Part shown: in pieces, positions 1 to 64,000 of the stretch
Position numbering within the stretch: position 1 is the first letter of the stretch
Layout of the letters: every line of letters begins with the position of its first letter
From: Dysosmobacter sp. Marseille-Q4140
Lineage (GTDB): Bacteria > Bacillota > Clostridia > Oscillospirales > Oscillospiraceae
Direction: 5' to 3'
Length of the DNA: 64,000 bases
NCBI GenBank assembly: GCA_018228705.1
Contig: CP073694.1
Location: 1,116,001-1,180,000 of the forward strand
Position numbers and translations under genes: made by a program
Notes under the pieces: model-generated
Told to the model about the DNA's origin: nothing
Database searches by the model: none
Seen by the model: the letters and a program-made list of their open reading frames with translations, nothing else

Positions 1-581
1 GCCACAAAGGCGTCTTCATCCTTGGGCTGCACGATACTGTTGCCGCACTGGGCGAAGTAGGTCCTGGCGTTCTGGGTCACCGTCTGAAGGGCGGCGTAGA
101 CCTCCCCGTAGTCGGTGTCTGACTGCCGGCGCACCGCCTCATACTGAAAGATCAGGAAAAACCGGCGGGTCAGGGCCTCCCGGCTCCCCTCCTCCTGGAT
201 AAAGCGGATGGTGCCCTCGCCCAGTTCCCGGCAGGCGGCAACATCTTCCTTTTCAATGTCCGCCTCCAGACCGGCCACATAGCGGTCCGAGTCGGCCTTG
301 CGGGTGACGGATTTGAACTGCAGGCGCATGGGCGAGATCTTGAGCCAACTGGCAAAGGTGGAGATGATGCCCCACTGCTCCTCATTGGAGCGGAGCAGGA
401 AATTGATGGGCTCGATCTCCAGGATCTTCAGGTAGCGGCCGTCCGTGGTTTCAACGATGCCGTTTCGCAGGTCTTTGATCGGGATGTAGTCCTGGACGAA
501 CTCCAGGCGCTCGGCCTGCCTTCCCCGGGCGGGCGGAGCCTTTCGCCCCCGGGAGTTTCCTGTGCGTGTCTGATGTGCCAT
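1..581 (-). CDS. VirB4-like conjugation ATPase, N-terminal part (cut by window edge)
   Basis: About 193 codons of the N-terminus are present; the gene runs off the left edge. VirB4/TrbE/CagE proteins are the ATPases that power type IV secretion at the inner face of the membrane. The ATG at 581 is preceded by an AGGAGG. The first ~30 residues are rich in Arg, Lys and Gly, followed by VQDYIPIKDLRNGIVE and ILEIEPINF, which resemble the N-terminal region of the VirB4 proteins of Tn1549-type elements. The Walker motifs lie outside the window, so the call rests on this N-terminal resemblance and on gene order behind a PrgI-like gene. Its first 131 bases overlap that upstream gene in another frame. 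Confidence 0.8.
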   Translation of the reverse strand, partial: MAHQTRTGNSRGRKAPPARGRQAERLEFVQDYIPIKDLRNGIVETTDGRYLKILEIEPINFLLRSNEEQWGIISTFASWLKISPMRLQFKSVTRKADSDRYVAGLEADIEKEDVAACRELGEGTIRFIQEEGSREALTRRFFLIFQYEAVRRQSDTDYGEVYAALQTVTQNARTYFAQCGNSIVQPKDEDAFV

Positions 582-900
582 AGTGATAACCTATCCTCCT
601 GTAATGGAGCTGGCGACGCCGCATCCAGAACAGAACGATGTGCGTGGCAAATTGGAGCAGGGAATCGCCGCCGATCCCCATGAGCGCGAATACGCCCATC
701 GGCAGCAGCGTCATGGTCATCACCACAACCTTTGCGGTGACCGGCAGGAGCATCCACATCAGTTCTGGGTAGCCCACAAGCAGAAGCAAAAACACAGCCT
801 CTATCGTGTTGCGGGTCTCCAGCATACCGCCCAACAGCTTCCCGGAATCGGTGTAGTTGGGCGGGATCGTATAGACATTGCTGAACTCTCGGTCATCCAC
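451..900 (-). CDS. PrgI/VirB3-like conjugation membrane protein
   Basis: A 149-residue protein with two close hydrophobic segments (about residues 32-52 and 55-85) followed by a basic stretch (FWMRRRQLHYRRIGYHYG). This is the layout of PrgI/VirB3-type subunits, small inner-membrane partners of VirB4. I chose the GTG at 900 because it has an AGGAGG nine bases upstream and overlaps the stop of the preceding NlpC/P60 gene by 8 bases, a normal coupled arrangement. The C-terminal ~44 codons also overlap the start of the VirB4-like gene in a second frame, which is unusual; the tail is basic and low in hydrophobicity. Family assignment is by position and topology. Confidence 0.7.
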   Translation of the reverse strand: MDDREFSNVYTIPPNYTDSGKLLGGMLETRNTIEAVFLLLLVGYPELMWMLLPVTAKVVVMTMTLLPMGVFALMGIGGDSLLQFATHIVLFWMRRRQLHYRRIGYHYGTSDTHRKLPGAKGSARPGKAGRAPGVRPGLHPDQRPAKRHR

Positions 901-2446
901 TTGCGCCGGCCTCCTCCACATCAAGCGCCGCCGGGACAAGGTCGCCCTCCAGGTCAACATCGTTCCTGCGGCGGTACTGGGTCACATAATCGGGTGAGTT
1001 GAGGACCACCCCTGTCCCGCTGGCGCAGTGGACCCAGAGCTTATTTCCGTCGGCGTCCTCGCCCGCATAGAGCAGGACATGATTGACCGGGACGGTGCCT
1101 GGCACCGCCATAAAGCCCAGGTCGCCGGGCAGCAGTTCCTCCTCGGTGATGGCGTGGGTGGCATCCCACTGGTTCCATGTCCCGTCGTAGAGGGTGACGC
1201 CAAGCGCCGTCTGATAGACCCATTCCGTGAACCCCGAGCAGTCCAGCCCGTAGGGCCGGATCGTTCCTGTGCTGCTGGAGCCGGCGGAAGTCACCAGCTT
1301 TGGCGTGTTCCACTCGCTGTTCCAGCCGGGGGCGCTTTTCCCGCCCCAGAAATATGGAACACGGCCCACCAGGGACAGGGCGCAGCGCATCAGCTCCTTC
1401 CGCTTGCCGCTGCAGTCCAGGCTGGCCAGGAACAGGTTCAGTTCCGCATCACTGATCGGCGGCACGCTTCCGTCGCTGGCGGTTCCGTACATGGTCATCT
1501 TTAGGGCATTGGACATATTGAGGATGGCCTCGCCATAGGTGATGCTGAACTGGTCATAGGTGGCGTCCACATCCACTCCGAAGGCATCCAGGATCACGGA
1601 CTGGTCGAAGGGATGGATGGTGCAGACGACATATTCCACCGTCTCCATTTCCGGCTCCTCTTCCGATTCCGAATCACTGCCCTCCCCCGCCTCATCTGTA
1701 TCTTCCCTGCTCTCTGCCGGGACCTGCGCCTCCTTTACCTCATAGGTCACGCGATACATCTGATCGGCCACCGCATTGAGTTTGCTCTGCAGATCCGCCT
1801 TTGTGGTGCCGCGCTGGCCCATGGACGCGGAGTAGGCCGCCAGGGCGTAGCAGGTGTCGTAGTCTGCGGATACGAGGGCGTTGTTGACCAGCGCCTCCAT
1901 GGAAAGCTCATAGTCATAGCCGCCGTCCGCGATGATTTGATCTACCCTGGCCAGGGCGGCGTCATAGCCGGCCTGGATACATTCTGACACCACGGCGGAC
2001 AGGTCATCGAAGTTTGCGGACACCTCCGTCGGCCCGTTGGGATCGACGGTGGATGGATCAGTGTGGAAAATGTTGTTGAACACGATGGAGGGCAGGGACA
2101 CCACCGCGATGATAATGAAGAGAAGGAACAGGCAGATAAAAATGAGGATCTTGAACAGAGTGTGCCGGAGCGACCAGGCGGCGGACAGAACGGCGCCCCA
2201 AGGGCCGCCGACTGCGGTGCCCGCCGCAATTCCTGACACCGCTTTGCCAGCCTCTACTCCTGCCTTCACCGTCGCTGCGGCCGCATTGGCCGCGGCCTCA
2301 CCCGCAGCGGAGCCTGCAGCTCCAGCGGCGCCGGCGCCGCCGGCGGCGGAGCCAAACTGCCGCGCCGCCTCGGAGGCCTGCCGCATGCCTTGCAGGTAGT
2401 TGTCCTGCCCATCGCCGAAGCGCTGTTCTTCAGACAAGGGGATCAC
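893..2446 (-). CDS. Membrane-tethered NlpC/P60 (C40) cell-wall hydrolase of the conjugation apparatus
   Basis: A 517-residue protein. Residues 1-95 are a long Ala/Gly-rich cytoplasmic segment, 97-121 a single membrane span, then an extracellular region with an acidic linker, and a C-terminal NlpC/P60 domain from about residue 345. The catalytic Cys is in GLDCSGF (about C403), the His in VNHVLLYAG (about H456) and a third polar residue probably in WVHCASG. Such gamma-D-Glu-diamino-acid or similar peptidases fill the VirB1 role: they open peptidoglycan locally for the mating channel. The start is a GTG. It lies between the VirB6-like and PrgI-like genes, as in Tn1549-family elements. Confidence 0.88.
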   Translation of the reverse strand: MIPLSEEQRFGDGQDNYLQGMRQASEAARQFGSAAGGAGAAGAAGSAAGEAAANAAAATVKAGVEAGKAVSGIAAGTAVGGPWGAVLSAAWSLRHTLFKILIFICLFLLFIIIAVVSLPSIVFNNIFHTDPSTVDPNGPTEVSANFDDLSAVVSECIQAGYDAALARVDQIIADGGYDYELSMEALVNNALVSADYDTCYALAAYSASMGQRGTTKADLQSKLNAVADQMYRVTYEVKEAQVPAESREDTDEAGEGSDSESEEEPEMETVEYVVCTIHPFDQSVILDAFGVDVDATYDQFSITYGEAILNMSNALKMTMYGTASDGSVPPISDAELNLFLASLDCSGKRKELMRCALSLVGRVPYFWGGKSAPGWNSEWNTPKLVTSAGSSSTGTIRPYGLDCSGFTEWVYQTALGVTLYDGTWNQWDATHAITEEELLPGDLGFMAVPGTVPVNHVLLYAGEDADGNKLWVHCASGTGVVLNSPDYVTQYRRRNDVDLEGDLVPAALDVEEAGASG

Positions 2447-2506
2447 CTCGCTTCTGGTAAAAGAGTCGGGCAGACGCGCCCGAAGATGGATGCGTCTGCC
2501 CGCAGA

Positions 2507-4672
2507 TCAGGGTTTCTTCCGATTGGGTGGCTTGCGCTCCGTCACAGGCCGCTTTTGGGGCTGCGTGTGGCGGGACGGCGTGGATTTGTAGCGCATAGTT
2601 TCCACCGTCGTCGTCTGCAGCTTGTCGCCATCGTAGACCGGCCTGCCGTCCTCATAGACGGGCCGGCGCTCCACAGCGGGCGTGCCGGGGATGGCGTACC
2701 ACTGGCTGCCGCCGCTGTCTTCAAACACATGGTAGTCGCCGCGTGGCGCCTGATACATGGTCCGGTCGTAGAAAGCCGTTCCGGTGCCGTCCTCGTGGCG
2801 CACCTCCAGAATACCGTCGGCGGACCGGGAGCTGTCCACAGACACCACCGGCTGGTCGAAGCCAGGCATGAACTGGCCAAAGAGCGCCGCGTTGTACTGG
2901 GCAGATGGGCTCAGACCACCACCCGACGGCGCCGGTGTCTCCGGCTCGAACTCCGGGACTGCGGCAGCCGGCGTCATCGCGTACCAGCTCAGGCCGTCCG
3001 CACCCTGGATAACCTCATGGGGCGCATCCGGCTCCTGGAAGTAGGCGCTGTTGTACCAAAGGCTGTTCCCGCCATCCGGGTAACTGGCCTCCAGAGTCCC
3101 TTCGTCCACCTGCCGCAGCAGGGTGCCGTCCGGTGCGCTGGGGAATGCCTCGGCGACCTGGGCCGCCTCGGACACATCGCCAGTAAAGGCGGGCGTGGCA
3201 TAGAAGGCGCCCATGCCCTCTCCGGAGGCAACCTGATACCACTGACTCCCGTCGGCGGCCGTGACCACCGTGTGCGGCGTGCTTGGCGCCTCATGCTGGG
3301 CGGTACTGTATAGGTCTACCTTGGCCTGCCGCCCATCCGGCGCGGTGGCGGTGGTACTGATGTGCCCGCCGGTGATCTGGGTGCCGGAATAGGTCATATT
3401 GGCCGCGGCTCCCCCCGCCAGCTGGGGCATATAGCCCGGAATGCTACGGTCGGCGATCTCTCCGCCGATGGTGCCGGAGACGTTGGGTGGCCGCGTGGCC
3501 ACAGAGGATATGGAGTTTGACGTCAGCGTGGCCCCGTTGCGGGCCGCCATGCCGCCGAAGGCCCTGCCCACGAAGCCTACGCCGCCGCCCGCGCCCATCC
3601 GGCTCCCGCCGTCCACCACGGCATCGCGGACAAAGCTGTTGGGTCGGTATCGGTTCATGAAGCCGGACAGGATCCCTCCGGCGGCGACACCGCCGGCCGT
3701 TCCGGCAGCAGCAGCACCGGCGCCGCCCCGCGCTCCCCCTCCGAATACGGAAGCGGCATTCCCGCCTCCGCCTCTGGAGAAGCCGGTCAGCACCCGGGCA
3801 GCCATCAGCATCTCCATGCCCATACTGCTGCCCGTCTGGGCCACAGACAGGCCAAGTGCCGCCAGATAGCTGTCGCATTTCTGGGCAATCTTCAGCAGCG
3901 CCAGGGCACAAAAGAGCCATAGGAAGATATTGCCTTGGCCATTGGTCAGCGCGCCGCCGTTGGCAATGAACTGGCCGACCGACGAGTTGAAGGCGCGCAG
4001 GAACCACACATTGAGCACCAGGAGCAGCAGTTGGGAGCCGACCATCCGGCACCAGCTCTGGAAGACCCGCGAGGTGGCTTTAGACGCGCCCATGGCGTAG
4101 GCAAGCGGCGAGGTATAGCAGAGAACGCCCACGAGCACATACCGCTCCACAGTTTCCAGAAGCAATTTGAAGTAGTTCCAGGCCAGGGCGATCATCAGGA
4201 TAATCAAAAGGATCAGGCCGACCACCGTGGATACTGAGACGAGGGTGGTCAGCCCATTGGTGAGCGCCTGCTCGATCCCCGCGAAGGTAAAATCGCCGGG
4301 ATCCAGCGTGGAGTCCATGAGCGCCGTGTACGGCGCCCGCGCGATGTCCAGGGCGAGGCTGAAGATGGGTTTTGCATAGGCGATTAAAAAGCCGAAAATC
4401 GCGCCCCGCGCCAGAATTGCAAGAGGGTTCTCCGTCTCCGCCAGCGGGCCGCTGAAGGCGCGGAAGATCTGCCAGACCGCCACCAGAAAGAGCAGCGCCC
4501 AGGCCGTGTACTGGATGATGGTGTAGGCACTGACAGCGAATGGGAAGTATTCCTCCATCGCGGTCATGTCCGTGCCCAGTGCCCCGATGAACACCCCGGA
4601 GATGGCATCCATGATCTGGGTCATCACGCTGGCCACCCAGGTCGCTATGCCCTCAAAGATCCAATCTAACAT
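2507..4672 (-). CDS. VirB6/TrbL-like polytopic conjugation protein with a long soluble tail
   Basis: 721 residues. The N-terminal ~290 residues contain about six hydrophobic segments (roughly 49-72, 88-110, 141-170, 178-197, 211-228, 248-262), as in VirB6/TrbL channel proteins. A Gly/Ala-rich linker (about 300-375) follows, then a 340-residue soluble tail ending in a basic, Pro-rich stretch. The tail holds three degenerate repeats, each ending in a D-G-x-x-W-Y type motif (W478/Y479, W563/Y564, and S-G-G-S-Q-W-Y at 658/659). GAGG precedes the ATG. The VirB6 role is inferred from topology and from its place just upstream of the C40 hydrolase; the tail function is unknown. Confidence 0.78.
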   Translation of the reverse strand: MLDWIFEGIATWVASVMTQIMDAISGVFIGALGTDMTAMEEYFPFAVSAYTIIQYTAWALLFLVAVWQIFRAFSGPLAETENPLAILARGAIFGFLIAYAKPIFSLALDIARAPYTALMDSTLDPGDFTFAGIEQALTNGLTTLVSVSTVVGLILLIILMIALAWNYFKLLLETVERYVLVGVLCYTSPLAYAMGASKATSRVFQSWCRMVGSQLLLLVLNVWFLRAFNSSVGQFIANGGALTNGQGNIFLWLFCALALLKIAQKCDSYLAALGLSVAQTGSSMGMEMLMAARVLTGFSRGGGGNAASVFGGGARGGAGAAAAGTAGGVAAGGILSGFMNRYRPNSFVRDAVVDGGSRMGAGGGVGFVGRAFGGMAARNGATLTSNSISSVATRPPNVSGTIGGEIADRSIPGYMPQLAGGAAANMTYSGTQITGGHISTTATAPDGRQAKVDLYSTAQHEAPSTPHTVVTAADGSQWYQVASGEGMGAFYATPAFTGDVSEAAQVAEAFPSAPDGTLLRQVDEGTLEASYPDGGNSLWYNSAYFQEPDAPHEVIQGADGLSWYAMTPAAAVPEFEPETPAPSGGGLSPSAQYNAALFGQFMPGFDQPVVSVDSSRSADGILEVRHEDGTGTAFYDRTMYQAPRGDYHVFEDSGGSQWYAIPGTPAVERRPVYEDGRPVYDGDKLQTTTVETMRYKSTPSRHTQPQKRPVTERKPPNRKKP

Positions 4673-4737
4673 GGTTTCGTTTCCTCAACATGGATGGGAG
4701 CGGCACAGAGGCCGCCCCCATCATCGGTCGGTTGTGC

Positions 4738-7700
4738 TTAGTAGCCTGTCCGGGGCAGGGTCGGGACCGGGCCGCCGCGGTAGATGATGGTCACCCACCG
4801 GTCAGTCGCCTGGATCCACTGATTCCGCCACATACCGCCCACATCGCACTTGTTGGCGAAGCGGTATTCGTGGGGCAGGTCGGACAGGACATCACAATAA
4901 ATGTACGGAGTCTCCACCTGCCGGAAGCCGCCGGGGACACGGCCGAACAGGAAGGTGACCTGGGTCACATACTCGTTGGAGGCCAGCCCAAGCGCCGCCG
5001 GGGAGGCGTCCAGGGTATAGTTCTGCAAGGTGTTCAGGTTGTCGGCCAGCACCCGCTGGGTGTTGGAGAGGTTGGTCTGGAACACGACTTTGTAGTTCAG
5101 CCGGGCCGAATAGGTGCCAGTGATGATCTTATCCAGCCGCACGGCATCGGTCGGCAGCGTGTCGCGCCAGTAGAAGCTGTCCAGCGGAACGGTGGAGTTG
5201 TTGGCGATGTCCTTGAAGGTGTAGCGGATCTCCTGGCCGGGCACGACTTCTGTGTAGCCGCTCTTGCCGATGGACACATTGGTGTAGACGCTCTCGTTGA
5301 GGAACTCGATCTGAACAATCTGGCCCTCATGCTCCAGATACACCGTCACTTCTTCCTCGCTGACGGAGTAATACTGGGGACTGGACACTTCCTTCACGAT
5401 ATAGCGGCCCAGAGGCAGCGGCTTAGACACCGCAAGTCCCCTGCTGTTGCTCTCGATGGTATCCACAAGGGCATTGGCTTTGTTGTAGATCTCAAACACC
5501 GCGCCTTCCAGCGGGGTCCCGGCCGGGAAGCCGTTGATGGCATTGTCGTCCGCGGACTTCTTCCAGATCTGGATCTGGGCTGTGATAGGCGTGTTCTCCC
5601 ACTCGATCTCGGTGGTAGCCCCGTCCCGGATATAGACGGTCTTCAGCTCATCATCCACCAGGTAGCCTTCGTTGTCCAACTCTCGGACATAGTAGCGCCC
5701 GCTGGAGAGTCCCTCAACATAGACATAGCCCCGGTCATCGCTGACGTATTCGCCGATGGGGTTTTTACTGCTGTCATACACCAAGAAATGCGCGCCATAG
5801 ATCCCTTCTCCGGTGGTAGAATCAACCTTATGGATGAGAAGACCGCTGAACGCCTCATTCTCAATGCTGATAGAGGTGGTCTTGCCGTTTTCAACCTCGA
5901 AATAATGCGGCGTATCGTCTAAGCGATACCCCTCCCCTGCCTCGATCTCAACGGCGTAGTAGGCGCCGTTCTCAAGAGCGCAGAACACACGGCCATTTTT
6001 ATCCGTCGTGACGGTGTCGATCAGTTCATCGTCGATCTTTCTAATTTCAAAGGTCGTGTTCGGGATCCGCTTGCTGGTTCGGTTGGCATCAACCTTCAGG
6101 ATCTCCACACCGCCGATGGGATCGTTATACACCGTGATCGTCTGGGTGTCCTCGGGGTTGACCTCCACCGTCTGGATGCGGGTTGCCTCGTCGATGGTGT
6201 ACCCCTCAATCGTCTTGGTCTCCTTGATCACGATAGTTCCAGTCACGCCGCTGATGCGGATCTCGCCGTTCTGGTCGGTCGTGTAGAGGCCCTTGCTGGA
6301 AAGGTGCCCGTTGGCGTCGTCCACATAGCCCCCGTCCGCATAGGTCAGTTCAAACTCCACCCCGGCCAGAGGCTCATGGGTTTCGGAGTCCAGTTTCCGG
6401 ATGACGAGGGTGCCCTGCTTGCTGTTGTAAAACCGGAGGATCTGCACCTCGCCGGCCTTGATTTTAATCGACTTCGGGGCGCCGTCCAGGACGTAGCCCT
6501 CCAGCGTTTTGATCTCCCGGGCGGTGACAGTGGTACCGGGCTCCAGATCGTCGATCACGATTCGGCCCGCCTCGTCAGTGATATATTCGCCGTTGGATGG
6601 ACCGACCACCGCGCCGGAGCTGTCGGTCACCAGGAAGGTAACGCCCTCCAGAGGCGTAGTAGTGCCTTCGATGTACTTCTCAATGACGAGGGTCGTCGAG
6701 GGGGTATTGGTAAAGTAGAGCGTCTGTGTGTCGTTGGGATTGACCTGGACGGTCTGCGTCTGATGGGCCGGGTCGATGGTGTAGCCGGGGATGGTCTCCA
6801 CCTCCGTCACCACCAAGGTACCCACCACCCCGTCGATCTGGATATTGCCGTCCTTGTCCGTCTTGTAGAGGCCATTACTTGAAATGTAGCCGTTCTCGTC
6901 GGGGACAAATTCGCCGGTAGAAGTAGTGACCTTGAACGTTACTCCCTCCAGCGGCTCCCCTGTCAAAGAATCCCGCTTGTCGATGACCAGGGACCCGGCC
7001 TTGGAGTTGGTAATGACCACCGTCTGAGTATCGCCGCCCTCTCCAATGACCACATTGGTGGAGGGGGCGTCCATCACATAGCCGGACGGGCTGCGGATCT
7101 CAGAAATGACGTATGCCCCGGGGGCCAGATTAGTGATGCGGATTTCTCCATTGCTGTCGGTCGTAAAAATACCGTTCTGGGTGAGGGTGGAATCACCGAT
7201 TACCCCATCCAAGCCCACCTCGCAGCCGGCGGCGGTTGTAACTCTGAACTCCGCACCGGGGAGGGGCTGCTTTGTGGCGCTGTCCCGTTTCTGGATGATC
7301 AGCTCGCCCTTGGGCTGGTTCTTAAAGGTTAATGTGACAGTTCTGCCCTCTTTAATCTGCACCGTCTGACTCTGTGTGTCGATGATATAGCCCGGCGGCG
7401 CGGAGACCTCCGTGACGATGACGCTCTTGCCGGGGGCCAGACCCTCAATTCGGATCTCACCGTTTTCATCTGTCCTAAAAATGCCGTTGCTGTCGCCGAT
7501 GAGGGTGCCGTCCGCATAGGTGACTTTGAACTCGGCATTAGGAAGGGTAACGCTGGGGTTGGTGGCGCAGACCTTGCGGACGAGCAAAATCCCGTCCGGC
7601 ATATTCTGGAACCTCACGGTGATTACGGACTGCTCGCCGCTGTCGGCCAGGTAGACCGTCTCAGAGGACTGGATAATGCTGTATCCATCCGCCGGATCCA

Positions 7701-10335
7701 CTTCTTCCAAAATATAGGTGCCCGCAGTGAGGCCGGTCCAGATGGCGGTGCCGTTTTGCCCGGTCACTTTCTGCCCGATGATGGTTCCTCCGGTGCCCGA
7801 GGTACCACCCAAAAATCTCAGTTGGAAGGTGGCCCCAGCCAAGGCTTCACCGGTGACGGAATCATACTTCTCGACAATAATTGCGTTGAGCGGCGTATTC
7901 TCAAAACGCACCGTCTTGCTCTCGCCGCCGTGGAGGATGACTGTCTGGCGGGTGGGCTCCTTCATCTGGAACCCAGGGGCAGGCTCAACTTCCTCGATGG
8001 TAAACTCGCCGGGGTACAGTCGCTGGCCCTGCTCGTGGAGCTTGATCTCGCCGTTGGCATCGGTGACGATCTCGCCATAGTCGATGGTGGCAGGTGCATC
8101 TGCGGCTTCGCCATTGCTGGCATAGGTCACGTGAAAACGCGCCCCCTCAACAGGAGCGCCTGCAATACTGTCCACCTTATAAATGGTGAGTTCCGGGGCC
8201 TTGTGGTCCTTGAACGTCACCTCTTTATCATCGCCGGCATTGAGCGTGATCGTCTGCTCCCGGTCTGCGTCCTTATCGGGGAGGTAGTAGGGGGCCGGAA
8301 CGGACAGCTCTGTGATTTTGTATGTGCCCGGCTGAACCCGCAGGGTGACGGTGCCATCCTGGCCGGTGGTCACATCATGCTGATAATCGCCGTCGATTGC
8401 CTCGATCCGAAAGACGGTGCCGGGGATCGGGGTGGTAGAGTCCGCGGCGTCTACTTTTGCAATCGTCAGCTCCGGCTGCTTGAGGTTATCAAAAATCAAC
8501 TGACGGTCATCGCCAGGGCCCAGCCAGATGGTCTGAGTCGGCTCCGCCGCCACCACATAGGGGTCCGGGACGGAGATCTCCGTCACCTCGTAGCTGTCAA
8601 CGGGGAGGCCGGTCAGGGTCGCGGTGCCGTCCGGCCCGGTGGTCACATCCATGTGGTAGCCGTAATGAATGCCAGTGATTTCAAACACCGCGCCGGGGAC
8701 CACCTCACCCGTCTGTCCGTCCCGCTTGAGGATGGTGAGGGTCGGAAGCATCTGATCCACCGCCGTGACAGTGACGGTGCCGCCGCCGTCCACAGTGGCC
8801 TGATCCACATGGGCGATGACCGGCTGCTGCAGTTTGGCATACGGGGCCGGGACAGATACCTCGAAAAAGGCGTACATCCCCTCGGTAACATTGGGAACGA
8901 TGATGCTGCCGTCCGCGTCGGTGGCCTCCGTGGCAACCACCTGGCCGTCTTTGACCACATTGAACACGGCGCCCTCGATGGGGTCATCTGAGTCATCCAG
9001 CTTGATCAGCTGAACTTTGACCTTGGCGTCGTTTTCAAAAATCAAATCGACATCATGCTTGCCGTCCCAGTAGAACTCCTGGCGGACCTTGTCAGGATCA
9101 CTGCTGGTGGTGTACCCATTCGGCGGGGTCACCTCAGACGCGACAAAAGAACCAATAGGCATGGCATCCCAGGGCACGTCCTCCAGGTAGCCCCCTGCGC
9201 CGGTGATGTACGTGCCCACGAACTCATTGTCCACGCCCTCGATCTTGATGACCGCGCCGGCCAGGCCCTTGGTGGGATCATCGGCATCGACTTTGCGGAT
9301 GCTGCCTTCGCCCGTACGGATAGGGGTGTCAGTGAAGGTCACAGTTGCAGTCGTTTCACCAGTAGCGCTGGGCAGAACGACATACTGAGGGCCGGCATTG
9401 TCGATTTGGTAATTATCCGGCGGATCCAGTTCCGTCACAGAGTAAGTCGAGGCCTCCAGATTGGTGATCGTCACAGTTCCATCACTTCCGGTGACGACTT
9501 CCTGGCTAAAAGTGCCGTTGGCATTCTGCACCAGGAACCGGGCGCCGGGGAGCGCAAGGTTGGGATTGGTCGCATCCACCTTTTTGACGGTCATCTGGTA
9601 CCGCTCCCGTGTGACGGTCAAGTCGCCAATGATGATGCTCTGAACATCATAGGCCGGATGCTGGGCGGAACCGGGGCCGGCGTAGTCGTACTCGTAGACT
9701 TTACAGTCGCCCCAGACGCCCTGGGCTCCCAGATCCAAAATATACTGCGCCCGGTCGCGCAGAGTGGTCCCGTCTACAACGTCGTCAATACTGGTGTAGT
9801 TGGTGTGCTCCAGATTGTTATAAACGTATAGCAGCTCCTCGGCGCAGGCAGCTACCGGATCAGAGAAGAGATTCTCCTGATAGCGCCACACCACCGCCTG
9901 CACCCAGGCGTTCATGGTCCAGGTATAGTCGCTGCTCCAGACCTCGTCCACCCCCAGGGCGCGGGCCTGGTCCGTGAAGATCCCGCGGCTGTGGGCATAG
10001 AAATACGCCAGCATGGTCTTCACGGTGGGGTCGGTAATTTCCCTGGGATTGTTCCATTCATGCCCCTCAAGTGACCAGCCCATGCCGCCTCCGTGATCGG
10101 CACAAAATCCCATGACGGTGTCACCGTTGTAGTCGAATTTCATCTGGTGCAGCCAACAGGTGCTAAGGGCAGCAGACTCATAATAGACACCGTTATGCGT
10201 GCAATCCTCCATAACGATGGTATTGGGGCCGGCCGCGAAAGCGGTGCTGGGCAGGAGTCCGAGCATGCAGATCAGCGCCAGCAGGATACAAACGAGGCGC
10301 TTTTGCGCAGCAGGAAATTGTTTCAGTTTTTCCAT
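4738..10335 (-). CDS. Giant thioester-domain surface adhesin with ~15 Cna-B (SpaA) modules and terminal LPRTGY
   Basis: 1,865 residues. A signal peptide (1-34, cut near STAFA) leads into a thioester domain with candidate bond-forming Cys78 (GFCADHG) and Gln146 (WVQAVVW), the TQXA-type signature used for covalent attachment to a target surface. From about residue 246 to 1681 come roughly 15 Cna-B/SpaA modules of ~96 residues, each opening with a strand such as LVIDKRDS and closing with an Asn strand (F-x-N), the Lys/Glu/Asn pattern of self-forming isopeptide bonds. A C-terminal domain of ~184 residues ends exactly in LPRTGY. The usual hydrophobic segment and charged tail after LPxTG are absent. 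A sortase is encoded two genes upstream. AAGGAG precedes the ATG. Confidence 0.93.
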   Translation of the reverse strand: MEKLKQFPAAQKRLVCILLALICMLGLLPSTAFAAGPNTIVMEDCTHNGVYYESAALSTCWLHQMKFDYNGDTVMGFCADHGGGMGWSLEGHEWNNPREITDPTVKTMLAYFYAHSRGIFTDQARALGVDEVWSSDYTWTMNAWVQAVVWRYQENLFSDPVAACAEELLYVYNNLEHTNYTSIDDVVDGTTLRDRAQYILDLGAQGVWGDCKVYEYDYAGPGSAQHPAYDVQSIIIGDLTVTRERYQMTVKKVDATNPNLALPGARFLVQNANGTFSQEVVTGSDGTVTITNLEASTYSVTELDPPDNYQIDNAGPQYVVLPSATGETTATVTFTDTPIRTGEGSIRKVDADDPTKGLAGAVIKIEGVDNEFVGTYITGAGGYLEDVPWDAMPIGSFVASEVTPPNGYTTSSDPDKVRQEFYWDGKHDVDLIFENDAKVKVQLIKLDDSDDPIEGAVFNVVKDGQVVATEATDADGSIIVPNVTEGMYAFFEVSVPAPYAKLQQPVIAHVDQATVDGGGTVTVTAVDQMLPTLTILKRDGQTGEVVPGAVFEITGIHYGYHMDVTTGPDGTATLTGLPVDSYEVTEISVPDPYVVAAEPTQTIWLGPGDDRQLIFDNLKQPELTIAKVDAADSTTPIPGTVFRIEAIDGDYQHDVTTGQDGTVTLRVQPGTYKITELSVPAPYYLPDKDADREQTITLNAGDDKEVTFKDHKAPELTIYKVDSIAGAPVEGARFHVTYASNGEAADAPATIDYGEIVTDANGEIKLHEQGQRLYPGEFTIEEVEPAPGFQMKEPTRQTVILHGGESKTVRFENTPLNAIIVEKYDSVTGEALAGATFQLRFLGGTSGTGGTIIGQKVTGQNGTAIWTGLTAGTYILEEVDPADGYSIIQSSETVYLADSGEQSVITVRFQNMPDGILLVRKVCATNPSVTLPNAEFKVTYADGTLIGDSNGIFRTDENGEIRIEGLAPGKSVIVTEVSAPPGYIIDTQSQTVQIKEGRTVTLTFKNQPKGELIIQKRDSATKQPLPGAEFRVTTAAGCEVGLDGVIGDSTLTQNGIFTTDSNGEIRITNLAPGAYVISEIRSPSGYVMDAPSTNVVIGEGGDTQTVVITNSKAGSLVIDKRDSLTGEPLEGVTFKVTTSTGEFVPDENGYISSNGLYKTDKDGNIQIDGVVGTLVVTEVETIPGYTIDPAHQTQTVQVNPNDTQTLYFTNTPSTTLVIEKYIEGTTTPLEGVTFLVTDSSGAVVGPSNGEYITDEAGRIVIDDLEPGTTVTAREIKTLEGYVLDGAPKSIKIKAGEVQILRFYNSKQGTLVIRKLDSETHEPLAGVEFELTYADGGYVDDANGHLSSKGLYTTDQNGEIRISGVTGTIVIKETKTIEGYTIDEATRIQTVEVNPEDTQTITVYNDPIGGVEILKVDANRTSKRIPNTTFEIRKIDDELIDTVTTDKNGRVFCALENGAYYAVEIEAGEGYRLDDTPHYFEVENGKTTSISIENEAFSGLLIHKVDSTTGEGIYGAHFLVYDSSKNPIGEYVSDDRGYVYVEGLSSGRYYVRELDNEGYLVDDELKTVYIRDGATTEIEWENTPITAQIQIWKKSADDNAINGFPAGTPLEGAVFEIYNKANALVDTIESNSRGLAVSKPLPLGRYIVKEVSSPQYYSVSEEEVTVYLEHEGQIVQIEFLNESVYTNVSIGKSGYTEVVPGQEIRYTFKDIANNSTVPLDSFYWRDTLPTDAVRLDKIITGTYSARLNYKVVFQTNLSNTQRVLADNLNTLQNYTLDASPAALGLASNEYVTQVTFLFGRVPGGFRQVETPYIYCDVLSDLPHEYRFANKCDVGGMWRNQWIQATDRWVTIIYRGGPVPTLPRTGY

Positions 10336-10372
10336 GCAGATAAACTCCTTTTCTCGAAAATTGTGTAAGAAA

Positions 10373-10402
10373 AAAGCCTCCCAGCTGCTGCTGGAAGGCT
10401 TT
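10373..10402 (-). terminator. Terminator after the CAP-domain gene
   Basis: A stem of AAAGCCT plus flanking pairs with a short loop, followed by six T on the minus strand. It sits between the CAP gene stop and the giant adhesin gene, so it may lower or separate adhesin expression. Confidence 0.75.
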
Positions 10403-10416
10403 CCGCGTTTGAGGTA

Positions 10417-11676
10417 TTATGCGTATGGATTGATGGTGCCGGACATTCCGACAAATAAATAGCAGTAGGTCACCCCCTCATACCGCACCACACCGACGCC
10501 CAGACTGTCCGCCTTTGGGTCGAGCATTGCTCGCAGATGCCCAGGGGAGTTTACCCAGTTTTTCACTGCGGTTTTGGCAACATCCTCCGCGGTCACGCTG
10601 GTAAATACTGTTAAATTGCAGCTGAACCCATAGGGATATCCATGAGCGAGGACAAGCTCACACTCCTCCTGGCTGTCGTGCCAGGTGTTCCGGCGCGTGG
10701 CATAGTCCTGAGCCGCGTCCATGAGCGACTGATCGGCCGGGGCTGCGGACTGGCCGTATTTCTGCCGGACCTGATTGACAAGGGCAAGGATCTCTGTTCG
10801 GATCTCCAGGTTATCTGCGTAATCAGTTCCTGCTGCCGGCCGACCTTCGTCAACATCGGATACCGTGATCGTAAGACGGCCCTGTTCCCCGTCTGCCGCA
10901 ACTACAAAAATGCTTGCAGTACCGGGCGACTTTGCGACCGCGACCCAATTCCCGGCGATCTGCTCTACCGTAAGGATTTCCGGATTGCTGGATACCAGCT
11001 CAAGTTGCGCGTCCGACGGATAGACCAGCAGGCCGCTTCGTGTACCCGCCTTCAGGATGTTCCCCTTGTAGCTACTGATGGAAACAGATGCTCCGGTCGC
11101 TCCAGCGGAGGTCCTCTGGAAGTTTCCGGTCAGTGCGCGGTATAGCATGACCGCAAGATCACCGCGGGATATGGTTCCCTGAGCCGTCATAGCAGGCTCA
11201 CTTAGGCCAAGATCACAGGCGGTGCTACAGGCGCTGTTGTAATCCCACACCAGGTCTGGCAGAGCCAGATACCGCAGAATCACGGTGCAGGCTGCCGTGG
11301 GCGTCACAGGATCCTCCGCGCCAAACAGGCCATCGCCATAGCCGACCATGAGGCCGTGGTAGGCGCAGTAACCGGCATATTGCCGGGCCCAGTCTGGAAC
11401 GTCCTGAAATTGGCACTGGGCGGCATAGAAGTCTCGGCTTTCCTCCACCTGTCCGGAGCCGCCGTGCAGCCGTGCAAGAATCGTGGCCAGATGGGCGCGG
11501 GTCAGCGGGGCGCTGAAGTTCATATTCCCCTCCCCGTCCCCGACCATGATCCCATGACTGTTCAGGTACTGCGAAGCGGCTTTCAGTTCTTTGTTGCTGC
11601 TTTCCGCCGCATACGCCGGCAGGGCCAAAGAAAGCGAAAAGACGGCAGTAAACAGCAGGATGGGCAGTTTACGCAT
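10417..11676 (-). CDS. Secreted SLH - Big-like - CAP (SCP/PR1) domain protein
   Basis: 419 residues with a signal peptide (1-23, ALPAYAA). Three S-layer-homology-like repeats follow (about 30-70, 85-145 and 148-185), which usually bind secondary cell-wall polymer. A Big-type beta domain is suggested at about 195-275 (LVYPSDAQLELVSS to LTITVSD). The last ~130 residues are a CAP domain (TEILALVNQVRQKYG, TAVKNWVNSPGHL), a secreted fold of unclear biochemical role in bacteria. Its place between the sortase and the adhesin suggests a cell-surface role in mating contact, which is inference. A GGGGGAA element lies before the ATG. Confidence 0.85.
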   Translation of the reverse strand: MRKLPILLFTAVFSLSLALPAYAAESSNKELKAASQYLNSHGIMVGDGEGNMNFSAPLTRAHLATILARLHGGSGQVEESRDFYAAQCQFQDVPDWARQYAGYCAYHGLMVGYGDGLFGAEDPVTPTAACTVILRYLALPDLVWDYNSACSTACDLGLSEPAMTAQGTISRGDLAVMLYRALTGNFQRTSAGATGASVSISSYKGNILKAGTRSGLLVYPSDAQLELVSSNPEILTVEQIAGNWVAVAKSPGTASIFVVAADGEQGRLTITVSDVDEGRPAAGTDYADNLEIRTEILALVNQVRQKYGQSAAPADQSLMDAAQDYATRRNTWHDSQEECELVLAHGYPYGFSCNLTVFTSVTAEDVAKTAVKNWVNSPGHLRAMLDPKADSLGVGVVRYEGVTYCYLFVGMSGTINPYA

Positions 11677-11745
11677 ACTGATTCCCCCTTTTCTTGATAT
11701 TTGACTTAATTACATCGAAAAGAGGTCAGTTTTGCAAAAATACTG

Positions 11746-12534
11746 TCAGGTGATCTCCCGGGCCTGCACGCACCAGCGCATCTCCGGCACATTTCGGACA
11801 CAGGTGATCAGCGTGATCATATTCTCGCTGCTCCGGCCCAGGCGGGAGAAATCCGTTTCTTCAATCTGCCCCACATAGAACACCTCATAGGTGCGCGTGC
11901 CGAGCTTCGTGGTGTAAGTGATCTTGTCGCCGTCCTCCAGGGTGTGGATCTGTCCAAAGTGGTTGGCCACACCTCTGTTATGGCCCGCAAGCCCAACATT
12001 GCCGTCCCAGCAGGAGGTGGATTTGAAATGCCCGGCGCCTTTGGCAAGGCTCTCCAGGCTTTCGTCCTCATACACCTTGACGGAAAGCCCCAGAGAGGGG
12101 ATCTTCAGCCGGCCCAGGCTGCCGTCCTCATAAAAGAGGCCGTCCGGGAGGGTGAACTTGTTGCTGCTCAGGCTGGTATCCGCGGCCGGGGTGCTTTCAT
12201 CGTAGGACGCCGGCGGCAGGTAGATTGTTTCACCGCTGATGGTGCTGCTGCCAGTTGATGTTCCGGACTGGGGGATCAGTGTCGTGCCGGCACCAGGCAG
12301 ATAGGACTCCGGACTGCCGAAAGGCGGCGCAATGACGGCGGTATTCTTGCTGCGGTCGATGTTACTGCTCTCCGTCACCCCTCGGCCAACCACGATCACC
12401 TGGTCAACGGAGGTGGGCGGAGCATACATGGGGCCGTCCGAGTCGTCAAACTCATACTCCGCCGCCAGTGCCGGGGTCGCCATCATCGCTGTGATGGCCA
12501 GCAGCAGCATCGTTGCTTTCAGCCAGTTCCTCAT
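11746..12534 (-). CDS. Sortase, probably class B/D-like
   Basis: 262 residues. An N-terminal hydrophobic segment (1-24) ends in PALAA, so it might even be cleaved; there is no C-terminal span. A low-complexity linker runs to about residue 135, followed by the sortase barrel with the full catalytic set: His185 (GLAGHNRG), Cys245 (TLITCVRN) and Arg253 (EMRWC). It should cleave an LPxTG-type motif and join the product to an amino group on the wall or another protein. The obvious substrate is the LPRTGY-ending adhesin encoded two genes downstream. The ATG has AAGGAG upstream and lies 83 bases inside the preceding gene. Confidence 0.88.
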   Translation of the reverse strand: MRNWLKATMLLLAITAMMATPALAAEYEFDDSDGPMYAPPTSVDQVIVVGRGVTESSNIDRSKNTAVIAPPFGSPESYLPGAGTTLIPQSGTSTGSSTISGETIYLPPASYDESTPAADTSLSSNKFTLPDGLFYEDGSLGRLKIPSLGLSVKVYEDESLESLAKGAGHFKSTSCWDGNVGLAGHNRGVANHFGQIHTLEDGDKITYTTKLGTRTYEVFYVGQIEETDFSRLGRSSENMITLITCVRNVPEMRWCVQAREIT

Positions 12535-13423
12535 ACATCTTTCGCTCCTTCCGTTTCATGAAAAAGTATGTTCCTCCGGTACCGGCGCCGAGAGCCACCA
12601 GCGCGGGCAGGGCCACCATGAGCCAGTTGAGGCCGCCGCTTTGAGACTGCTCCTCCGCAACAGGCTCCATCGGCGTGCCGGTGAAAATGACGGTGTAGCG
12701 GATCACTGTGACCCCAGTGCGGTAGACCTCACCTGAGTAGTTGGCTGTGGTGGTATAGCCCGTCACATAACTGACTGTTTTGCTCCCGCCGTAGGTGCAG
12801 ACAGCAGTAAAACGATCCCCGATCTCATAGTCATCGGCGTTGTAGGTGTTGTCCGTCTGCCACTGGACATCCTGGAGCGTCAGGGTCCGTCCGCCCTCAG
12901 TGATGCTTTTCGGCAGATGGTTGAGGTCTTGGTTTGCAAGATTGGGGTAGGTCCTGGTGGCTGTGACCGGCTGGGTGCTGCTGCCATACCCGGCCGCTTC
13001 GGTCTTGATGCTGTCCAGATCCAGCGTGAGGGTGCCGGTAAACCCCTCTTCCGTGGTGACCTCTTTCTCCTGGGGCAGCAGGGACAAAATCGTGTCCATG
13101 TCCTTTTTGTCGCTGTCCACCTTCTCTTCCTGGGTGATGACCTGCGTCTCACTGCCGATGATGACCTCTCGCAGCACATCGGTGCAGTCGTACAGGAGGC
13201 CATCCCGCTCAAACTGCCCCATGGGGAGCGTGGAGGGATCGGTGTTGGGCGAGAGATCATACACCTTGCGGATCTCCTTGTTGTCCTGGTCGAGGATGAT
13301 ATCGACCGGGAGCATGGCGTCAGGATCCGTCACGTCCAAACTGACCGCGCCCGCAGGCAGCGTCAGCATGGTCAAAAGCAGGAGCGATGCGGTGAGAGAT
13401 AAGATTTTGTTCTTCACTGACAT
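12452..13423 (-). CDS. Exported, C-terminally membrane-anchored ICE protein of unknown function
   Basis: 323 residues: signal peptide (1-26, TLPAGAV), a ~225-residue extracellular region, then a membrane span (about 270-290, LMVALPALVALGAG) followed by a KRKERK stop-transfer and a Gly/Asp-rich cytoplasmic tail. The ectodomain looks beta-rich and has no motif I recognise. Its 3' end overlaps the sortase start by 83 bases, so the two are probably translated together. From its place between a pilin candidate and a sortase it may be a surface part of the conjugation machinery. That is inference; a minor pilin-like or pairing factor is equally possible. Confidence 0.7.
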   Translation of the reverse strand: MSVKNKILSLTASLLLLTMLTLPAGAVSLDVTDPDAMLPVDIILDQDNKEIRKVYDLSPNTDPSTLPMGQFERDGLLYDCTDVLREVIIGSETQVITQEEKVDSDKKDMDTILSLLPQEKEVTTEEGFTGTLTLDLDSIKTEAAGYGSSTQPVTATRTYPNLANQDLNHLPKSITEGGRTLTLQDVQWQTDNTYNADDYEIGDRFTAVCTYGGSKTVSYVTGYTTTANYSGEVYRTGVTVIRYTVIFTGTPMEPVAEEQSQSGGLNWLMVALPALVALGAGTGGTYFFMKRKERKMYEELAESNDAAAGHHSDDGDPGTGGGV

Positions 13424-13457
13424 ATCCTCCTCAGGTTTGATTTTGCTCTTTCTGGAA

Positions 13458-13850
13458 TCAGGGAGTAGTCGACGGCGTGTACTGTCCGCCCTGAATCAGC
13501 GGCTGCAGGTAGGCGACCACAAAGCCCAGGGTATTGAGCACGATCCAGGTCACGACGATTCTCTTCAGCCAACTGGTCGCCTCTGCGACGGCCCGCTCAT
13601 TGCGGGAGATCATCCGCACCAACAGCGCCACCGCAGCCGCAGTCACTGCCACGATGGTAGAGATGCCCACCAGCTCGCCATAGACATCTGCGATAATCGT
13701 GCTGAACCGTGTCCACATGGTGTCCGCAGCAGCCGCCGGCTGGGCGAACAGCACCATCATGTAACAGGATACCGCCGCCATCTGGAAAGCGTTGCGCAGC
13801 CGTTGGGACGCCTTCACCCAGCGATCCCTCCTGCTCTCGTCCTTTGCCAT
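13458..13850 (-). CDS. VirB2/TrbC-like pilin or channel subunit candidate
   Basis: 130 residues. A basic N-terminus precedes a hydrophobic signal-like segment (about 24-42, ending QPAAAADT), then two more hydrophobic segments (about 57-78 and 94-115) separated by a short polar loop. This is the pattern of VirB2/TrbC-type subunits, whose leader is removed and which then form the conjugative pilus or pore. AAGGAGGG lies just before the ATG. It is followed by envelope genes and, further on, VirB6, VirB1, VirB3 and VirB4 analogues. Assignment is by topology and gene order. Confidence 0.62.
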   Translation of the reverse strand: MAKDESRRDRWVKASQRLRNAFQMAAVSCYMMVLFAQPAAAADTMWTRFSTIIADVYGELVGISTIVAVTAAAVALLVRMISRNERAVAEATSWLKRIVVTWIVLNTLGFVVAYLQPLIQGGQYTPSTTP

Positions 13851-14041
13851 TTGCTTCCCTCCTTTTCGTCATATTTGCAGCAAAGAGCCGCCTCGAAGCG
13901 ACTGTTCTCAATCACTTCAAGGCGGCTCCCTGCCGTCAGGTCCAGTTTTGGACGATAACAGGATAGCACATCTGCACTCCCCTTGTCATCCGCACCGACC
14001 TTGCCAATTTTCTGCCATTTTTCTGCCGCAGAGTAGGACAT
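13814..14041 (-). CDS. Possible 75-residue ICE protein, translationally coupled
   Basis: The ATG at 14041 overlaps the TGA stop of the upstream gene (TGATG) and has GGAGGGG just before it, a strong coupling signal. The product starts MSYSAAEKWQKIGKVGADD and has no membrane segment, three Cys and a basic C-terminus. It overlaps the pilin-candidate start by 37 bases. A long RNA hairpin (13885-13928) lies inside it, so the reading frame could be incidental. I do not recognise a family. Confidence 0.48.
   Translation of the reverse strand: MSYSAAEKWQKIGKVGADDKGSADVLSCYRPKLDLTAGSRLEVIENSRFEAALCCKYDEKEGSKWQRTRAGGIAG
13885..13928 (-). promoter_or_regulatory. 17-bp RNA hairpin upstream of the pilin candidate
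   Basis: Two 17-base arms around a 10-base loop. In minus-strand RNA all 17 positions pair, two as G-U wobbles; in plus-strand RNA those two become C-A mismatches. This asymmetry points to a structure that works in the ICE transcript. A short T-rich stretch (CTTTG) follows, weaker than a normal terminator. It could be a processing/stability element or partial terminator between the regulatory genes and the transfer genes. Confidence 0.55.
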
Positions 14042-14667
14042 CACCCCTCCAGCAGCGTCAAAAGCTCCAGCCAGGCATCCAGACAGCCGGCTGGGGCCGT
14101 CCACAGCCGGATGGATAAGATGTTGACCGCCTGCTGGCGGAGCCGGTAATAGTGCCGCTCCGAGATATCCAGCCGGTACAGGATATCCGTATGGCTGGGC
14201 TTGTCCGGCGTGATGAACGTCTGGAAGATGATGTTATACATCAGCTCCCCGTTGCCCGGCTTATGGCGCAGGACCGTCAGGGCCTCATTGATCCGGTCCA
14301 GCAGCAGGCGGGACTTCCGAATGCTGAGCAGGCGGTGCTCCAACTTCGCGTTCCCCAGCGCCACCTGCGTGTCCACTACGCTGAGCAGCGCGTCCAGATC
14401 CTTCAGCGGCTGATCCAGCTCCTGTGCGACTTCACTGGGGAAGCATTCCAAGGCCCAGACGATGTCCCGGTAGTGCTTGAGCATGACCTGGGTGTTATGG
14501 TACATATTCCGGCGAAGCTCCTGCTCCGCAAGCCGGGCTTTCGCATTGGGGATGTCCGGATCTCCCACGATCCCCCTGCGCTCCAGCAAGGCGCGCAGCT
14601 GCTCCTGGGGGATCGCACTATCCTGATTCGGCAGTTCACCACAGAGGGATGCCTTCAAATCTGCCAT
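14041..14667 (-). CDS. ICE protein with a probable C-terminal helix-turn-helix
   Basis: 208 residues from the ATG at 14667, which has GGAGG eight bases upstream; a longer frame reaching 14778 lacks such a site. The protein is largely helical and charged, without membrane segments. Residues ~165-195 (HTDILYRLDISERHYYRLR) read like a sigma-4 or ArpU-type helix-turn-helix, in which a short helix is followed by a recognition helix with S-x-R-x-Y-Y. It starts 31 bases inside the preceding gene and ends in a TGATG overlap with the next, so it belongs to the same operon. A transcriptional regulator is likely; the target is unknown. Confidence 0.6.
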   Translation of the reverse strand: MADLKASLCGELPNQDSAIPQEQLRALLERRGIVGDPDIPNAKARLAEQELRRNMYHNTQVMLKHYRDIVWALECFPSEVAQELDQPLKDLDALLSVVDTQVALGNAKLEHRLLSIRKSRLLLDRINEALTVLRHKPGNGELMYNIIFQTFITPDKPSHTDILYRLDISERHYYRLRQQAVNILSIRLWTAPAGCLDAWLELLTLLEG

Positions 14668-15703
14668 TTTCAATACCTCCATCATCCTGATCCGCAGGCC
14701 CGGCCCGTGGCAAGGTTCCGCGGAATAATTCAAAATTTGGCGTCGCTGGAGATATCCCTTGGCAGTCCTCCCTAACATACTCTAAAATCTTACACGGAGA
14801 AAAATACGCGCGCGTAATATAGCAGTCCTCAGATGCAACACGGCGCTCCTCTTGTTCCCGGGGCAGCACTGCACGACTGTACCAAGCGACCAGCTTGCAG
14901 ATGCGAGCATGGTCGCTCTGCTGGTTTTCGTGCGTATTCCCGTCTTTTGTGCGTATTTCTCTCAAAATGCGCTCGACTTTGTCCTGGGACGGCAAGGTGA
15001 ATTGTTCTCCAGTCGGATAGACTGCATTGAAGATGAGGCAGCCGAAAGCGCCTGGCAGCTTATACAGCGGGAAGGCATCCGCATGTTTTCTGAAAAAGCG
15101 CCAGACCTTCGTCTTTTCCCATCCCCAACGCCTGCCAAGGGATTCCAATGTCAAAACAGCGCCGTACTGCCCAAACTGAACAGCCGGTGCCGAGAAGGAA
15201 AACGCATTGCTGGGCTCCTGCCAAACTGTGTGGCACCAGAGGTCGAGCCATGCGTCTGCCTCAGCAAATTGATAATGCCGCTCTGCAAGCCTCTGTGTGA
15301 CGTTCCTGGGCAGGCAGAGGAATCCATACCCCTCTGTCGCATAAACCGCCTCACGGCCCATACAGGGCTCGCCAGAGCATCTTACGACCCAATCTGTGAC
15401 TTGATAGGTCAGTTTCTTTGTTTTTGTGTCCAGTGAGTAGGTAATATAACCGAGGTCAGCCAGAGTGTCCATATGTTCAAGGGCCTGCCGCCGACGTTTG
15501 ATTGCCAGGATACTCTTCAGACCGACGATGCCGCCTGCCCAGCCCCCGGCACTCACTTTGTTGGTGTAACCGCAGTACCGGGCCTGCCCAGTCCTAAAGG
15601 CTGCACGGGAGGCCAATCGAGCCCAAGAGGCCATAATGCCCTTGCCGGGCGGAAGCTGATTGCGGGGTAGTTTGACCCATTGATATTTGAGCAGGCACTT
15701 CAT
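14636..15703 (-). CDS. ICE protein, probable winged-helix DNA-binding or replication-related
   Basis: 355 residues with a good GGAGGGAGG before the ATG. No signal peptide or membrane span is seen. Residues ~50-110 (a Lys/Arg-rich helix then GYITYSLDTKTKKLTYQVTDW) look like a winged-helix, and a second one is suggested around TLESLGRRWGWEKTKVWRF. Proteins of this kind occur near the regulatory end of Tn1549-like elements. Two wing-like units would fit a replication initiator or regulator. I do not recognise a named family, so treat the function as open. It is the first gene of the leftward operon, 28 bases after a terminator-like hairpin. Confidence 0.55.
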   Translation of the reverse strand: MKCLLKYQWVKLPRNQLPPGKGIMASWARLASRAAFRTGQARYCGYTNKVSAGGWAGGIVGLKSILAIKRRRQALEHMDTLADLGYITYSLDTKTKKLTYQVTDWVVRCSGEPCMGREAVYATEGYGFLCLPRNVTQRLAERHYQFAEADAWLDLWCHTVWQEPSNAFSFSAPAVQFGQYGAVLTLESLGRRWGWEKTKVWRFFRKHADAFPLYKLPGAFGCLIFNAVYPTGEQFTLPSQDKVERILREIRTKDGNTHENQQSDHARICKLVAWYSRAVLPREQEERRVASEDCYITRAYFSPCKILEYVREDCQGISPATPNFELFRGTLPRAGPADQDDGGIENGRFEGIPLW

Positions 15704-15727
15704 CTCGCCGGCCTCCCTCCTGATAGA

Positions 15728-15756
15728 TTGAAAAAAGCCCCGCTCCGTGCTACACT
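15728..15756 (+). promoter_or_regulatory. Sigma-A promoter of the zinc-ribbon micro-gene
   Basis: TTGAAA and TACACT with a 17-base spacer, about 30 bases before the rightward ATG at 15786. The promoter overlaps the leftward terminator hairpin. Confidence 0.65.
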
Positions 15757-15776
15757 GGTAAACACGAAAGCGAGGC
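15731..15776 (-). terminator. Terminator or attenuator directly before the ICE operon
   Basis: On the minus strand, arms GCCTCGCT / AGCGGGGC (one G-U pair) plus an inner CGTG / CACG stem are followed by six T. Only 27 bases remain before the ATG of the first operon gene, too few for a promoter. It either stops read-in from lysS or acts as a conditional attenuator. Confidence 0.65.
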
Positions 15777-15785
15777 CTGATTGAA

Positions 15786-15959
15786 ATGCTATATGCCTGT
15801 GATAATTGTCATTACCTGTTCCTTAGAACGTCTGAGGATACCTGCCCGGACTGCGGAAAGGCCATGATCCGGCCGGCAACTTCTGAAGAGCAGGAAGAAT
15901 ATAAAAATCGTGAGAAAGAAAATCTGTGGACAGAGGATTCAAATAGCTGCCGTGTGTAG
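15786..15959 (+). CDS. 57-residue zinc-ribbon protein at the ICE edge
   Basis: A small rightward gene that begins MLYACDNCHYLF and carries two C-x2-C pairs 12 residues apart (CDNC and CPDC), a classic zinc-ribbon knuckle, followed by a charged Glu/Lys-rich tail. It has GAGG ten bases before the ATG and its own promoter. It is transcribed divergently from the conjugation operon, a common position for a small regulator in mobile elements. It may bind nucleic acid or a protein partner; neither can be told from sequence. The coding signal (four correctly spaced Cys, RBS, promoter) is good despite the short length. Confidence 0.75.
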   Translation: MLYACDNCHYLFLRTSEDTCPDCGKAMIRPATSEEQEEYKNREKENLWTEDSNSCRV

Positions 15960-16043
15960 CCGGTCATTTCACCCCCGCGCAATGGCTTCTAATTAAACCC
16001 ATTTCATTTGTTGCACCGCCGTGTATAAAAATAACTGAAAAAG

Positions 16044-16084
16044 TATAAAAAAAGTGCCCGTAGCTCAACTGCCACGGGCACTTT
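16044..16084 (-). terminator. Leftward intrinsic terminator downstream of lysS
   Basis: An 11-bp perfect stem (AAAGTGCCCGT / ACGGGCACTTT) followed by seven T on the minus strand. It lies 144 bases beyond the lysS stop, with the repeat cluster in between. Confidence 0.85.
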
Positions 16085-16110
16085 CTCTTTTAGGAGGCTC
16101 TCTAAAAACT

Positions 16111-16174
16111 GGTGTAAAATCAGGTGTAAAAACGTGTTACTGCTGAATCCAACTGGTGTAAAACTGGTGTAAAA
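16111..16174 (+). repeat. Four direct repeats of GGTGTAAAA
   Basis: Copies at 16111-16119, 16123-16131, 16155-16163 and 16166-16174, arranged as two pairs with start spacings of 12, 32 and 11 bases. Paired short direct repeats near an element end are typical of arm-type sites for tyrosine integrases or excisionase sites, but no integrase is in view. Confidence 0.6.
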
Positions 16175-16227
16175 CCGCTCTTTCAGGCTCGTGAAAAACC
16201 CGCAAACCCTTGCGCCGCAACGGGTCT

Positions 16228-17727
16228 TTAATCCAGTGGCTTCATCGTCGGGAAGAGGATCACTTCCCGGATGGTGTCGGCCCCGGTCAGGAGCATGACG
16301 CACCGGTCGATGCCCATGCCCATGCCGCCGGTGGGCGGCATGCCGTACTCCAGGGCGGTGAGGAAGTCCTCGTCCAGCATCTCCGTCTCCTCGTCGCCCC
16401 GCTCCCGCTGCTCCACCTGCTTTTCAAAGCGCTCTCGCTGGTCGATGGGGTCGTTGAGCTCGGAGTAGGCGTTGGCCAGCTCGCTGCGGCAGATGAACAG
16501 CTCGAACCGCTCGGTGAGCCGGGGATCCGCCGGGCTGCGCTTGGTCAGCGGAGACACCTCCACCGGGTACATGGTGATAAAGGTGGGCTGGACCAGCTGC
16601 TCCTCCACCTTCTGGTCAAAGCAGGCGTACAGGGCGTTGCCCCAGGTCTTTTCGGCGGCGTCCGCCAGCTCCACACCGATGGCCTTGGCAGCGGAGACGG
16701 CCTCGGCGTCGTCGGTGATGGCGCCGAAGTCCACTCCGGCATACTCCTTCACGGCGTCCACCATGGTCAGCCGGCGCCAGCCGGGGGTCAGGTCGATGTC
16801 CTCGCCCTGCCACTGGACCTGATAGGTGCCCAGGATGGCCTGGGCAGCGCCGGAGAGGATGCCCTCGGCAATGTCCATCATGCCGTGGAAATCCGTGTAG
16901 GCCTGGTACAGCTCCACGGTGGTAAACTCGGGGTTGTGCTTGGGGTCCATACCCTCGTTGCGGAAGATGCGGCCGATCTCATACACCCGGTCCATGCCGC
17001 CCACGATCAGCCGCTTCAGGGGCAGCTCCGTGGCGATGCGCATATACATGTCGATGTCCAGGGTGTTGTGGTGGGTGATGAAGGGCCGGGCGGCGGCGCC
17101 GCCGGCGATGGTGTTCAAAACCGGGGTCTCCACCTCAATATAGCCCATGTCGTCCAGGTAGTTGCGCATGAACTTGATAAACCGGGATCGGATGGCGAAA
17201 TTGCGCTTGACCTCCGGGTTCACCATCAGGTCCACATACCGCTGGCGGAAGCGCAGCTCCTTGTCCTGGAGGCCGTGGAACTTCTCCGGCAGGGGCAGCA
17301 GGGACTTGCTCAGCAGGGTAATGGTCTTCGCCCGAACGCTCATCTCGCCCCGCTGGGTGCGGAACACCTCGCCGTCCACGCCCACAATGTCGCCGATGTC
17401 GTACTTCTTGAACTGCTTGTAGATCTCCTCATCCATCTCGTCCTGACGGGCGTAGAGCTGGATGCGGCCGTCGCGGTCCTGGAGGTCGCAGAAGCTGACC
17501 TTGCCCATGCCCCGCTTGCTCATGAGGCGCCCGGCCACCTTGACGCTCTGGCCCTCCAGAGCGTCAAAATTCTCCTTGATCTGAGCGGAGGTGTGGTCCC
17601 AGTCGAAGCGGGTGATCTGGAAGGGGTCCCGGCCCTCGGCCTGGAGGGCCGCCAGCTTCTCCCGGCGGACCTTGCTCTGCTGGCTCAGGTCCTGCTCGGG
17701 CTGCTGGTTCGTCTTTTGTTCAGCCAT
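16228..17727 (-). CDS. lysS: Lysyl-tRNA synthetase, class II
   Basis: 499 residues, the normal length for a bacterial class II LysRS, which charges tRNA-Lys in the cytoplasm. An N-terminal OB-fold anticodon-binding domain (about 60-165) precedes the catalytic core, with motif 2 at RIFRNEGMD and motif 3 at GMGIDRCVML, and the family-typical FRQRYVDLM. It starts 12 bases after the greA stop, so greA-lysS form one operon driven by the promoter at 18304-18332. The gene is complete; the ICE boundary lies just beyond its stop codon. Confidence 0.98.
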   Translation of the reverse strand: MAEQKTNQQPEQDLSQQSKVRREKLAALQAEGRDPFQITRFDWDHTSAQIKENFDALEGQSVKVAGRLMSKRGMGKVSFCDLQDRDGRIQLYARQDEMDEEIYKQFKKYDIGDIVGVDGEVFRTQRGEMSVRAKTITLLSKSLLPLPEKFHGLQDKELRFRQRYVDLMVNPEVKRNFAIRSRFIKFMRNYLDDMGYIEVETPVLNTIAGGAAARPFITHHNTLDIDMYMRIATELPLKRLIVGGMDRVYEIGRIFRNEGMDPKHNPEFTTVELYQAYTDFHGMMDIAEGILSGAAQAILGTYQVQWQGEDIDLTPGWRRLTMVDAVKEYAGVDFGAITDDAEAVSAAKAIGVELADAAEKTWGNALYACFDQKVEEQLVQPTFITMYPVEVSPLTKRSPADPRLTERFELFICRSELANAYSELNDPIDQRERFEKQVEQRERGDEETEMLDEDFLTALEYGMPPTGGMGMGIDRCVMLLTGADTIREVILFPTMKPLD

Positions 17728-17739
17728 CTCTTCCGCTCC

Positions 17740-18213
17740 TTACCGCTCGATCTTACGCACCGTGTACACGATGGCGCCCTGGGGGGCCTCCACGGTGACA
17801 GTGTCGCCCTCCTTGGCACCCACCAGGGCCTTGCCGAAGGGGGACTCCTCGGAGATAGCGCCGTGCATGGGATCCGCCTCCTGGGAGCCCACGATCTTAT
17901 AGGCGGGCAGTTCCTTGCCGCTCTTATCGGCCACGGTCACGCGGCAGCCGATGGTGACCACATTGGTGGGGGCGTTAGCCTCGTCCACGATGACCACGTG
18001 CTGGAGGATCTCCTCCAGTTCGGCAATGCGGGAGTACAGCTTGCCCTGCTCGTTCTTGGCCTCGTCGTACTCGCTGTTCTCGCTCAGGTCGCCGAAGCCC
18101 CGGGCCACCTTGATCTGCTCAGCCACCTCGTCGGAACGAGTGGTCTTGAGATAATTCAGTTCCTCCTGCAGCTCCTGCGCCCGGGCCGCGCTCATCTTGT
18201 ACTCTTTTTCCAT
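17740..18213 (-). CDS. greA: Transcript cleavage factor GreA
   Basis: 157 residues from the ATG at 18213, which has AAGGA nine bases upstream; this gives the family's usual length, whereas a longer open frame does not. GreA inserts its N-terminal coiled coil into the RNA polymerase secondary channel and stimulates cleavage of backtracked RNA. The coiled coil tip carries the acidic residues in GDLSENSEYDEAK, and the C-terminal domain (about 80-157) has the FKBP-like fold ending in TVRKIE. First gene of the greA-lysS operon. Confidence 0.97.
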   Translation of the reverse strand: MEKEYKMSAARAQELQEELNYLKTTRSDEVAEQIKVARGFGDLSENSEYDEAKNEQGKLYSRIAELEEILQHVVIVDEANAPTNVVTIGCRVTVADKSGKELPAYKIVGSQEADPMHGAISEESPFGKALVGAKEGDTVTVEAPQGAIVYTVRKIER

Positions 18214-18303
18214 GTCCAAAGTTCCTTTCCGCATTCTATTTTCCTGGGAAAATGGCCCCTCCATCTCCCTGAACATACTTATTCTATAATATCATAGAGT
18301 TGT

Positions 18304-18332
18304 ATTATAGAGGTTGGATTTCAGAATGTCAA
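18304..18332 (-). promoter_or_regulatory. Sigma-A promoter of greA-lysS
   Basis: Consensus TTGACA (18327-18332) and TATAAT (18304-18309) with exactly 17 bases between them. It overlaps the end of the upstream gene. Just downstream, CTATAATA / TATTATAG (18284-18310) form an inverted repeat that could be an operator. Confidence 0.85.
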
Positions 18333-19090
18333 GCGCCAGAGCCATTTCCCGCCGCTGCGCTCCGTCCCAGGGAGATCTGACCAGGCCGCAGGGCGCCGCT
18401 CTCCCGCAGCGCTGCCAGAAGCTGGATGCGGCAGCAGCCTGCCGGCAGCTGCTCCTCCAGCGCCGGCGGCAGCAGCAGCGGCGGCAGAGGTGCCTCGCTA
18501 CCCCGGTAAGCCTCTACCACCACCGGATTGTTCCGGCGCAGATCCGTCCGGGGCGCGAAGAGCACCAGGGCCTCCGCCTCCCCCAGCCGGGCCAGATCCG
18601 GCTCCAGCCGCAGCGCCACGCCGTACTCCCGCCGCAGCCGGCCCGCCAGGTCCGGTCCGCCGTAGGGGACGTCCAGCAGCACATACCGGCACCGCAGGGA
18701 CAGCTCCGTCACAGTCCGCACCAGTTCGGCGCTCATGGCATCTGCCGACACCGCCACCGTCCCTCCGCTCAGGCCCCGGTCCTCCAGTCCCCGGCAGGTC
18801 TGCTCCGCCGCCAGCTCCCGCCGCAGTGCCAGGGTGTCCACCGCTCCGATCCCCCGCTTTTCCAATACATCCCCATACGCAAAGTCATCCGGAAGCACCA
18901 CCCGCCGTACCCCGGCCTTTTCCAGCTTTCGGGCTGCGGCAGCCGCCCGACGCCGGATCACCGCCGCCGGAGTCCGCGGTCCCCGCGCCACCTGAACGCT
19001 GTAAAGATGCGTATGGAGCACCATCCGTTCCGCTGTTTTTACAGCCCGTTGTCCCCGCTCCGGCGGGACCCAGATCCACAGTCCAAACAT
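18329..19090 (-). CDS. Conserved-looking protein of unknown function
   Basis: 253 residues, Arg/Ala/Leu-rich, no signal peptide or membrane span. It looks like an alpha/beta fold: RRVVLPDDFAYGDVL, SADAMSAELVRTV, YVLLDVPYGGPDLAGRL and EALVLFAPR read as strand-helix units, perhaps a nucleotide-binding or Rossmann-like layout, but no catalytic motif is evident. The ATG at 19090 is preceded by a GGGAGG that lies inside the terminator of the peptidase gene upstream, so it may be translated from read-through RNA. I cannot assign a function. Confidence 0.65.
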   Translation of the reverse strand: MFGLWIWVPPERGQRAVKTAERMVLHTHLYSVQVARGPRTPAAVIRRRAAAAARKLEKAGVRRVVLPDDFAYGDVLEKRGIGAVDTLALRRELAAEQTCRGLEDRGLSGGTVAVSADAMSAELVRTVTELSLRCRYVLLDVPYGGPDLAGRLRREYGVALRLEPDLARLGEAEALVLFAPRTDLRRNNPVVVEAYRGSEAPLPPLLLPPALEEQLPAGCCRIQLLAALRESGALRPGQISLGRSAAAGNGSGA

Positions 19091-19130
19091 AAAAAAACCG
19101 CCTCCCGCTCCATACCTACGGAGCGGGAGG
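19090..19130 (-). terminator. Terminator of the ftsE-ftsX-peptidase operon
   Basis: An 11-bp stem CCTCCCGCTCC / GGAGCGGGAGG followed by a run of seven T on the minus strand. The 3' arm doubles as the ribosome binding site of the next gene. Confidence 0.85.
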
Positions 19131-19165
19131 GCAGTTTATGTGTCTTTTCAGAAGGAGGCGCAGGA

Positions 19166-20407
19166 TCAGGCCGAACCGGACAGCGTATAGCCTGTGAGAT
19201 AGCCCATCCGCGGCTCTGCCCCGTGGCTGAGAGGGTTGACCCGGACGCCGTTCTCCGTCACCTCGAAGTGCAGGTGGGGTCCCGTGGAGTTTCCGGTAGA
19301 GCCGGTAATACCGATGACATCGCCTTGGTTGACGTACTGTCCCACAGATGCCTTCCGGCTGGACATATGAGCATACAGGGTGGTGTTGCCGGGACCGTGG
19401 GAGATAGCCACGTAGTTTCCATAGGAACTGGAGTACTGGGAGACGATGACGGTTCCGGCCTTGGAGGCATAAATCGGACTGGTGTAGCCCACCCGGCCGA
19501 TGTCGGTGCCCTTGTGGTTGGTGGAGCCGATGCCGCCGGGAGAGGCACGGCCGCCCACGGTGGAGGTGATATAGCGGCTGTCCACCGGCCAGATGTAGCC
19601 GCCGGGATTGGACTGAACGGAGTTTCCATTGGCAGCCTGCTGGGCGATCAACTGCTCATTGAGCCGCTGGATCTCCGCCCGAATGGCATCCTGCTCCGCC
19701 TCCAGCTCATCCAGGGCAGCCTCCGTCTCGCTTTCGTTGGCGGCCAGCTGCTGGATCAGGGCGTTGGCCTCGCTGCGCTGGGTATTCAGCTCACTCTTGC
19801 GGGCCTCCAGCTCGCTCTTGGCCGCTTCTTCCTCGGCCTTGTTGGTCTCCAGCTCTGTCTTGGCGGTCTCGATCTGGGCCTGCAGGTCTTTCAGCTGGTC
19901 GATCACCCGTTGGTCGGCAGCCATGATCTCATTGATCATGTCCAGACGGCTGAGCAGGTCCGTGAAGCTGTCCGCCCGGAACAGCACGGACCAGTAACTG
20001 ACCTCGCCCCGCTTTTCCATGGCCCGGACCCGGTCGCAGAACAGGTCGTACTGGGCCGCCTCGTCCTCCTGGGCCTGGATCAGTTCCTCTTCCTTCTGGG
20101 AGATCAGGGCAGCATACTGCTGGATCTGCTCCTCCACGTTGGAGATCTGGGCGGAGGTATTGGCGATCTGCTGGTCCAGCAGGGTCTTGCGCTCCATGGC
20201 GGTGCTTTTGTCCGCAGCAAGGGACTCCAGCTTGGCCTGGAGCTCCTTCTTCTCGGCGCTGAGGTCGTTGGACTCGTTTTTCAGTGCGTCGATGTCCGCC
20301 TGGGTCACCGCCAGGGCCGGCGTCAGTTCTGCGGCGGACAGCAGCAGCGCCATGGTCAAAGCCAGCAAGGCCCGGAAAAAGCGGCGTCCTTTGGTCTGTT
20401 TCTTCAT
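19166..20407 (-). CDS. Secreted coiled-coil M23 (LytM) peptidase, EnvC/PcsB-like
   Basis: 413 residues from the ATG at 20407. A signal peptide (1-33) is followed by a long coiled coil (about 35-260, Gln/Glu/Lys heptads), a linker, and a LytM domain with the zinc ligands NHKGTDIG and HLHFE plus YAHMS, so an active zinc endopeptidase is expected. It directly follows ftsX. In other bacteria FtsEX controls coiled-coil hydrolases or hydrolase activators (EnvC, PcsB, CwlO) for daughter-cell separation; by analogy this is the FtsEX-controlled enzyme here. Confidence 0.9.
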   Translation of the reverse strand: MKKQTKGRRFFRALLALTMALLLSAAELTPALAVTQADIDALKNESNDLSAEKKELQAKLESLAADKSTAMERKTLLDQQIANTSAQISNVEEQIQQYAALISQKEEELIQAQEDEAAQYDLFCDRVRAMEKRGEVSYWSVLFRADSFTDLLSRLDMINEIMAADQRVIDQLKDLQAQIETAKTELETNKAEEEAAKSELEARKSELNTQRSEANALIQQLAANESETEAALDELEAEQDAIRAEIQRLNEQLIAQQAANGNSVQSNPGGYIWPVDSRYITSTVGGRASPGGIGSTNHKGTDIGRVGYTSPIYASKAGTVIVSQYSSSYGNYVAISHGPGNTTLYAHMSSRKASVGQYVNQGDVIGITGSTGNSTGPHLHFEVTENGVRVNPLSHGAEPRMGYLTGYTLSGSA

Positions 20408-20417
20408 AAGCCGCACC

Positions 20418-21305
20418 TCACACTTGCAGGAATTTCCGAATGGCGGAGAGGCTGCCTCCCACACCCACCAATACGCCGGCACCGGCGAAGGTGGCAGCTA
20501 CCGGCAGCCACAGCCGGTTAAAGGGGATAATCTCGATCAGCTGCATGGTGTCGTTGGTATCCACCCCCTGCGCCACCGCTGCATACAGCGCCCACTGGAG
20601 CCCGAAGGCGATCACGGCGCCCAGAATACCGATCATCAGGCCCTCGTACACGAAGGGCCAGCGGATAAAGCCGTTGGTAGCACCCACCATGCGCATGATG
20701 GCGATTTCATCCCGCCGGTCAAAGGTGGTGAGCTTGATGGTGTTGGAGATGATGAACACCGACACGATGAACAAAATGGCGATCAGGGCCACGCACACCA
20801 CCGTTGCCACGTTCCGGACCGTCAAGAATCCGCCGGCAATCTCCTCGTGGGCGTTGACATCGGTGATACCATCCACTTCTTCCACCCGGCTGCAGGTCTG
20901 GGACTGCTGGGACAGGTCCTCCACCTTGATGGCGTAGCGGTCCTGGAAGATCGCCGGGTCCAGATTCTGGAACAGCTCCTCGTCAGGGTAGTCGGCGGCG
21001 AAGTCCTCCGTAGCCTGTTCCTTGGAGATAAAGGTGGCGGAGACCACATTGGGGATGGCCTCCAGTTCCTTTTGCAGGGCCTTTGCCTGAGCGGTGGAGT
21101 AGCTGTCGTCCACATAGGCCAGGATCTCATTTTCCTGCTCCAGGTCCAGCAGCAGGGCGTTGGCGTTCACCGCTACCAAGGTGAAGGTCCCCATAATCAA
21201 AAGGCAAGCCACCGTGATGCCGATGGCGGCAAAGGACATGAAGCCATGGCTGAACATGTTGCTGATGCCCTCATGAAAAAAATAGCCGAAATTGTGCTTA
21301 GCCAT
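20418..21305 (-). CDS. ftsX: Cell-division ABC permease FtsX
   Basis: 295 residues from the ATG at 21305, overlapping the ftsE stop by 8 bases. Four membrane spans: one near residues 20-45, then an extracellular loop (about 50-170), and three in the C-terminal half (CVALIAILFIVSVFIIS, a span around MIGILGAVIAFGLQWA, and VAATFAGAGVLVGVGG). FtsX does not transport a substrate; it passes ATP-driven movement from FtsE to an extracellular hydrolase, here probably the adjacent M23 protein. Confidence 0.96.
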   Translation of the reverse strand: MAKHNFGYFFHEGISNMFSHGFMSFAAIGITVACLLIMGTFTLVAVNANALLLDLEQENEILAYVDDSYSTAQAKALQKELEAIPNVVSATFISKEQATEDFAADYPDEELFQNLDPAIFQDRYAIKVEDLSQQSQTCSRVEEVDGITDVNAHEEIAGGFLTVRNVATVVCVALIAILFIVSVFIISNTIKLTTFDRRDEIAIMRMVGATNGFIRWPFVYEGLMIGILGAVIAFGLQWALYAAVAQGVDTNDTMQLIEIIPFNRLWLPVAATFAGAGVLVGVGGSLSAIRKFLQV

Positions 21306-21990
21306 GGATGTGTCCTCCCACATAGCCGCCCACGCCATCGCTGGTGACATGGCCGGATTCAATCGTGACGACCCGCTTGCCGAAGCGGTCCACCAGATCC
21401 TTCTCATGGGTCACCACCACCACGGTGGTGCCCAGCTGGTTGATCTTCACCAACAGGCTCATCAGCTCCAGGGACCGCTCCGGGTCCAGATTGCCGGTGG
21501 GCTCGTCGGCAATGATGGTATCGGGATTGTTGACCAGGGCTCGGGCGATGGCCACCCGCTGCTGCTCGCCGCCGGAGAGCTCTGTGGGATAGCTGTTGGC
21601 CTTCTCCTCCAGCCCTACCAGCCGCAGCACATAGGGGATGCGCTTGCGGATCTCTTTCAGGGGGGATCCCACCGCCCGCATGACGAACTCCAGGTTCTCA
21701 TAGACGGTCTTTTTCTCGATCAGACGGAAGTCCTGGAAAATGACGCCCAGAGTCCGGCGCATCAGCGGAACCTGACGCTCTGAGATGTTGCTGACCGAGA
21801 AGCCGTTGATCATGATGCGGCCGGCGCAGGGTTCCACTTCCCCGGTCAGCAGCTTGATGATGGTGGACTTGCCGGAGCCGGAGGGGCCCACCAAAAAGAC
21901 GAACTCTCCGTCCTCAATGGTCAGACTGATACCCTGGATAGCCTTGGTCCCGTTCTCATATTCCATTTCCACATCTTTCAAGCGTATCAT
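21298..21990 (-). CDS. ftsE: Cell-division ABC ATPase FtsE
   Basis: 230 residues from the ATG at 21990, with GAGG nearby. Complete ABC ATPase motifs: Walker A GPSGSGKST, signature LSGGEQQRV, Walker B TIIADEP and the H-loop VVVVTHE. The start MIRLKDVEMEYENG is typical of FtsE. It pairs with FtsX at the septal membrane. Confidence 0.97.
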   Translation of the reverse strand: MIRLKDVEMEYENGTKAIQGISLTIEDGEFVFLVGPSGSGKSTIIKLLTGEVEPCAGRIMINGFSVSNISERQVPLMRRTLGVIFQDFRLIEKKTVYENLEFVMRAVGSPLKEIRKRIPYVLRLVGLEEKANSYPTELSGGEQQRVAIARALVNNPDTIIADEPTGNLDPERSLELMSLLVKINQLGTTVVVVTHEKDLVDRFGKRVVTIESGHVTSDGVGGYVGGHIHG

Positions 21991-22069
21991 GAGCCACCTC
22001 GCGCGTTTACTTGCCGAAACACCTGCCGCCGGTTCGGCAGCAGGTCGACATAATTCTTCATACAGGCAC

Positions 22070-22098
22070 ATTATATACGGTTTTTCCCCCGCGCGCAA
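22070..22098 (-). promoter_or_regulatory. Promoter of ftsE-ftsX-M23
   Basis: TTGCGC (22093-22098) and TATAAT (22070-22075) with a 17-base spacer. The ~80-base leader contains a small GC-rich hairpin built on CCTGC...GCAGG. Confidence 0.7.
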
Positions 22099-22160
22099 CA
22101 ACAACTTGCCCTGGCCCCGTAAAAAAAGTAACAAAAATGACAGTCTTTTCCCGGCGCCCG

Positions 22161-22192
22161 AAAAAAACTCCGCGGCTGCCGCCGCGGAGTTT
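22161..22192 (-). terminator. Terminator of the PucR/CdaR-type regulator gene
   Basis: ACTCCGCGGC...GCCGCGGAGT perfect stem, with seven T on the minus strand and four on the plus strand. Confidence 0.85.
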
Positions 22193-22215
22193 TGCAGATA
22201 CGGATGTATGCCGGA

Positions 22216-23307
22216 TCAGGAGTCGATGCCCCGGCTGGTCAGGTACTTCTTGACCATCAGGGCCACCTTGAAGGTGATGGCGTCGTCAAACTCCCGCAGA
22301 TCCAGGCCGGTGAGTTTCTTGATCTTCTCCAGCCGATATACCAGGGTGTTGCGGTGGACAAAGAGCTTCCGGGCGGTCTCGGAGACATTGAGGTTGTTCT
22401 CGAAGAACTTGTGGATGGTGAACAGCGTCTCCTTGTCCAGGGCGTCGATGGGATTCTTCTTGAAGACCTCCTGGAGGAACATCTCGCACAGAGTGGTGGG
22501 CAGCTGGTAAATCAAACGGCCGATGCCCAGGTTCTCGTAGTTGATGACATATTTCTCCGTGTCAAAGACCTTGCCCACCTCAATGGCGATCTGGGCCTCC
22601 TTGTAGCTCTTGGCCAGATCCCGCAGGTGGGTAGCCACAGTGCCGATGCCCACCACCACAGTGGGTTCGCTGCCGGAGCGGAGGGTCTCTTCGATTGCAG
22701 AGGCGATCTTGTTCAGATCCTTCAATCCGGTGCCGTCGGGCATCTGGCGGATCAGCACCACGTCGCCCTCGCCGATGCTGAGGACAAAGTCGTTCTGCCG
22801 GTCCGGGAACAGGGACTGGACCACATCGGTGGGCACGGACTCCCCCTTGCGTAAGGAGCGAACCACAAACACGCCCCGGGGCACGTCTGCCGTGACCCGA
22901 AGTTCCTTGGCCCGCATATAGATGTCGCCCAGCATGATGTTGTCGGAAATGATGTCCTTGATGAAGGACCCCCGGTCGTGCTTCTCCTCGTAATAGGACT
23001 TGGCTGCATTAAGCGCCACGGTAGCCATGGCGCAGACGGTGCGGCTGACCTCATTGTCGCCGAAGGCAAAGGCGGCATAATCAAACTGGTTGCCCCAGCC
23101 GTTGAGCGCCTTGAAGGTCTTTCCCTCCGAGGAGATCATGGAGCCGCCGGCGCCGTTGATCACAGGCACATGCTCTGCCCAGCGCTGGCCGATCATGGAC
23201 AGTTCACTGCAGGCAATGACGATCCCCTCGGCGTCAATGACGCCCACCGTGCGATCAGTGTTCTCCTTTAGCTGCAGCACCACATTTTGAAAAATTCTTC
23301 CAGACAT
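22216..23307 (-). CDS. PucR/CdaR-type transcriptional regulator
   Basis: 363 residues from the ATG at 23307 (GAGGAGG upstream). The C-terminus (about 305-350) is the PucR-family helix-turn-helix with NVSETARKLFVHRNTLVYRL. Residues ~165-285 resemble the GGDEF-like central domain of CdaR regulators, and the N-terminal ~120 residues (TVGVIDAEGIVIACSELS) look like a sensor similar to the sugar-diacid recognition domain. No sugar-acid genes are nearby, so the ligand is open. It is a single-gene unit with its own promoter and terminator. Confidence 0.85.
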   Translation of the reverse strand: MSGRIFQNVVLQLKENTDRTVGVIDAEGIVIACSELSMIGQRWAEHVPVINGAGGSMISSEGKTFKALNGWGNQFDYAAFAFGDNEVSRTVCAMATVALNAAKSYYEEKHDRGSFIKDIISDNIMLGDIYMRAKELRVTADVPRGVFVVRSLRKGESVPTDVVQSLFPDRQNDFVLSIGEGDVVLIRQMPDGTGLKDLNKIASAIEETLRSGSEPTVVVGIGTVATHLRDLAKSYKEAQIAIEVGKVFDTEKYVINYENLGIGRLIYQLPTTLCEMFLQEVFKKNPIDALDKETLFTIHKFFENNLNVSETARKLFVHRNTLVYRLEKIKKLTGLDLREFDDAITFKVALMVKKYLTSRGIDS

Positions 23308-23364
23308 GGTCGTCCTCCTCACCTTAACTCACACGGTCATCTTGTGCATTTTGTCAATGATAAT

Positions 23365-23393
23365 ATTATATCGGTAATTTTGGCAAATTGCAA
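23365..23393 (-). promoter_or_regulatory. Promoter of the PucR/CdaR-type regulator
   Basis: TTGCAA (23388-23393) and TATAAT (23365-23370), spacer 17 bases, in an AT-rich intergenic stretch. Confidence 0.85.
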
Positions 23394-23464
23394 GACGTTT
23401 TTTCTTTTTTCAACAAAAAAGCTGTCACCTTTTTGTCGAAGATTTGAATTTTATTCTGCCTACC

Positions 23465-24184
23465 TCAAAAATTTTTCAACTGGTCCTGCTCTTTATCTGT
23501 CAAAAAACGATACTTACCCTTCTCCAAAGCCGGATCCAAGGTCAAATTGCCCATTCGTAATCGTTTGAGATAGAGTACCGGCTTGCCCAGCTGGCCAAGC
23601 ATCCGCTTGATCTGGTGGAATTTTCCCTCCCGCAGCGTCACGAGCGCCTCACTCTCCTCCCCCGCCGTCAGGATCTCCAGTCCGGCCGGCAGGCACCGCA
23701 GGCCGTCGGCCAGGGTCATGCCCGCTTCAAAGGCGGCACAGTCCGCCTCTGTCAGACGCCCGGCGGTGCGGACATAGTAGACCTTATCCACATGATGCCG
23801 GGGGGAGAGCAGATCGTGGGCCAGCTGTCCGTCGTTGGTCAGGAGGAGCAGCCCCTCGGTGTCCTTGTCCAGCCGCCCCACCGGAAACAGACCCTGGCGC
23901 CGCAGCTCCGCCGGCAGCAGGTCCAGCACCGTGGGGCCCCGGCCGTCCTCTGTGGCGGAGAGATAGCCCGCAGGCTTGTGGAGCATGACCCAGGTACAGC
24001 GGCGGTAGCACAGGGGCTCGCCGTCCACCAGGATCTCCGCCGACTCCGGGTCTGCCTTCTCAGCCGTGTCCCGGACGGCTCGTCCGTCTAGCAGGATCCG
24101 GCCCTGTCGGGCCAGGAGCTTTACCTCCCGCCGGGAAAAACGGCCGGTGGAGGCGATGATCTTGTCCAGGCGCTGTGATTCCAT
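23465..24184 (-). CDS. RsuA/RluB-family pseudouridine synthase
   Basis: 239 residues from the ATG at 24184 (GAGGAG upstream). An N-terminal S4 RNA-binding domain (RLDKIIASTGRFSRREV) is followed by the pseudouridine synthase fold, with the catalytic Asp in GRLDKDTEGLLLLTND and the family motif FHQIKRML. The length and single S4 domain fit RsuA, which modifies 16S rRNA, better than RluB, but the target uridine cannot be fixed from sequence. Confidence 0.9.
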   Translation of the reverse strand: MESQRLDKIIASTGRFSRREVKLLARQGRILLDGRAVRDTAEKADPESAEILVDGEPLCYRRCTWVMLHKPAGYLSATEDGRGPTVLDLLPAELRRQGLFPVGRLDKDTEGLLLLTNDGQLAHDLLSPRHHVDKVYYVRTAGRLTEADCAAFEAGMTLADGLRCLPAGLEILTAGEESEALVTLREGKFHQIKRMLGQLGKPVLYLKRLRMGNLTLDPALEKGKYRFLTDKEQDQLKNF

Positions 24185-24294
24185 ATATATGCGCGCTCCT
24201 CTCAGGTATCCGCCTTTAGGCGGCTGCTTTTCTTTTTTCACATGGTATCATAATCCCGGCGAAAAATGAATAGGAAGATGCAGGAGGGATGCAC

Positions 24295-24762
24295 ATGGTG
24301 ATTTGGACCGCGCGATTTTCCAAAAAAGCGAAAGCTGTTCTGCTGCTGATCGTCCTGGCCCTGACGGCGGCAGTCGTATTCCTGCTGCTGGGCCGGGGCG
24401 GCGGCGAACCGGCGCCAGCCATCACTCTGGCTGCCAACGAAGACCGGGTGGCCTATCTTCAGTCCCTGGGCTGGGAGGTAGAGCCGGAGCCGGTGGAAAC
24501 CTTGCAGTTCCTGCTGCCGGAGGAGCTGACGGAACCCTACGTGACCTACAACGAGCTCCAGGCGGAGCAGGGCTTCGACCTGTCCGCCTGCTGCGGCAAG
24601 CAGGTCTCCCGCTACACCTACACCGTCACCAATTACCCTGGCCGGGCCGAGGGCGTTCAGGTGAACCTCTACGTCTGCGAGGAGGCACCGGTGGCCGGGG
24701 ACATCCTCTGCGCCGGAGCCGACGGCTTTCAGGACACCCTGGCCTTTCCGGAAACGCCGTGA
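24295..24762 (+). CDS. Membrane-anchored DUF4830-like protein
   Basis: 155 residues from the ATG at 24295, six bases after AGGAGGG; an in-frame ATG six bases earlier is too close to that site. One N-terminal membrane span (about 14-36), then an extracellular domain with DRVAYLQSLGWEVEPEPVE, VTYNELQAEQGFDL and YTYTVTNYPG, the pattern of DUF4830 proteins found in Clostridia. Function unknown. It converges on tuf and shares its terminator. Confidence 0.8.
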   Translation: MVIWTARFSKKAKAVLLLIVLALTAAVVFLLLGRGGGEPAPAITLAANEDRVAYLQSLGWEVEPEPVETLQFLLPEELTEPYVTYNELQAEQGFDLSACCGKQVSRYTYTVTNYPGRAEGVQVNLYVCEEAPVAGDILCAGADGFQDTLAFPETP

Positions 24763-24764
24763 GG

Positions 24765-24800
24765 CAAAAAAAGAACTGCCGCATACGCGGCAGTTCTTTT
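24765..24800. terminator. Bidirectional terminator between the DUF4830-like gene and tuf
   Basis: A 12-bp perfect stem AAGAACTGCCGC / GCGGCAGTTCTT with a four-base loop and T runs on both strands. Confidence 0.92.
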
Positions 24801-24822
24801 TATACGCTGGATGAGAGGGAGA

Positions 24823-26025
<1,203 letters not shown>

Positions 26026-26091
26026 TTGAAAATCCTCCTGTCAATTTTCAAAATCTGTGTTTGTTGCAACGTGAAATAATCAACATTGCTT

Positions 26092-26120
26092 ATTTTACCC
26101 TATCTTGCCGGGAAAAGCAA
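26092..26120 (-). promoter_or_regulatory. Internal promoter of tuf
   Basis: TTGCTT (26115-26120) and TAAAAT (26092-26097), 17-base spacer, in the 114-base gap between fusA and tuf. Confidence 0.75.
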
Positions 26121-26139
26121 TAACTTTTTCCAGCGGGTG

Positions 26140-28245
26140 TCAGTCCTGGGGCTTGGTGCGCTCGCTGACGATCTTGTCACGCAGGCTCTTGGGCAGTTCC
26201 GCGTAGCTGTGGGGCTCCATGGTGTACTGGCCGCGGCCCTGGGTGGAAGAACGCAGGTCGGTGGCGTAACCGAACATGTTGGACAGAGGCACCAGAGCGT
26301 CCACCTGCTGCGCGCCGGGACGGGCCTCCTGGCCCAGGATCTGGCCGCGGCGGGCGGTCAGGTCGCCGATCACGGTGCCCAGGTAGTCGTCGGGGGCAAT
26401 GACGGAGACCTTCATGATGGGCTCCAGCAGGACGGGATCCGCCTTGCGCATAGCCTCCTTGAAGGCCATGGAGCCGGCGATCTTGAACGCCATTTCGGAG
26501 GAGTCCACCTCGTGATAGGAGCCGTCGTACAGAGTGACCTTCACGTCCACAACGGGGAAACCAGCCACAACACCGGCCTGCAGGGCGCCGCGGATACCGG
26601 CGTCGACAGCGGGGATAAACTCCTTGGGAATGGAGCCGCCCACAACGGCGTTGATGAACTCGTAACCCTTGCCGGACTCGTTGGGATCCAGCTTGATCTT
26701 GACGTGGCCGTACTGGCCGGAACCGCCGCTCTGGCGCTTGTACTTGGTGTCCTGATCCACGGACTTCTTGATGGTCTCCTTGTAGGCCACCTGGGGGGCG
26801 CCCACGTTGGCTTCCACCTTGAACTCACGCAGCAGACGGTCGACGATGATCTCCAGGTGCAGCTCGCCCATGCCGGCGATGATGGTCTGACCGGTCTCCT
26901 CGTCGGTGTAGGTCTTGAAGGTGGGGTCCTCCTCGGCCAGCTTGATCAGGGCCATGGTCATCTTCTCCTGACCGGCCTTGGTCTTGGGCTCGATGGCCAC
27001 GCGGATCACGGGCTCGGGGAACTCCATGGACTCCAGGATGACGGGGTGCTTCTCATCGCACAGGGTGTCGCCGGTGGTGGTATTCTTCAGACCCACGGCG
27101 GCCTCGATATCGCCGGAGAAGACCTCCTCGATATCCTCGCGGTGATTGGCGTGCATCTGCAGAATCCGGCCGATGCGCTCCTTGACGTTCTTGGTGCTGT
27201 TGAGCACAGAAGAACCGGTGGTCAGGTGGCCGGAATAGACGCGGAAGAAGCTCAGACGGCCCACATAGGGGTCGGTCATGATCTTAAAGGCCAGGGCGGA
27301 GAAGGGGGCGTTGTCGTCAGAGGGACGCTCCTCCTCCTCGTCGGTCTTGGGATTGACGCCCTTGATGGGAGGCACATCCAGAGGAGAGGGCAGGTAGTCC
27401 ACAATGGCGTCCAGCATCTTCTGAACACCCTTGTTCTTATAGGACGTGCCGCAGACCACGGGCACCATCTCATTGGCAATGGTGGCCTTGCGGATGGCGG
27501 CACGGATCTTGGCCTGAGGAACTTCCTCACCGCCCAGATACATCTCCATGATCTCATCATCGAACATGGAGACAGCGTCCATCAGCTTCTCGCGGTACTC
27601 GTTGGCAAGGTCCACCATGTCGGCGGGGATGGGCTCCACGCGCATGTCCTTTCCCAGGTCATCATAGTAGATGTCGGCATCCATCTCCACCAGATCGATG
27701 ATGCCCTTGAAGGTATCCTCGGAGCCGATGGGCAGCTGGATGGGAACGGCGTTGCACTTGAGACGCTCGTCGATCATGTGCAGCACGTTGTAGAAGTCCG
27801 CGCCCATGATGTCCATCTTATTGACGTAAATCATGCGGGGGACCTTGTAGTTATCGGCCTGGCGCCACACGGTTTCGGACTGGGGCTCCACGCCGCCCTT
27901 GGCGCACAGCACGGTCACAGAGCCGTCCAGCACGCGCAGGGAACGCTGCACCTCAACGGTGAAGTCCACGTGGCCCGGAGTGTCGATGATGTTGATCCGG
28001 GTGGGCTTGAACTGGTTCTTGGAACCAGACCAGTAGCAGGTGGTGGCGGCGGACGTAATGGTGATGCCGCGCTCCTGCTCCTGCGCCATCCAGTCCATGG
28101 TGGCAGTGCCGTCATGGGTCTCACCGATCTTATAGTTCACGCCGGTGTAGAACAAGATACGCTCGGTCGTCGTCGTCTTGCCCGCATCGATGTGAGCCAT
28201 AATGCCGATATTACGGGTATTTTCCAGAGATGTTTTTCTCGGCAT
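26140..28245 (-). CDS. fusA: Elongation factor G
   Basis: 701 residues, full length. The ribosomal translocase GTPase, with G motifs [19 protein letters not shown] and NKMD, and the five-domain EF-G layout up to the conserved C-terminal region. It starts 15 bases after the rpsG stop in the str operon. Confidence 0.99.
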
Positions 28246-28260
28246 ACTGTCTCTCCTAAC

Positions 28261-28731
28261 TTACCAGCGGAAATGGGCGAAGGCCTTGTTGGCCTCGGCG
28301 GCCTTGTGGACCTCCTCGCGCTTCTTCACGGCAGAGCCGGTGTTGTTGGCGGCGTCCATCAGCTCGCCGGCCAGACGCTCGGCCATGGTGCGCTCGCTGC
28401 GGGCGCGGGCGTAGGTCGTGAGCCACCGCAGACCCAGGGTCGTGCGGCGGGCGGGACGGACCTCCATGGGCACCTGATAGGTGGCGCCGCCCACGCGGCG
28501 GGCCTTGACTTCCAGGCTGGGCATGATATTCTCCATGGCCTGGGTGAACACTTCAACGGGGTCCTTCTCGGTCTTTTCCTTGATCTGGTCGAAAGCAGCG
28601 TAGACCACCTTCTGGGCCACGCCCTTCTTGCCGTCCAGCATGACGTTGTTGATCAGCCGGGTGACCAGGACGGAGCCGTAAACGGGATCCGGCAGGATCT
28701 CTCTCTTGGGAACATTACCTCTTCTGGGCAC
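28261..28731 (-). CDS. rpsG: 30S ribosomal protein S7
   Basis: 156 residues, exactly the usual size, if translation begins at the GTG at 28731, where GGAGGG is seven bases upstream; the in-frame ATG at 28749 would place that site inside the gene and adds six non-family residues. S7 starts 30S head assembly on 16S rRNA. The typical PRRGNVPKR start and VGGATYQVP motif are present. Confidence 0.98.
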
Positions 28732-28877
28732 TATGCTTCCCTCCTTCATAATAATTCTATGATCTCATAGGTACTCAAAAGGCATGTTGCAGCCTTCCGT
28801 GTATGCCTGCCGAAGCGGTAACATGTTCGCACATATATATAAACCTATTCGGCAAAGCTTTCAGTGTTTCGCAGATC

Positions 28878-29294
28878 TTACTTCTGCTTGGGGCGCTTGG
28901 CACCGTACTTGGAACGGGACTGCATACGGCCGGAGACGCCCTGGGTGTCCAGAGTACCGCGGATGATGTGGTAACGGACGCCGGGGAGGTCCTTGACACG
29001 GCCGCCGCGGATCATGACCACGGAGTGCTCCTGCAGGGAGTGGCCCACGCCGGGAATATAGGCGGTGACCTCGTAGCCGTTGGTCAGACGCACACGGGCG
29101 ATCTTACGCAGAGCGGAGTTGGGCTTCTTGGGGGTCGCGGTTCTCACGGCGGTGCACACGCCTCTCTTCTGGGGAGAAGGCAGGTTGGTGGTCTTGGTCT
29201 TCAGGGTGTTCAGACCGAACTGCAGCGCGGGAGAAGTGGACTTGTAGGAAGCCTGTTCTCTTCCTTTCCGGACCAGCTGGTTAAAAGTAGGCAT
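28878..29294 (-). CDS. rpsL: 30S ribosomal protein S12
   Basis: 138 residues. S12 sits at the decoding centre. The KPNSALRK and [12 protein letters not shown] loops carry the Lys residues whose changes cause streptomycin resistance elsewhere; here both are the wild-type Lys. Followed after 146 bases by rpsG; the gap holds no gene or clear signal. Confidence 0.98.
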
Positions 29295-29397
29295 TAGTGT
29301 TCTCCTTTCTTTCCATATTTTCCGGCCGCCGCCGCAGGCGACAGCCTTTATTTTTTGCGGAACGCCTTGCGGCTATTCCGAAAAAACCAAATTTTCC

Positions 29398-29643
29398 TCA
29401 CAGGGCGAGGACCGCCACCACGGCAGCGCCCACGGTGATGCGGCAGGCCTGACCCAGCTGGGTCAGGGTGTAGTCCGTCTCCACCGGGATACCCGCCTGG
29501 GCACAGGAGGCGGCGATGGGGTCAGTGATGGCCGGGTCCGCGTCGCAGGCCAGATACACCCGCCTGGCCCGGCCCTCCCGGATCGCCTTGCGGGACTGCT
29601 TCACGCCGACGACCTTCTCCTGGGAAGCAAGTTCCGTGATCAC
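29398..29643 (-). CDS. L7Ae-family (YbxF/YlxQ-like) RNA-binding protein
   Basis: 81 residues from a GTG start with AGGAGG upstream. The L7Ae/L30e fold is suggested by GVKQSRKAIREGRARRVYLACDAD, with the helix-rich region that binds kink-turn RNA, and the strand LTQLGQACRITVGAAVVAV. In Firmicutes a homologue stands at the head of the str operon, as here. Kink-turn binding is known for the family; its role in this operon is not established. Confidence 0.88.
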   Translation of the reverse strand: MITELASQEKVVGVKQSRKAIREGRARRVYLACDADPAITDPIAASCAQAGIPVETDYTLTQLGQACRITVGAAVVAVLAL

Positions 29644-29704
29644 GGGAATTCCTCCTGAAAATGCATGGCAAAATTCGCAGAATTTCTATTCCGCGCAGAT
29701 AAGG

Positions 29705-29733
29705 ATTATATCATGGGAAAATTCATCCGTCAA
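29705..29733 (-). promoter_or_regulatory. Main promoter of the str operon
   Basis: TTGACG (29728-29733) and TATAAT (29705-29710) with a 17-base spacer, about 60 bases before the L7Ae-like gene and just after the rpoC terminator. Confidence 0.88.
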
Positions 29734-29785
29734 GGCAAATTTCAAAAAAGGCGGGGACTTTCCGGCGTTTTTTGGCCTCTGCGTG

Positions 29786-29824
29786 GCAAAAAGCGGGGCT
29801 GCGGAATCATCCGCAGCCCCGCTT
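29786..29824 (-). terminator. Terminator of the rpoBC operon
   Basis: A 15-bp perfect stem AAGCGGGGCTGCGGA / TCCGCAGCCCCGCTT, followed by T5 on the minus strand. Confidence 0.9.
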
Positions 29825-29852
29825 CGGGGAAAATGCAGGGAACGATCGGAGC

Positions 29853-33644
<3,792 letters not shown>

Positions 33645-33709
33645 GTCGCGATTTCCTCCTTAAAAATGATTCAGAATGGATTTGTCAGACGAACAGAACC
33701 AGTTCTGGA

Positions 33710-37411
<3,702 letters not shown>

Positions 37412-37623
37412 CTTCTCATTCACCTTTCTGCCGCGCCGCCGCCCTGTCCGGCGGAGACGCATGGTTTTTTCGGAGGGGCGCAGGCCCCGCGGCGCATTTG
37501 ATACGCACGGTGCTGTTGTTAAAAATATTGTTACCTGCTCTTGCAATGGAGTGGGAAATGTGCTATGGTAAACGCAGGTAATGAAGAATGGCGTACTAGC
37601 CGCCATCACTACATAAGCGATTT

Positions 37624-37652
37624 ATTTTACCATGGAATTTCTCTCCTGTCAA
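37624..37652 (-). promoter_or_regulatory. Promoter of rpoB-rpoC
   Basis: Perfect TTGACA (37647-37652) and TAAAAT (37624-37629) separated by 17 bases. Transcription should begin near 37617. Confidence 0.88.
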
Positions 37653-37666
37653 GGAGGCAGCATGCA

Positions 37667-37696
37667 CAGCCGGGATGTTTTTCCCGGCTGTTTTTT
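37667..37696 (+). terminator. Rightward terminator-like hairpin next to the rpoB promoter
   Basis: CAGCCGGGA / TCCCGGCTG with a six-base loop and T6 on the plus strand. No rightward gene ends here. Confidence 0.6.
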
Positions 37697-37766
37697 GTAT
37701 AAAACTGCCGCAAGCATGCAAAACCGGCCGGTTTCCGCCGCGCCGCCGGAGAGACTCCGCATCCGC

Positions 37767-37808
37767 AAAAAACCGCCGGGTCCGCAAAAGCGGACCCGGC
37801 GGTTTTTC
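37767..37808. terminator. Terminator after the 61-residue membrane protein gene
   Basis: A 15-bp stem AACCGCCGGGTCCGC / GCGGACCCGGCGGTT with an AAAA loop; T runs on both strands. Confidence 0.9.
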
Positions 37809-37818
37809 ACCTGTTTTC

Positions 37819-38004
37819 TCAGTCGTACAGATCCTCGTCGGCGTAGTCGTCGTACTCCGAGCTGAATTTCTGGCTCAGCCGTTTCCTCATGCCGCAGCAG
37901 CCGACGGTCAGGTCATGCCACCCGCCGATCAGCAGGCAGACGAAAGCCGCCAGGGCCAGGCTGGCGCCGATGATCTTCATGACCATGCGTGCAGTTTTGC
38001 TCAT
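37819..38004 (-). CDS. 61-residue membrane protein with acidic tail
   Basis: Starts at the ATG at 38004 with AGGAGGAG upstream. One membrane span (about 9-29, IIGASLALAAFVCLLIGGW), a Cys-Cys pair, a short basic stretch (MRKRLSQKF), and a Tyr/Asp/Glu-rich C-terminus. Function unknown; the strong RBS and terminator support a real gene. Confidence 0.72.
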   Translation of the reverse strand: MSKTARMVMKIIGASLALAAFVCLLIGGWHDLTVGCCGMRKRLSQKFSSEYDDYADEDLYD

Positions 38005-38092
38005 AGGGGGGCTCCTCCTGTTCCGGATGTTCTCCTTCAAATTTCGATGGTGCCTTTATCATACACCGTTTTCCGGCGTTTTACAACTCCCC

Positions 38093-38383
38093 TCAGGGCG
38101 CGGCGGTGGGAATATCCTCCGTCAGGTCCACATCCGGGGGGTAGATGTCCTCGATAGGGGTCCGCAGACCCAGGAGATCCTGCAAAAAGCGGGCCATCAG
38201 GGGGATATAGGTGACCACGAACACTGCCGAGGCTGTCCAGGCCGCCGTCCGTTTCCGCCGTGCCGGCACCGCCAGGCCGATCAGCACGCCCATGGCGCAA
38301 AGGCACATCTTCAACAGCGCGATATCCCACCACTTGCAGCGCCGCAGATACCGCTCCGCCGCGGTGAATAAGCCGTTCATCAT
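38093..38383 (-). CDS. 96-residue membrane protein of unknown function
   Basis: MM start at 38383/38380, just after GGAGGCGGAG; translation could begin at either ATG. Two hydrophobic spans (about 21-40, ALLKMCLCAMGVLIGLA, and 48-68, AAWTASAVFVVTYIPLM) and a Pro/Asp-rich tail. Resembles small clostridial permease-like proteins described only as hypothetical. It may form a unit with the next small gene. Confidence 0.68.
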   Translation of the reverse strand: MMNGLFTAAERYLRRCKWWDIALLKMCLCAMGVLIGLAVPARRKRTAAWTASAVFVVTYIPLMARFLQDLLGLRTPIEDIYPPDVDLTEDIPTAAP

Positions 38384-38553
38384 CGTCTCCGCCTCCCGTT
38401 CCGTATCCGGTCCCGCCGGGCATCGCCCCGGGCCGGTCCAAGTTGAGGTCATTGTACCACAGCCCGCCGGAAAAGAAAAGCCGCCGGAAAGGATTTTTCC
38501 GCGGGTTTTGCCCCGGAACTGCAGTTTCTCCGCTCCTCCGGGACTCCTGAGCC

Positions 38554-39195
38554 TCAGGTCCGCCCAAGCAGTCTGTCATATCTGCGCAGGGCGGCCAGCT
38601 CCGGATTTTCCGCAGCAGTCACCTCCAGAAACTCCGGCAGCCAGGCCTTGCAGATATCCTCCCGCACGATGGCCTGTCCGCCGTAAATGCGAAAGACCTC
38701 TGCGTCCAGCTGGCTGTTGAGGACCATAGGCTTACCCGACACCTTTGTGCACAGGGCCACGGCCTCTCTGGGCTTCACCGGCCGCAGTGCCCGAAGCTCC
38801 AGGCGGTGTTCCTTATCCGCCCAGCCGACCCACTGGGTCTGCCCGCCCATGAAGTCATCCCCCAGCTCGATCCAGTAATAGTCTTTGTCCTCCGAGATCT
38901 CGTAATCGTTCAGGCATTTGAGGTAATGGGCGTACAGCCTGTTGTATCCCTTCGCGCCTTTGAGTCTGCTCTCCCGCTCCAGCAGCTGCTGCTCATACCC
39001 TTTCAAGCCCAGCAGGTAATCTGCGGAGACGTTGAAAAAGGAGGCCAATTTTGCCAGACCATAGGTGTCCGGCCGCAGGCCCTTCTCATACCGCTGCACC
39101 GTCTTTTCGGCGACCTCCAGCTGCTCCGCCAGCTTCTCCTGGCTCAATCCGGCCGCCGTGCGCAGTTCTCTCACTTTCTTACCGAACGAATCCAT
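38554..39195 (-). CDS. XRE-family regulator
   Basis: 213 residues from the ATG at 39195 (GGAGGGAGAA upstream). Residues 1-62 form an XRE helix-turn-helix: VRELRTAAGLSQEKLAEQLE and TVQRYEKGLRPDTYGLAKLA. The remaining ~150 residues have no recognised domain; they are polar and contain DYYWIELGDDFMGGQTQWVGW, perhaps a ligand-binding or enzymatic module. Typical of a small stress or phage-type repressor. Target unknown. Confidence 0.85.
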   Translation of the reverse strand: MDSFGKKVRELRTAAGLSQEKLAEQLEVAEKTVQRYEKGLRPDTYGLAKLASFFNVSADYLLGLKGYEQQLLERESRLKGAKGYNRLYAHYLKCLNDYEISEDKDYYWIELGDDFMGGQTQWVGWADKEHRLELRALRPVKPREAVALCTKVSGKPMVLNSQLDAEVFRIYGGQAIVREDICKAWLPEFLEVTAAENPELAALRRYDRLLGRT

Positions 39196-39305
39196 AGGTT
39201 CTCCCTCCTTATGCTCCGTATGATACACGGATCTGCGGGAGATTGGTAGAGACACTTCTGTCGCCTTTCCCAAAAGGAATGAGATGCCGGGAGCTCTCCG
39301 CCCCC

Positions 39306-40676
39306 TCAGCTCCGGGCGGCGCCCGCAGCGGCCTGCCGCGCCAGCAGCGCCACGGTCTCCACATGGCGGGTGCCAGGGAACATGTCCACAGCGCAGGCCC
39401 GGGTGAGCGCATATCCGGCCTGGGCAAACAGCTTCACGTCCCGGCCCAGGGTGGCCGGGTCGCAGGAGACGTACACCACCCGGTCCGGCCCCATGGCCGC
39501 GATGGAGGCGATGACCTGCGGCGCCAGGCCCTTCCGGGGCGGGTCCACAGTGACCACGTCCGGCCGCAGGCCCTCCCCCTCCAGCCGGGCTGCCACATCG
39601 GCGGCGTCGCCGCAGAAGAAGTCCGCGTTTTCAATGCCGTTGCGCGCCGCGTTCTCCTCCGCGTCCTGAATGGCCTCCGGCACGATCTCCGCGCCGATGA
39701 CCCGCCTGGCGGAGCCCGCCATGCACAATGTGATGGTGCCGATGCCGCAGTACAGGTCCAGCACCGTCTCCGTTCCCGTCAGGGCGGCAAATTCCAGGGC
39801 CTTGCCGTAGAGGACCTCCGTCTGGGCCGGGTTCACCTGATAGAACGACGGCACCGACAGCTTGAAGGTCAGTCCCCGCAGGGTGTCCATCAAATAGTCC
39901 TGGCCCCAGACGGTGCGGTACCGCTCCCCCAGGACCACGTTGCCCTTGCGGGTGTTGGAGTTGATGAGCACGCCCACGGTACCCGGCGCCGCCGCCCGGA
40001 CCAGGGCCGCCAGCTCCGGCTCCCGGGGCACGCCCCGGCCGTTGACCACCAGGCAGCAAAGGCTCTCCCCCGCCCGGTTGACCCGGACGTAGACGTGGCG
40101 CACCAGGCCCTTGCCGGTTGTCTCGTCGTAAGCGGAGATTTTGTAGCGGCGCATCCAGGCGCGGACCGCCTCTGCGGTCCGGTCCGCCTCCGGCCGCTGG
40201 ATCAGACACCGCTCCACCGCCACCACTTGGTGGCTCCGCTCCCGGAAAAAGCCGATGGCGCCGTCGGCGCCCACCGGGTACTGGCTCTTATTGCGGTAGT
40301 GGGTGGGGTCCTTGGCCCCCAGGATCTCCTCCACCTCCACGGCGGACCCGCCCAGGCGGGTGACGGCGTCCTGGACCCGCTGGCGCTTGGCCCGCAGCTC
40401 CTCCGGATAAGTCAGGTGCTGGAAGTCGCAGCCGCCGCAGCGGCCGTAATAGGGGCACTCCGGCTCCGCCCGCTCCGGGGAGGGGGCGTGGATCTTCACG
40501 ATCTTCCCGGCGGCGGCAGTCTTCATGACCTTGGTGATCCTCAGATCCACCGTCTCGCCCCGGACGGCGCCGGGGACGAACACCACGGCCCCGTCCAGGC
40601 GGACGATGCCGTAGCCGTCGCTGGAGTAGCCCTCCACGGTGCCGGTATAAATGTGATTTTCTTGCAGTTTTTCCAT
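39306..40676 (-). CDS. rlmD: 23S rRNA (uracil-C5)-methyltransferase, RlmD/RumA family
   Basis: 456 residues from the ATG at 40676. An N-terminal TRAM domain (about 5-60), the iron-sulfur ligands CPYYGRCGGC with a fourth Cys in VERCLIQ, an SAM-binding core (VLDLYCGIGTITL) and the catalytic Cys in VSCDPATLGRD. It methylates a uracil C5 in 23S rRNA using SAM; Firmicutes proteins of this family may instead be RlmCD with two targets, so the symbol is provisional. Confidence 0.92.
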   Translation of the reverse strand: MEKLQENHIYTGTVEGYSSDGYGIVRLDGAVVFVPGAVRGETVDLRITKVMKTAAAGKIVKIHAPSPERAEPECPYYGRCGGCDFQHLTYPEELRAKRQRVQDAVTRLGGSAVEVEEILGAKDPTHYRNKSQYPVGADGAIGFFRERSHQVVAVERCLIQRPEADRTAEAVRAWMRRYKISAYDETTGKGLVRHVYVRVNRAGESLCCLVVNGRGVPREPELAALVRAAAPGTVGVLINSNTRKGNVVLGERYRTVWGQDYLMDTLRGLTFKLSVPSFYQVNPAQTEVLYGKALEFAALTGTETVLDLYCGIGTITLCMAGSARRVIGAEIVPEAIQDAEENAARNGIENADFFCGDAADVAARLEGEGLRPDVVTVDPPRKGLAPQVIASIAAMGPDRVVYVSCDPATLGRDVKLFAQAGYALTRACAVDMFPGTRHVETVALLARQAAAGAARS

Positions 40677-40847
40677 TGGGAAACCTCTTGTTTCTCGCCC
40701 CGGAGGGGCGGGGATTCTTTTCGCTGTCCGGCGGGAGCGGCGGGGCTGCGGGAAGCCCGCGGTCATCCGCTCCTGTTCCCCTCGATGGGGAACCTGTATC
40801 AGCTGCCGGGGCCGCGTACCGCTCACAGGCAGATCCTTCGTCCGCCT

Positions 40848-41308
40848 TTACGGGCGCGTTGATGTTGAACAGTCTGATTCCGGGAGCCGCTCCATGGGGC
40901 GGTAGCGGATGCCGTCGGGAGCCAGCCGCTCCCGGTCCGTGGGGCGAAATCCCAGACGGCGGTAGATCTCCACGGCGTAGGGGGCGGCATTGACCGTCAG
41001 CGCCTCCGTTCGGCGGTCCTCCAGAAGCCGCGCCATCAGGGCCCGGCCCACCCCCCGGCGGTGATAGGCCGGATCCACGAAAAACAGCGCCACATGGTTC
41101 CCCTCCGCACCGAGGACGCCCGTCAGCACTCCGTTGTCAAAGGCGCCCAGCACCGTCAGGGCGTCCACTGTCTGCGCATCTTCGATATAGGACCGGAAGG
41201 CCGCCACGCCCTCCGGCGGGTAGTCCGGCGCCTCGAATTGCAGGAACACCCGCCAGCAAAGGGCCATGGCTTCCGGCTTTTTTCCCTGCTGAGGATCCGC
41301 AGTTCCAT
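40848..41308 (-). pseudogene. GNAT acetyltransferase with apparent homopolymer frameshift
   Basis: The frame that contains the GNAT core runs from about 41278 to 40848: EAMALCWRVFLQFEAPDY, the acetyl-CoA motif RRGVGRALM and YRRLGFRPT. Its only in-frame start (GTG at 41315) is squeezed against the GGAGGAG. In the other frame an ATG at 41308 has this RBS at ideal spacing and encodes MELRILSREK. The two frames meet at a run of six A (41278-41283, T on the plus strand). One extra A would give MELRILSREKKPEAMALCW, a normal GNAT N-terminus. It may be a sequencing error, a recent mutation or slippage during transcription. It follows the unknown exported-protein gene in the same direction. Confidence 0.72.
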
Positions 41309-41382
41309 AGGACACTCTCCTCCACTGACTGCTGCGGCCCGGCGCTGGGCCGGGCCGCGATCAACGCTATTGGGGCCGCCTG

Positions 41383-41952
41383 TCACGCTTCCCCTCCGAT
41401 GCCGGCAAAGAGCGCAGTCTCCGCCGACTGGGGGATCAGACCCAGCAGGCGGTACTCCACCTTCACCCGCCATGCCCCGGCGTCCTCCGTCAAAGGCTGC
41501 TCCACCAGCACCAGGGCGCCAAGCTCCCGGCTGCCCGCCGCAAACGACGCCGGCAGCTCTTTCAGGTCCGCCTGGGCATACTCCGCCAGCAGCGCCTGCC
41601 GGTCCTCGTAGATCCCGGCGCCGGGCCAAACATTTGTGGTCGCCAGATCGTACGCCAGGCTCTCCGGCTGCTCTGCCAGAGGATGGCCGTCCCCGTCGCA
41701 GAGCGTGATGTTCTCAATGGTATAGGGCAGCGTCCAGTCCAGGGGGCCCCGGTTATGCCACCGGATGTTGACCGATCCCAGCAGGCAGGGCTCCCCCGCC
41801 TGACAGTCCGCATTGAAGTTCGCCGCGCCTTCCGCCGTATACCCGGCGGGGCCGGAGAGTTTCATGCGGGGAGCGGTATACACCGCGCCGGCGGCCAGCA
41901 GCAGAACCGCCAGCAAAATAACAAGTGTGCGTTGCCTCCTGTTGCTGTCCAT
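41383..41952 (-). CDS. Small exported or membrane-anchored protein of unknown function
   Basis: 189 residues with AAAGGAG before the ATG. A basic N-terminus and one hydrophobic segment (about 9-26, LVILLAVLLLAAGAVY) suggest an uncleaved anchor. The outer part has one Cys pair (DCQAGEPC) and looks beta-rich. It lies 18 bases after the beta-CASP hydrolase gene, so the two are probably co-transcribed, but a shared function is not evident. Confidence 0.72.
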   Translation of the reverse strand: MDSNRRQRTLVILLAVLLLAAGAVYTAPRMKLSGPAGYTAEGAANFNADCQAGEPCLLGSVNIRWHNRGPLDWTLPYTIENITLCDGDGHPLAEQPESLAYDLATTNVWPGAGIYEDRQALLAEYAQADLKELPASFAAGSRELGALVLVEQPLTEDAGAWRVKVEYRLLGLIPQSAETALFAGIGGEA

Positions 41953-41970
41953 AACGGCTCCTTTCTCTGC

Positions 41971-43572
41971 TTACGCCTCCCACTTCTCCAGCAGCTGGCG
42001 CAGCTGGTCGGCAAAGCGGGCCAGGGACTTGTTGTCCCGTCCCTTGGAGCGCTTGATGGATTCCATGAGCAGGTTGCCCACGGCCACCAGCCGCTCGTAG
42101 GCGGCGCTGGCACGGGTGCCCGCCGCGGTCTTGGCCTTGCGCTCGGGCAGGTAGCCCCGGTCCACGACGGCGTCGGCGATCAGGTCGTAGACCTCCGTGT
42201 ACTGGGGGGCGTGGGTGGTGAAGCCCAGGGCCTCCACGCTCTTGGCAAAGTAGGGTGCCACCTCCCGGTCGCCGTGGACCACGAACACGTGCTGGGGCTT
42301 GGGGGAACGGAAGGACTGGATCCAGGAGAGCAGATGGTCCCGGTCGGCGTGGGAGGAGAGGCCCTGGAAGTTGACGATCTGAGCGTGGACGGCGATCTCC
42401 TCGCCGAAGAGCCGGACGCTCTTGGTGCCCTCCAGGAGGCTCCGCCCCAGGGTGCCCTCCCCTTGGAAGCCCACGAACACCACGGTGCACTCCTCACGCC
42501 AGAGGTTGTGCTTGAGGTGGTGGCGGATGCGGCCCGCGTCGCACATGCCGGAGGCGGAGATGATGACCTTGGGGGTGGGGTCCATGTTCAATGCCTTGGA
42601 CTCCTCGCTGGTCTCCGTCATGCGCAGGTTGGTGAAGTTGAACATATGGGTGCCGTCCTGCACCAGCTCCAGGGCCTCCTCGTCCAGGTAGCCGTGGAGG
42701 TCGCCGGTGAAAATGGTGGTGGCCTTCTTGGCAAGCGGCGAGTCGATGTACACCGGGAAGTCCGGGTTGCTCTTGACCATTCTGGCGTCCTTGATCTCCC
42801 GGATGAAGTACAAAAGCTCCTGGGTGCGGCCCACGGCGAAGGAGGGGATGATGACGTTGCCGCCTCTGGCGATGGTCTCGTCGATAATTTTCGCCAGATC
42901 GTCGGTATAGCTCCACACCTCCGTGTGGTTGCGGTCGCCGTAGGTGGACTCCATGACCACATAGTCCGCCCCGGTCAGGAGGGTGGGGTCCCGGATGATG
43001 GGCTGGTTGACGTTGCCGATGTCGCCGGAGAACACCAGCCGCTTGGTGACGCCGCCCTCCGTGGCGTCCACGATGATGGAGGCGGAGCCCAGCAGGTGGC
43101 CGGCGTCCACGAACTCCACCTTCACGCCCTCGCAGAGATCCACCGTCTCGCCGTACTCGCAGGTGGTCATGAACTCGTTCACCCGCTGGGCGTCCTCAAT
43201 GGTGTACAGGGGGTCCACGTGGGGCGCGCCGGAGCGCTCGCCCTTGCGGTTTTTCCACTCGGCGTCGGACTCCTGGATGTGGGCGGAGTCCAGCAGCATG
43301 ATCTCCAGCAGGTCGGCGGTGAGCCGGGTGGTGAGGATGCGGCCCTGGAACCCCTGCTTGATGAGCATGGGGATGCGGCCGGAGTGGTCGATGTGGGCGT
43401 GGGTCACCAGCACGGCGTCGATGGTATTGGCCGCGAAGGGGAACTCCTCGTTGGAGACCTCGTCCCGGCCCTGCTGCAGTCCGCAGTCCACCAGGATCCG
43501 CTTGCCATTGACTTCCAGACAGTGACAGCTGCCGGTCACGCACTGATCGGCGCCGAAAAAGCTCAGCTTCAT
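41971..43572 (-). CDS. MBL-fold beta-CASP metallohydrolase (RNA hydrolase-like)
   Basis: 533 residues from the ATG at 43572 (AAGGAGG upstream). The metallo-beta-lactamase zinc motif HAHIDHSG, further ligands in AGHLLGSA and FSGDIG, and the beta-CASP part with SGMCDAGRI and LSSHAD are intact. Family members cut or process RNA (YsiB/RNase J-like) or act in polyadenylation-related reactions; the C-terminal ~80 residues are extra and Arg/Lys-rich, fitting RNA contact. Substrate unproven. Transcribed away from the dehydratase-like pair. Confidence 0.88.
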   Translation of the reverse strand: MKLSFFGADQCVTGSCHCLEVNGKRILVDCGLQQGRDEVSNEEFPFAANTIDAVLVTHAHIDHSGRIPMLIKQGFQGRILTTRLTADLLEIMLLDSAHIQESDAEWKNRKGERSGAPHVDPLYTIEDAQRVNEFMTTCEYGETVDLCEGVKVEFVDAGHLLGSASIIVDATEGGVTKRLVFSGDIGNVNQPIIRDPTLLTGADYVVMESTYGDRNHTEVWSYTDDLAKIIDETIARGGNVIIPSFAVGRTQELLYFIREIKDARMVKSNPDFPVYIDSPLAKKATTIFTGDLHGYLDEEALELVQDGTHMFNFTNLRMTETSEESKALNMDPTPKVIISASGMCDAGRIRHHLKHNLWREECTVVFVGFQGEGTLGRSLLEGTKSVRLFGEEIAVHAQIVNFQGLSSHADRDHLLSWIQSFRSPKPQHVFVVHGDREVAPYFAKSVEALGFTTHAPQYTEVYDLIADAVVDRGYLPERKAKTAAGTRASAAYERLVAVGNLLMESIKRSKGRDNKSLARFADQLRQLLEKWEA

Positions 43573-43741
43573 GGGAGGTCCTCCTTCAAATTTCCGTCCC
43601 GGCCAACCGGGCCCGGGTCTTTTTGTCAGTTTAGCACAAACCCGCGCCGCTAGCAAGGGCCACAGGCGGGTAATTTGTAACCGTTTCCGCCTTGTATCGC
43701 CGCTCCGTTTCCGGTATGCTGGGGAAAAAGGAGGTGGGCCC

Positions 43742-44941
43742 ATGGCGGAAAAACGGACACTGCTGATCCCGTCCCTGCTGGACGACTGGTTCCCCCTGCT
43801 GCAATACGCCTTCGCGTCGGAGCAGTGGGAGCCGGTGCTGCTGACGGAGGACGACCCGCAGCTGGCGGAGCTGGGCCTGCGGCACTTCCACAACGAGCTT
43901 TGCTACCCGGTGTTCCTGGTGGCGGGGCAGGTGCTCTCCGCCCTGCGGTCCGGGAACTACGATCCCGCCCGCACCGGCGTCCTCTTCGGCCAGGCCGGGG
44001 ACGAGTGCCGGGGCTCCTGCGGCATCCGGCTGATGCGCAGGGTGCTGGACGGCCTGGGCTATGAGCAGGTGGCTCTGCTGAGCCTCAACGTCCGGGGCAT
44101 CGACCGGGACACCGGCCTGCCCATCACCCCCTCCATGGTCCGGCGGGCCCTGGCCGCCGCCGTGTGGGGAGACACGCTGGCCCTGCTGCGCAACCAGACC
44201 CGGCCCTACGAGGCCGTGCCCGGCACTGCGGAGGCCCTGTGGCGTCAGTGGATGGACACCCTGGGGCAGGATCTGGCCCAGGACCGGAACCTGTTCCGCC
44301 GGGAGCTCCTGGTCCGCTGCCGGGAGATGGCGGCGTCCTTCCGGGCAGTAGAGACGGTCCCGCGGCCGGCGCAGAAGGTGGCCGTCGTGGGTGAGATCTA
44401 TACGAAGTACTGCCGCCTGGGCAACTGGAATCTGGAGCGGTATCTGGCGGCGGAGCCCTGCGAGATCGCCGTGGGCGGCATCACCTGGTACGCCCTGTAC
44501 TACATGGACACCCATATGCTCAAGGGCTCCGCGCCGCTGCGGCGGGTCTACCGGCTGCTGTTCCGGTACCTGTCCGGCATCCAGCGGGAGATGATCGCCA
44601 TTTTGCGTGAGGCGGGCTACACCGCCCTGCCGCCCCTGCCGGAGCTCAAGCGCCAGGCGGAGGGCTACGCCCCCCTGCGGGTCGCCGTGGCGGACGGGTG
44701 GCTGATCGCCGCGGAGATCAACGGCTGGGCCCGGCTGGGCTACCGGAAAGTGCTGTGCATCCAGCCCTTCGCCTGCCTTCCCGGCCACATCTTCGGCAAG
44801 GGTCAGTACGCCGCACTCCAGCGCAAGCTGCCCCAAGCCCGGCTGGTGAGCGTGGACTACGACGCCAGCACCGGCCCCGGCACGGTCCAGAGCCGGATCC
44901 GGATGCTGCTGGATGAGCGGCTGGAGGATCCCCATGGCTGA
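43742..44941 (+). CDS. 2-hydroxyacyl-CoA dehydratase-like protein, copy 1
   Basis: 399 residues with AAAAAGGAGG before the ATG. It resembles the COG3581-type, activase-associated relatives of 2-hydroxyacyl-CoA dehydratases: [35 protein letters not shown] and QPFACLPGHIFGKG. Conserved Cys in ELCYP, CRGSC, YCRLGN and FACLP could hold an iron-sulfur cluster. No separate ATP-driven activase gene is visible. The second gene is a close paralogue that overlaps its end by 8 bases, pointing to a duplication and perhaps a two-subunit enzyme. Confidence 0.72.
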   Translation: MAEKRTLLIPSLLDDWFPLLQYAFASEQWEPVLLTEDDPQLAELGLRHFHNELCYPVFLVAGQVLSALRSGNYDPARTGVLFGQAGDECRGSCGIRLMRRVLDGLGYEQVALLSLNVRGIDRDTGLPITPSMVRRALAAAVWGDTLALLRNQTRPYEAVPGTAEALWRQWMDTLGQDLAQDRNLFRRELLVRCREMAASFRAVETVPRPAQKVAVVGEIYTKYCRLGNWNLERYLAAEPCEIAVGGITWYALYYMDTHMLKGSAPLRRVYRLLFRYLSGIQREMIAILREAGYTALPPLPELKRQAEGYAPLRVAVADGWLIAAEINGWARLGYRKVLCIQPFACLPGHIFGKGQYAALQRKLPQARLVSVDYDASTGPGTVQSRIRMLLDERLEDPHG

Positions 44942-46115
44942 GCGGACGCTGCTGATCCCCTCCCTGCTGGATGCCCACTACCCCCTGCTGCGGTGGGCCT
45001 TTGCCTCCCGGCAGTGGGACGTGGTTCTGCTGGAGGGGGACTGGCGGGAGCTGGAGCACCTGGGCCGGCGGTACGTCCACAACGACCTGTGCACGCCCTT
45101 CGTCCTCATCACCGGGCAGGTCCTCCACGCCCTGCGGTCCGGGAAATACGACCCGGAGCGGACCGGCGTGCTGGTGGCCCAGGCGGGGGACGCCTGCCGG
45201 GGCTCCTGCCTGATCCGGCTGCTGCGGCCCATTCTGGACAAGGCGGGCTTTTCCCAGGTGGCCCTGCTGAGCCTCAATGTCCGCAGGCTCGAGCGGAGCG
45301 CCGCCCTGCCGGTGGGGCCGGGGATGCTGCTCCGGGCCAGGGCCGCGCTGTTCTGGGGGGACGCGTTGTCCGCCATGGCCGCCCAGCGGCGGCCCCGGGA
45401 GACCGTTCCGGGCCGGACGGAGGACCTGCGGCAGCGGTGGCTGGCGGTTCTGGGAGAGGACCTGCGCCGGGGGCAGAACCTGTCGGACGGCGGCATCCTG
45501 CGCCGGTGCCGGGAGATGGCCGCCGACTTCCGGGCGGTGCCGGTGACGGACCGGCCCCTCCGGAAGGTGGGGCTGGCCGGAGACATCTACACGAAAAACT
45601 GCCGCCTGGGCAACCGGGACATGGTGGCCTATCTGGAAGCCCACGGCTGCGAGGTGGGCCTGAACGGCATCAGCTGGTATGCCCTGTACTACCTCGACAC
45701 CCACCTGGACGTGTGGCCCCTGCCCGTGCGGCTGGGAGGCCGGGCTCTGGGGGCCTGGCTGGGCCGCACCCAGCGGCGGATGCTGGAGATCCTGCAGGAC
45801 GCGGGCTTTTCCGCCCTGCCGCCCTACCGGCAGCTCAAGGAGCAGGCCAGGGGCCTGGCCCCCATGTCCTGCGCGCTTGGGGCCGGATGGCTCATGGCGG
45901 CGGAGATGGCCGGATGGGTCCGGTGCGGATACCGCAGAGTGCTGTGCTGCCAGTCCTTCGGGTGCCTGCCGGGCCACATCTGCGCCCGGGGCCAGTACGC
46001 CGCCCTCCAGCGCAAGCTCCCGGGGAGCCTGATCGTGGGCGTGGATTTCGACCCCTCCACCGGCGAGGGCACCGTGGCCAGCCGGGTGCGGATGCTGCTG
46101 GACACGGAGATCTAG
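44934..46115 (+). CDS. 2-hydroxyacyl-CoA dehydratase-like protein, copy 2
   Basis: 393 residues from the ATG at 44934. Clearly homologous to the first copy along its whole length ([48 protein letters not shown]), with the same Cys framework but many other changes, so the duplication is not recent. The 8-base overlap with the first copy suggests coupled translation and a fixed ratio, as in a heterodimer. A rightward terminator follows. Actual substrate unknown. Confidence 0.72.
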
Positions 46116-46150
46116 GCGCGCTTCCCCGCCCGCTCCGGAGACGGATCCCG

Positions 46151-46190
46151 CCGGGCCGTTCCTTTGGAACGGCCCGGCCTTTGTCCTTTT
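46151..46190 (+). terminator. Terminator of the dehydratase-like gene pair
   Basis: A 12-bp perfect stem CCGGGCCGTTCC / GGAACGGCCCGG with a TTT loop, followed by a T-rich stretch. Confidence 0.8.
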
Positions 46191-46286
46191 TGATAGAAAA
46201 CCGGCGGAAAAGGCCGGTCCGGGTCGGCGGTTTTGGTGGTTTTCCCGGTGGATTTGTGAACTTTTTTCGGAAAAGCCGTTTTTTCT

Positions 46287-46315
46287 TTGCAATCCTCGGG
46301 CAAGTGTGGTATGCT
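46287..46315 (+). promoter_or_regulatory. Promoter of secA
   Basis: TTGCAA (46287-46292) and TATGCT (46310-46315) with a 17-base spacer. Confidence 0.75.
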
Positions 46316-46453
46316 ACTTTTGCTTTTGAGCGGGCACTTACTTATTCTATTTATGTCTGCCCGCCCATTTTCTCTGTCATTACCGCCTCTCCGGCGGTTT
46401 CATTCCGGCGCCGCCTGACCGCGGCGCCCAAAAGCGGAAAGGAAGTCAGAAAC

Positions 46454-49204
<2,751 letters not shown>

Positions 49205-49525
49205 CCCGGTGCCGGGGCCGATGCGAGCGGACGCGAACCGCGCCGTCAGGCGCGTCCAAGCGTTTTGAGGCACGGCGGCAAAACCTTGCCGCAGGCAGGC
49301 TCCGCTGCTTTTCCCCTCGCCTCCCCCGCCGCCGGCGGCGCCGTGTCGCCGGTGTGCGCGTCCCCCGGCCGCGCGGGTCGGGGAATGTCCGGCAGGGGTG
49401 CCCTGACGAATATGGTCCCGTTTTTTTGCTTCCGCTGAACGCAGAAGCCAGCGTACGTTTCAGCGCCCCCTGTTCTCCAACTGCCGGAGGGCAGGGGGCG
49501 GTTTCTATGAGAGGAGCGCCGTCAA
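49205..49525 (+). other. GC-rich region after secA without a recognisable gene
   Basis: 321 bases of very GC-rich sequence, no open frame with coding character and no RNA family I recognise. Around 49378-49428 a GC-rich stem ends in T7 and is the likely secA terminator. At 49464-49500 the arms CGCCCCCTG / CAGGGGGCG form a hairpin just upstream of the next gene. Confidence 0.5.
49378..49428 (+). terminator. Probable terminator of secA
   Basis: A CGGGG / TCCCG type stem enclosing a second small hairpin (CAGGG/CCCTG), then T7. The stem is imperfect, so confidence is limited. Confidence 0.45.
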
Positions 49526-49786
49526 ATGCACAAAGACAACGAATCTGCCAAACTGCTGCGCAGCATCCAGAACATGGTATTCGGCATCGGGCTCATGGTG
49601 TTTTCCCTGGGGCTGTGCTTTTTCGCCGCCCTGTTCGGCGGGGTCTTTTCCGGGCAGGGCAGCCTTGCTGCCGTGATCGTGGTGCTGCTGTACGCGGCAC
49701 CCGTTGTGTTCCTGATCGGTGCCATCTGGTGGTTCGGCTCCCGGCGGCTGGCCGATCCGGTGAACGATCCCCAGACCCCCTCCTGA
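49526..49786 (+). CDS. 86-residue two-span membrane protein
   Basis: GAGAGGAG precedes the ATG. Two membrane spans (about 17-38, MVFGIGLMVFSLGLCFFAAL, and 47-70, LAAVIVVLLYAAPVVFLIGAI) and a short polar tail. Function unknown. It is followed by pgeF with a 44-base gap. Confidence 0.75.
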   Translation: MHKDNESAKLLRSIQNMVFGIGLMVFSLGLCFFAALFGGVFSGQGSLAAVIVVLLYAAPVVFLIGAIWWFGSRRLADPVNDPQTPS

Positions 49787-49830
49787 CGGCCGGTCCGGCC
49801 GCTCTCCACACTGACGCAAAGGAGCTTTCT

Positions 49831-50628
49831 ATGCCTTTTTCCACTCATGAAGAAAACGGTCTTGTCCTTCTGACCTCCTCCCTGCTGGGCGGCGTGCGCC
49901 ACGCCTTCTCCACCCGGCCGGGCGGCGTCTCCCCCGCGCCCTGGGACTCCCTGAACCTGGGACCCGGCCGAGGCGATGCGCCGGAGAACGTGGCGGAGAA
50001 CTACCGCCGCTTCTTCGCCTGCCTGGGGGCGGACGAGCACCGGGCGGTGCTGAGCAAGCAGGTCCACGAGGCCACTGTCCGCACCGTCACCGCCGCCGAC
50101 GCCGGCAAGGGTCTGGTCCGGCCCCGGGACTACGAGGCCGACGCCCTGATCACCAATGAACGGGATCTGCCTCTGGTGGTCTTTTCCGCCGACTGCGGCA
50201 TTTTGCTGCTTCACGACCCGGTCACCGGCTGCGCCGGTGCAGTCCATGCCGGGTGGCGGGGCTGCGCCGCCGGGATCGTGGAAAAAACCGCAAGAGAACT
50301 GTGCCGGGTCTTTGGCGCAAAACCGGAAAACCTGCTGGCCGCCGTGGGCCCCTGCATCGGCCAGTGCTGCTTCGAGACGGACGGCGACGTGCCGGAGGCC
50401 ATGACGGCGGCCCTGGGGGACGCCGCGGCGCCTTATCTGGAGCGCCGGGGCCCCAAGTGGCACGTGGATCTGACGGGGCTCAACCGCCTGTGGCTGCTGC
50501 GGGCGGGCCTGGCGCCGGAGCACATCGACCTGTGCGGCCTGTGCACCGCCTGCCGCCGGGACTGGTTCTGGTCCCATCGGAAAATGGGCCAGGCCCGGGG
50601 CGCTCAGGTGGCGGTCATCATCCTGTGA
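49831..50628 (+). CDS. pgeF: Multicopper-oxidase-fold purine nucleoside phosphorylase/adenosine deaminase, PgeF/YfiH family
   Basis: 265 residues, AAAGGAG before the ATG. Family motifs AVHAGWRG, SADCGILL and GPCIGQCCFE give the catalytic His and Cys set. Members of this DUF152 family act on purine nucleosides (phosphorolysis, deamination), and in some bacteria on peptidoglycan precursor errors as PgeF. Which reaction dominates here cannot be told. Confidence 0.9.
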   Translation: MPFSTHEENGLVLLTSSLLGGVRHAFSTRPGGVSPAPWDSLNLGPGRGDAPENVAENYRRFFACLGADEHRAVLSKQVHEATVRTVTAADAGKGLVRPRDYEADALITNERDLPLVVFSADCGILLLHDPVTGCAGAVHAGWRGCAAGIVEKTARELCRVFGAKPENLLAAVGPCIGQCCFETDGDVPEAMTAALGDAAAPYLERRGPKWHVDLTGLNRLWLLRAGLAPEHIDLCGLCTACRRDWFWSHRKMGQARGAQVAVIIL

Positions 50629-50662
50629 GGGAGCGAATCTGTTCAGGAAAGGCGGAGAGCCG

Positions 50663-52201
50663 ATGAAAATGCGTATCCTATCCCTGCTTTTGGCCGGATT
50701 GCTCCTGCTGTCTCTGACAGGCTGCTGGGAGGAGGACCCGGCGGATATGAGCACCTCTCTGATCCCCGGAGAGCTGGAGGATGAGACAGCCCAGGAAGAA
50801 GAGGCAGAAGTCCTGCTTCCCCTGTCCTTCTCCCTGCCCTACGACGCCGGCAAGACCCTGGACCCCATCACCTGCGCCGACGGGATGCAGCAGGTGGTCG
50901 GCTCCCTTCTGTACGAGGGGCTTTTTGAGCTGGACACCCAGCTGGAGCCACAGCCCTGCCTGTGCGAGCGCTACACCTATGATCCGGAGACCTTTACCTA
51001 TGTCTTTACCCTTCGCTCCGGCGTGCAGTTCTCCGACGGCTCCGCCCTGACCGCCGCCGATGTCACGAAGGCCCTGTGGCGAGCCAAAAGCTCCCAGCGC
51101 TACGGTGCCCGTCTGGCTCAGATGACCTCTGCCGCTGCCGGGGAAGGCACGGTCACCGTGATCCTGGCCGGTGCCAACACCGGCTTCCCCTCCCTGCTGG
51201 ACATCCCTATCGTCAAGTCCGGCACGGAGGGAGAACTGGTCCCGGTGGGAACCGGCGCCTATTATTACGCTCAGGATGATGCCGGTCCCTGCCTGCTGGC
51301 CAACAGCAGCTGGTGGCGGGGCACCGAGCAGCCGGTGGAACGGATTGGTCTGTCCTCCGCAGTGGACCGGGAGTCCATGCTCTATCAGTTCACCTCCCAT
51401 GACGTCCAGCTGCTCACAGCCGATCTCACCGGCAGCGACCCCATCAGCGCTACCGGCAATGTCAGCTTCCAGGACGCCGACACCACCATTTTCCAATATC
51501 TGGGGCTCAACACCACCCGGGAGCCCTTCAACAATGCCGCCGTGCGGCGCGCGTTCAGCCAGGGAGTCAACCGTGCCGCCCTGACCAGCGCCTTCCTCTC
51601 CGGCCACGCCCTGCCGGCCCAGTTCCCGGTCTCCCCGGTGTCACCCCTGTATCCGGAGGAGCTGGAGCAGACGTACGTCTATGACGATTTTGCCCAGGCG
51701 CTGGGCGAGGCGGTGAACAGCCGCACCTGGACCCTGACTCTGCTGGTAAATGAGGAAAACAGCTTCAAGGTCTCCGCCGCGAAATACCTGGCCCAGACCC
51801 TCTCCGCCTCCGGCGTGACTATCGAGGTCAAGGCCCTGCCCTGGGCGGAGTATACCGCCGCCCTGACCGCGGGGAATTTTGATCTGTACTACGGTGAGGT
51901 CAAGCTCACCGCTGACTGGGATCTGCGCCCGCTGCTGGCCATCGGGGGCTCCCTGAACTACGGCGGCTGGGCCAGCGAAACCACCAACAGCCTTCTGGCA
52001 GCCTACGCCTCCGCCACGGACCGGAGCACCGCCATGGAAGCCCTGTGCCGCCATCTGCAGCAGCAGGCGCCCCTGATCCCCGTGTGCTTCAAGTCTACCT
52101 CCGTGCTGGTTCAGGCCGGCGTGGTGGAGGGGCTGACACCTACCATGACCAATCCCTTTTACGAGCTGTCCTCCTGTGTCATCCACCTGCGGGAGGGCTG
52201 A
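50663..52201 (+). CDS. Lipoprotein, ABC transporter substrate-binding protein (family 5)
   Basis: 512 residues. The signal peptide ends in the lipobox LTGC (Cys about residue 21), so the protein should be attached to the outer face of the membrane. The body matches the oligopeptide/nickel-type SBP family 5: YTYDPETFTYVFTLRSGVQFSDG, followed by LNTTREPFNNAAVRRAFSQ. No permease or ATPase genes are nearby, so it is an orphan binder that probably serves a transporter elsewhere. pgeF ends 34 bases before. Confidence 0.9.
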   Translation: MKMRILSLLLAGLLLLSLTGCWEEDPADMSTSLIPGELEDETAQEEEAEVLLPLSFSLPYDAGKTLDPITCADGMQQVVGSLLYEGLFELDTQLEPQPCLCERYTYDPETFTYVFTLRSGVQFSDGSALTAADVTKALWRAKSSQRYGARLAQMTSAAAGEGTVTVILAGANTGFPSLLDIPIVKSGTEGELVPVGTGAYYYAQDDAGPCLLANSSWWRGTEQPVERIGLSSAVDRESMLYQFTSHDVQLLTADLTGSDPISATGNVSFQDADTTIFQYLGLNTTREPFNNAAVRRAFSQGVNRAALTSAFLSGHALPAQFPVSPVSPLYPEELEQTYVYDDFAQALGEAVNSRTWTLTLLVNEENSFKVSAAKYLAQTLSASGVTIEVKALPWAEYTAALTAGNFDLYYGEVKLTADWDLRPLLAIGGSLNYGGWASETTNSLLAAYASATDRSTAMEALCRHLQQQAPLIPVCFKSTSVLVQAGVVEGLTPTMTNPFYELSSCVIHLREG

Positions 52202-52215
52202 GTGCCAAACAAACG

Positions 52216-52256
52216 TCCCCCAGCACGGATAAACCCGTGCCGGGGGATCTCTTTTT
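52216..52256 (+). terminator. Terminator of the substrate-binding protein gene
   Basis: TCCCCCAGCACGG / CCGTGCCGGGGGA stem (one mismatch) with a six-base loop and CTCTTTTT after it. It also lies at the end of the convergent GIY-YIG gene. Confidence 0.85.
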
Positions 52257-52259
52257 GAC

Positions 52260-52520
52260 TCAGTTCGTCACTCCGGACGATGCGGCGATCAGCTCCAGCT
52301 TCTGCGCCCGGGACAGATGCTTGATGGCCGCCTCCCGGCGCAGGGCGGCGGACCAGTCCGACGCTTCCTCCCGGTAGACCAGCTCCACCGGCAGGCGGCT
52401 GCGGGTGTATTTGGCGCCCCGGCCGCTCTGGTGGGCAGCCAGCCTCCGGTCCAGATCCGTGGTGGAGCCGGTATATAAAGAGCCGTCGGCGCAGCGGAGC
52501 ATATAGACAAAGCAGGCCAC
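52260..52520 (-). CDS. GIY-YIG nuclease-like protein (UPF0213/YhbQ-like)
   Basis: 86 residues, the short single-domain form. Starts MACFVYMLRCADGSLYTG, with the Tyr/Gly pattern of the GIY-YIG core, the Arg in DLDRRLAAH and a Glu in LVYREE. This family has the nuclease fold but unproven activity. Convergent with the binding-protein gene. Confidence 0.88.
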   Translation of the reverse strand: MACFVYMLRCADGSLYTGSTTDLDRRLAAHQSGRGAKYTRSRLPVELVYREEASDWSAALRREAAIKHLSRAQKLELIAASSGVTN

Positions 52521-52645
52521 GGCGCACCTCCCTTCCCTGGCGCAGGTGTTTTCCCCAGTATACCACCGCAGCTGCCGCCGGGCAAAGGCTTTTTGCGGGC
52601 ATGGGGACTGCCCCGGACCGCATAGAAATGGGCGGGAGGGATTTT

Positions 52646-53356
52646 ATGCTGTCTGCTGCACTGCTGCTGTTTGCCAATACACTGCTGTTCTCCCTGCGCC
52701 TGTCCGGAAGCGGCTCGTTCCCCAAGCCGCTGTCCGCTGCGGAAGAACGGGAGTATCTGGAGAGATACGCCAAGGGGGACCGCGCCGCCCGGGACGTGCT
52801 GATTGAGCGAAACCTGCGATTGGTGGCCCATATCATCAAAAAATACTACACCCAGAGCGCCGACCAGGAGGACCTGATCTCAATTGGAACCATCGGATTG
52901 ATCAAGGGCATCACCAGCTTCAACCCGGACAAGGGGGCAAGGCTGGCCACCTACGCCGCCCGGTGCATCGAAAACGAGATCCTCATGTATTTCCGCAGCC
53001 AGCGCAAGCTCCAGGGTGAGGTGTCCCTGTCAGAGTCCATCGAGACCGACAAGGAGGGCAACGCCCTGCAGCTGATGGACATCGTGGGTGTAGACGACAC
53101 CATGCTGGACGACATCCACGACCGGGACAGCGCCCTGCAGCTGCGGCGTCTGATCCGGGAGAACCTGACACCCCGGGAGGCGGAGATCGTCCGCCTGCGC
53201 TACGGACTGGGCGGCACAGTGCCCCTGACCCAGCGGGAGATCGCCACCTCCTTCGGCATCAGCCGCAGCTATGTATCCCGCATCGAGAAGCGGGCGCTGG
53301 AGAAGCTGCGCGCGCAGCTGCAGGAAGCTCCGGCGCCCCGGCACCACCGGCCCTAA
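52646..53356 (+). CDS. sigK: Sporulation sigma factor K, uninterrupted, with pro-sequence
   Basis: 236 residues from the ATG at 52646 (GGGAGGG upstream). The hydrophobic first ~20 residues (MLSAALLLFANTLLFSLRLS) match the pro-peptide that holds pro-sigma-K at the mother-cell membrane until SpoIVFB cuts it. FPKPLS follows, as in Bacillus. Regions 2 (NLRLVAHIIKKYY, DLISIGTIGLIKGI, YAARCIENEILM) and 4 (TQREIATSFGISRSYVSRIE) are complete. There is no skin-type element within the gene. It supports a spore-forming host. Confidence 0.94.
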   Translation: MLSAALLLFANTLLFSLRLSGSGSFPKPLSAAEEREYLERYAKGDRAARDVLIERNLRLVAHIIKKYYTQSADQEDLISIGTIGLIKGITSFNPDKGARLATYAARCIENEILMYFRSQRKLQGEVSLSESIETDKEGNALQLMDIVGVDDTMLDDIHDRDSALQLRRLIRENLTPREAEIVRLRYGLGGTVPLTQREIATSFGISRSYVSRIEKRALEKLRAQLQEAPAPRHHRP

Positions 53357-53374
53357 GGATTTCCACCAGTTTAA

Positions 53375-53419
53375 GAATACAGAGGGGACAGCAGTGACGC
53401 TGCTGTCCCCTCTGTATTC
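53375..53419. terminator. 20-bp perfect inverted repeat between sigK and lexA
   Basis: A 20-bp perfect stem (GAATACAGAGG...) around the five-base loop TGACG. Followed by GGATTTTG on the plus strand; both T runs are weak for such a long stem. It most likely ends both convergent genes. Confidence 0.75.
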
Positions 53420-53434
53420 GGATTTTGTCGTATT

Positions 53435-54025
53435 TCAGTATCGGCGGATCACCGCCGCCACCTTCCCCAAGATCTGGGCATAGGTCCCGTCAATGGGAGA
53501 GTAGGCGTCGTTTTCCGGCATCAGCCAGGTACGGCCGTTCTTCCGGGACAGGCGCTTGACCGTGGCCTCGTCCTCGATCATGGCCACCACGATCTCGCCG
53601 TTGTTGGCCGTCTCCTGGCGTCGCACCACCACCAAATCCCCGGGCAGGATACCGGCGCCCAGCATGGACTCGCCCCGGACACGCAGGGCAAAGAACTCCC
53701 CGCTGCGGCCGCCGGTGTCGAAGGTCAGATAGTCCTCGATGCACTCCTGGGCCAGAATGGGGCTGCCGGCGGCTACATTGCCCACAATGGGCACCTTGTC
53801 CTCCGGCAGCGGCGGAGCCGTCAGAGTGATAGTGCGGCCCTTCCCGGCGCCCTTTTCGATGACGCCGGCCTCCTCCAGGTGCTTCAGATGGAAGTGGACC
53901 GTGGAGGGGGACTTCAGCCCCACCGCCTCCCCGATCTCCCGCACGGAGGGCGGATACCCCCGGCTCCGAATATAGGATACCAAAAAATCATAGATCTGCT
54001 GCTGCATTTTGGATAGCTCCGCCAT
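53435..54025 (-). CDS. lexA: SOS repressor LexA
   Basis: 196 residues. N-terminal winged helix (PSVREIGEAVGLKSPSTVHFHL), the Ala-Gly self-cleavage site in VAAGSPI, the catalytic Ser in RGESMLGAGI and the Lys in ATVKRLSRK. On DNA damage, RecA filaments trigger self-cleavage and release the SOS genes. Its own promoter carries a matching SOS box, so it should be autoregulated. Divergent from secG. Confidence 0.97.
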   Translation of the reverse strand: MAELSKMQQQIYDFLVSYIRSRGYPPSVREIGEAVGLKSPSTVHFHLKHLEEAGVIEKGAGKGRTITLTAPPLPEDKVPIVGNVAAGSPILAQECIEDYLTFDTGGRSGEFFALRVRGESMLGAGILPGDLVVVRRQETANNGEIVVAMIEDEATVKRLSRKNGRTWLMPENDAYSPIDGTYAQILGKVAAVIRRY

Positions 54026-54068
54026 GGCGACCTCCTGTTCCCGCTGGGTCCGTCATTGTTGCATCTTG

Positions 54069-54097
54069 ATTGTAACACATCCTTCGGCGAGATGCAA
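54069..54097 (-). promoter_or_regulatory. Promoter of lexA
   Basis: TTGCAT (54092-54097) and TACAAT (54069-54074) with a 17-base spacer; the -35 overlaps the SOS box. Confidence 0.75.
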
Positions 54098-54108
54098 ACA
54101 TTTGTTCC
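54094..54108 (-). promoter_or_regulatory. LexA (SOS) box of lexA
   Basis: GGAACAAATGTTTGC, close to the Gram-positive consensus CGAACATATGTTCG (two core differences). Its position over the -35 element fits repression by blocking RNA polymerase. Confidence 0.72.
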
Positions 54109-54179
54109 ATTTTCTTCCGACTTTTTTTGTTTTTGGGAAACTCAGCTGCTCTTCCCGCATCGCTTTTTGAAAAATCCCC

Positions 54180-54208
54180 TTGAAATAGGGAAAAAACTAT
54201 GCTATCAT
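54180..54208 (+). promoter_or_regulatory. Promoter of secG
   Basis: TTGAAA (54180-54185) and TATCAT (54203-54208) with a 17-base spacer. Confidence 0.72.
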
Positions 54209-54271
54209 ATATATCTGTGAAATCACTGCTCATGCACATTGCATGGCTGAAAATGCTGGAGGTTGACCCCT

Positions 54272-54511
54272 ATGGACGCTTTGGTTCTCGTTATCACGAT
54301 TCTGCAGCTGCTCTGCGGCCTGGCCATTATTCTGATTGTGCTGTTCCAGTCCGGCAAGAGCGCCGGCCTGTCCGGCGCCATCGGCGGCGTAGCCGATTCC
54401 TTCCTGGCCAAGAACAAGGCCCGCACTCTGGACGCCAAGCTGGCCCGGGCCACCAAGTGGGTCGGCGCCCTGTTCCTGGTGCTGACCCTGGCGCTGCTGA
54501 TCTTGATGTAA
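54272..54511 (+). CDS. secG: Preprotein translocase subunit SecG
   Basis: 79 residues from the ATG at 54272 with GGAGG upstream. Two membrane spans (about 3-24 and 58-78) joined by a loop with GLSGAIGGVADSFLAKNKA, the SecG signature. It assists SecA-driven export through SecYE. Single-gene unit between promoter and terminator. Confidence 0.95.
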   Translation: MDALVLVITILQLLCGLAIILIVLFQSGKSAGLSGAIGGVADSFLAKNKARTLDAKLARATKWVGALFLVLTLALLILM

Positions 54512-54516
54512 GTAGC

Positions 54517-54548
54517 AAAAAAGAACGCCCAGAGGGCGTTCTTTTTTT
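54517..54548. terminator. Terminator shared by secG and the deacetylase gene
   Basis: AAGAACGCCC / GGGCGTTCTT stem with a three-base loop; T7 on the plus strand and T6 on the minus strand. Confidence 0.92.
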
Positions 54549-54553
54549 GTTTC

Positions 54554-55285
54554 TCAGTGGTCACCGGAGCAATACAGCACCCCGTTTTCCGGTTCGATGC
54601 CGTTGAGGGCCAACAGCTCCCGGACCGTCACCAGCTCATATCCCTCCTGGCGCAGTCGGTCCACCAGCCGCAGTGCCGCCTCCACAGAGGAGGGATAGAT
54701 GTCGTGGAGCAGGATGATGGAGTTGGGCTCCACCGCCTCCATCACCGCCTGGACCACCTGATCCGCGTTCAGGCTTTCCCAGTCCCGGGGATCCACGGAC
54801 CACTTCACCATGGGTACAGTCACCGTTCCTCGTACCGTCTCGTCCACACCACCGTAGGGCGGGCGCACCCAGTACTCCCCCGGTCCCAGGAGCTCCCGCA
54901 GCAGCCGATCCGTCTGCCCCACCTCCTGGCTGATAAGGGCGGCGTCAGCCCCTTCCAGCCGGGTGTGGTTCCAGGTGTGATTGCCCACCTGATGTCCCTC
55001 TGCGGCCATTCTCTCCACCAGAGCCTGGTTGGCCTCAATCTGGCGGCCGATGAGAAAAAAGGTGGCGCTGGCTCTCCGCTCCAGGAGACCGTCCAGCAGC
55101 ACGTCAGTCGTGCCGGCCTTGGGACCATCATCAAAGGTCAAGGCCACATACTTCTCCCCTGCCGGAAGCTGAGCGCCGCCGGCTGCCGGCTGTGCGCTAT
55201 CCTCCCCCGGGCAAGTCCCGCACAGGGCCGCCGCCATGGCCAACGCGGCCAGGAGGCACAAAAAACGTTGTTTTCCCATCCGCAT
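54554..55285 (-). CDS. Polysaccharide deacetylase (carbohydrate esterase 4)
   Basis: 243 residues from the ATG at 55285, five bases after GGAGG; an in-frame ATG six bases later is also possible. Signal peptide (about 1-25), then a NodB homology domain with TFDDGP (the catalytic base Asp and a metal ligand), HTWNHT (metal-binding His), RPPYGG and LLHD. It may remove acetyl groups from peptidoglycan or another sugar polymer at the surface. Single gene; function in sporulation or wall modification is open. Confidence 0.92.
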   Translation of the reverse strand: MRMGKQRFLCLLAALAMAAALCGTCPGEDSAQPAAGGAQLPAGEKYVALTFDDGPKAGTTDVLLDGLLERRASATFFLIGRQIEANQALVERMAAEGHQVGNHTWNHTRLEGADAALISQEVGQTDRLLRELLGPGEYWVRPPYGGVDETVRGTVTVPMVKWSVDPRDWESLNADQVVQAVMEAVEPNSIILLHDIYPSSVEAALRLVDRLRQEGYELVTVRELLALNGIEPENGVLYCSGDH

Positions 55286-55357
55286 CCATTCCTCCGTCAT
55301 TGTCCCGGTTAGTTTGCGCAGAGGGAAGAAAAATACTGCTGTCAAAAACTGCGCAAA

Positions 55358-55382
55358 AAAAGCGGCCCTTTGGGCCGCTTTT
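55358..55382 (-). terminator. Terminator of the zinc-ribbon membrane protein gene
   Basis: AGCGGCCC / GGGCCGCT stem with a TTT-type loop and seven T on the minus strand. Confidence 0.85.
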
Positions 55383-55409
55383 GAGCGAGTACAGATGCGA
55401 GCCGGGGGC

Positions 55410-55826
55410 TCAAAGGAAAAACAGGATCCGAGGCAGCAGATTGAAGAGCATGATGAGAATGAGGATCCACACAAGGATTCCGACGGGATTCTTTCCCTGC
55501 TGCCGGCTCTGTCTACGGTCCCGGCTCTGGATGCCGGCCGTCGGGGCCGGTCTGGATGCCGTGGGGCGGGACACGGTGCGCTGGATGCGCTGGACACTCT
55601 TATCCAGGCCGATCCGGCGGCGCTCCCGCTTTTCCTCGTGGAGCTCCTGGTGGACGAAGGAACCCGCGTGGTTGGCCTCGTTAATGCCGTCCACCCGGAC
55701 CACGGAGCCGTCCGCGCCGATCCGCAGGCTCCGCTGGGGCTGATTGAAGGCCCCGCAGTTGGGACAGAAGCAGTCCTCGTCATAGTTGTAGGACTTTCCG
55801 CAGTCATAGCACCGCACTCTCCGCAT
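55410..55826 (-). CDS. Zinc-ribbon protein with a C-terminal membrane anchor
   Basis: 138 residues from the ATG at 55826 (GAGGAGG upstream). Residues 5-27 hold two C-x2-C pairs (CYDCG and CPNCGAF), a zinc ribbon. A polar, Arg-rich middle leads to one C-terminal span (about 117-136, ILVWILILIMLFNLLPRIL), so the ribbon faces the cytoplasm. Function unknown; a tail-anchored adaptor is plausible. Confidence 0.78.
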   Translation of the reverse strand: MRRVRCYDCGKSYNYDEDCFCPNCGAFNQPQRSLRIGADGSVVRVDGINEANHAGSFVHQELHEEKRERRRIGLDKSVQRIQRTVSRPTASRPAPTAGIQSRDRRQSRQQGKNPVGILVWILILIMLFNLLPRILFFL

Positions 55827-55909
55827 TTCCCGCACCTCCTCTGTTTGCCTTTATCTTATCACAGGGGCCCAGGAAAAGCAAATCCTCTTCCCCCCTGCCG
55901 CAATACGGC

Positions 55910-55957
55910 AAAAAGCCCTTTGCAATGCGCCTAGGTCCGCATTGCAAAGGGCTTTTC
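55910..55957 (-). terminator. Terminator of the spc/alpha ribosomal operon
   Basis: A 16-bp perfect stem AGCCCTTTGCAATGCG / CGCATTGCAAAGGGCT with an eight-base loop and five T on the minus strand, 18 bases past rplQ. Confidence 0.92.
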
Positions 55958-55975
55958 TCGCCTTGAATATGAAAT

Positions 55976-56320
55976 TTATTTCACCAGTTCGATGATGGCG
56001 GTCTCAGCAGCGTCGCCGCGGCGGATGCCGGTGCGCACGATGCGGGTGTAGCCGCCGTTGCGCTCTGCATAGCTGGGAGCGATCTCCTTGAACAGCTTCT
56101 TGCAGACATCCTCACGGGTGATGAAGCTCATGGCCTGCCGATAGGCGGCCAGGTCGCTCTTCTTGCCGAGGGTGATCATCTTCTCAGCCAGGGGCTTGAT
56201 CTCCTTGGCACGGGTGACGGTGGTCTCCATCTTGCCGTGGTCCAGGAAATCCGTGACCTGCTGACGCAGCATCGCCATGCGCTGCTCAGAGGTCTTGCCG
56301 AGCTTACGAGTTCCGGGCAT
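55976..56320 (-). CDS. rplQ: 50S ribosomal protein L17
   Basis: 114 residues, the short bacterial form. Begins [14 protein letters not shown] and contains [17 protein letters not shown], both typical. L17 binds the 50S near the tunnel exit. Last gene of the operon, after rpoA. Confidence 0.98.
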
Positions 56321-56384
56321 TTCGGTCTTCCTCCTTCAAAGGGATTTTGGTGAGCCGGGGGCTGCCGCCCCGCGGCGTTTAAAA

Positions 56385-57335
56385 TCAGTTGTTTTCTTCG
56401 TCGGCCAGGTGGAGCCCCATCATGGCCAGCTTGTTGATGACCTCTTCCAGGGACTTGCGGCCCAGGTTGCGGACCTTCATCATCTCGTCCTCGGTCTTGG
56501 AGATCAAGTCCTCGACGGTGTTGATGTTGGCGCGCTTGAGGCAGTTGAAGCTGCGGACGGAGAGGTCCAGCTCCTCGATGGTCAGCTCCAGCACCTTGTC
56601 CCGCTGGGCCTCGGCCTTCTCCACCACGGTGGGCTTGCTGCCCACGTTCTCGCTGAGGTCGGTGAAGAGGGTGAAGTGGTCGCACAGGATCTTGGCGCCC
56701 AGGGACACGGCGTCCCGGGCGGAGATGGTGCCGTCGGTCCAGACCTCCAGCGTCAGCTTGTCGAAGTCGCTGGAAGCGCCCACGCGGGTGGGCTCCACGG
56801 TGTAGTTCACCTTATACACAGGGGTGTAAATAGAGTCCACGGCGATGGTGCCGATGATGTTCTGCTGGGGCTTGTTGCGGTCGGCGGGCACATAGCCCCG
56901 GCCGTGGGAGAGGGTGATCTCCATATTGAGCGTGGCGCCGTTGTCCAGAGTGGCAATGTGCATCTCCGGGTTCAGCACCTCCACCTCACCGTCGGCCTTG
57001 ATGTCGCCGGCAGTGACCTCGCAGGGGCCCACCGCTTCGATATAGACCGTTTTCACAGTCTCGCTGTGCAGCTTGGTCAGGAGGCCTTTCACATTCAGAA
57101 CGATCTCCGTCACGTCTTCCTTCACACCGGGAATGGTGGAGAACTCATGCTGGACGCCGGCGATCTTGATGGTGGTCGGCGCGGTGCCAGGCAGAGAGGA
57201 AAGCATAATCCGACGGAGCGCGTTGCCCAGGGTCGTGCCGTATCCGCGCTCCAGCGGCTCCACCACATACTTGCCGTAGGTGGCGTCGCCCGGGGTCTCG
57301 ATACACTCGATCTGGGGCTTTTCAATTTCGATCAT
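56385..57335 (-). CDS. rpoA: RNA polymerase subunit alpha
   Basis: 316 residues from the ATG at 57335, where AAGGAGGG lies upstream. The N-terminal domain ([20 protein letters not shown]) drives assembly with beta and beta'; the C-terminal domain (about 250-310, [29 protein letters not shown]) touches UP elements and activators. Linked to rpsD and rplQ as usual. Confidence 0.99.
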
Positions 57336-57422
57336 GCAGTTGCCCTCCTTCATCATCTCATAGCGGCGGCGCACAGGCGCCGGCCGCCGAACATCCATAT
57401 CATCCTAAAGGGTGTCCTCCGA

Positions 57423-58025
57423 TTACTTGGAGTACAACTCGACGATCAGATGCTCCTCCACGGGGACGTCGATGTCCTCGCGGGCGGGCAGGCGGGTCAC
57501 AGTACCCTTCAGCGTGTTCTTCTCCCGCTCCATCCAGGGAGGCAGCAGGAACATGGGGGCGTCCTGGCCCACCAGGCGCTTGAACACCTCGGAAGAACGG
57601 CTGGACTCGGCCACTTCGATCACGTCGCCGGCCTTGACCAGATAAGAGGGGATGTTGACCTTCTTGCCGTTGACGGTGAAGTGGGCGTGGCTCACCAGCT
57701 GACGGGCCTGACGGCGGGTCATGGCGAAGCCCATGCGGTACACAACATTGTCCAGACGGCGCTCCACCAGGATCAGCAGGTTGTCGCCGGTCTTGCCGGG
57801 GGCGGCGGCGGCAGCCTCATAGTAGTCGTGGAACTGCTTCTCCAGAATGCCGTAGATGAACTTGACCTTCTGCTTCTCGTTGAGCTGGATGCCGTATTCG
57901 CTCTTCTTCCGTCTCATCTGGCCGCCGGGATTCCGGTTGGTCTCTTTCTTGGCGTAGCCCATGACGGCGGGAGAGATCCCCAGAGCCTTGCAGCGCTTGG
58001 CGATCGGCTGCATATTTCTAGCCAT
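57423..58025 (-). CDS. rpsD: 30S ribosomal protein S4, zinc-free type
   Basis: 200 residues. S4 starts assembly of the 30S body. The N-terminal zinc knuckle of many S4 proteins (four Cys) is absent; only Cys12 is left ([16 protein letters not shown]), so this is a zinc-independent variant. The S4 RNA-binding motif ([20 protein letters not shown]) is intact. In many bacteria S4 also controls this operon; no such leader was recognised. Confidence 0.98.
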
Positions 58026-58049
58026 AGTGCTTGTTACCTCCTCTTTCGA

Positions 58050-58457
58050 TTACACGCGGCGGCGCTTGGGCGGACGGCAGCCGTTGTGGGGGATGGGAGT
58101 GACGTCCTTGATCATGGTCACTTCCAGGCCAACGGCCTGCAGAGCGCGGATCGCGGCCTCACGGCCCTGGCCGGGGCCCTTGACGAAGACCTCGACGGTC
58201 TTCAGGCCATGCTCCATAGCGGCGCGGGCAGCGGTCTCAGCCGCGGTCTGGGCCGCGAAGGGAGTGGACTTCTTGCTGCCGCGGAAACCCAGTCCGCCGG
58301 AGGAAGCCCAGGACAGGGCGTTGCCCTGAGAATCGGTAACGGTCACCATGGTGTTATTGAAGGAAGAACGGATGTGGACCTGACCACGCTCCACATTCTT
58401 CTTTTCACGGCGGCGGCGAATGACCTTCTTGCCGCCGGAAGCCTTAGCAGTTGCCAT
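58050..58457 (-). CDS. rpsK: 30S ribosomal protein S11
   Basis: 135 residues. Contains the family core [39 protein letters not shown] and [12 protein letters not shown]11 forms part of the platform near the mRNA exit. It lies 24 bases before rpsD. Confidence 0.98.
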
Positions 58458-58472
58458 CTCTGATCTCCCTCC

Positions 58473-58838
58473 TTACTTCTTCTTATTAGCGATGGTCTTC
58501 TTGGGACCTTTGCGGGTCCGGGCGTTGGTCTTGCTGCGCTGGCCACGGACAGGCAGACCCTTGCGGTGCCGGATGCCGCGATAGCAGCCGATCTCGCTCA
58601 GGCGCTTGATGTCCAGGGCGGTCTGGCGGCGCAGGTCGCCTTCGACGGTATAGGCGTCGATGGCGTCACGGAGCTTCTGCTCCTCGGCGTCGGTCAGATC
58701 CTTCACGCGGGTGTCGGGGTTGATGCCCGTCTGCGCCAGGATGTCCTTGGCGCTCTTTCTGCCAATGCCGTAGATATAGGTGAGGCCGATTTCGATACGC
58801 TTATCCTTCGGCAGGTCAATACCGGCAATACGTGCCAT
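58473..58838 (-). CDS. rpsM: 30S ribosomal protein S13
   Basis: 121 residues. [20 protein letters not shown] and [19 protein letters not shown] are diagnostic. S13 touches the P-site tRNA and 5S-rRNA region of the 50S. Fifteen bases separate it from rpsK. Confidence 0.98.
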
Positions 58839-58864
58839 ACTCTTAAAGCACCTCCAATTAAATC

Positions 58865-58996
<132 letters not shown>

Positions 58997-59033
58997 TCAG
59001 CGGTTTCATGTCATTGACTGCTCGCCTGGCGGC

Positions 59034-59252
59034 TCACTTGCTGCGCCAGGTGATCCGGCCGCGGGTCAGATCGTACGGGGACATCTCCACCGTCACCTTG
59101 TCGCCGGGCAGAATCCTGATGAAATTCATTCTGAGTTTTCCGGAAATATGTGCCAGGATCGTGTGTCCATTTCCAATGTCCACCTGGAACGTCGTGTTGG
59201 GCAGGGCCTCGACCACTACGCCCTCCACCTCAATCATGTCGGATTTTGCCAA
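59034..59252 (-). CDS. infA: Translation initiation factor IF-1
   Basis: 72 residues, the standard length. [19 protein letters not shown] and [20 protein letters not shown] are characteristic of the S1/OB fold. IF-1 blocks the A site during initiation. It follows the KOW-type gene by 3 bases. Confidence 0.99.
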
Positions 59253-59255
59253 ACG

Positions 59256-59540
59256 TTATCCCTCCTGCTCCGGATGAGCTTCCCCGCGATAGGCCGCGAG
59301 GGTCCTGCGAAGTTCGATGTTGCTGATCTTCTCTTCGCGTTTGATCTTTTCGGAAAGCCGGGTGTCATCCGCAGCCACGAACAGCACATGCCGCCGCTTT
59401 TTGCGCTTGGGAGACTCGACCTTCCGTCCCTTTCCGTCGGCCAGCAGCAGGTACTCCCCCTCCGTGGCCAACACCACGAAAAGCTTGCCCTTATCCCTGC
59501 CGGCGGCGGATCTTACGATATTTGATCTTGCAATTTCCAT
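59256..59540 (-). CDS. KOW-domain RNA-binding protein, L14e/YlxR-type position
   Basis: 94 residues. An N-terminal KOW-like domain (SAAGRDKGKLFVVLATEGEYLLLADG) is followed by a basic stretch (ESPKRKKRRHVLFV) and a charged helical tail. Proteins like this occur between map and infA in many Clostridia. Ribosome- or rRNA-binding is likely; no specific function is known to me. Confidence 0.82.
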   Translation of the reverse strand: MEIARSNIVRSAAGRDKGKLFVVLATEGEYLLLADGKGRKVESPKRKKRRHVLFVAADDTRLSEKIKREEKISNIELRRTLAAYRGEAHPEQEG

Positions 59541-59551
59541 ACGCTTCCTCG

Positions 59552-60304
59552 TCAGATGGCGGGCGCCGTCAAAATCTCCGGCTCACCGTCAGTGATCAGG
59601 ACCGTATTCTCATAGTGGGCCGCCCACTTGCCGTCCAGCGTCCTGACGGTCCAACCGTCGCTGAGGACACGGATAGCAGGAGAACCGGCGTTCACCATGG
59701 GTTCGATCGCAAGGGTCATGCCGCGGAGCAGCCGCGGTCCCCGGCCGGGATGTCCGTAGTTGGGGATCTCCGGCGACTCGTGCATCTGCGCGCCGACGCC
59801 GTGGCCAACATACTCCCGGACGATGGAATAGCCGTGGCTTTCCACATACTGCTGGATGGCTGCCGAGATATCGAACAGCCGCTGCCCCTCTCTCGCGAAG
59901 CGGATCCCCTCGAAAAAGCTCTGCCTGGTCACATCGATCAGGTCCTGGGCCTCGGGAGAGATCACGCCGCAGGGGAAGGTGGCCGCGCAGTCGCCGTGGA
60001 ACCCGCCAATGTACGCTCCCACATCCACGCTGACGATGTCGCCCTCCTGCAGCACCCGCTTGCCGGGGATGCCGTGGATGACCTCGTCGTTGACGCTGAT
60101 GCAGGCGCTGGCCGGATAGCCGTTGTAGTGCAGGAACGAGGGAACTGCGCCTTGCTTGCGGATAAAGTGCTCCACCGCGCGGTCGATCTCCTGGGTTGTT
60201 ACGCCGGGCTTTACCATTTCCCCTGCCAAAGCACGGGCAGCCGCGGTAATTTTTCCGGCCCGGCGCATCAGTTCGATCTCATGGGGGGATTTCAGCGTGA
60301 TCAT
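59552..60304 (-). CDS. map: Methionine aminopeptidase, type I
   Basis: 250 residues. Removes the initiator Met. The five metal ligands are present in VDVGAYIGGFHGDCA (two Asp), GVGAQMHESP (His) and the C-terminal Glu pair (EPMVNAG and YENTVLIT). Begins MITLKSPHEIELMRRAG, the short type Ia form without N-terminal zinc ribbon. Four bases after adk. Confidence 0.98.
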   Translation of the reverse strand: MITLKSPHEIELMRRAGKITAAARALAGEMVKPGVTTQEIDRAVEHFIRKQGAVPSFLHYNGYPASACISVNDEVIHGIPGKRVLQEGDIVSVDVGAYIGGFHGDCAATFPCGVISPEAQDLIDVTRQSFFEGIRFAREGQRLFDISAAIQQYVESHGYSIVREYVGHGVGAQMHESPEIPNYGHPGRGPRLLRGMTLAIEPMVNAGSPAIRVLSDGWTVRTLDGKWAAHYENTVLITDGEPEILTAPAI

Positions 60305-60308
60305 CGCT

Positions 60309-60941
60309 TCATCTCCCCAGTGCGCGGAGGATGGCCCGGGAAGTCTCTTCCACAGAGGGCTGGTTCTCCACGGGCTTCAGGAGGCCGCGCTGGGCGTAAA
60401 AGTCCTTCAGAGGCTCGGTCTCCCTATGATAGACCTCGAGGCGCGCCTTCACGGTCTCGGGGGCATCATCTTTGCGCTGCACCAGCTTGCCGCCGCAGCT
60501 GTCGCACACGCCCTCCTGCTTGGGGGGCACAGCCACCAGGTGGTAGCTGGCCCCGCAGGATTCGCAGACTCGGCGTCCGCTCATGCGTTCCATAATGGTC
60601 TCGTCAGAAATTTCGATGGAAATGACGGCATCGAAGACGATTCCGGCCTTCTCCATGGCCTCGGCCTGGGCGATGGTGCGGGGCACCCCGTCCAGGATAT
60701 AGCCATTCGCGCAGTCACTCTCCGCCAGCCGCTCAGTGATGATGCCGATGATGACCTCATCGGGGACCAGCTGGCCCGCGTCCATGAAGGACTTGGCCTT
60801 CATGCCGGTGGGGGTGCCGTTCTTGATGGCGGCACGGAGGATGTTGCCGGTGGAGATGGTGGGAATGTTCAGCTCTTTGCACAGCCTTTCGGCCTGGGTG
60901 CCTTTGCCGGCGCCGGGGGCGCCCAACAAAATCAGCTTCAT
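60309..60941 (-). CDS. adk: Adenylate kinase, zinc-lid type
   Basis: 210 residues. P-loop LLGAPGAGKGTQ, NMP-binding region and DGVPRT are intact. The LID domain carries two C-x2-C pairs (CESCG and CDSCGG), so it binds zinc, as in many Gram-positives. It balances AMP, ADP and ATP. Located between secY and map, the usual place. Confidence 0.99.
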   Translation of the reverse strand: MKLILLGAPGAGKGTQAERLCKELNIPTISTGNILRAAIKNGTPTGMKAKSFMDAGQLVPDEVIIGIITERLAESDCANGYILDGVPRTIAQAEAMEKAGIVFDAVISIEISDETIMERMSGRRVCESCGASYHLVAVPPKQEGVCDSCGGKLVQRKDDAPETVKARLEVYHRETEPLKDFYAQRGLLKPVENQPSVEETSRAILRALGR

Positions 60942-60959
60942 AAGCGAAACGCCTCTTTC

Positions 60960-62249
60960 TTATTCCAGGAAGCCCTTGTACTGACGCATCAGCATCTGGG
61001 ACTCCAGGGCCTTGACAGTCTCAAGGGCAACACCCACAACGATGATGACGGAGGTGCCGCCGATGGCCAGAGACGCGCTGGAGACGAACTTGCCGATGAT
61101 CAGGGGGCAGATGGCTACGATACCCAGATAGATGGCGCCGAACAGGGTGATCTTGTTCAGCACCTTCCGGATGAAGTCCACCGTGGGCTTGCCGGGACGG
61201 AAGCCCGGAATGAAGCCGCCCTGCTTTTTCAGGTTGTTGGCGATCTCCACCGGATTGAACTGGATGCTGGAGTAGAAATAGCTGAAGCCAATGATCATGA
61301 TGAAGTAGACCACCATATAGATCACGGACTTGGTATCAATGGCGTCGTAGATGGCCCGGGACACGGTGCCCTCGGCGGGAGTGCCGATGAAGGTCCACAC
61401 GGTGACGGGCAGGGACGCGATGCTCTGGGCGAAGATGATGGGCAGAACGCCGGACATATTCACCTTCATGGGCAGATGGGTGGACTGACCGCCATACATC
61501 TTCCGGCCCACCTGGCGCTTGGCGTACTGGACGGGGATCCGGCGCTCGGCGTCGTTGATGAACACGATGAAGATGATCAGGGCCAGCATGCCCACGATCA
61601 GCAGCAGCACCCACAGCCAGTTGATGGCCGCCTGGGAGCCAAAGGCGATCCCGGAGGACACCATGGTGGGCACGCGGGACAGGATGCCCGCGAACAGGAT
61701 GATGGAGATACCGTTGCCCACGCCGAACTCCGTCACCTGCTCGCCCATCCACATAACGAAGGAGGAGCCGGCAATGAAGCTGACGATGATCACCAGAGCG
61801 GGCCAGATGCCCTCGCCGTTGGCGGTCAGCAGGTTGTAGTTCTTCATCATGATATAGTAGCCGAAGGCCTGCAGAATGGCAATGGCCACCGTGGTGTAGC
61901 GGGTGATGGACTGGATCTTCTTCCGGCCTTCCTCACCGCCGTCCTTAGCCAGCCGCTCCAGGGCCGGAATGGCCACGGTCAGCAGCTGGATGATAATGGA
62001 GCTGTTGATATAGGGCTGAATGCTCAGGGCGAAAACCGTTGCCTGGGCAAAGGCACCGCCGCTCATGACGTTGTACAGGCCCAGGATGGTGCCGCCCATC
62101 TGATCCAGATAGGTCTCCAGCATCGCCACATTCACATACGGGACCGTGATGGCGTTGCCGATACGGAAGATCAGCAGGATCAGCAGCGTGAACACCATTT
62201 TCTTCCGCAGCTCGGAGATACCCCAGGCCTTGCGAATCGTTTGGATCAC
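60960..62249 (-). CDS. secY: Preprotein translocase channel SecY
   Basis: 429 residues from a GTG start one base after the rplO stop. Ten membrane spans are recognisable, beginning with KKMVFTLLILLIFRIGNAI. The plug/TM2 region (GGAFAQATVFALSIQPYINSS) and the cytoplasmic loop FIPGFRPGKPT are typical. With SecE and SecG it forms the export channel driven by SecA. Confidence 0.99.
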   Translation of the reverse strand: MIQTIRKAWGISELRKKMVFTLLILLIFRIGNAITVPYVNVAMLETYLDQMGGTILGLYNVMSGGAFAQATVFALSIQPYINSSIIIQLLTVAIPALERLAKDGGEEGRKKIQSITRYTTVAIAILQAFGYYIMMKNYNLLTANGEGIWPALVIIVSFIAGSSFVMWMGEQVTEFGVGNGISIILFAGILSRVPTMVSSGIAFGSQAAINWLWVLLLIVGMLALIIFIVFINDAERRIPVQYAKRQVGRKMYGGQSTHLPMKVNMSGVLPIIFAQSIASLPVTVWTFIGTPAEGTVSRAIYDAIDTKSVIYMVVYFIMIIGFSYFYSSIQFNPVEIANNLKKQGGFIPGFRPGKPTVDFIRKVLNKITLFGAIYLGIVAICPLIIGKFVSSASLAIGGTSVIIVVGVALETVKALESQMLMRQYKGFLE

Positions 62250-62250
62250 G

Positions 62251-62691
62251 TTAGATCACCTCTGCCTTTCCGCCAGCTGCCTCGATGGCCTCCTTGGCAG
62301 ACGCGGAGAAAGCAGAAGCCTTGACAGTGACTTTCTTGGTAACCTTGCCGTTACCCAGGACTTTGTAGCCGTACTCGCACTTGGAGAGGATCCCCTTGCT
62401 CAGCAGAGCCTCGGCAGTGACGGTCTCGCCGTCCTCGAAAGCGTTCAGGGCGCTGAGGTTGATGATCTCCAGGGGCTTGGCGAAGATGTTGTTGAAGCCG
62501 CGCTTGGGGATGCGGCGGGCCAGAGGCATCTGACCGCCTTCGAAGCCAACGCGGATCTTGCCGCCGCTGCGGGCCTTCTGGCCCTTGTGGCCGCGGCCGC
62601 CGGTCTTGCCGTTGCCGCTGCCGGCGCCCCGGCCCTTGCGGTATGCGGACCGGACGGAACCCTCGGCGGGAGACAGTTCGCTCAGTTTCAT
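62251..62691 (-). CDS. rplO: 50S ribosomal protein L15
   Basis: 146 residues. [20 protein letters not shown] and [20 protein letters not shown] are diagnostic of L15. It joins late in 50S assembly. secY starts one base after its stop. Confidence 0.98.
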
Positions 62692-62704
62692 CTTTCGTGC
62701 CTCC

Positions 62705-62887
62705 TTACTTCACTTCGGTGACCTGCAGCAGGTAGCCGATCTTGGCGATCTTGCCGCGGGTCTGGTCGTTGTCGGGCTGCACGGTGACGTCACCAATCTT
62801 GCGCAGGCCCAGGGAATTCGCGGTGGCGACCTGCTTTTCCAGGCGGCCGTTCAGGCTCTTGACGAGCTTAATGTTTAAGTTTGCCAT
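62705..62887 (-). CDS. rpmD: 50S ribosomal protein L30
   Basis: 60 residues from the ATG at 62887: [19 protein letters not shown]... with [14 protein letters not shown]. The usual size for L30. It lies 13 bases before rplO in transcription order. Confidence 0.97.
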
Positions 62888-62900
62888 GTTCAGCGCCTCC

Positions 62901-63401
62901 TTAACCCACGATCTCTTCGACGCTCTTGCCGCGGATGCGGGCGACCTCTTCAGGACCACGCATGTTCTTCAGGCCCTGGAAGGCGGCGGCGACCACGTTG
63001 TTGGGATTGTTGGAGCGCAGGCACTTGGTACGGATGTCCTTGATGCCCGCGGCTTCCACGACGGCACGCACGGCGCCGCCGGCGATCACGCCGGTACCGG
63101 GGGCAGCGGGCTTCATCAGCACGCGGCCGGCGCCGGCCTCACCGATGGTCTCGTGGGGAACGGTGGTCCCGGAGAGGGTCACGGTGATCATGTTCTTCTT
63201 GGCGGCCTCGATGCCCTTGCGGATGGCCTCGGGAACCTCGGCGGCCTTGCCCAGGCCGTAGCCGACCTTGCCCTTGCCGTCACCCACGACGACCAGGGCG
63301 GAGAACTTCATGACACGGCCGCCCTTGACGGTCTTGGAGACGCGGTTCAGGGAAACGACCTTCTCGATATACTCGCTCTGCTCTCTTTCAAATCTAGGCA
63401 T
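62901..63401 (-). CDS. rpsE: 30S ribosomal protein S5
   Basis: 166 residues from the ATG at 63401 (GGAGGAACG upstream). [19 protein letters not shown] and [19 protein letters not shown] are characteristic. The VSKTVKGGR loop, where spectinomycin-resistance changes occur elsewhere, is wild-type-like. S5 helps keep the decoding centre accurate. Confidence 0.98.
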
Positions 63402-63420
63402 TGTTGTCGTTCCTCCTCCC

Positions 63421-63780
63421 TTAGAATTGCAGGCCGCCCTCGCGGGCACCCTCGGCCAGAGCCTTCACGCGGCCGTGATACAGGTAGCCGCCGCGGTCAA
63501 ACACCACGGTCTCGATACCCTTGGCCTTGGCGCGCTCGGCCAGCAGCTTGCCAACGGCGGTGGCAGCGGCCACGTTGCCGCCGTAACCTTCGATGGCCTT
63601 GTCCAGGGAAGAAGCGGAAGCCAGGGTCACGCCGTTGACATCGTCGATGATCTGGGCGTAGATGTTGGCCTCGCTGCGGAACACGTTCAGACGGGGAGCA
63701 GTGGGAGTGCCGGAGATCTTGGCCCGCACTCTCTTGTGGCGCTTGATGCGCTGGGCATTGGTATTCGGTCTTTTAATCAT
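63421..63780 (-). CDS. rplR: 50S ribosomal protein L18
   Basis: 119 residues. [20 protein letters not shown] and [18 protein letters not shown] are typical. L18 binds 5S rRNA. Between rplF and rpsE. Confidence 0.98.
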
Positions 63781-63794
63781 ATCGGCACACCTCC

Positions 63795-64000
63795 TTACTT
63801 CTTGGCGCCGGTCTTACCGACCTTGCGGCGGATGACCTCATCGGCGTACTTGATGCCCTTGCCCTTATAAGGCTCGGGAGGACGCTTCTCGCGGACCTCG
63901 GCAGCGAACTGACCGACGGCCTGCTTGTCGCATCCGCGGATGATGATTTTATTGGGAGCGGGGACATCGATGGTGATGCCCTCGATCTCGGAAACGATCA
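63795..64000 (-). CDS. rplF: 50S ribosomal protein L6, C-terminal 68 residues (cut by window edge)
   Basis: The end of L6 is present: [37 protein letters not shown] and a Lys-rich terminus (KVGKTGAKK). L6 is needed for 50S assembly near the factor-binding site. The rest lies beyond the right edge, together with the proximal spc operon. Confidence 0.97.

Follow-up and report, generated by a model that had tools for sequence, protein, structure and literature searches.

How can a conjugative element display a giant adhesin on its host cell when that adhesin ends without a membrane tail? In genomes, sortase substrates are usually spotted by an LPXTG motif followed by a membrane tail, a rule that overlooks a family of giant tailless surface proteins. 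The question is raised by a stretch of 64,000 nucleotides from Dysosmobacter sp. Marseille-Q4140 (GCA_018228705.1, CP073694.1, positions 1,116,001-1,180,000, forward strand), referred to as the window, whose minus strand holds part of a conjugation operon. The main idea of the original prediction for this locus, a covalently binding thioester/Cna-B adhesin used in conjugation, is already known as a kind because the thioester adhesin of plasmid pLS20 is needed for conjugation (PMC8092201). What appears to be new, judged from sequence, is an adhesin that ends at LPxTG plus one residue, has no tail and is accompanied by its own sortase and by a protein referred to as P323.

Organization of the locus

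All genes discussed here lie on the minus strand. In the order of transcription, the operon comprises two genes (14636-15703 and 14041-14778) with no Pfam family above cut-off, a candidate VirB2/TrbC-like pilin (13458..13850; 21.4 bits in Pfam, under the cut-off of 27.9), P323 (12452..13423), a sortase of 262 aa (11746..12534), a protein of 419 aa with SLH and CAP domains (10417..11676), a giant adhesin of 1865 aa (4738..10335), a VirB6-like membrane protein (2507..4672), an NlpC/P60 cell-wall hydrolase recognized by Pfam (893..2446), a small membrane protein (451-960) and the start of a VirB4-like gene, which runs off the window. The names VirB6 and VirB4 stem from reading and from the original prediction and carry no family match; the VirB6-like protein had no match in Pfam or NCBIfam. 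Open reading frames, gene order and Pfam bear out that the adhesin, SLH-CAP and sortase genes (4738-12534) sit between the pilin candidate and VirB6, with the pilin scoring below cut-off and VirB6 named by reading. The P323 gene, overlooked in the original prediction, is a fourth member of this module; it overlaps the sortase gene by 83 bases, and the remaining intergenic gaps from pilin to VirB6 measure 34-81 bases.

Near 16.25 kb (window 16228-16275), identity to L002, an element near-identical to the window, falls from ~98% to ~80-86%. Homology to another locus, L082, stops at 16275, the 3' end of a gene that we take to encode lysyl-tRNA synthetase. The segment 16228-16275 is thus probably the element's end and integration site.

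The tailless end of the adhesin

The adhesin consists of a signal peptide, a thioester-like domain, 15 SpaA/Cna-B repeats, a C-terminal domain common to the cassette adhesins (about residues 1680-1859; 4759..5298) and LPRTGY as its last six residues (4741..4758), which are followed directly by the stop codon (...PVPTLPRTGY-stop). Compared with a canonical sortase substrate, the LPXTG-type motif near the C-terminus is present, whereas the hydrophobic segment and the charged tail are absent, a single residue separating the motif from the stop. The gap to the next gene is 65 bases, and this stretch encodes a membrane segment in no frame.

Such ends recur among relatives. A protein search with the thioester region counted 2011 relatives at E 0.001 or better; among the best 120, which were listed, 116 end in LPRTGY or LPKTGY and the other four are fusions to transfer proteins. 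With a diverged relative as query, 2014 were counted at the same threshold, and 96 of the best 120 listed finish on one of these two hexapeptides; the last 60 residues of each of the remaining 24 are devoid of an LPxTG-type motif. Since about 2,000 relatives of the thioester region were counted per search (best 120 listed in each), the family can be regarded as common in public data.

Of 394 genomes of the order searched with a P323 profile, 30 contain a match, at 49 places in total. The 46 places examined comprise long stretches at 42 of these 49 and four from other collections (L001, L004, L007 and L008); L001 and L006 are near-copies. Complete adhesin ends were available in 32 of the 46, the other 14 being cut by contig ends (nine) or showing no adhesin in the fetched stretch (L082, L101, L108, L110 and L116). 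LPxTG plus Tyr, Trp or Phe forms the end in 29 of the 32 (in one as MPKTGY; in L088 and L093 on a second SpaA open reading frame), and a membrane tail was found in none of the 32. The three exceptions are L084 and L095, which end without the motif, and L105, where it lies in another frame shortly downstream. A C-terminal domain of ~190 residues directly precedes the motif (29 aligned sequences, with L003 included and L006 left out). None of 2095 other open reading frames of at least 150 aa in the loci examined up to this point ends in the motif.

After this rule had been formed, a second sample was drawn by a P323 search at class level (11 of 391 genomes, of which two were known before). Its eleven new stretches contain seven complete adhesins, all tailless, which end in MPRTGY (three, one on a separate downstream open reading frame), LPRSGW, LPQTGF and LPRTGC (two); because L203/L204 and L208/L209 are near-copies, the seven represent five distinct cases. 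Two of the remaining stretches are open at the adhesin end and two show no adhesin. The last residue is aromatic in five of the seven and Cys in two; an aromatic last residue is usual, not universal.

The control set consisted of loci with a related VirB6 and no P323 in the fetched stretch. Here, the SpaA adhesins carry a membrane tail in all eight clear cases (L122, L133, L142, L143, L144, L145, L152 and L153; the tail of L145, below the script threshold, was assigned by eye), with a PxTGD-type motif in seven of them. None of the eight tailed adhesins was matched by the model of the C-terminal domain common to the cassette adhesins. The ninth control, L137, has this domain, and ~20 residues that form no membrane segment come after its LPQTGG; it is ambiguous because of this end and because a P323 is located on another contig of its genome. 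If L137 is counted as not tailless, 29 of 32 cassette adhesins versus 0 of 9 control adhesins are tailless (Fisher p 6e-7, uncorrected for kinship).

The sortase, P323 and the CAP-type protein

The predicted sortase of the module is well supported: Pfam Sortase is matched at E 1.1e-22 (80.5 bits; cut-off 26.6), the general sortase model TIGR01076 is passed (53.9 versus 39.35 bits), and His185, Cys245 and Arg253 are invariant in an alignment of seven sequences. The class C, D and E models score 44.6-56.7 bits, all under their cut-offs of 140-165. A crude signal rule assigns a cleavable-type signal peptide to the window sortase; by the same rule, 48 of 51 full-length cassette sortases (two further matches are partial) carry an AxA-type site in their signal peptide and lack any further membrane segment, the exceptions being L208 and L209, which have a plain membrane anchor, and L206, which forms a single frame with P323. 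In contrast, the non-cassette sortases in some of the same genomes have, as judged by eye, mostly uncleaved membrane anchors or class C topology.

The sortase gene comes next after P323 in 43 of the 46 places; it was not found there in L082, L108 and L102, the last of these being cut by the contig end. P323 has a signal peptide, a beta-rich domain and one C-terminal-proximal membrane segment, and it has no family match in Pfam, NCBIfam or PHROGs. Its structural model, built from 39 sequences (mean pLDDT 88.1, pTM 0.57), is an elongated, mostly beta domain with one helix near the end, which we take to be the membrane segment; fold comparison of the model yielded no useful match. In one genome, Pseudoflavonifractor sp. 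An184 (G001), four P323 cassettes are present (C72, C77, C79 and C130), and all four sortases detected in this genome sit inside them.

The SLH-CAP protein of the original prediction holds for the window, where Pfam finds CAP and one SLH stretch, and does not extend as such to the family: CAP is found in seven of ten CAP-type proteins tested, SLH in one of the ten (L002) and a copper-amine-oxidase-type domain in six, only one of them above cut-off. A CAP-type gene was detected in 23 of the 46 places. In all eight sequences aligned (window, L001, L003 and L008 included), a conserved NPY and one more residue close the CAP domain, and the N-terminal part of these proteins differs between lineages.

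The thioester-like domain and the stalk

Pfam and PDB sequence searches left the N-terminal domain of the window adhesin (residues 36-245; 9601..10230) unrecognized, with no match to Pfam TED. Its thioester-like identity is supported by the predicted fold (pLDDT 78.8): modelling of the domain, proposed along with the original prediction, gave a structure whose fold comparison matches thioester domains. Among the adhesins of other cassettes, Pfam TED is found in eight of ten, seven of these above cut-off.

The candidate thioester cysteine, Cys78 (10102..10104), lies in FCAD, in agreement with the motif of thioester domains, [YFL]C followed by a hydrophobic and then a hydrophilic residue (PMC6194298, PMC4450167). 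Its originally predicted partner, Gln146 (9898..9900), is located in VQAVVW, a sequence similar to TQxxPhiW, the third thioester-domain motif; the Gln and Trp of this QxxPhiW helper motif were dispensable for thioester formation in a tested domain (PMC4450167, PMC6194298). Gln232 (9640..9642), in DVQSII, fits the bond-forming motif described in the same two papers and is also favoured by the range count of the fold matches. The Cys78-Gln232 spacing of 154 residues is close to those of SfbI (Cys109-Gln261) and PnTIE (Cys94-Gln247). Ten aligned relatives show no variation at any of the three sites, and Cys78 is invariant in an alignment of seven as well; of the 120 further relatives listed, all have the Cys and DVQ patterns and 119 the QxxPhiW pattern. 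The cysteine of the original prediction thus stands, whereas Gln232 is more likely than Gln146 to be its partner according to these motifs, and a Cys78-Gln232 thioester is predicted with good confidence. The spacing is class I-like, and the list of fold matches contains class I domains and no class II domains, an absence that is compatible with class II.

The stalk (about residues 248-1670; 5326..9594) was delineated by Pfam and a repeat scan. The predicted ~15 Cna-B repeats were recovered as 15 SpaA stretches (Pfam E 1.9e-205); candidate Lys and Glu residues of the isopeptide triads are present in all 15, and the terminal Asn/Asp was located in 13 by script and in the remaining two by eye. 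The adhesin accordingly combines two features of TIE proteins, an N-terminal thioester domain with conserved Cys and Gln motifs and matching predicted fold, and a stalk of isopeptide repeats.

Between the window and L001, the adhesins are 79% identical, whereas P323 and the sortase are only 46-50% identical, which suggests that adhesins are passed between elements. The number of SpaA repeats varies widely among cassette adhesins, up to 36 in L203 and L204 (3832 and 3834 aa). Several shortened adhesins (P0132, P0133, P0139, P0149-P0151 and P0200) all end in RFVP and look as if one mobile sequence had inserted within the repeats. In P0001, P0002, P0004 and P0005, as well as in L082 (5160-6566), sequence of P323 or of the adhesin runs straight into that of a coupling protein or a VirB4-like protein; the right-hand joining point of L082 is the same in P0001, and these fusions are deletion derivatives or chimeric assemblies.

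Position of the cassette

The position of the cassette within the elements is variable: between the VirB2-like and VirB6-like genes (window, L002 and L078), downstream of VirB6 (L097, L099, L100 and L104) or upstream of both (L106, L107 and L109, where the adhesin is upstream of P323). A search of related elements for the same gene order, as suggested with the original prediction, gave a divided outcome: nine VirB6 relatives share 62-100% identity, and the module lies between VirB2 and VirB6 in two of them; six of the seven that lack it there have an adhesin with SpaA repeats elsewhere in the fetched stretch. An adhesin therefore seems to be usual in these elements, and the cassette is one of two ways to equip it.

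A model for adhesin display

P323, the sortase and the giant adhesin are grouped in conjugative elements, with a CAP-type protein in about half of the places. The most economical reading, to which we assign a probability of roughly 60%, is that the module works as a self-contained kit by which an element displays a mating adhesin. This reading is based on the tailless LPxTG ends, their coupling to a sortase, the position in the operon, the thioester fold and the precedent of pLS20, as well as on the C-terminal domain shared by the tailless adhesins and found in none of the eight tailed ones, the tails of the control adhesins and the signal peptides of most cassette sortases. Display could proceed in the following manner: The adhesin would be exported by Sec, and its conserved C-terminal domain would hold it at the membrane, perhaps via P323, in place of a tail of its own. 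The cassette sortase would then cut between Thr and Gly, freeing a Gly-Tyr dipeptide, and couple the adhesin to an amino group in the vicinity of the T4SS, which may belong to a peptidoglycan precursor, to P323 or to a channel protein. The isopeptide-locked stalk would keep the thioester domain with its Cys78-Gln232 bond away from the cell, and the thioester may react with an amine on the recipient or a nearby surface, stabilizing the mating contact. The individual parts differ in strength: The LPxTG end is probably a substrate of the cassette sortase, and a role of the adhesin in mating contact is rather likely. A split form of sorting, in which P323 replaces the tail of the substrate and the secreted sortase reads LPxTG, an aromatic residue and the free carboxyl group, making the kit independent of the host's sortases, falls somewhat short of even odds, and the specific role of P323 as dock or acceptor is more tentative still.

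The tailless end might also mean that the adhesin is not anchored at all, but secreted or held non-covalently, the sortase trimming or joining soluble proteins. TIEpLS20, the thioester adhesin of pLS20, provides a model for this, as it lacks an LPXTG, is active without host sortases on a plasmid without a sortase gene and has been proposed to be held non-covalently (PMC8092201); moreover, nothing is known to hold a tailless substrate for the sortase, which itself looks secreted. The exact sortase motif at the very end (29 of 32 and 7 of 7 adhesins), with X and the last residue variable, and its coupling to a sortase gene make this explanation unlikely. Polymerization of the adhesin into a pilus is far less probable again; the SpaA repeats do resemble pilin domains (NCBIfam iso_D2_wall_anc) and the sortase gives weak matches, each under its cut-off, to the models of classes C, D and E, but the window's module encodes one giant adhesin and no second pilin, and the cassette sortases lack the class C membrane topology seen in L162 and L163.

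A different matter is the target of the adhesin, which could be cargo by which the bacterium carrying the element clings to gut tissue, mucus or food particles rather than to mating partners. Known thioester adhesins bind host proteins, such as SfbI with fibrinogen (PMC4450167), and in C. difficile, sortase substrates that are encoded on conjugative elements and putatively bind collagen were read as colonization factors (PMC6814731). Against this, the genes form part of the transfer operon, where they follow a VirB2-like gene and precede a VirB6-like gene at gaps of 34-81 bases, related backbones also have such an adhesin, and the relative from pLS20 works in mating; we therefore consider cargo improbable as the explanation, with use in mating and use in host attachment both being possible.

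If split sorting applies, the kit would let an element display a covalent mating adhesin in hosts without a sortase. A genuine pairing of P323 with a secreted sortase would be a novel mode of protein attachment to Gram-positive surfaces, might provide a short, tail-free tag for protein ligation and would give a testable answer to how conjugative elements of gut bacteria hold mating partners.

Comparison with known systems

In the Gram-positive conjugation system of pCF10, mating contact is likewise promoted by a surface adhesin, PrgB, but PrgB has a polymer adhesin domain instead of a thioester and is anchored by LPXTG (PMC8092201, PMC12857230). A T4SS review of 2025 names LPxTG adhesins with PrgB as main example, and in the text available the word thioester is absent (PMC12857230). 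The 023_CTn elements of C. difficile are conjugative and carry a sortase together with Cna-B substrates, whereas their reported motifs are of the I/TPKTG kind; they are set apart by description, the accessible account containing no mention of a P323-like protein (PMC6814731). Our literature search turned up no account of an LPxTG substrate that lacks the tail and is paired with a secreted sortase.

Sortase-anchored TIE proteins (BaTIE, SfbI and others) share with the window adhesin the N-terminal thioester domain, the isopeptide stalk and the C-terminal-proximal LPXTG (PMC6194298, PMC4450167). They are, from the papers at hand, known mostly as host-binding adhesins and have a C-terminal LPXTG wall signal, in BaTIE with a membrane-spanning segment (PMC8092201), whereas in the window adhesin the motif is the very end of the protein.

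The closest counterpart is TIEpLS20 (p34) of B. subtilis pLS20, also a thioester adhesin encoded in a conjugation operon, with a Cna-type stalk and, as described, no membrane-tailed sorting signal. Its deletion lowers transfer ~1000-fold in liquid and 15-fold on solid medium, and a Cys68Ser variant fails to restore transfer, Cys68 being needed for function (PMC8092201). It differs in its size of 778 aa, its three predicted Cna domains and its class II thioester domain (PMC8092201); the window adhesin has 15 repeats, class I-like spacing, an LPRTGY end, its own sortase and P323. The cassette thus bears on a question raised by pLS20 itself, how a tailless conjugation adhesin stays on the cell.
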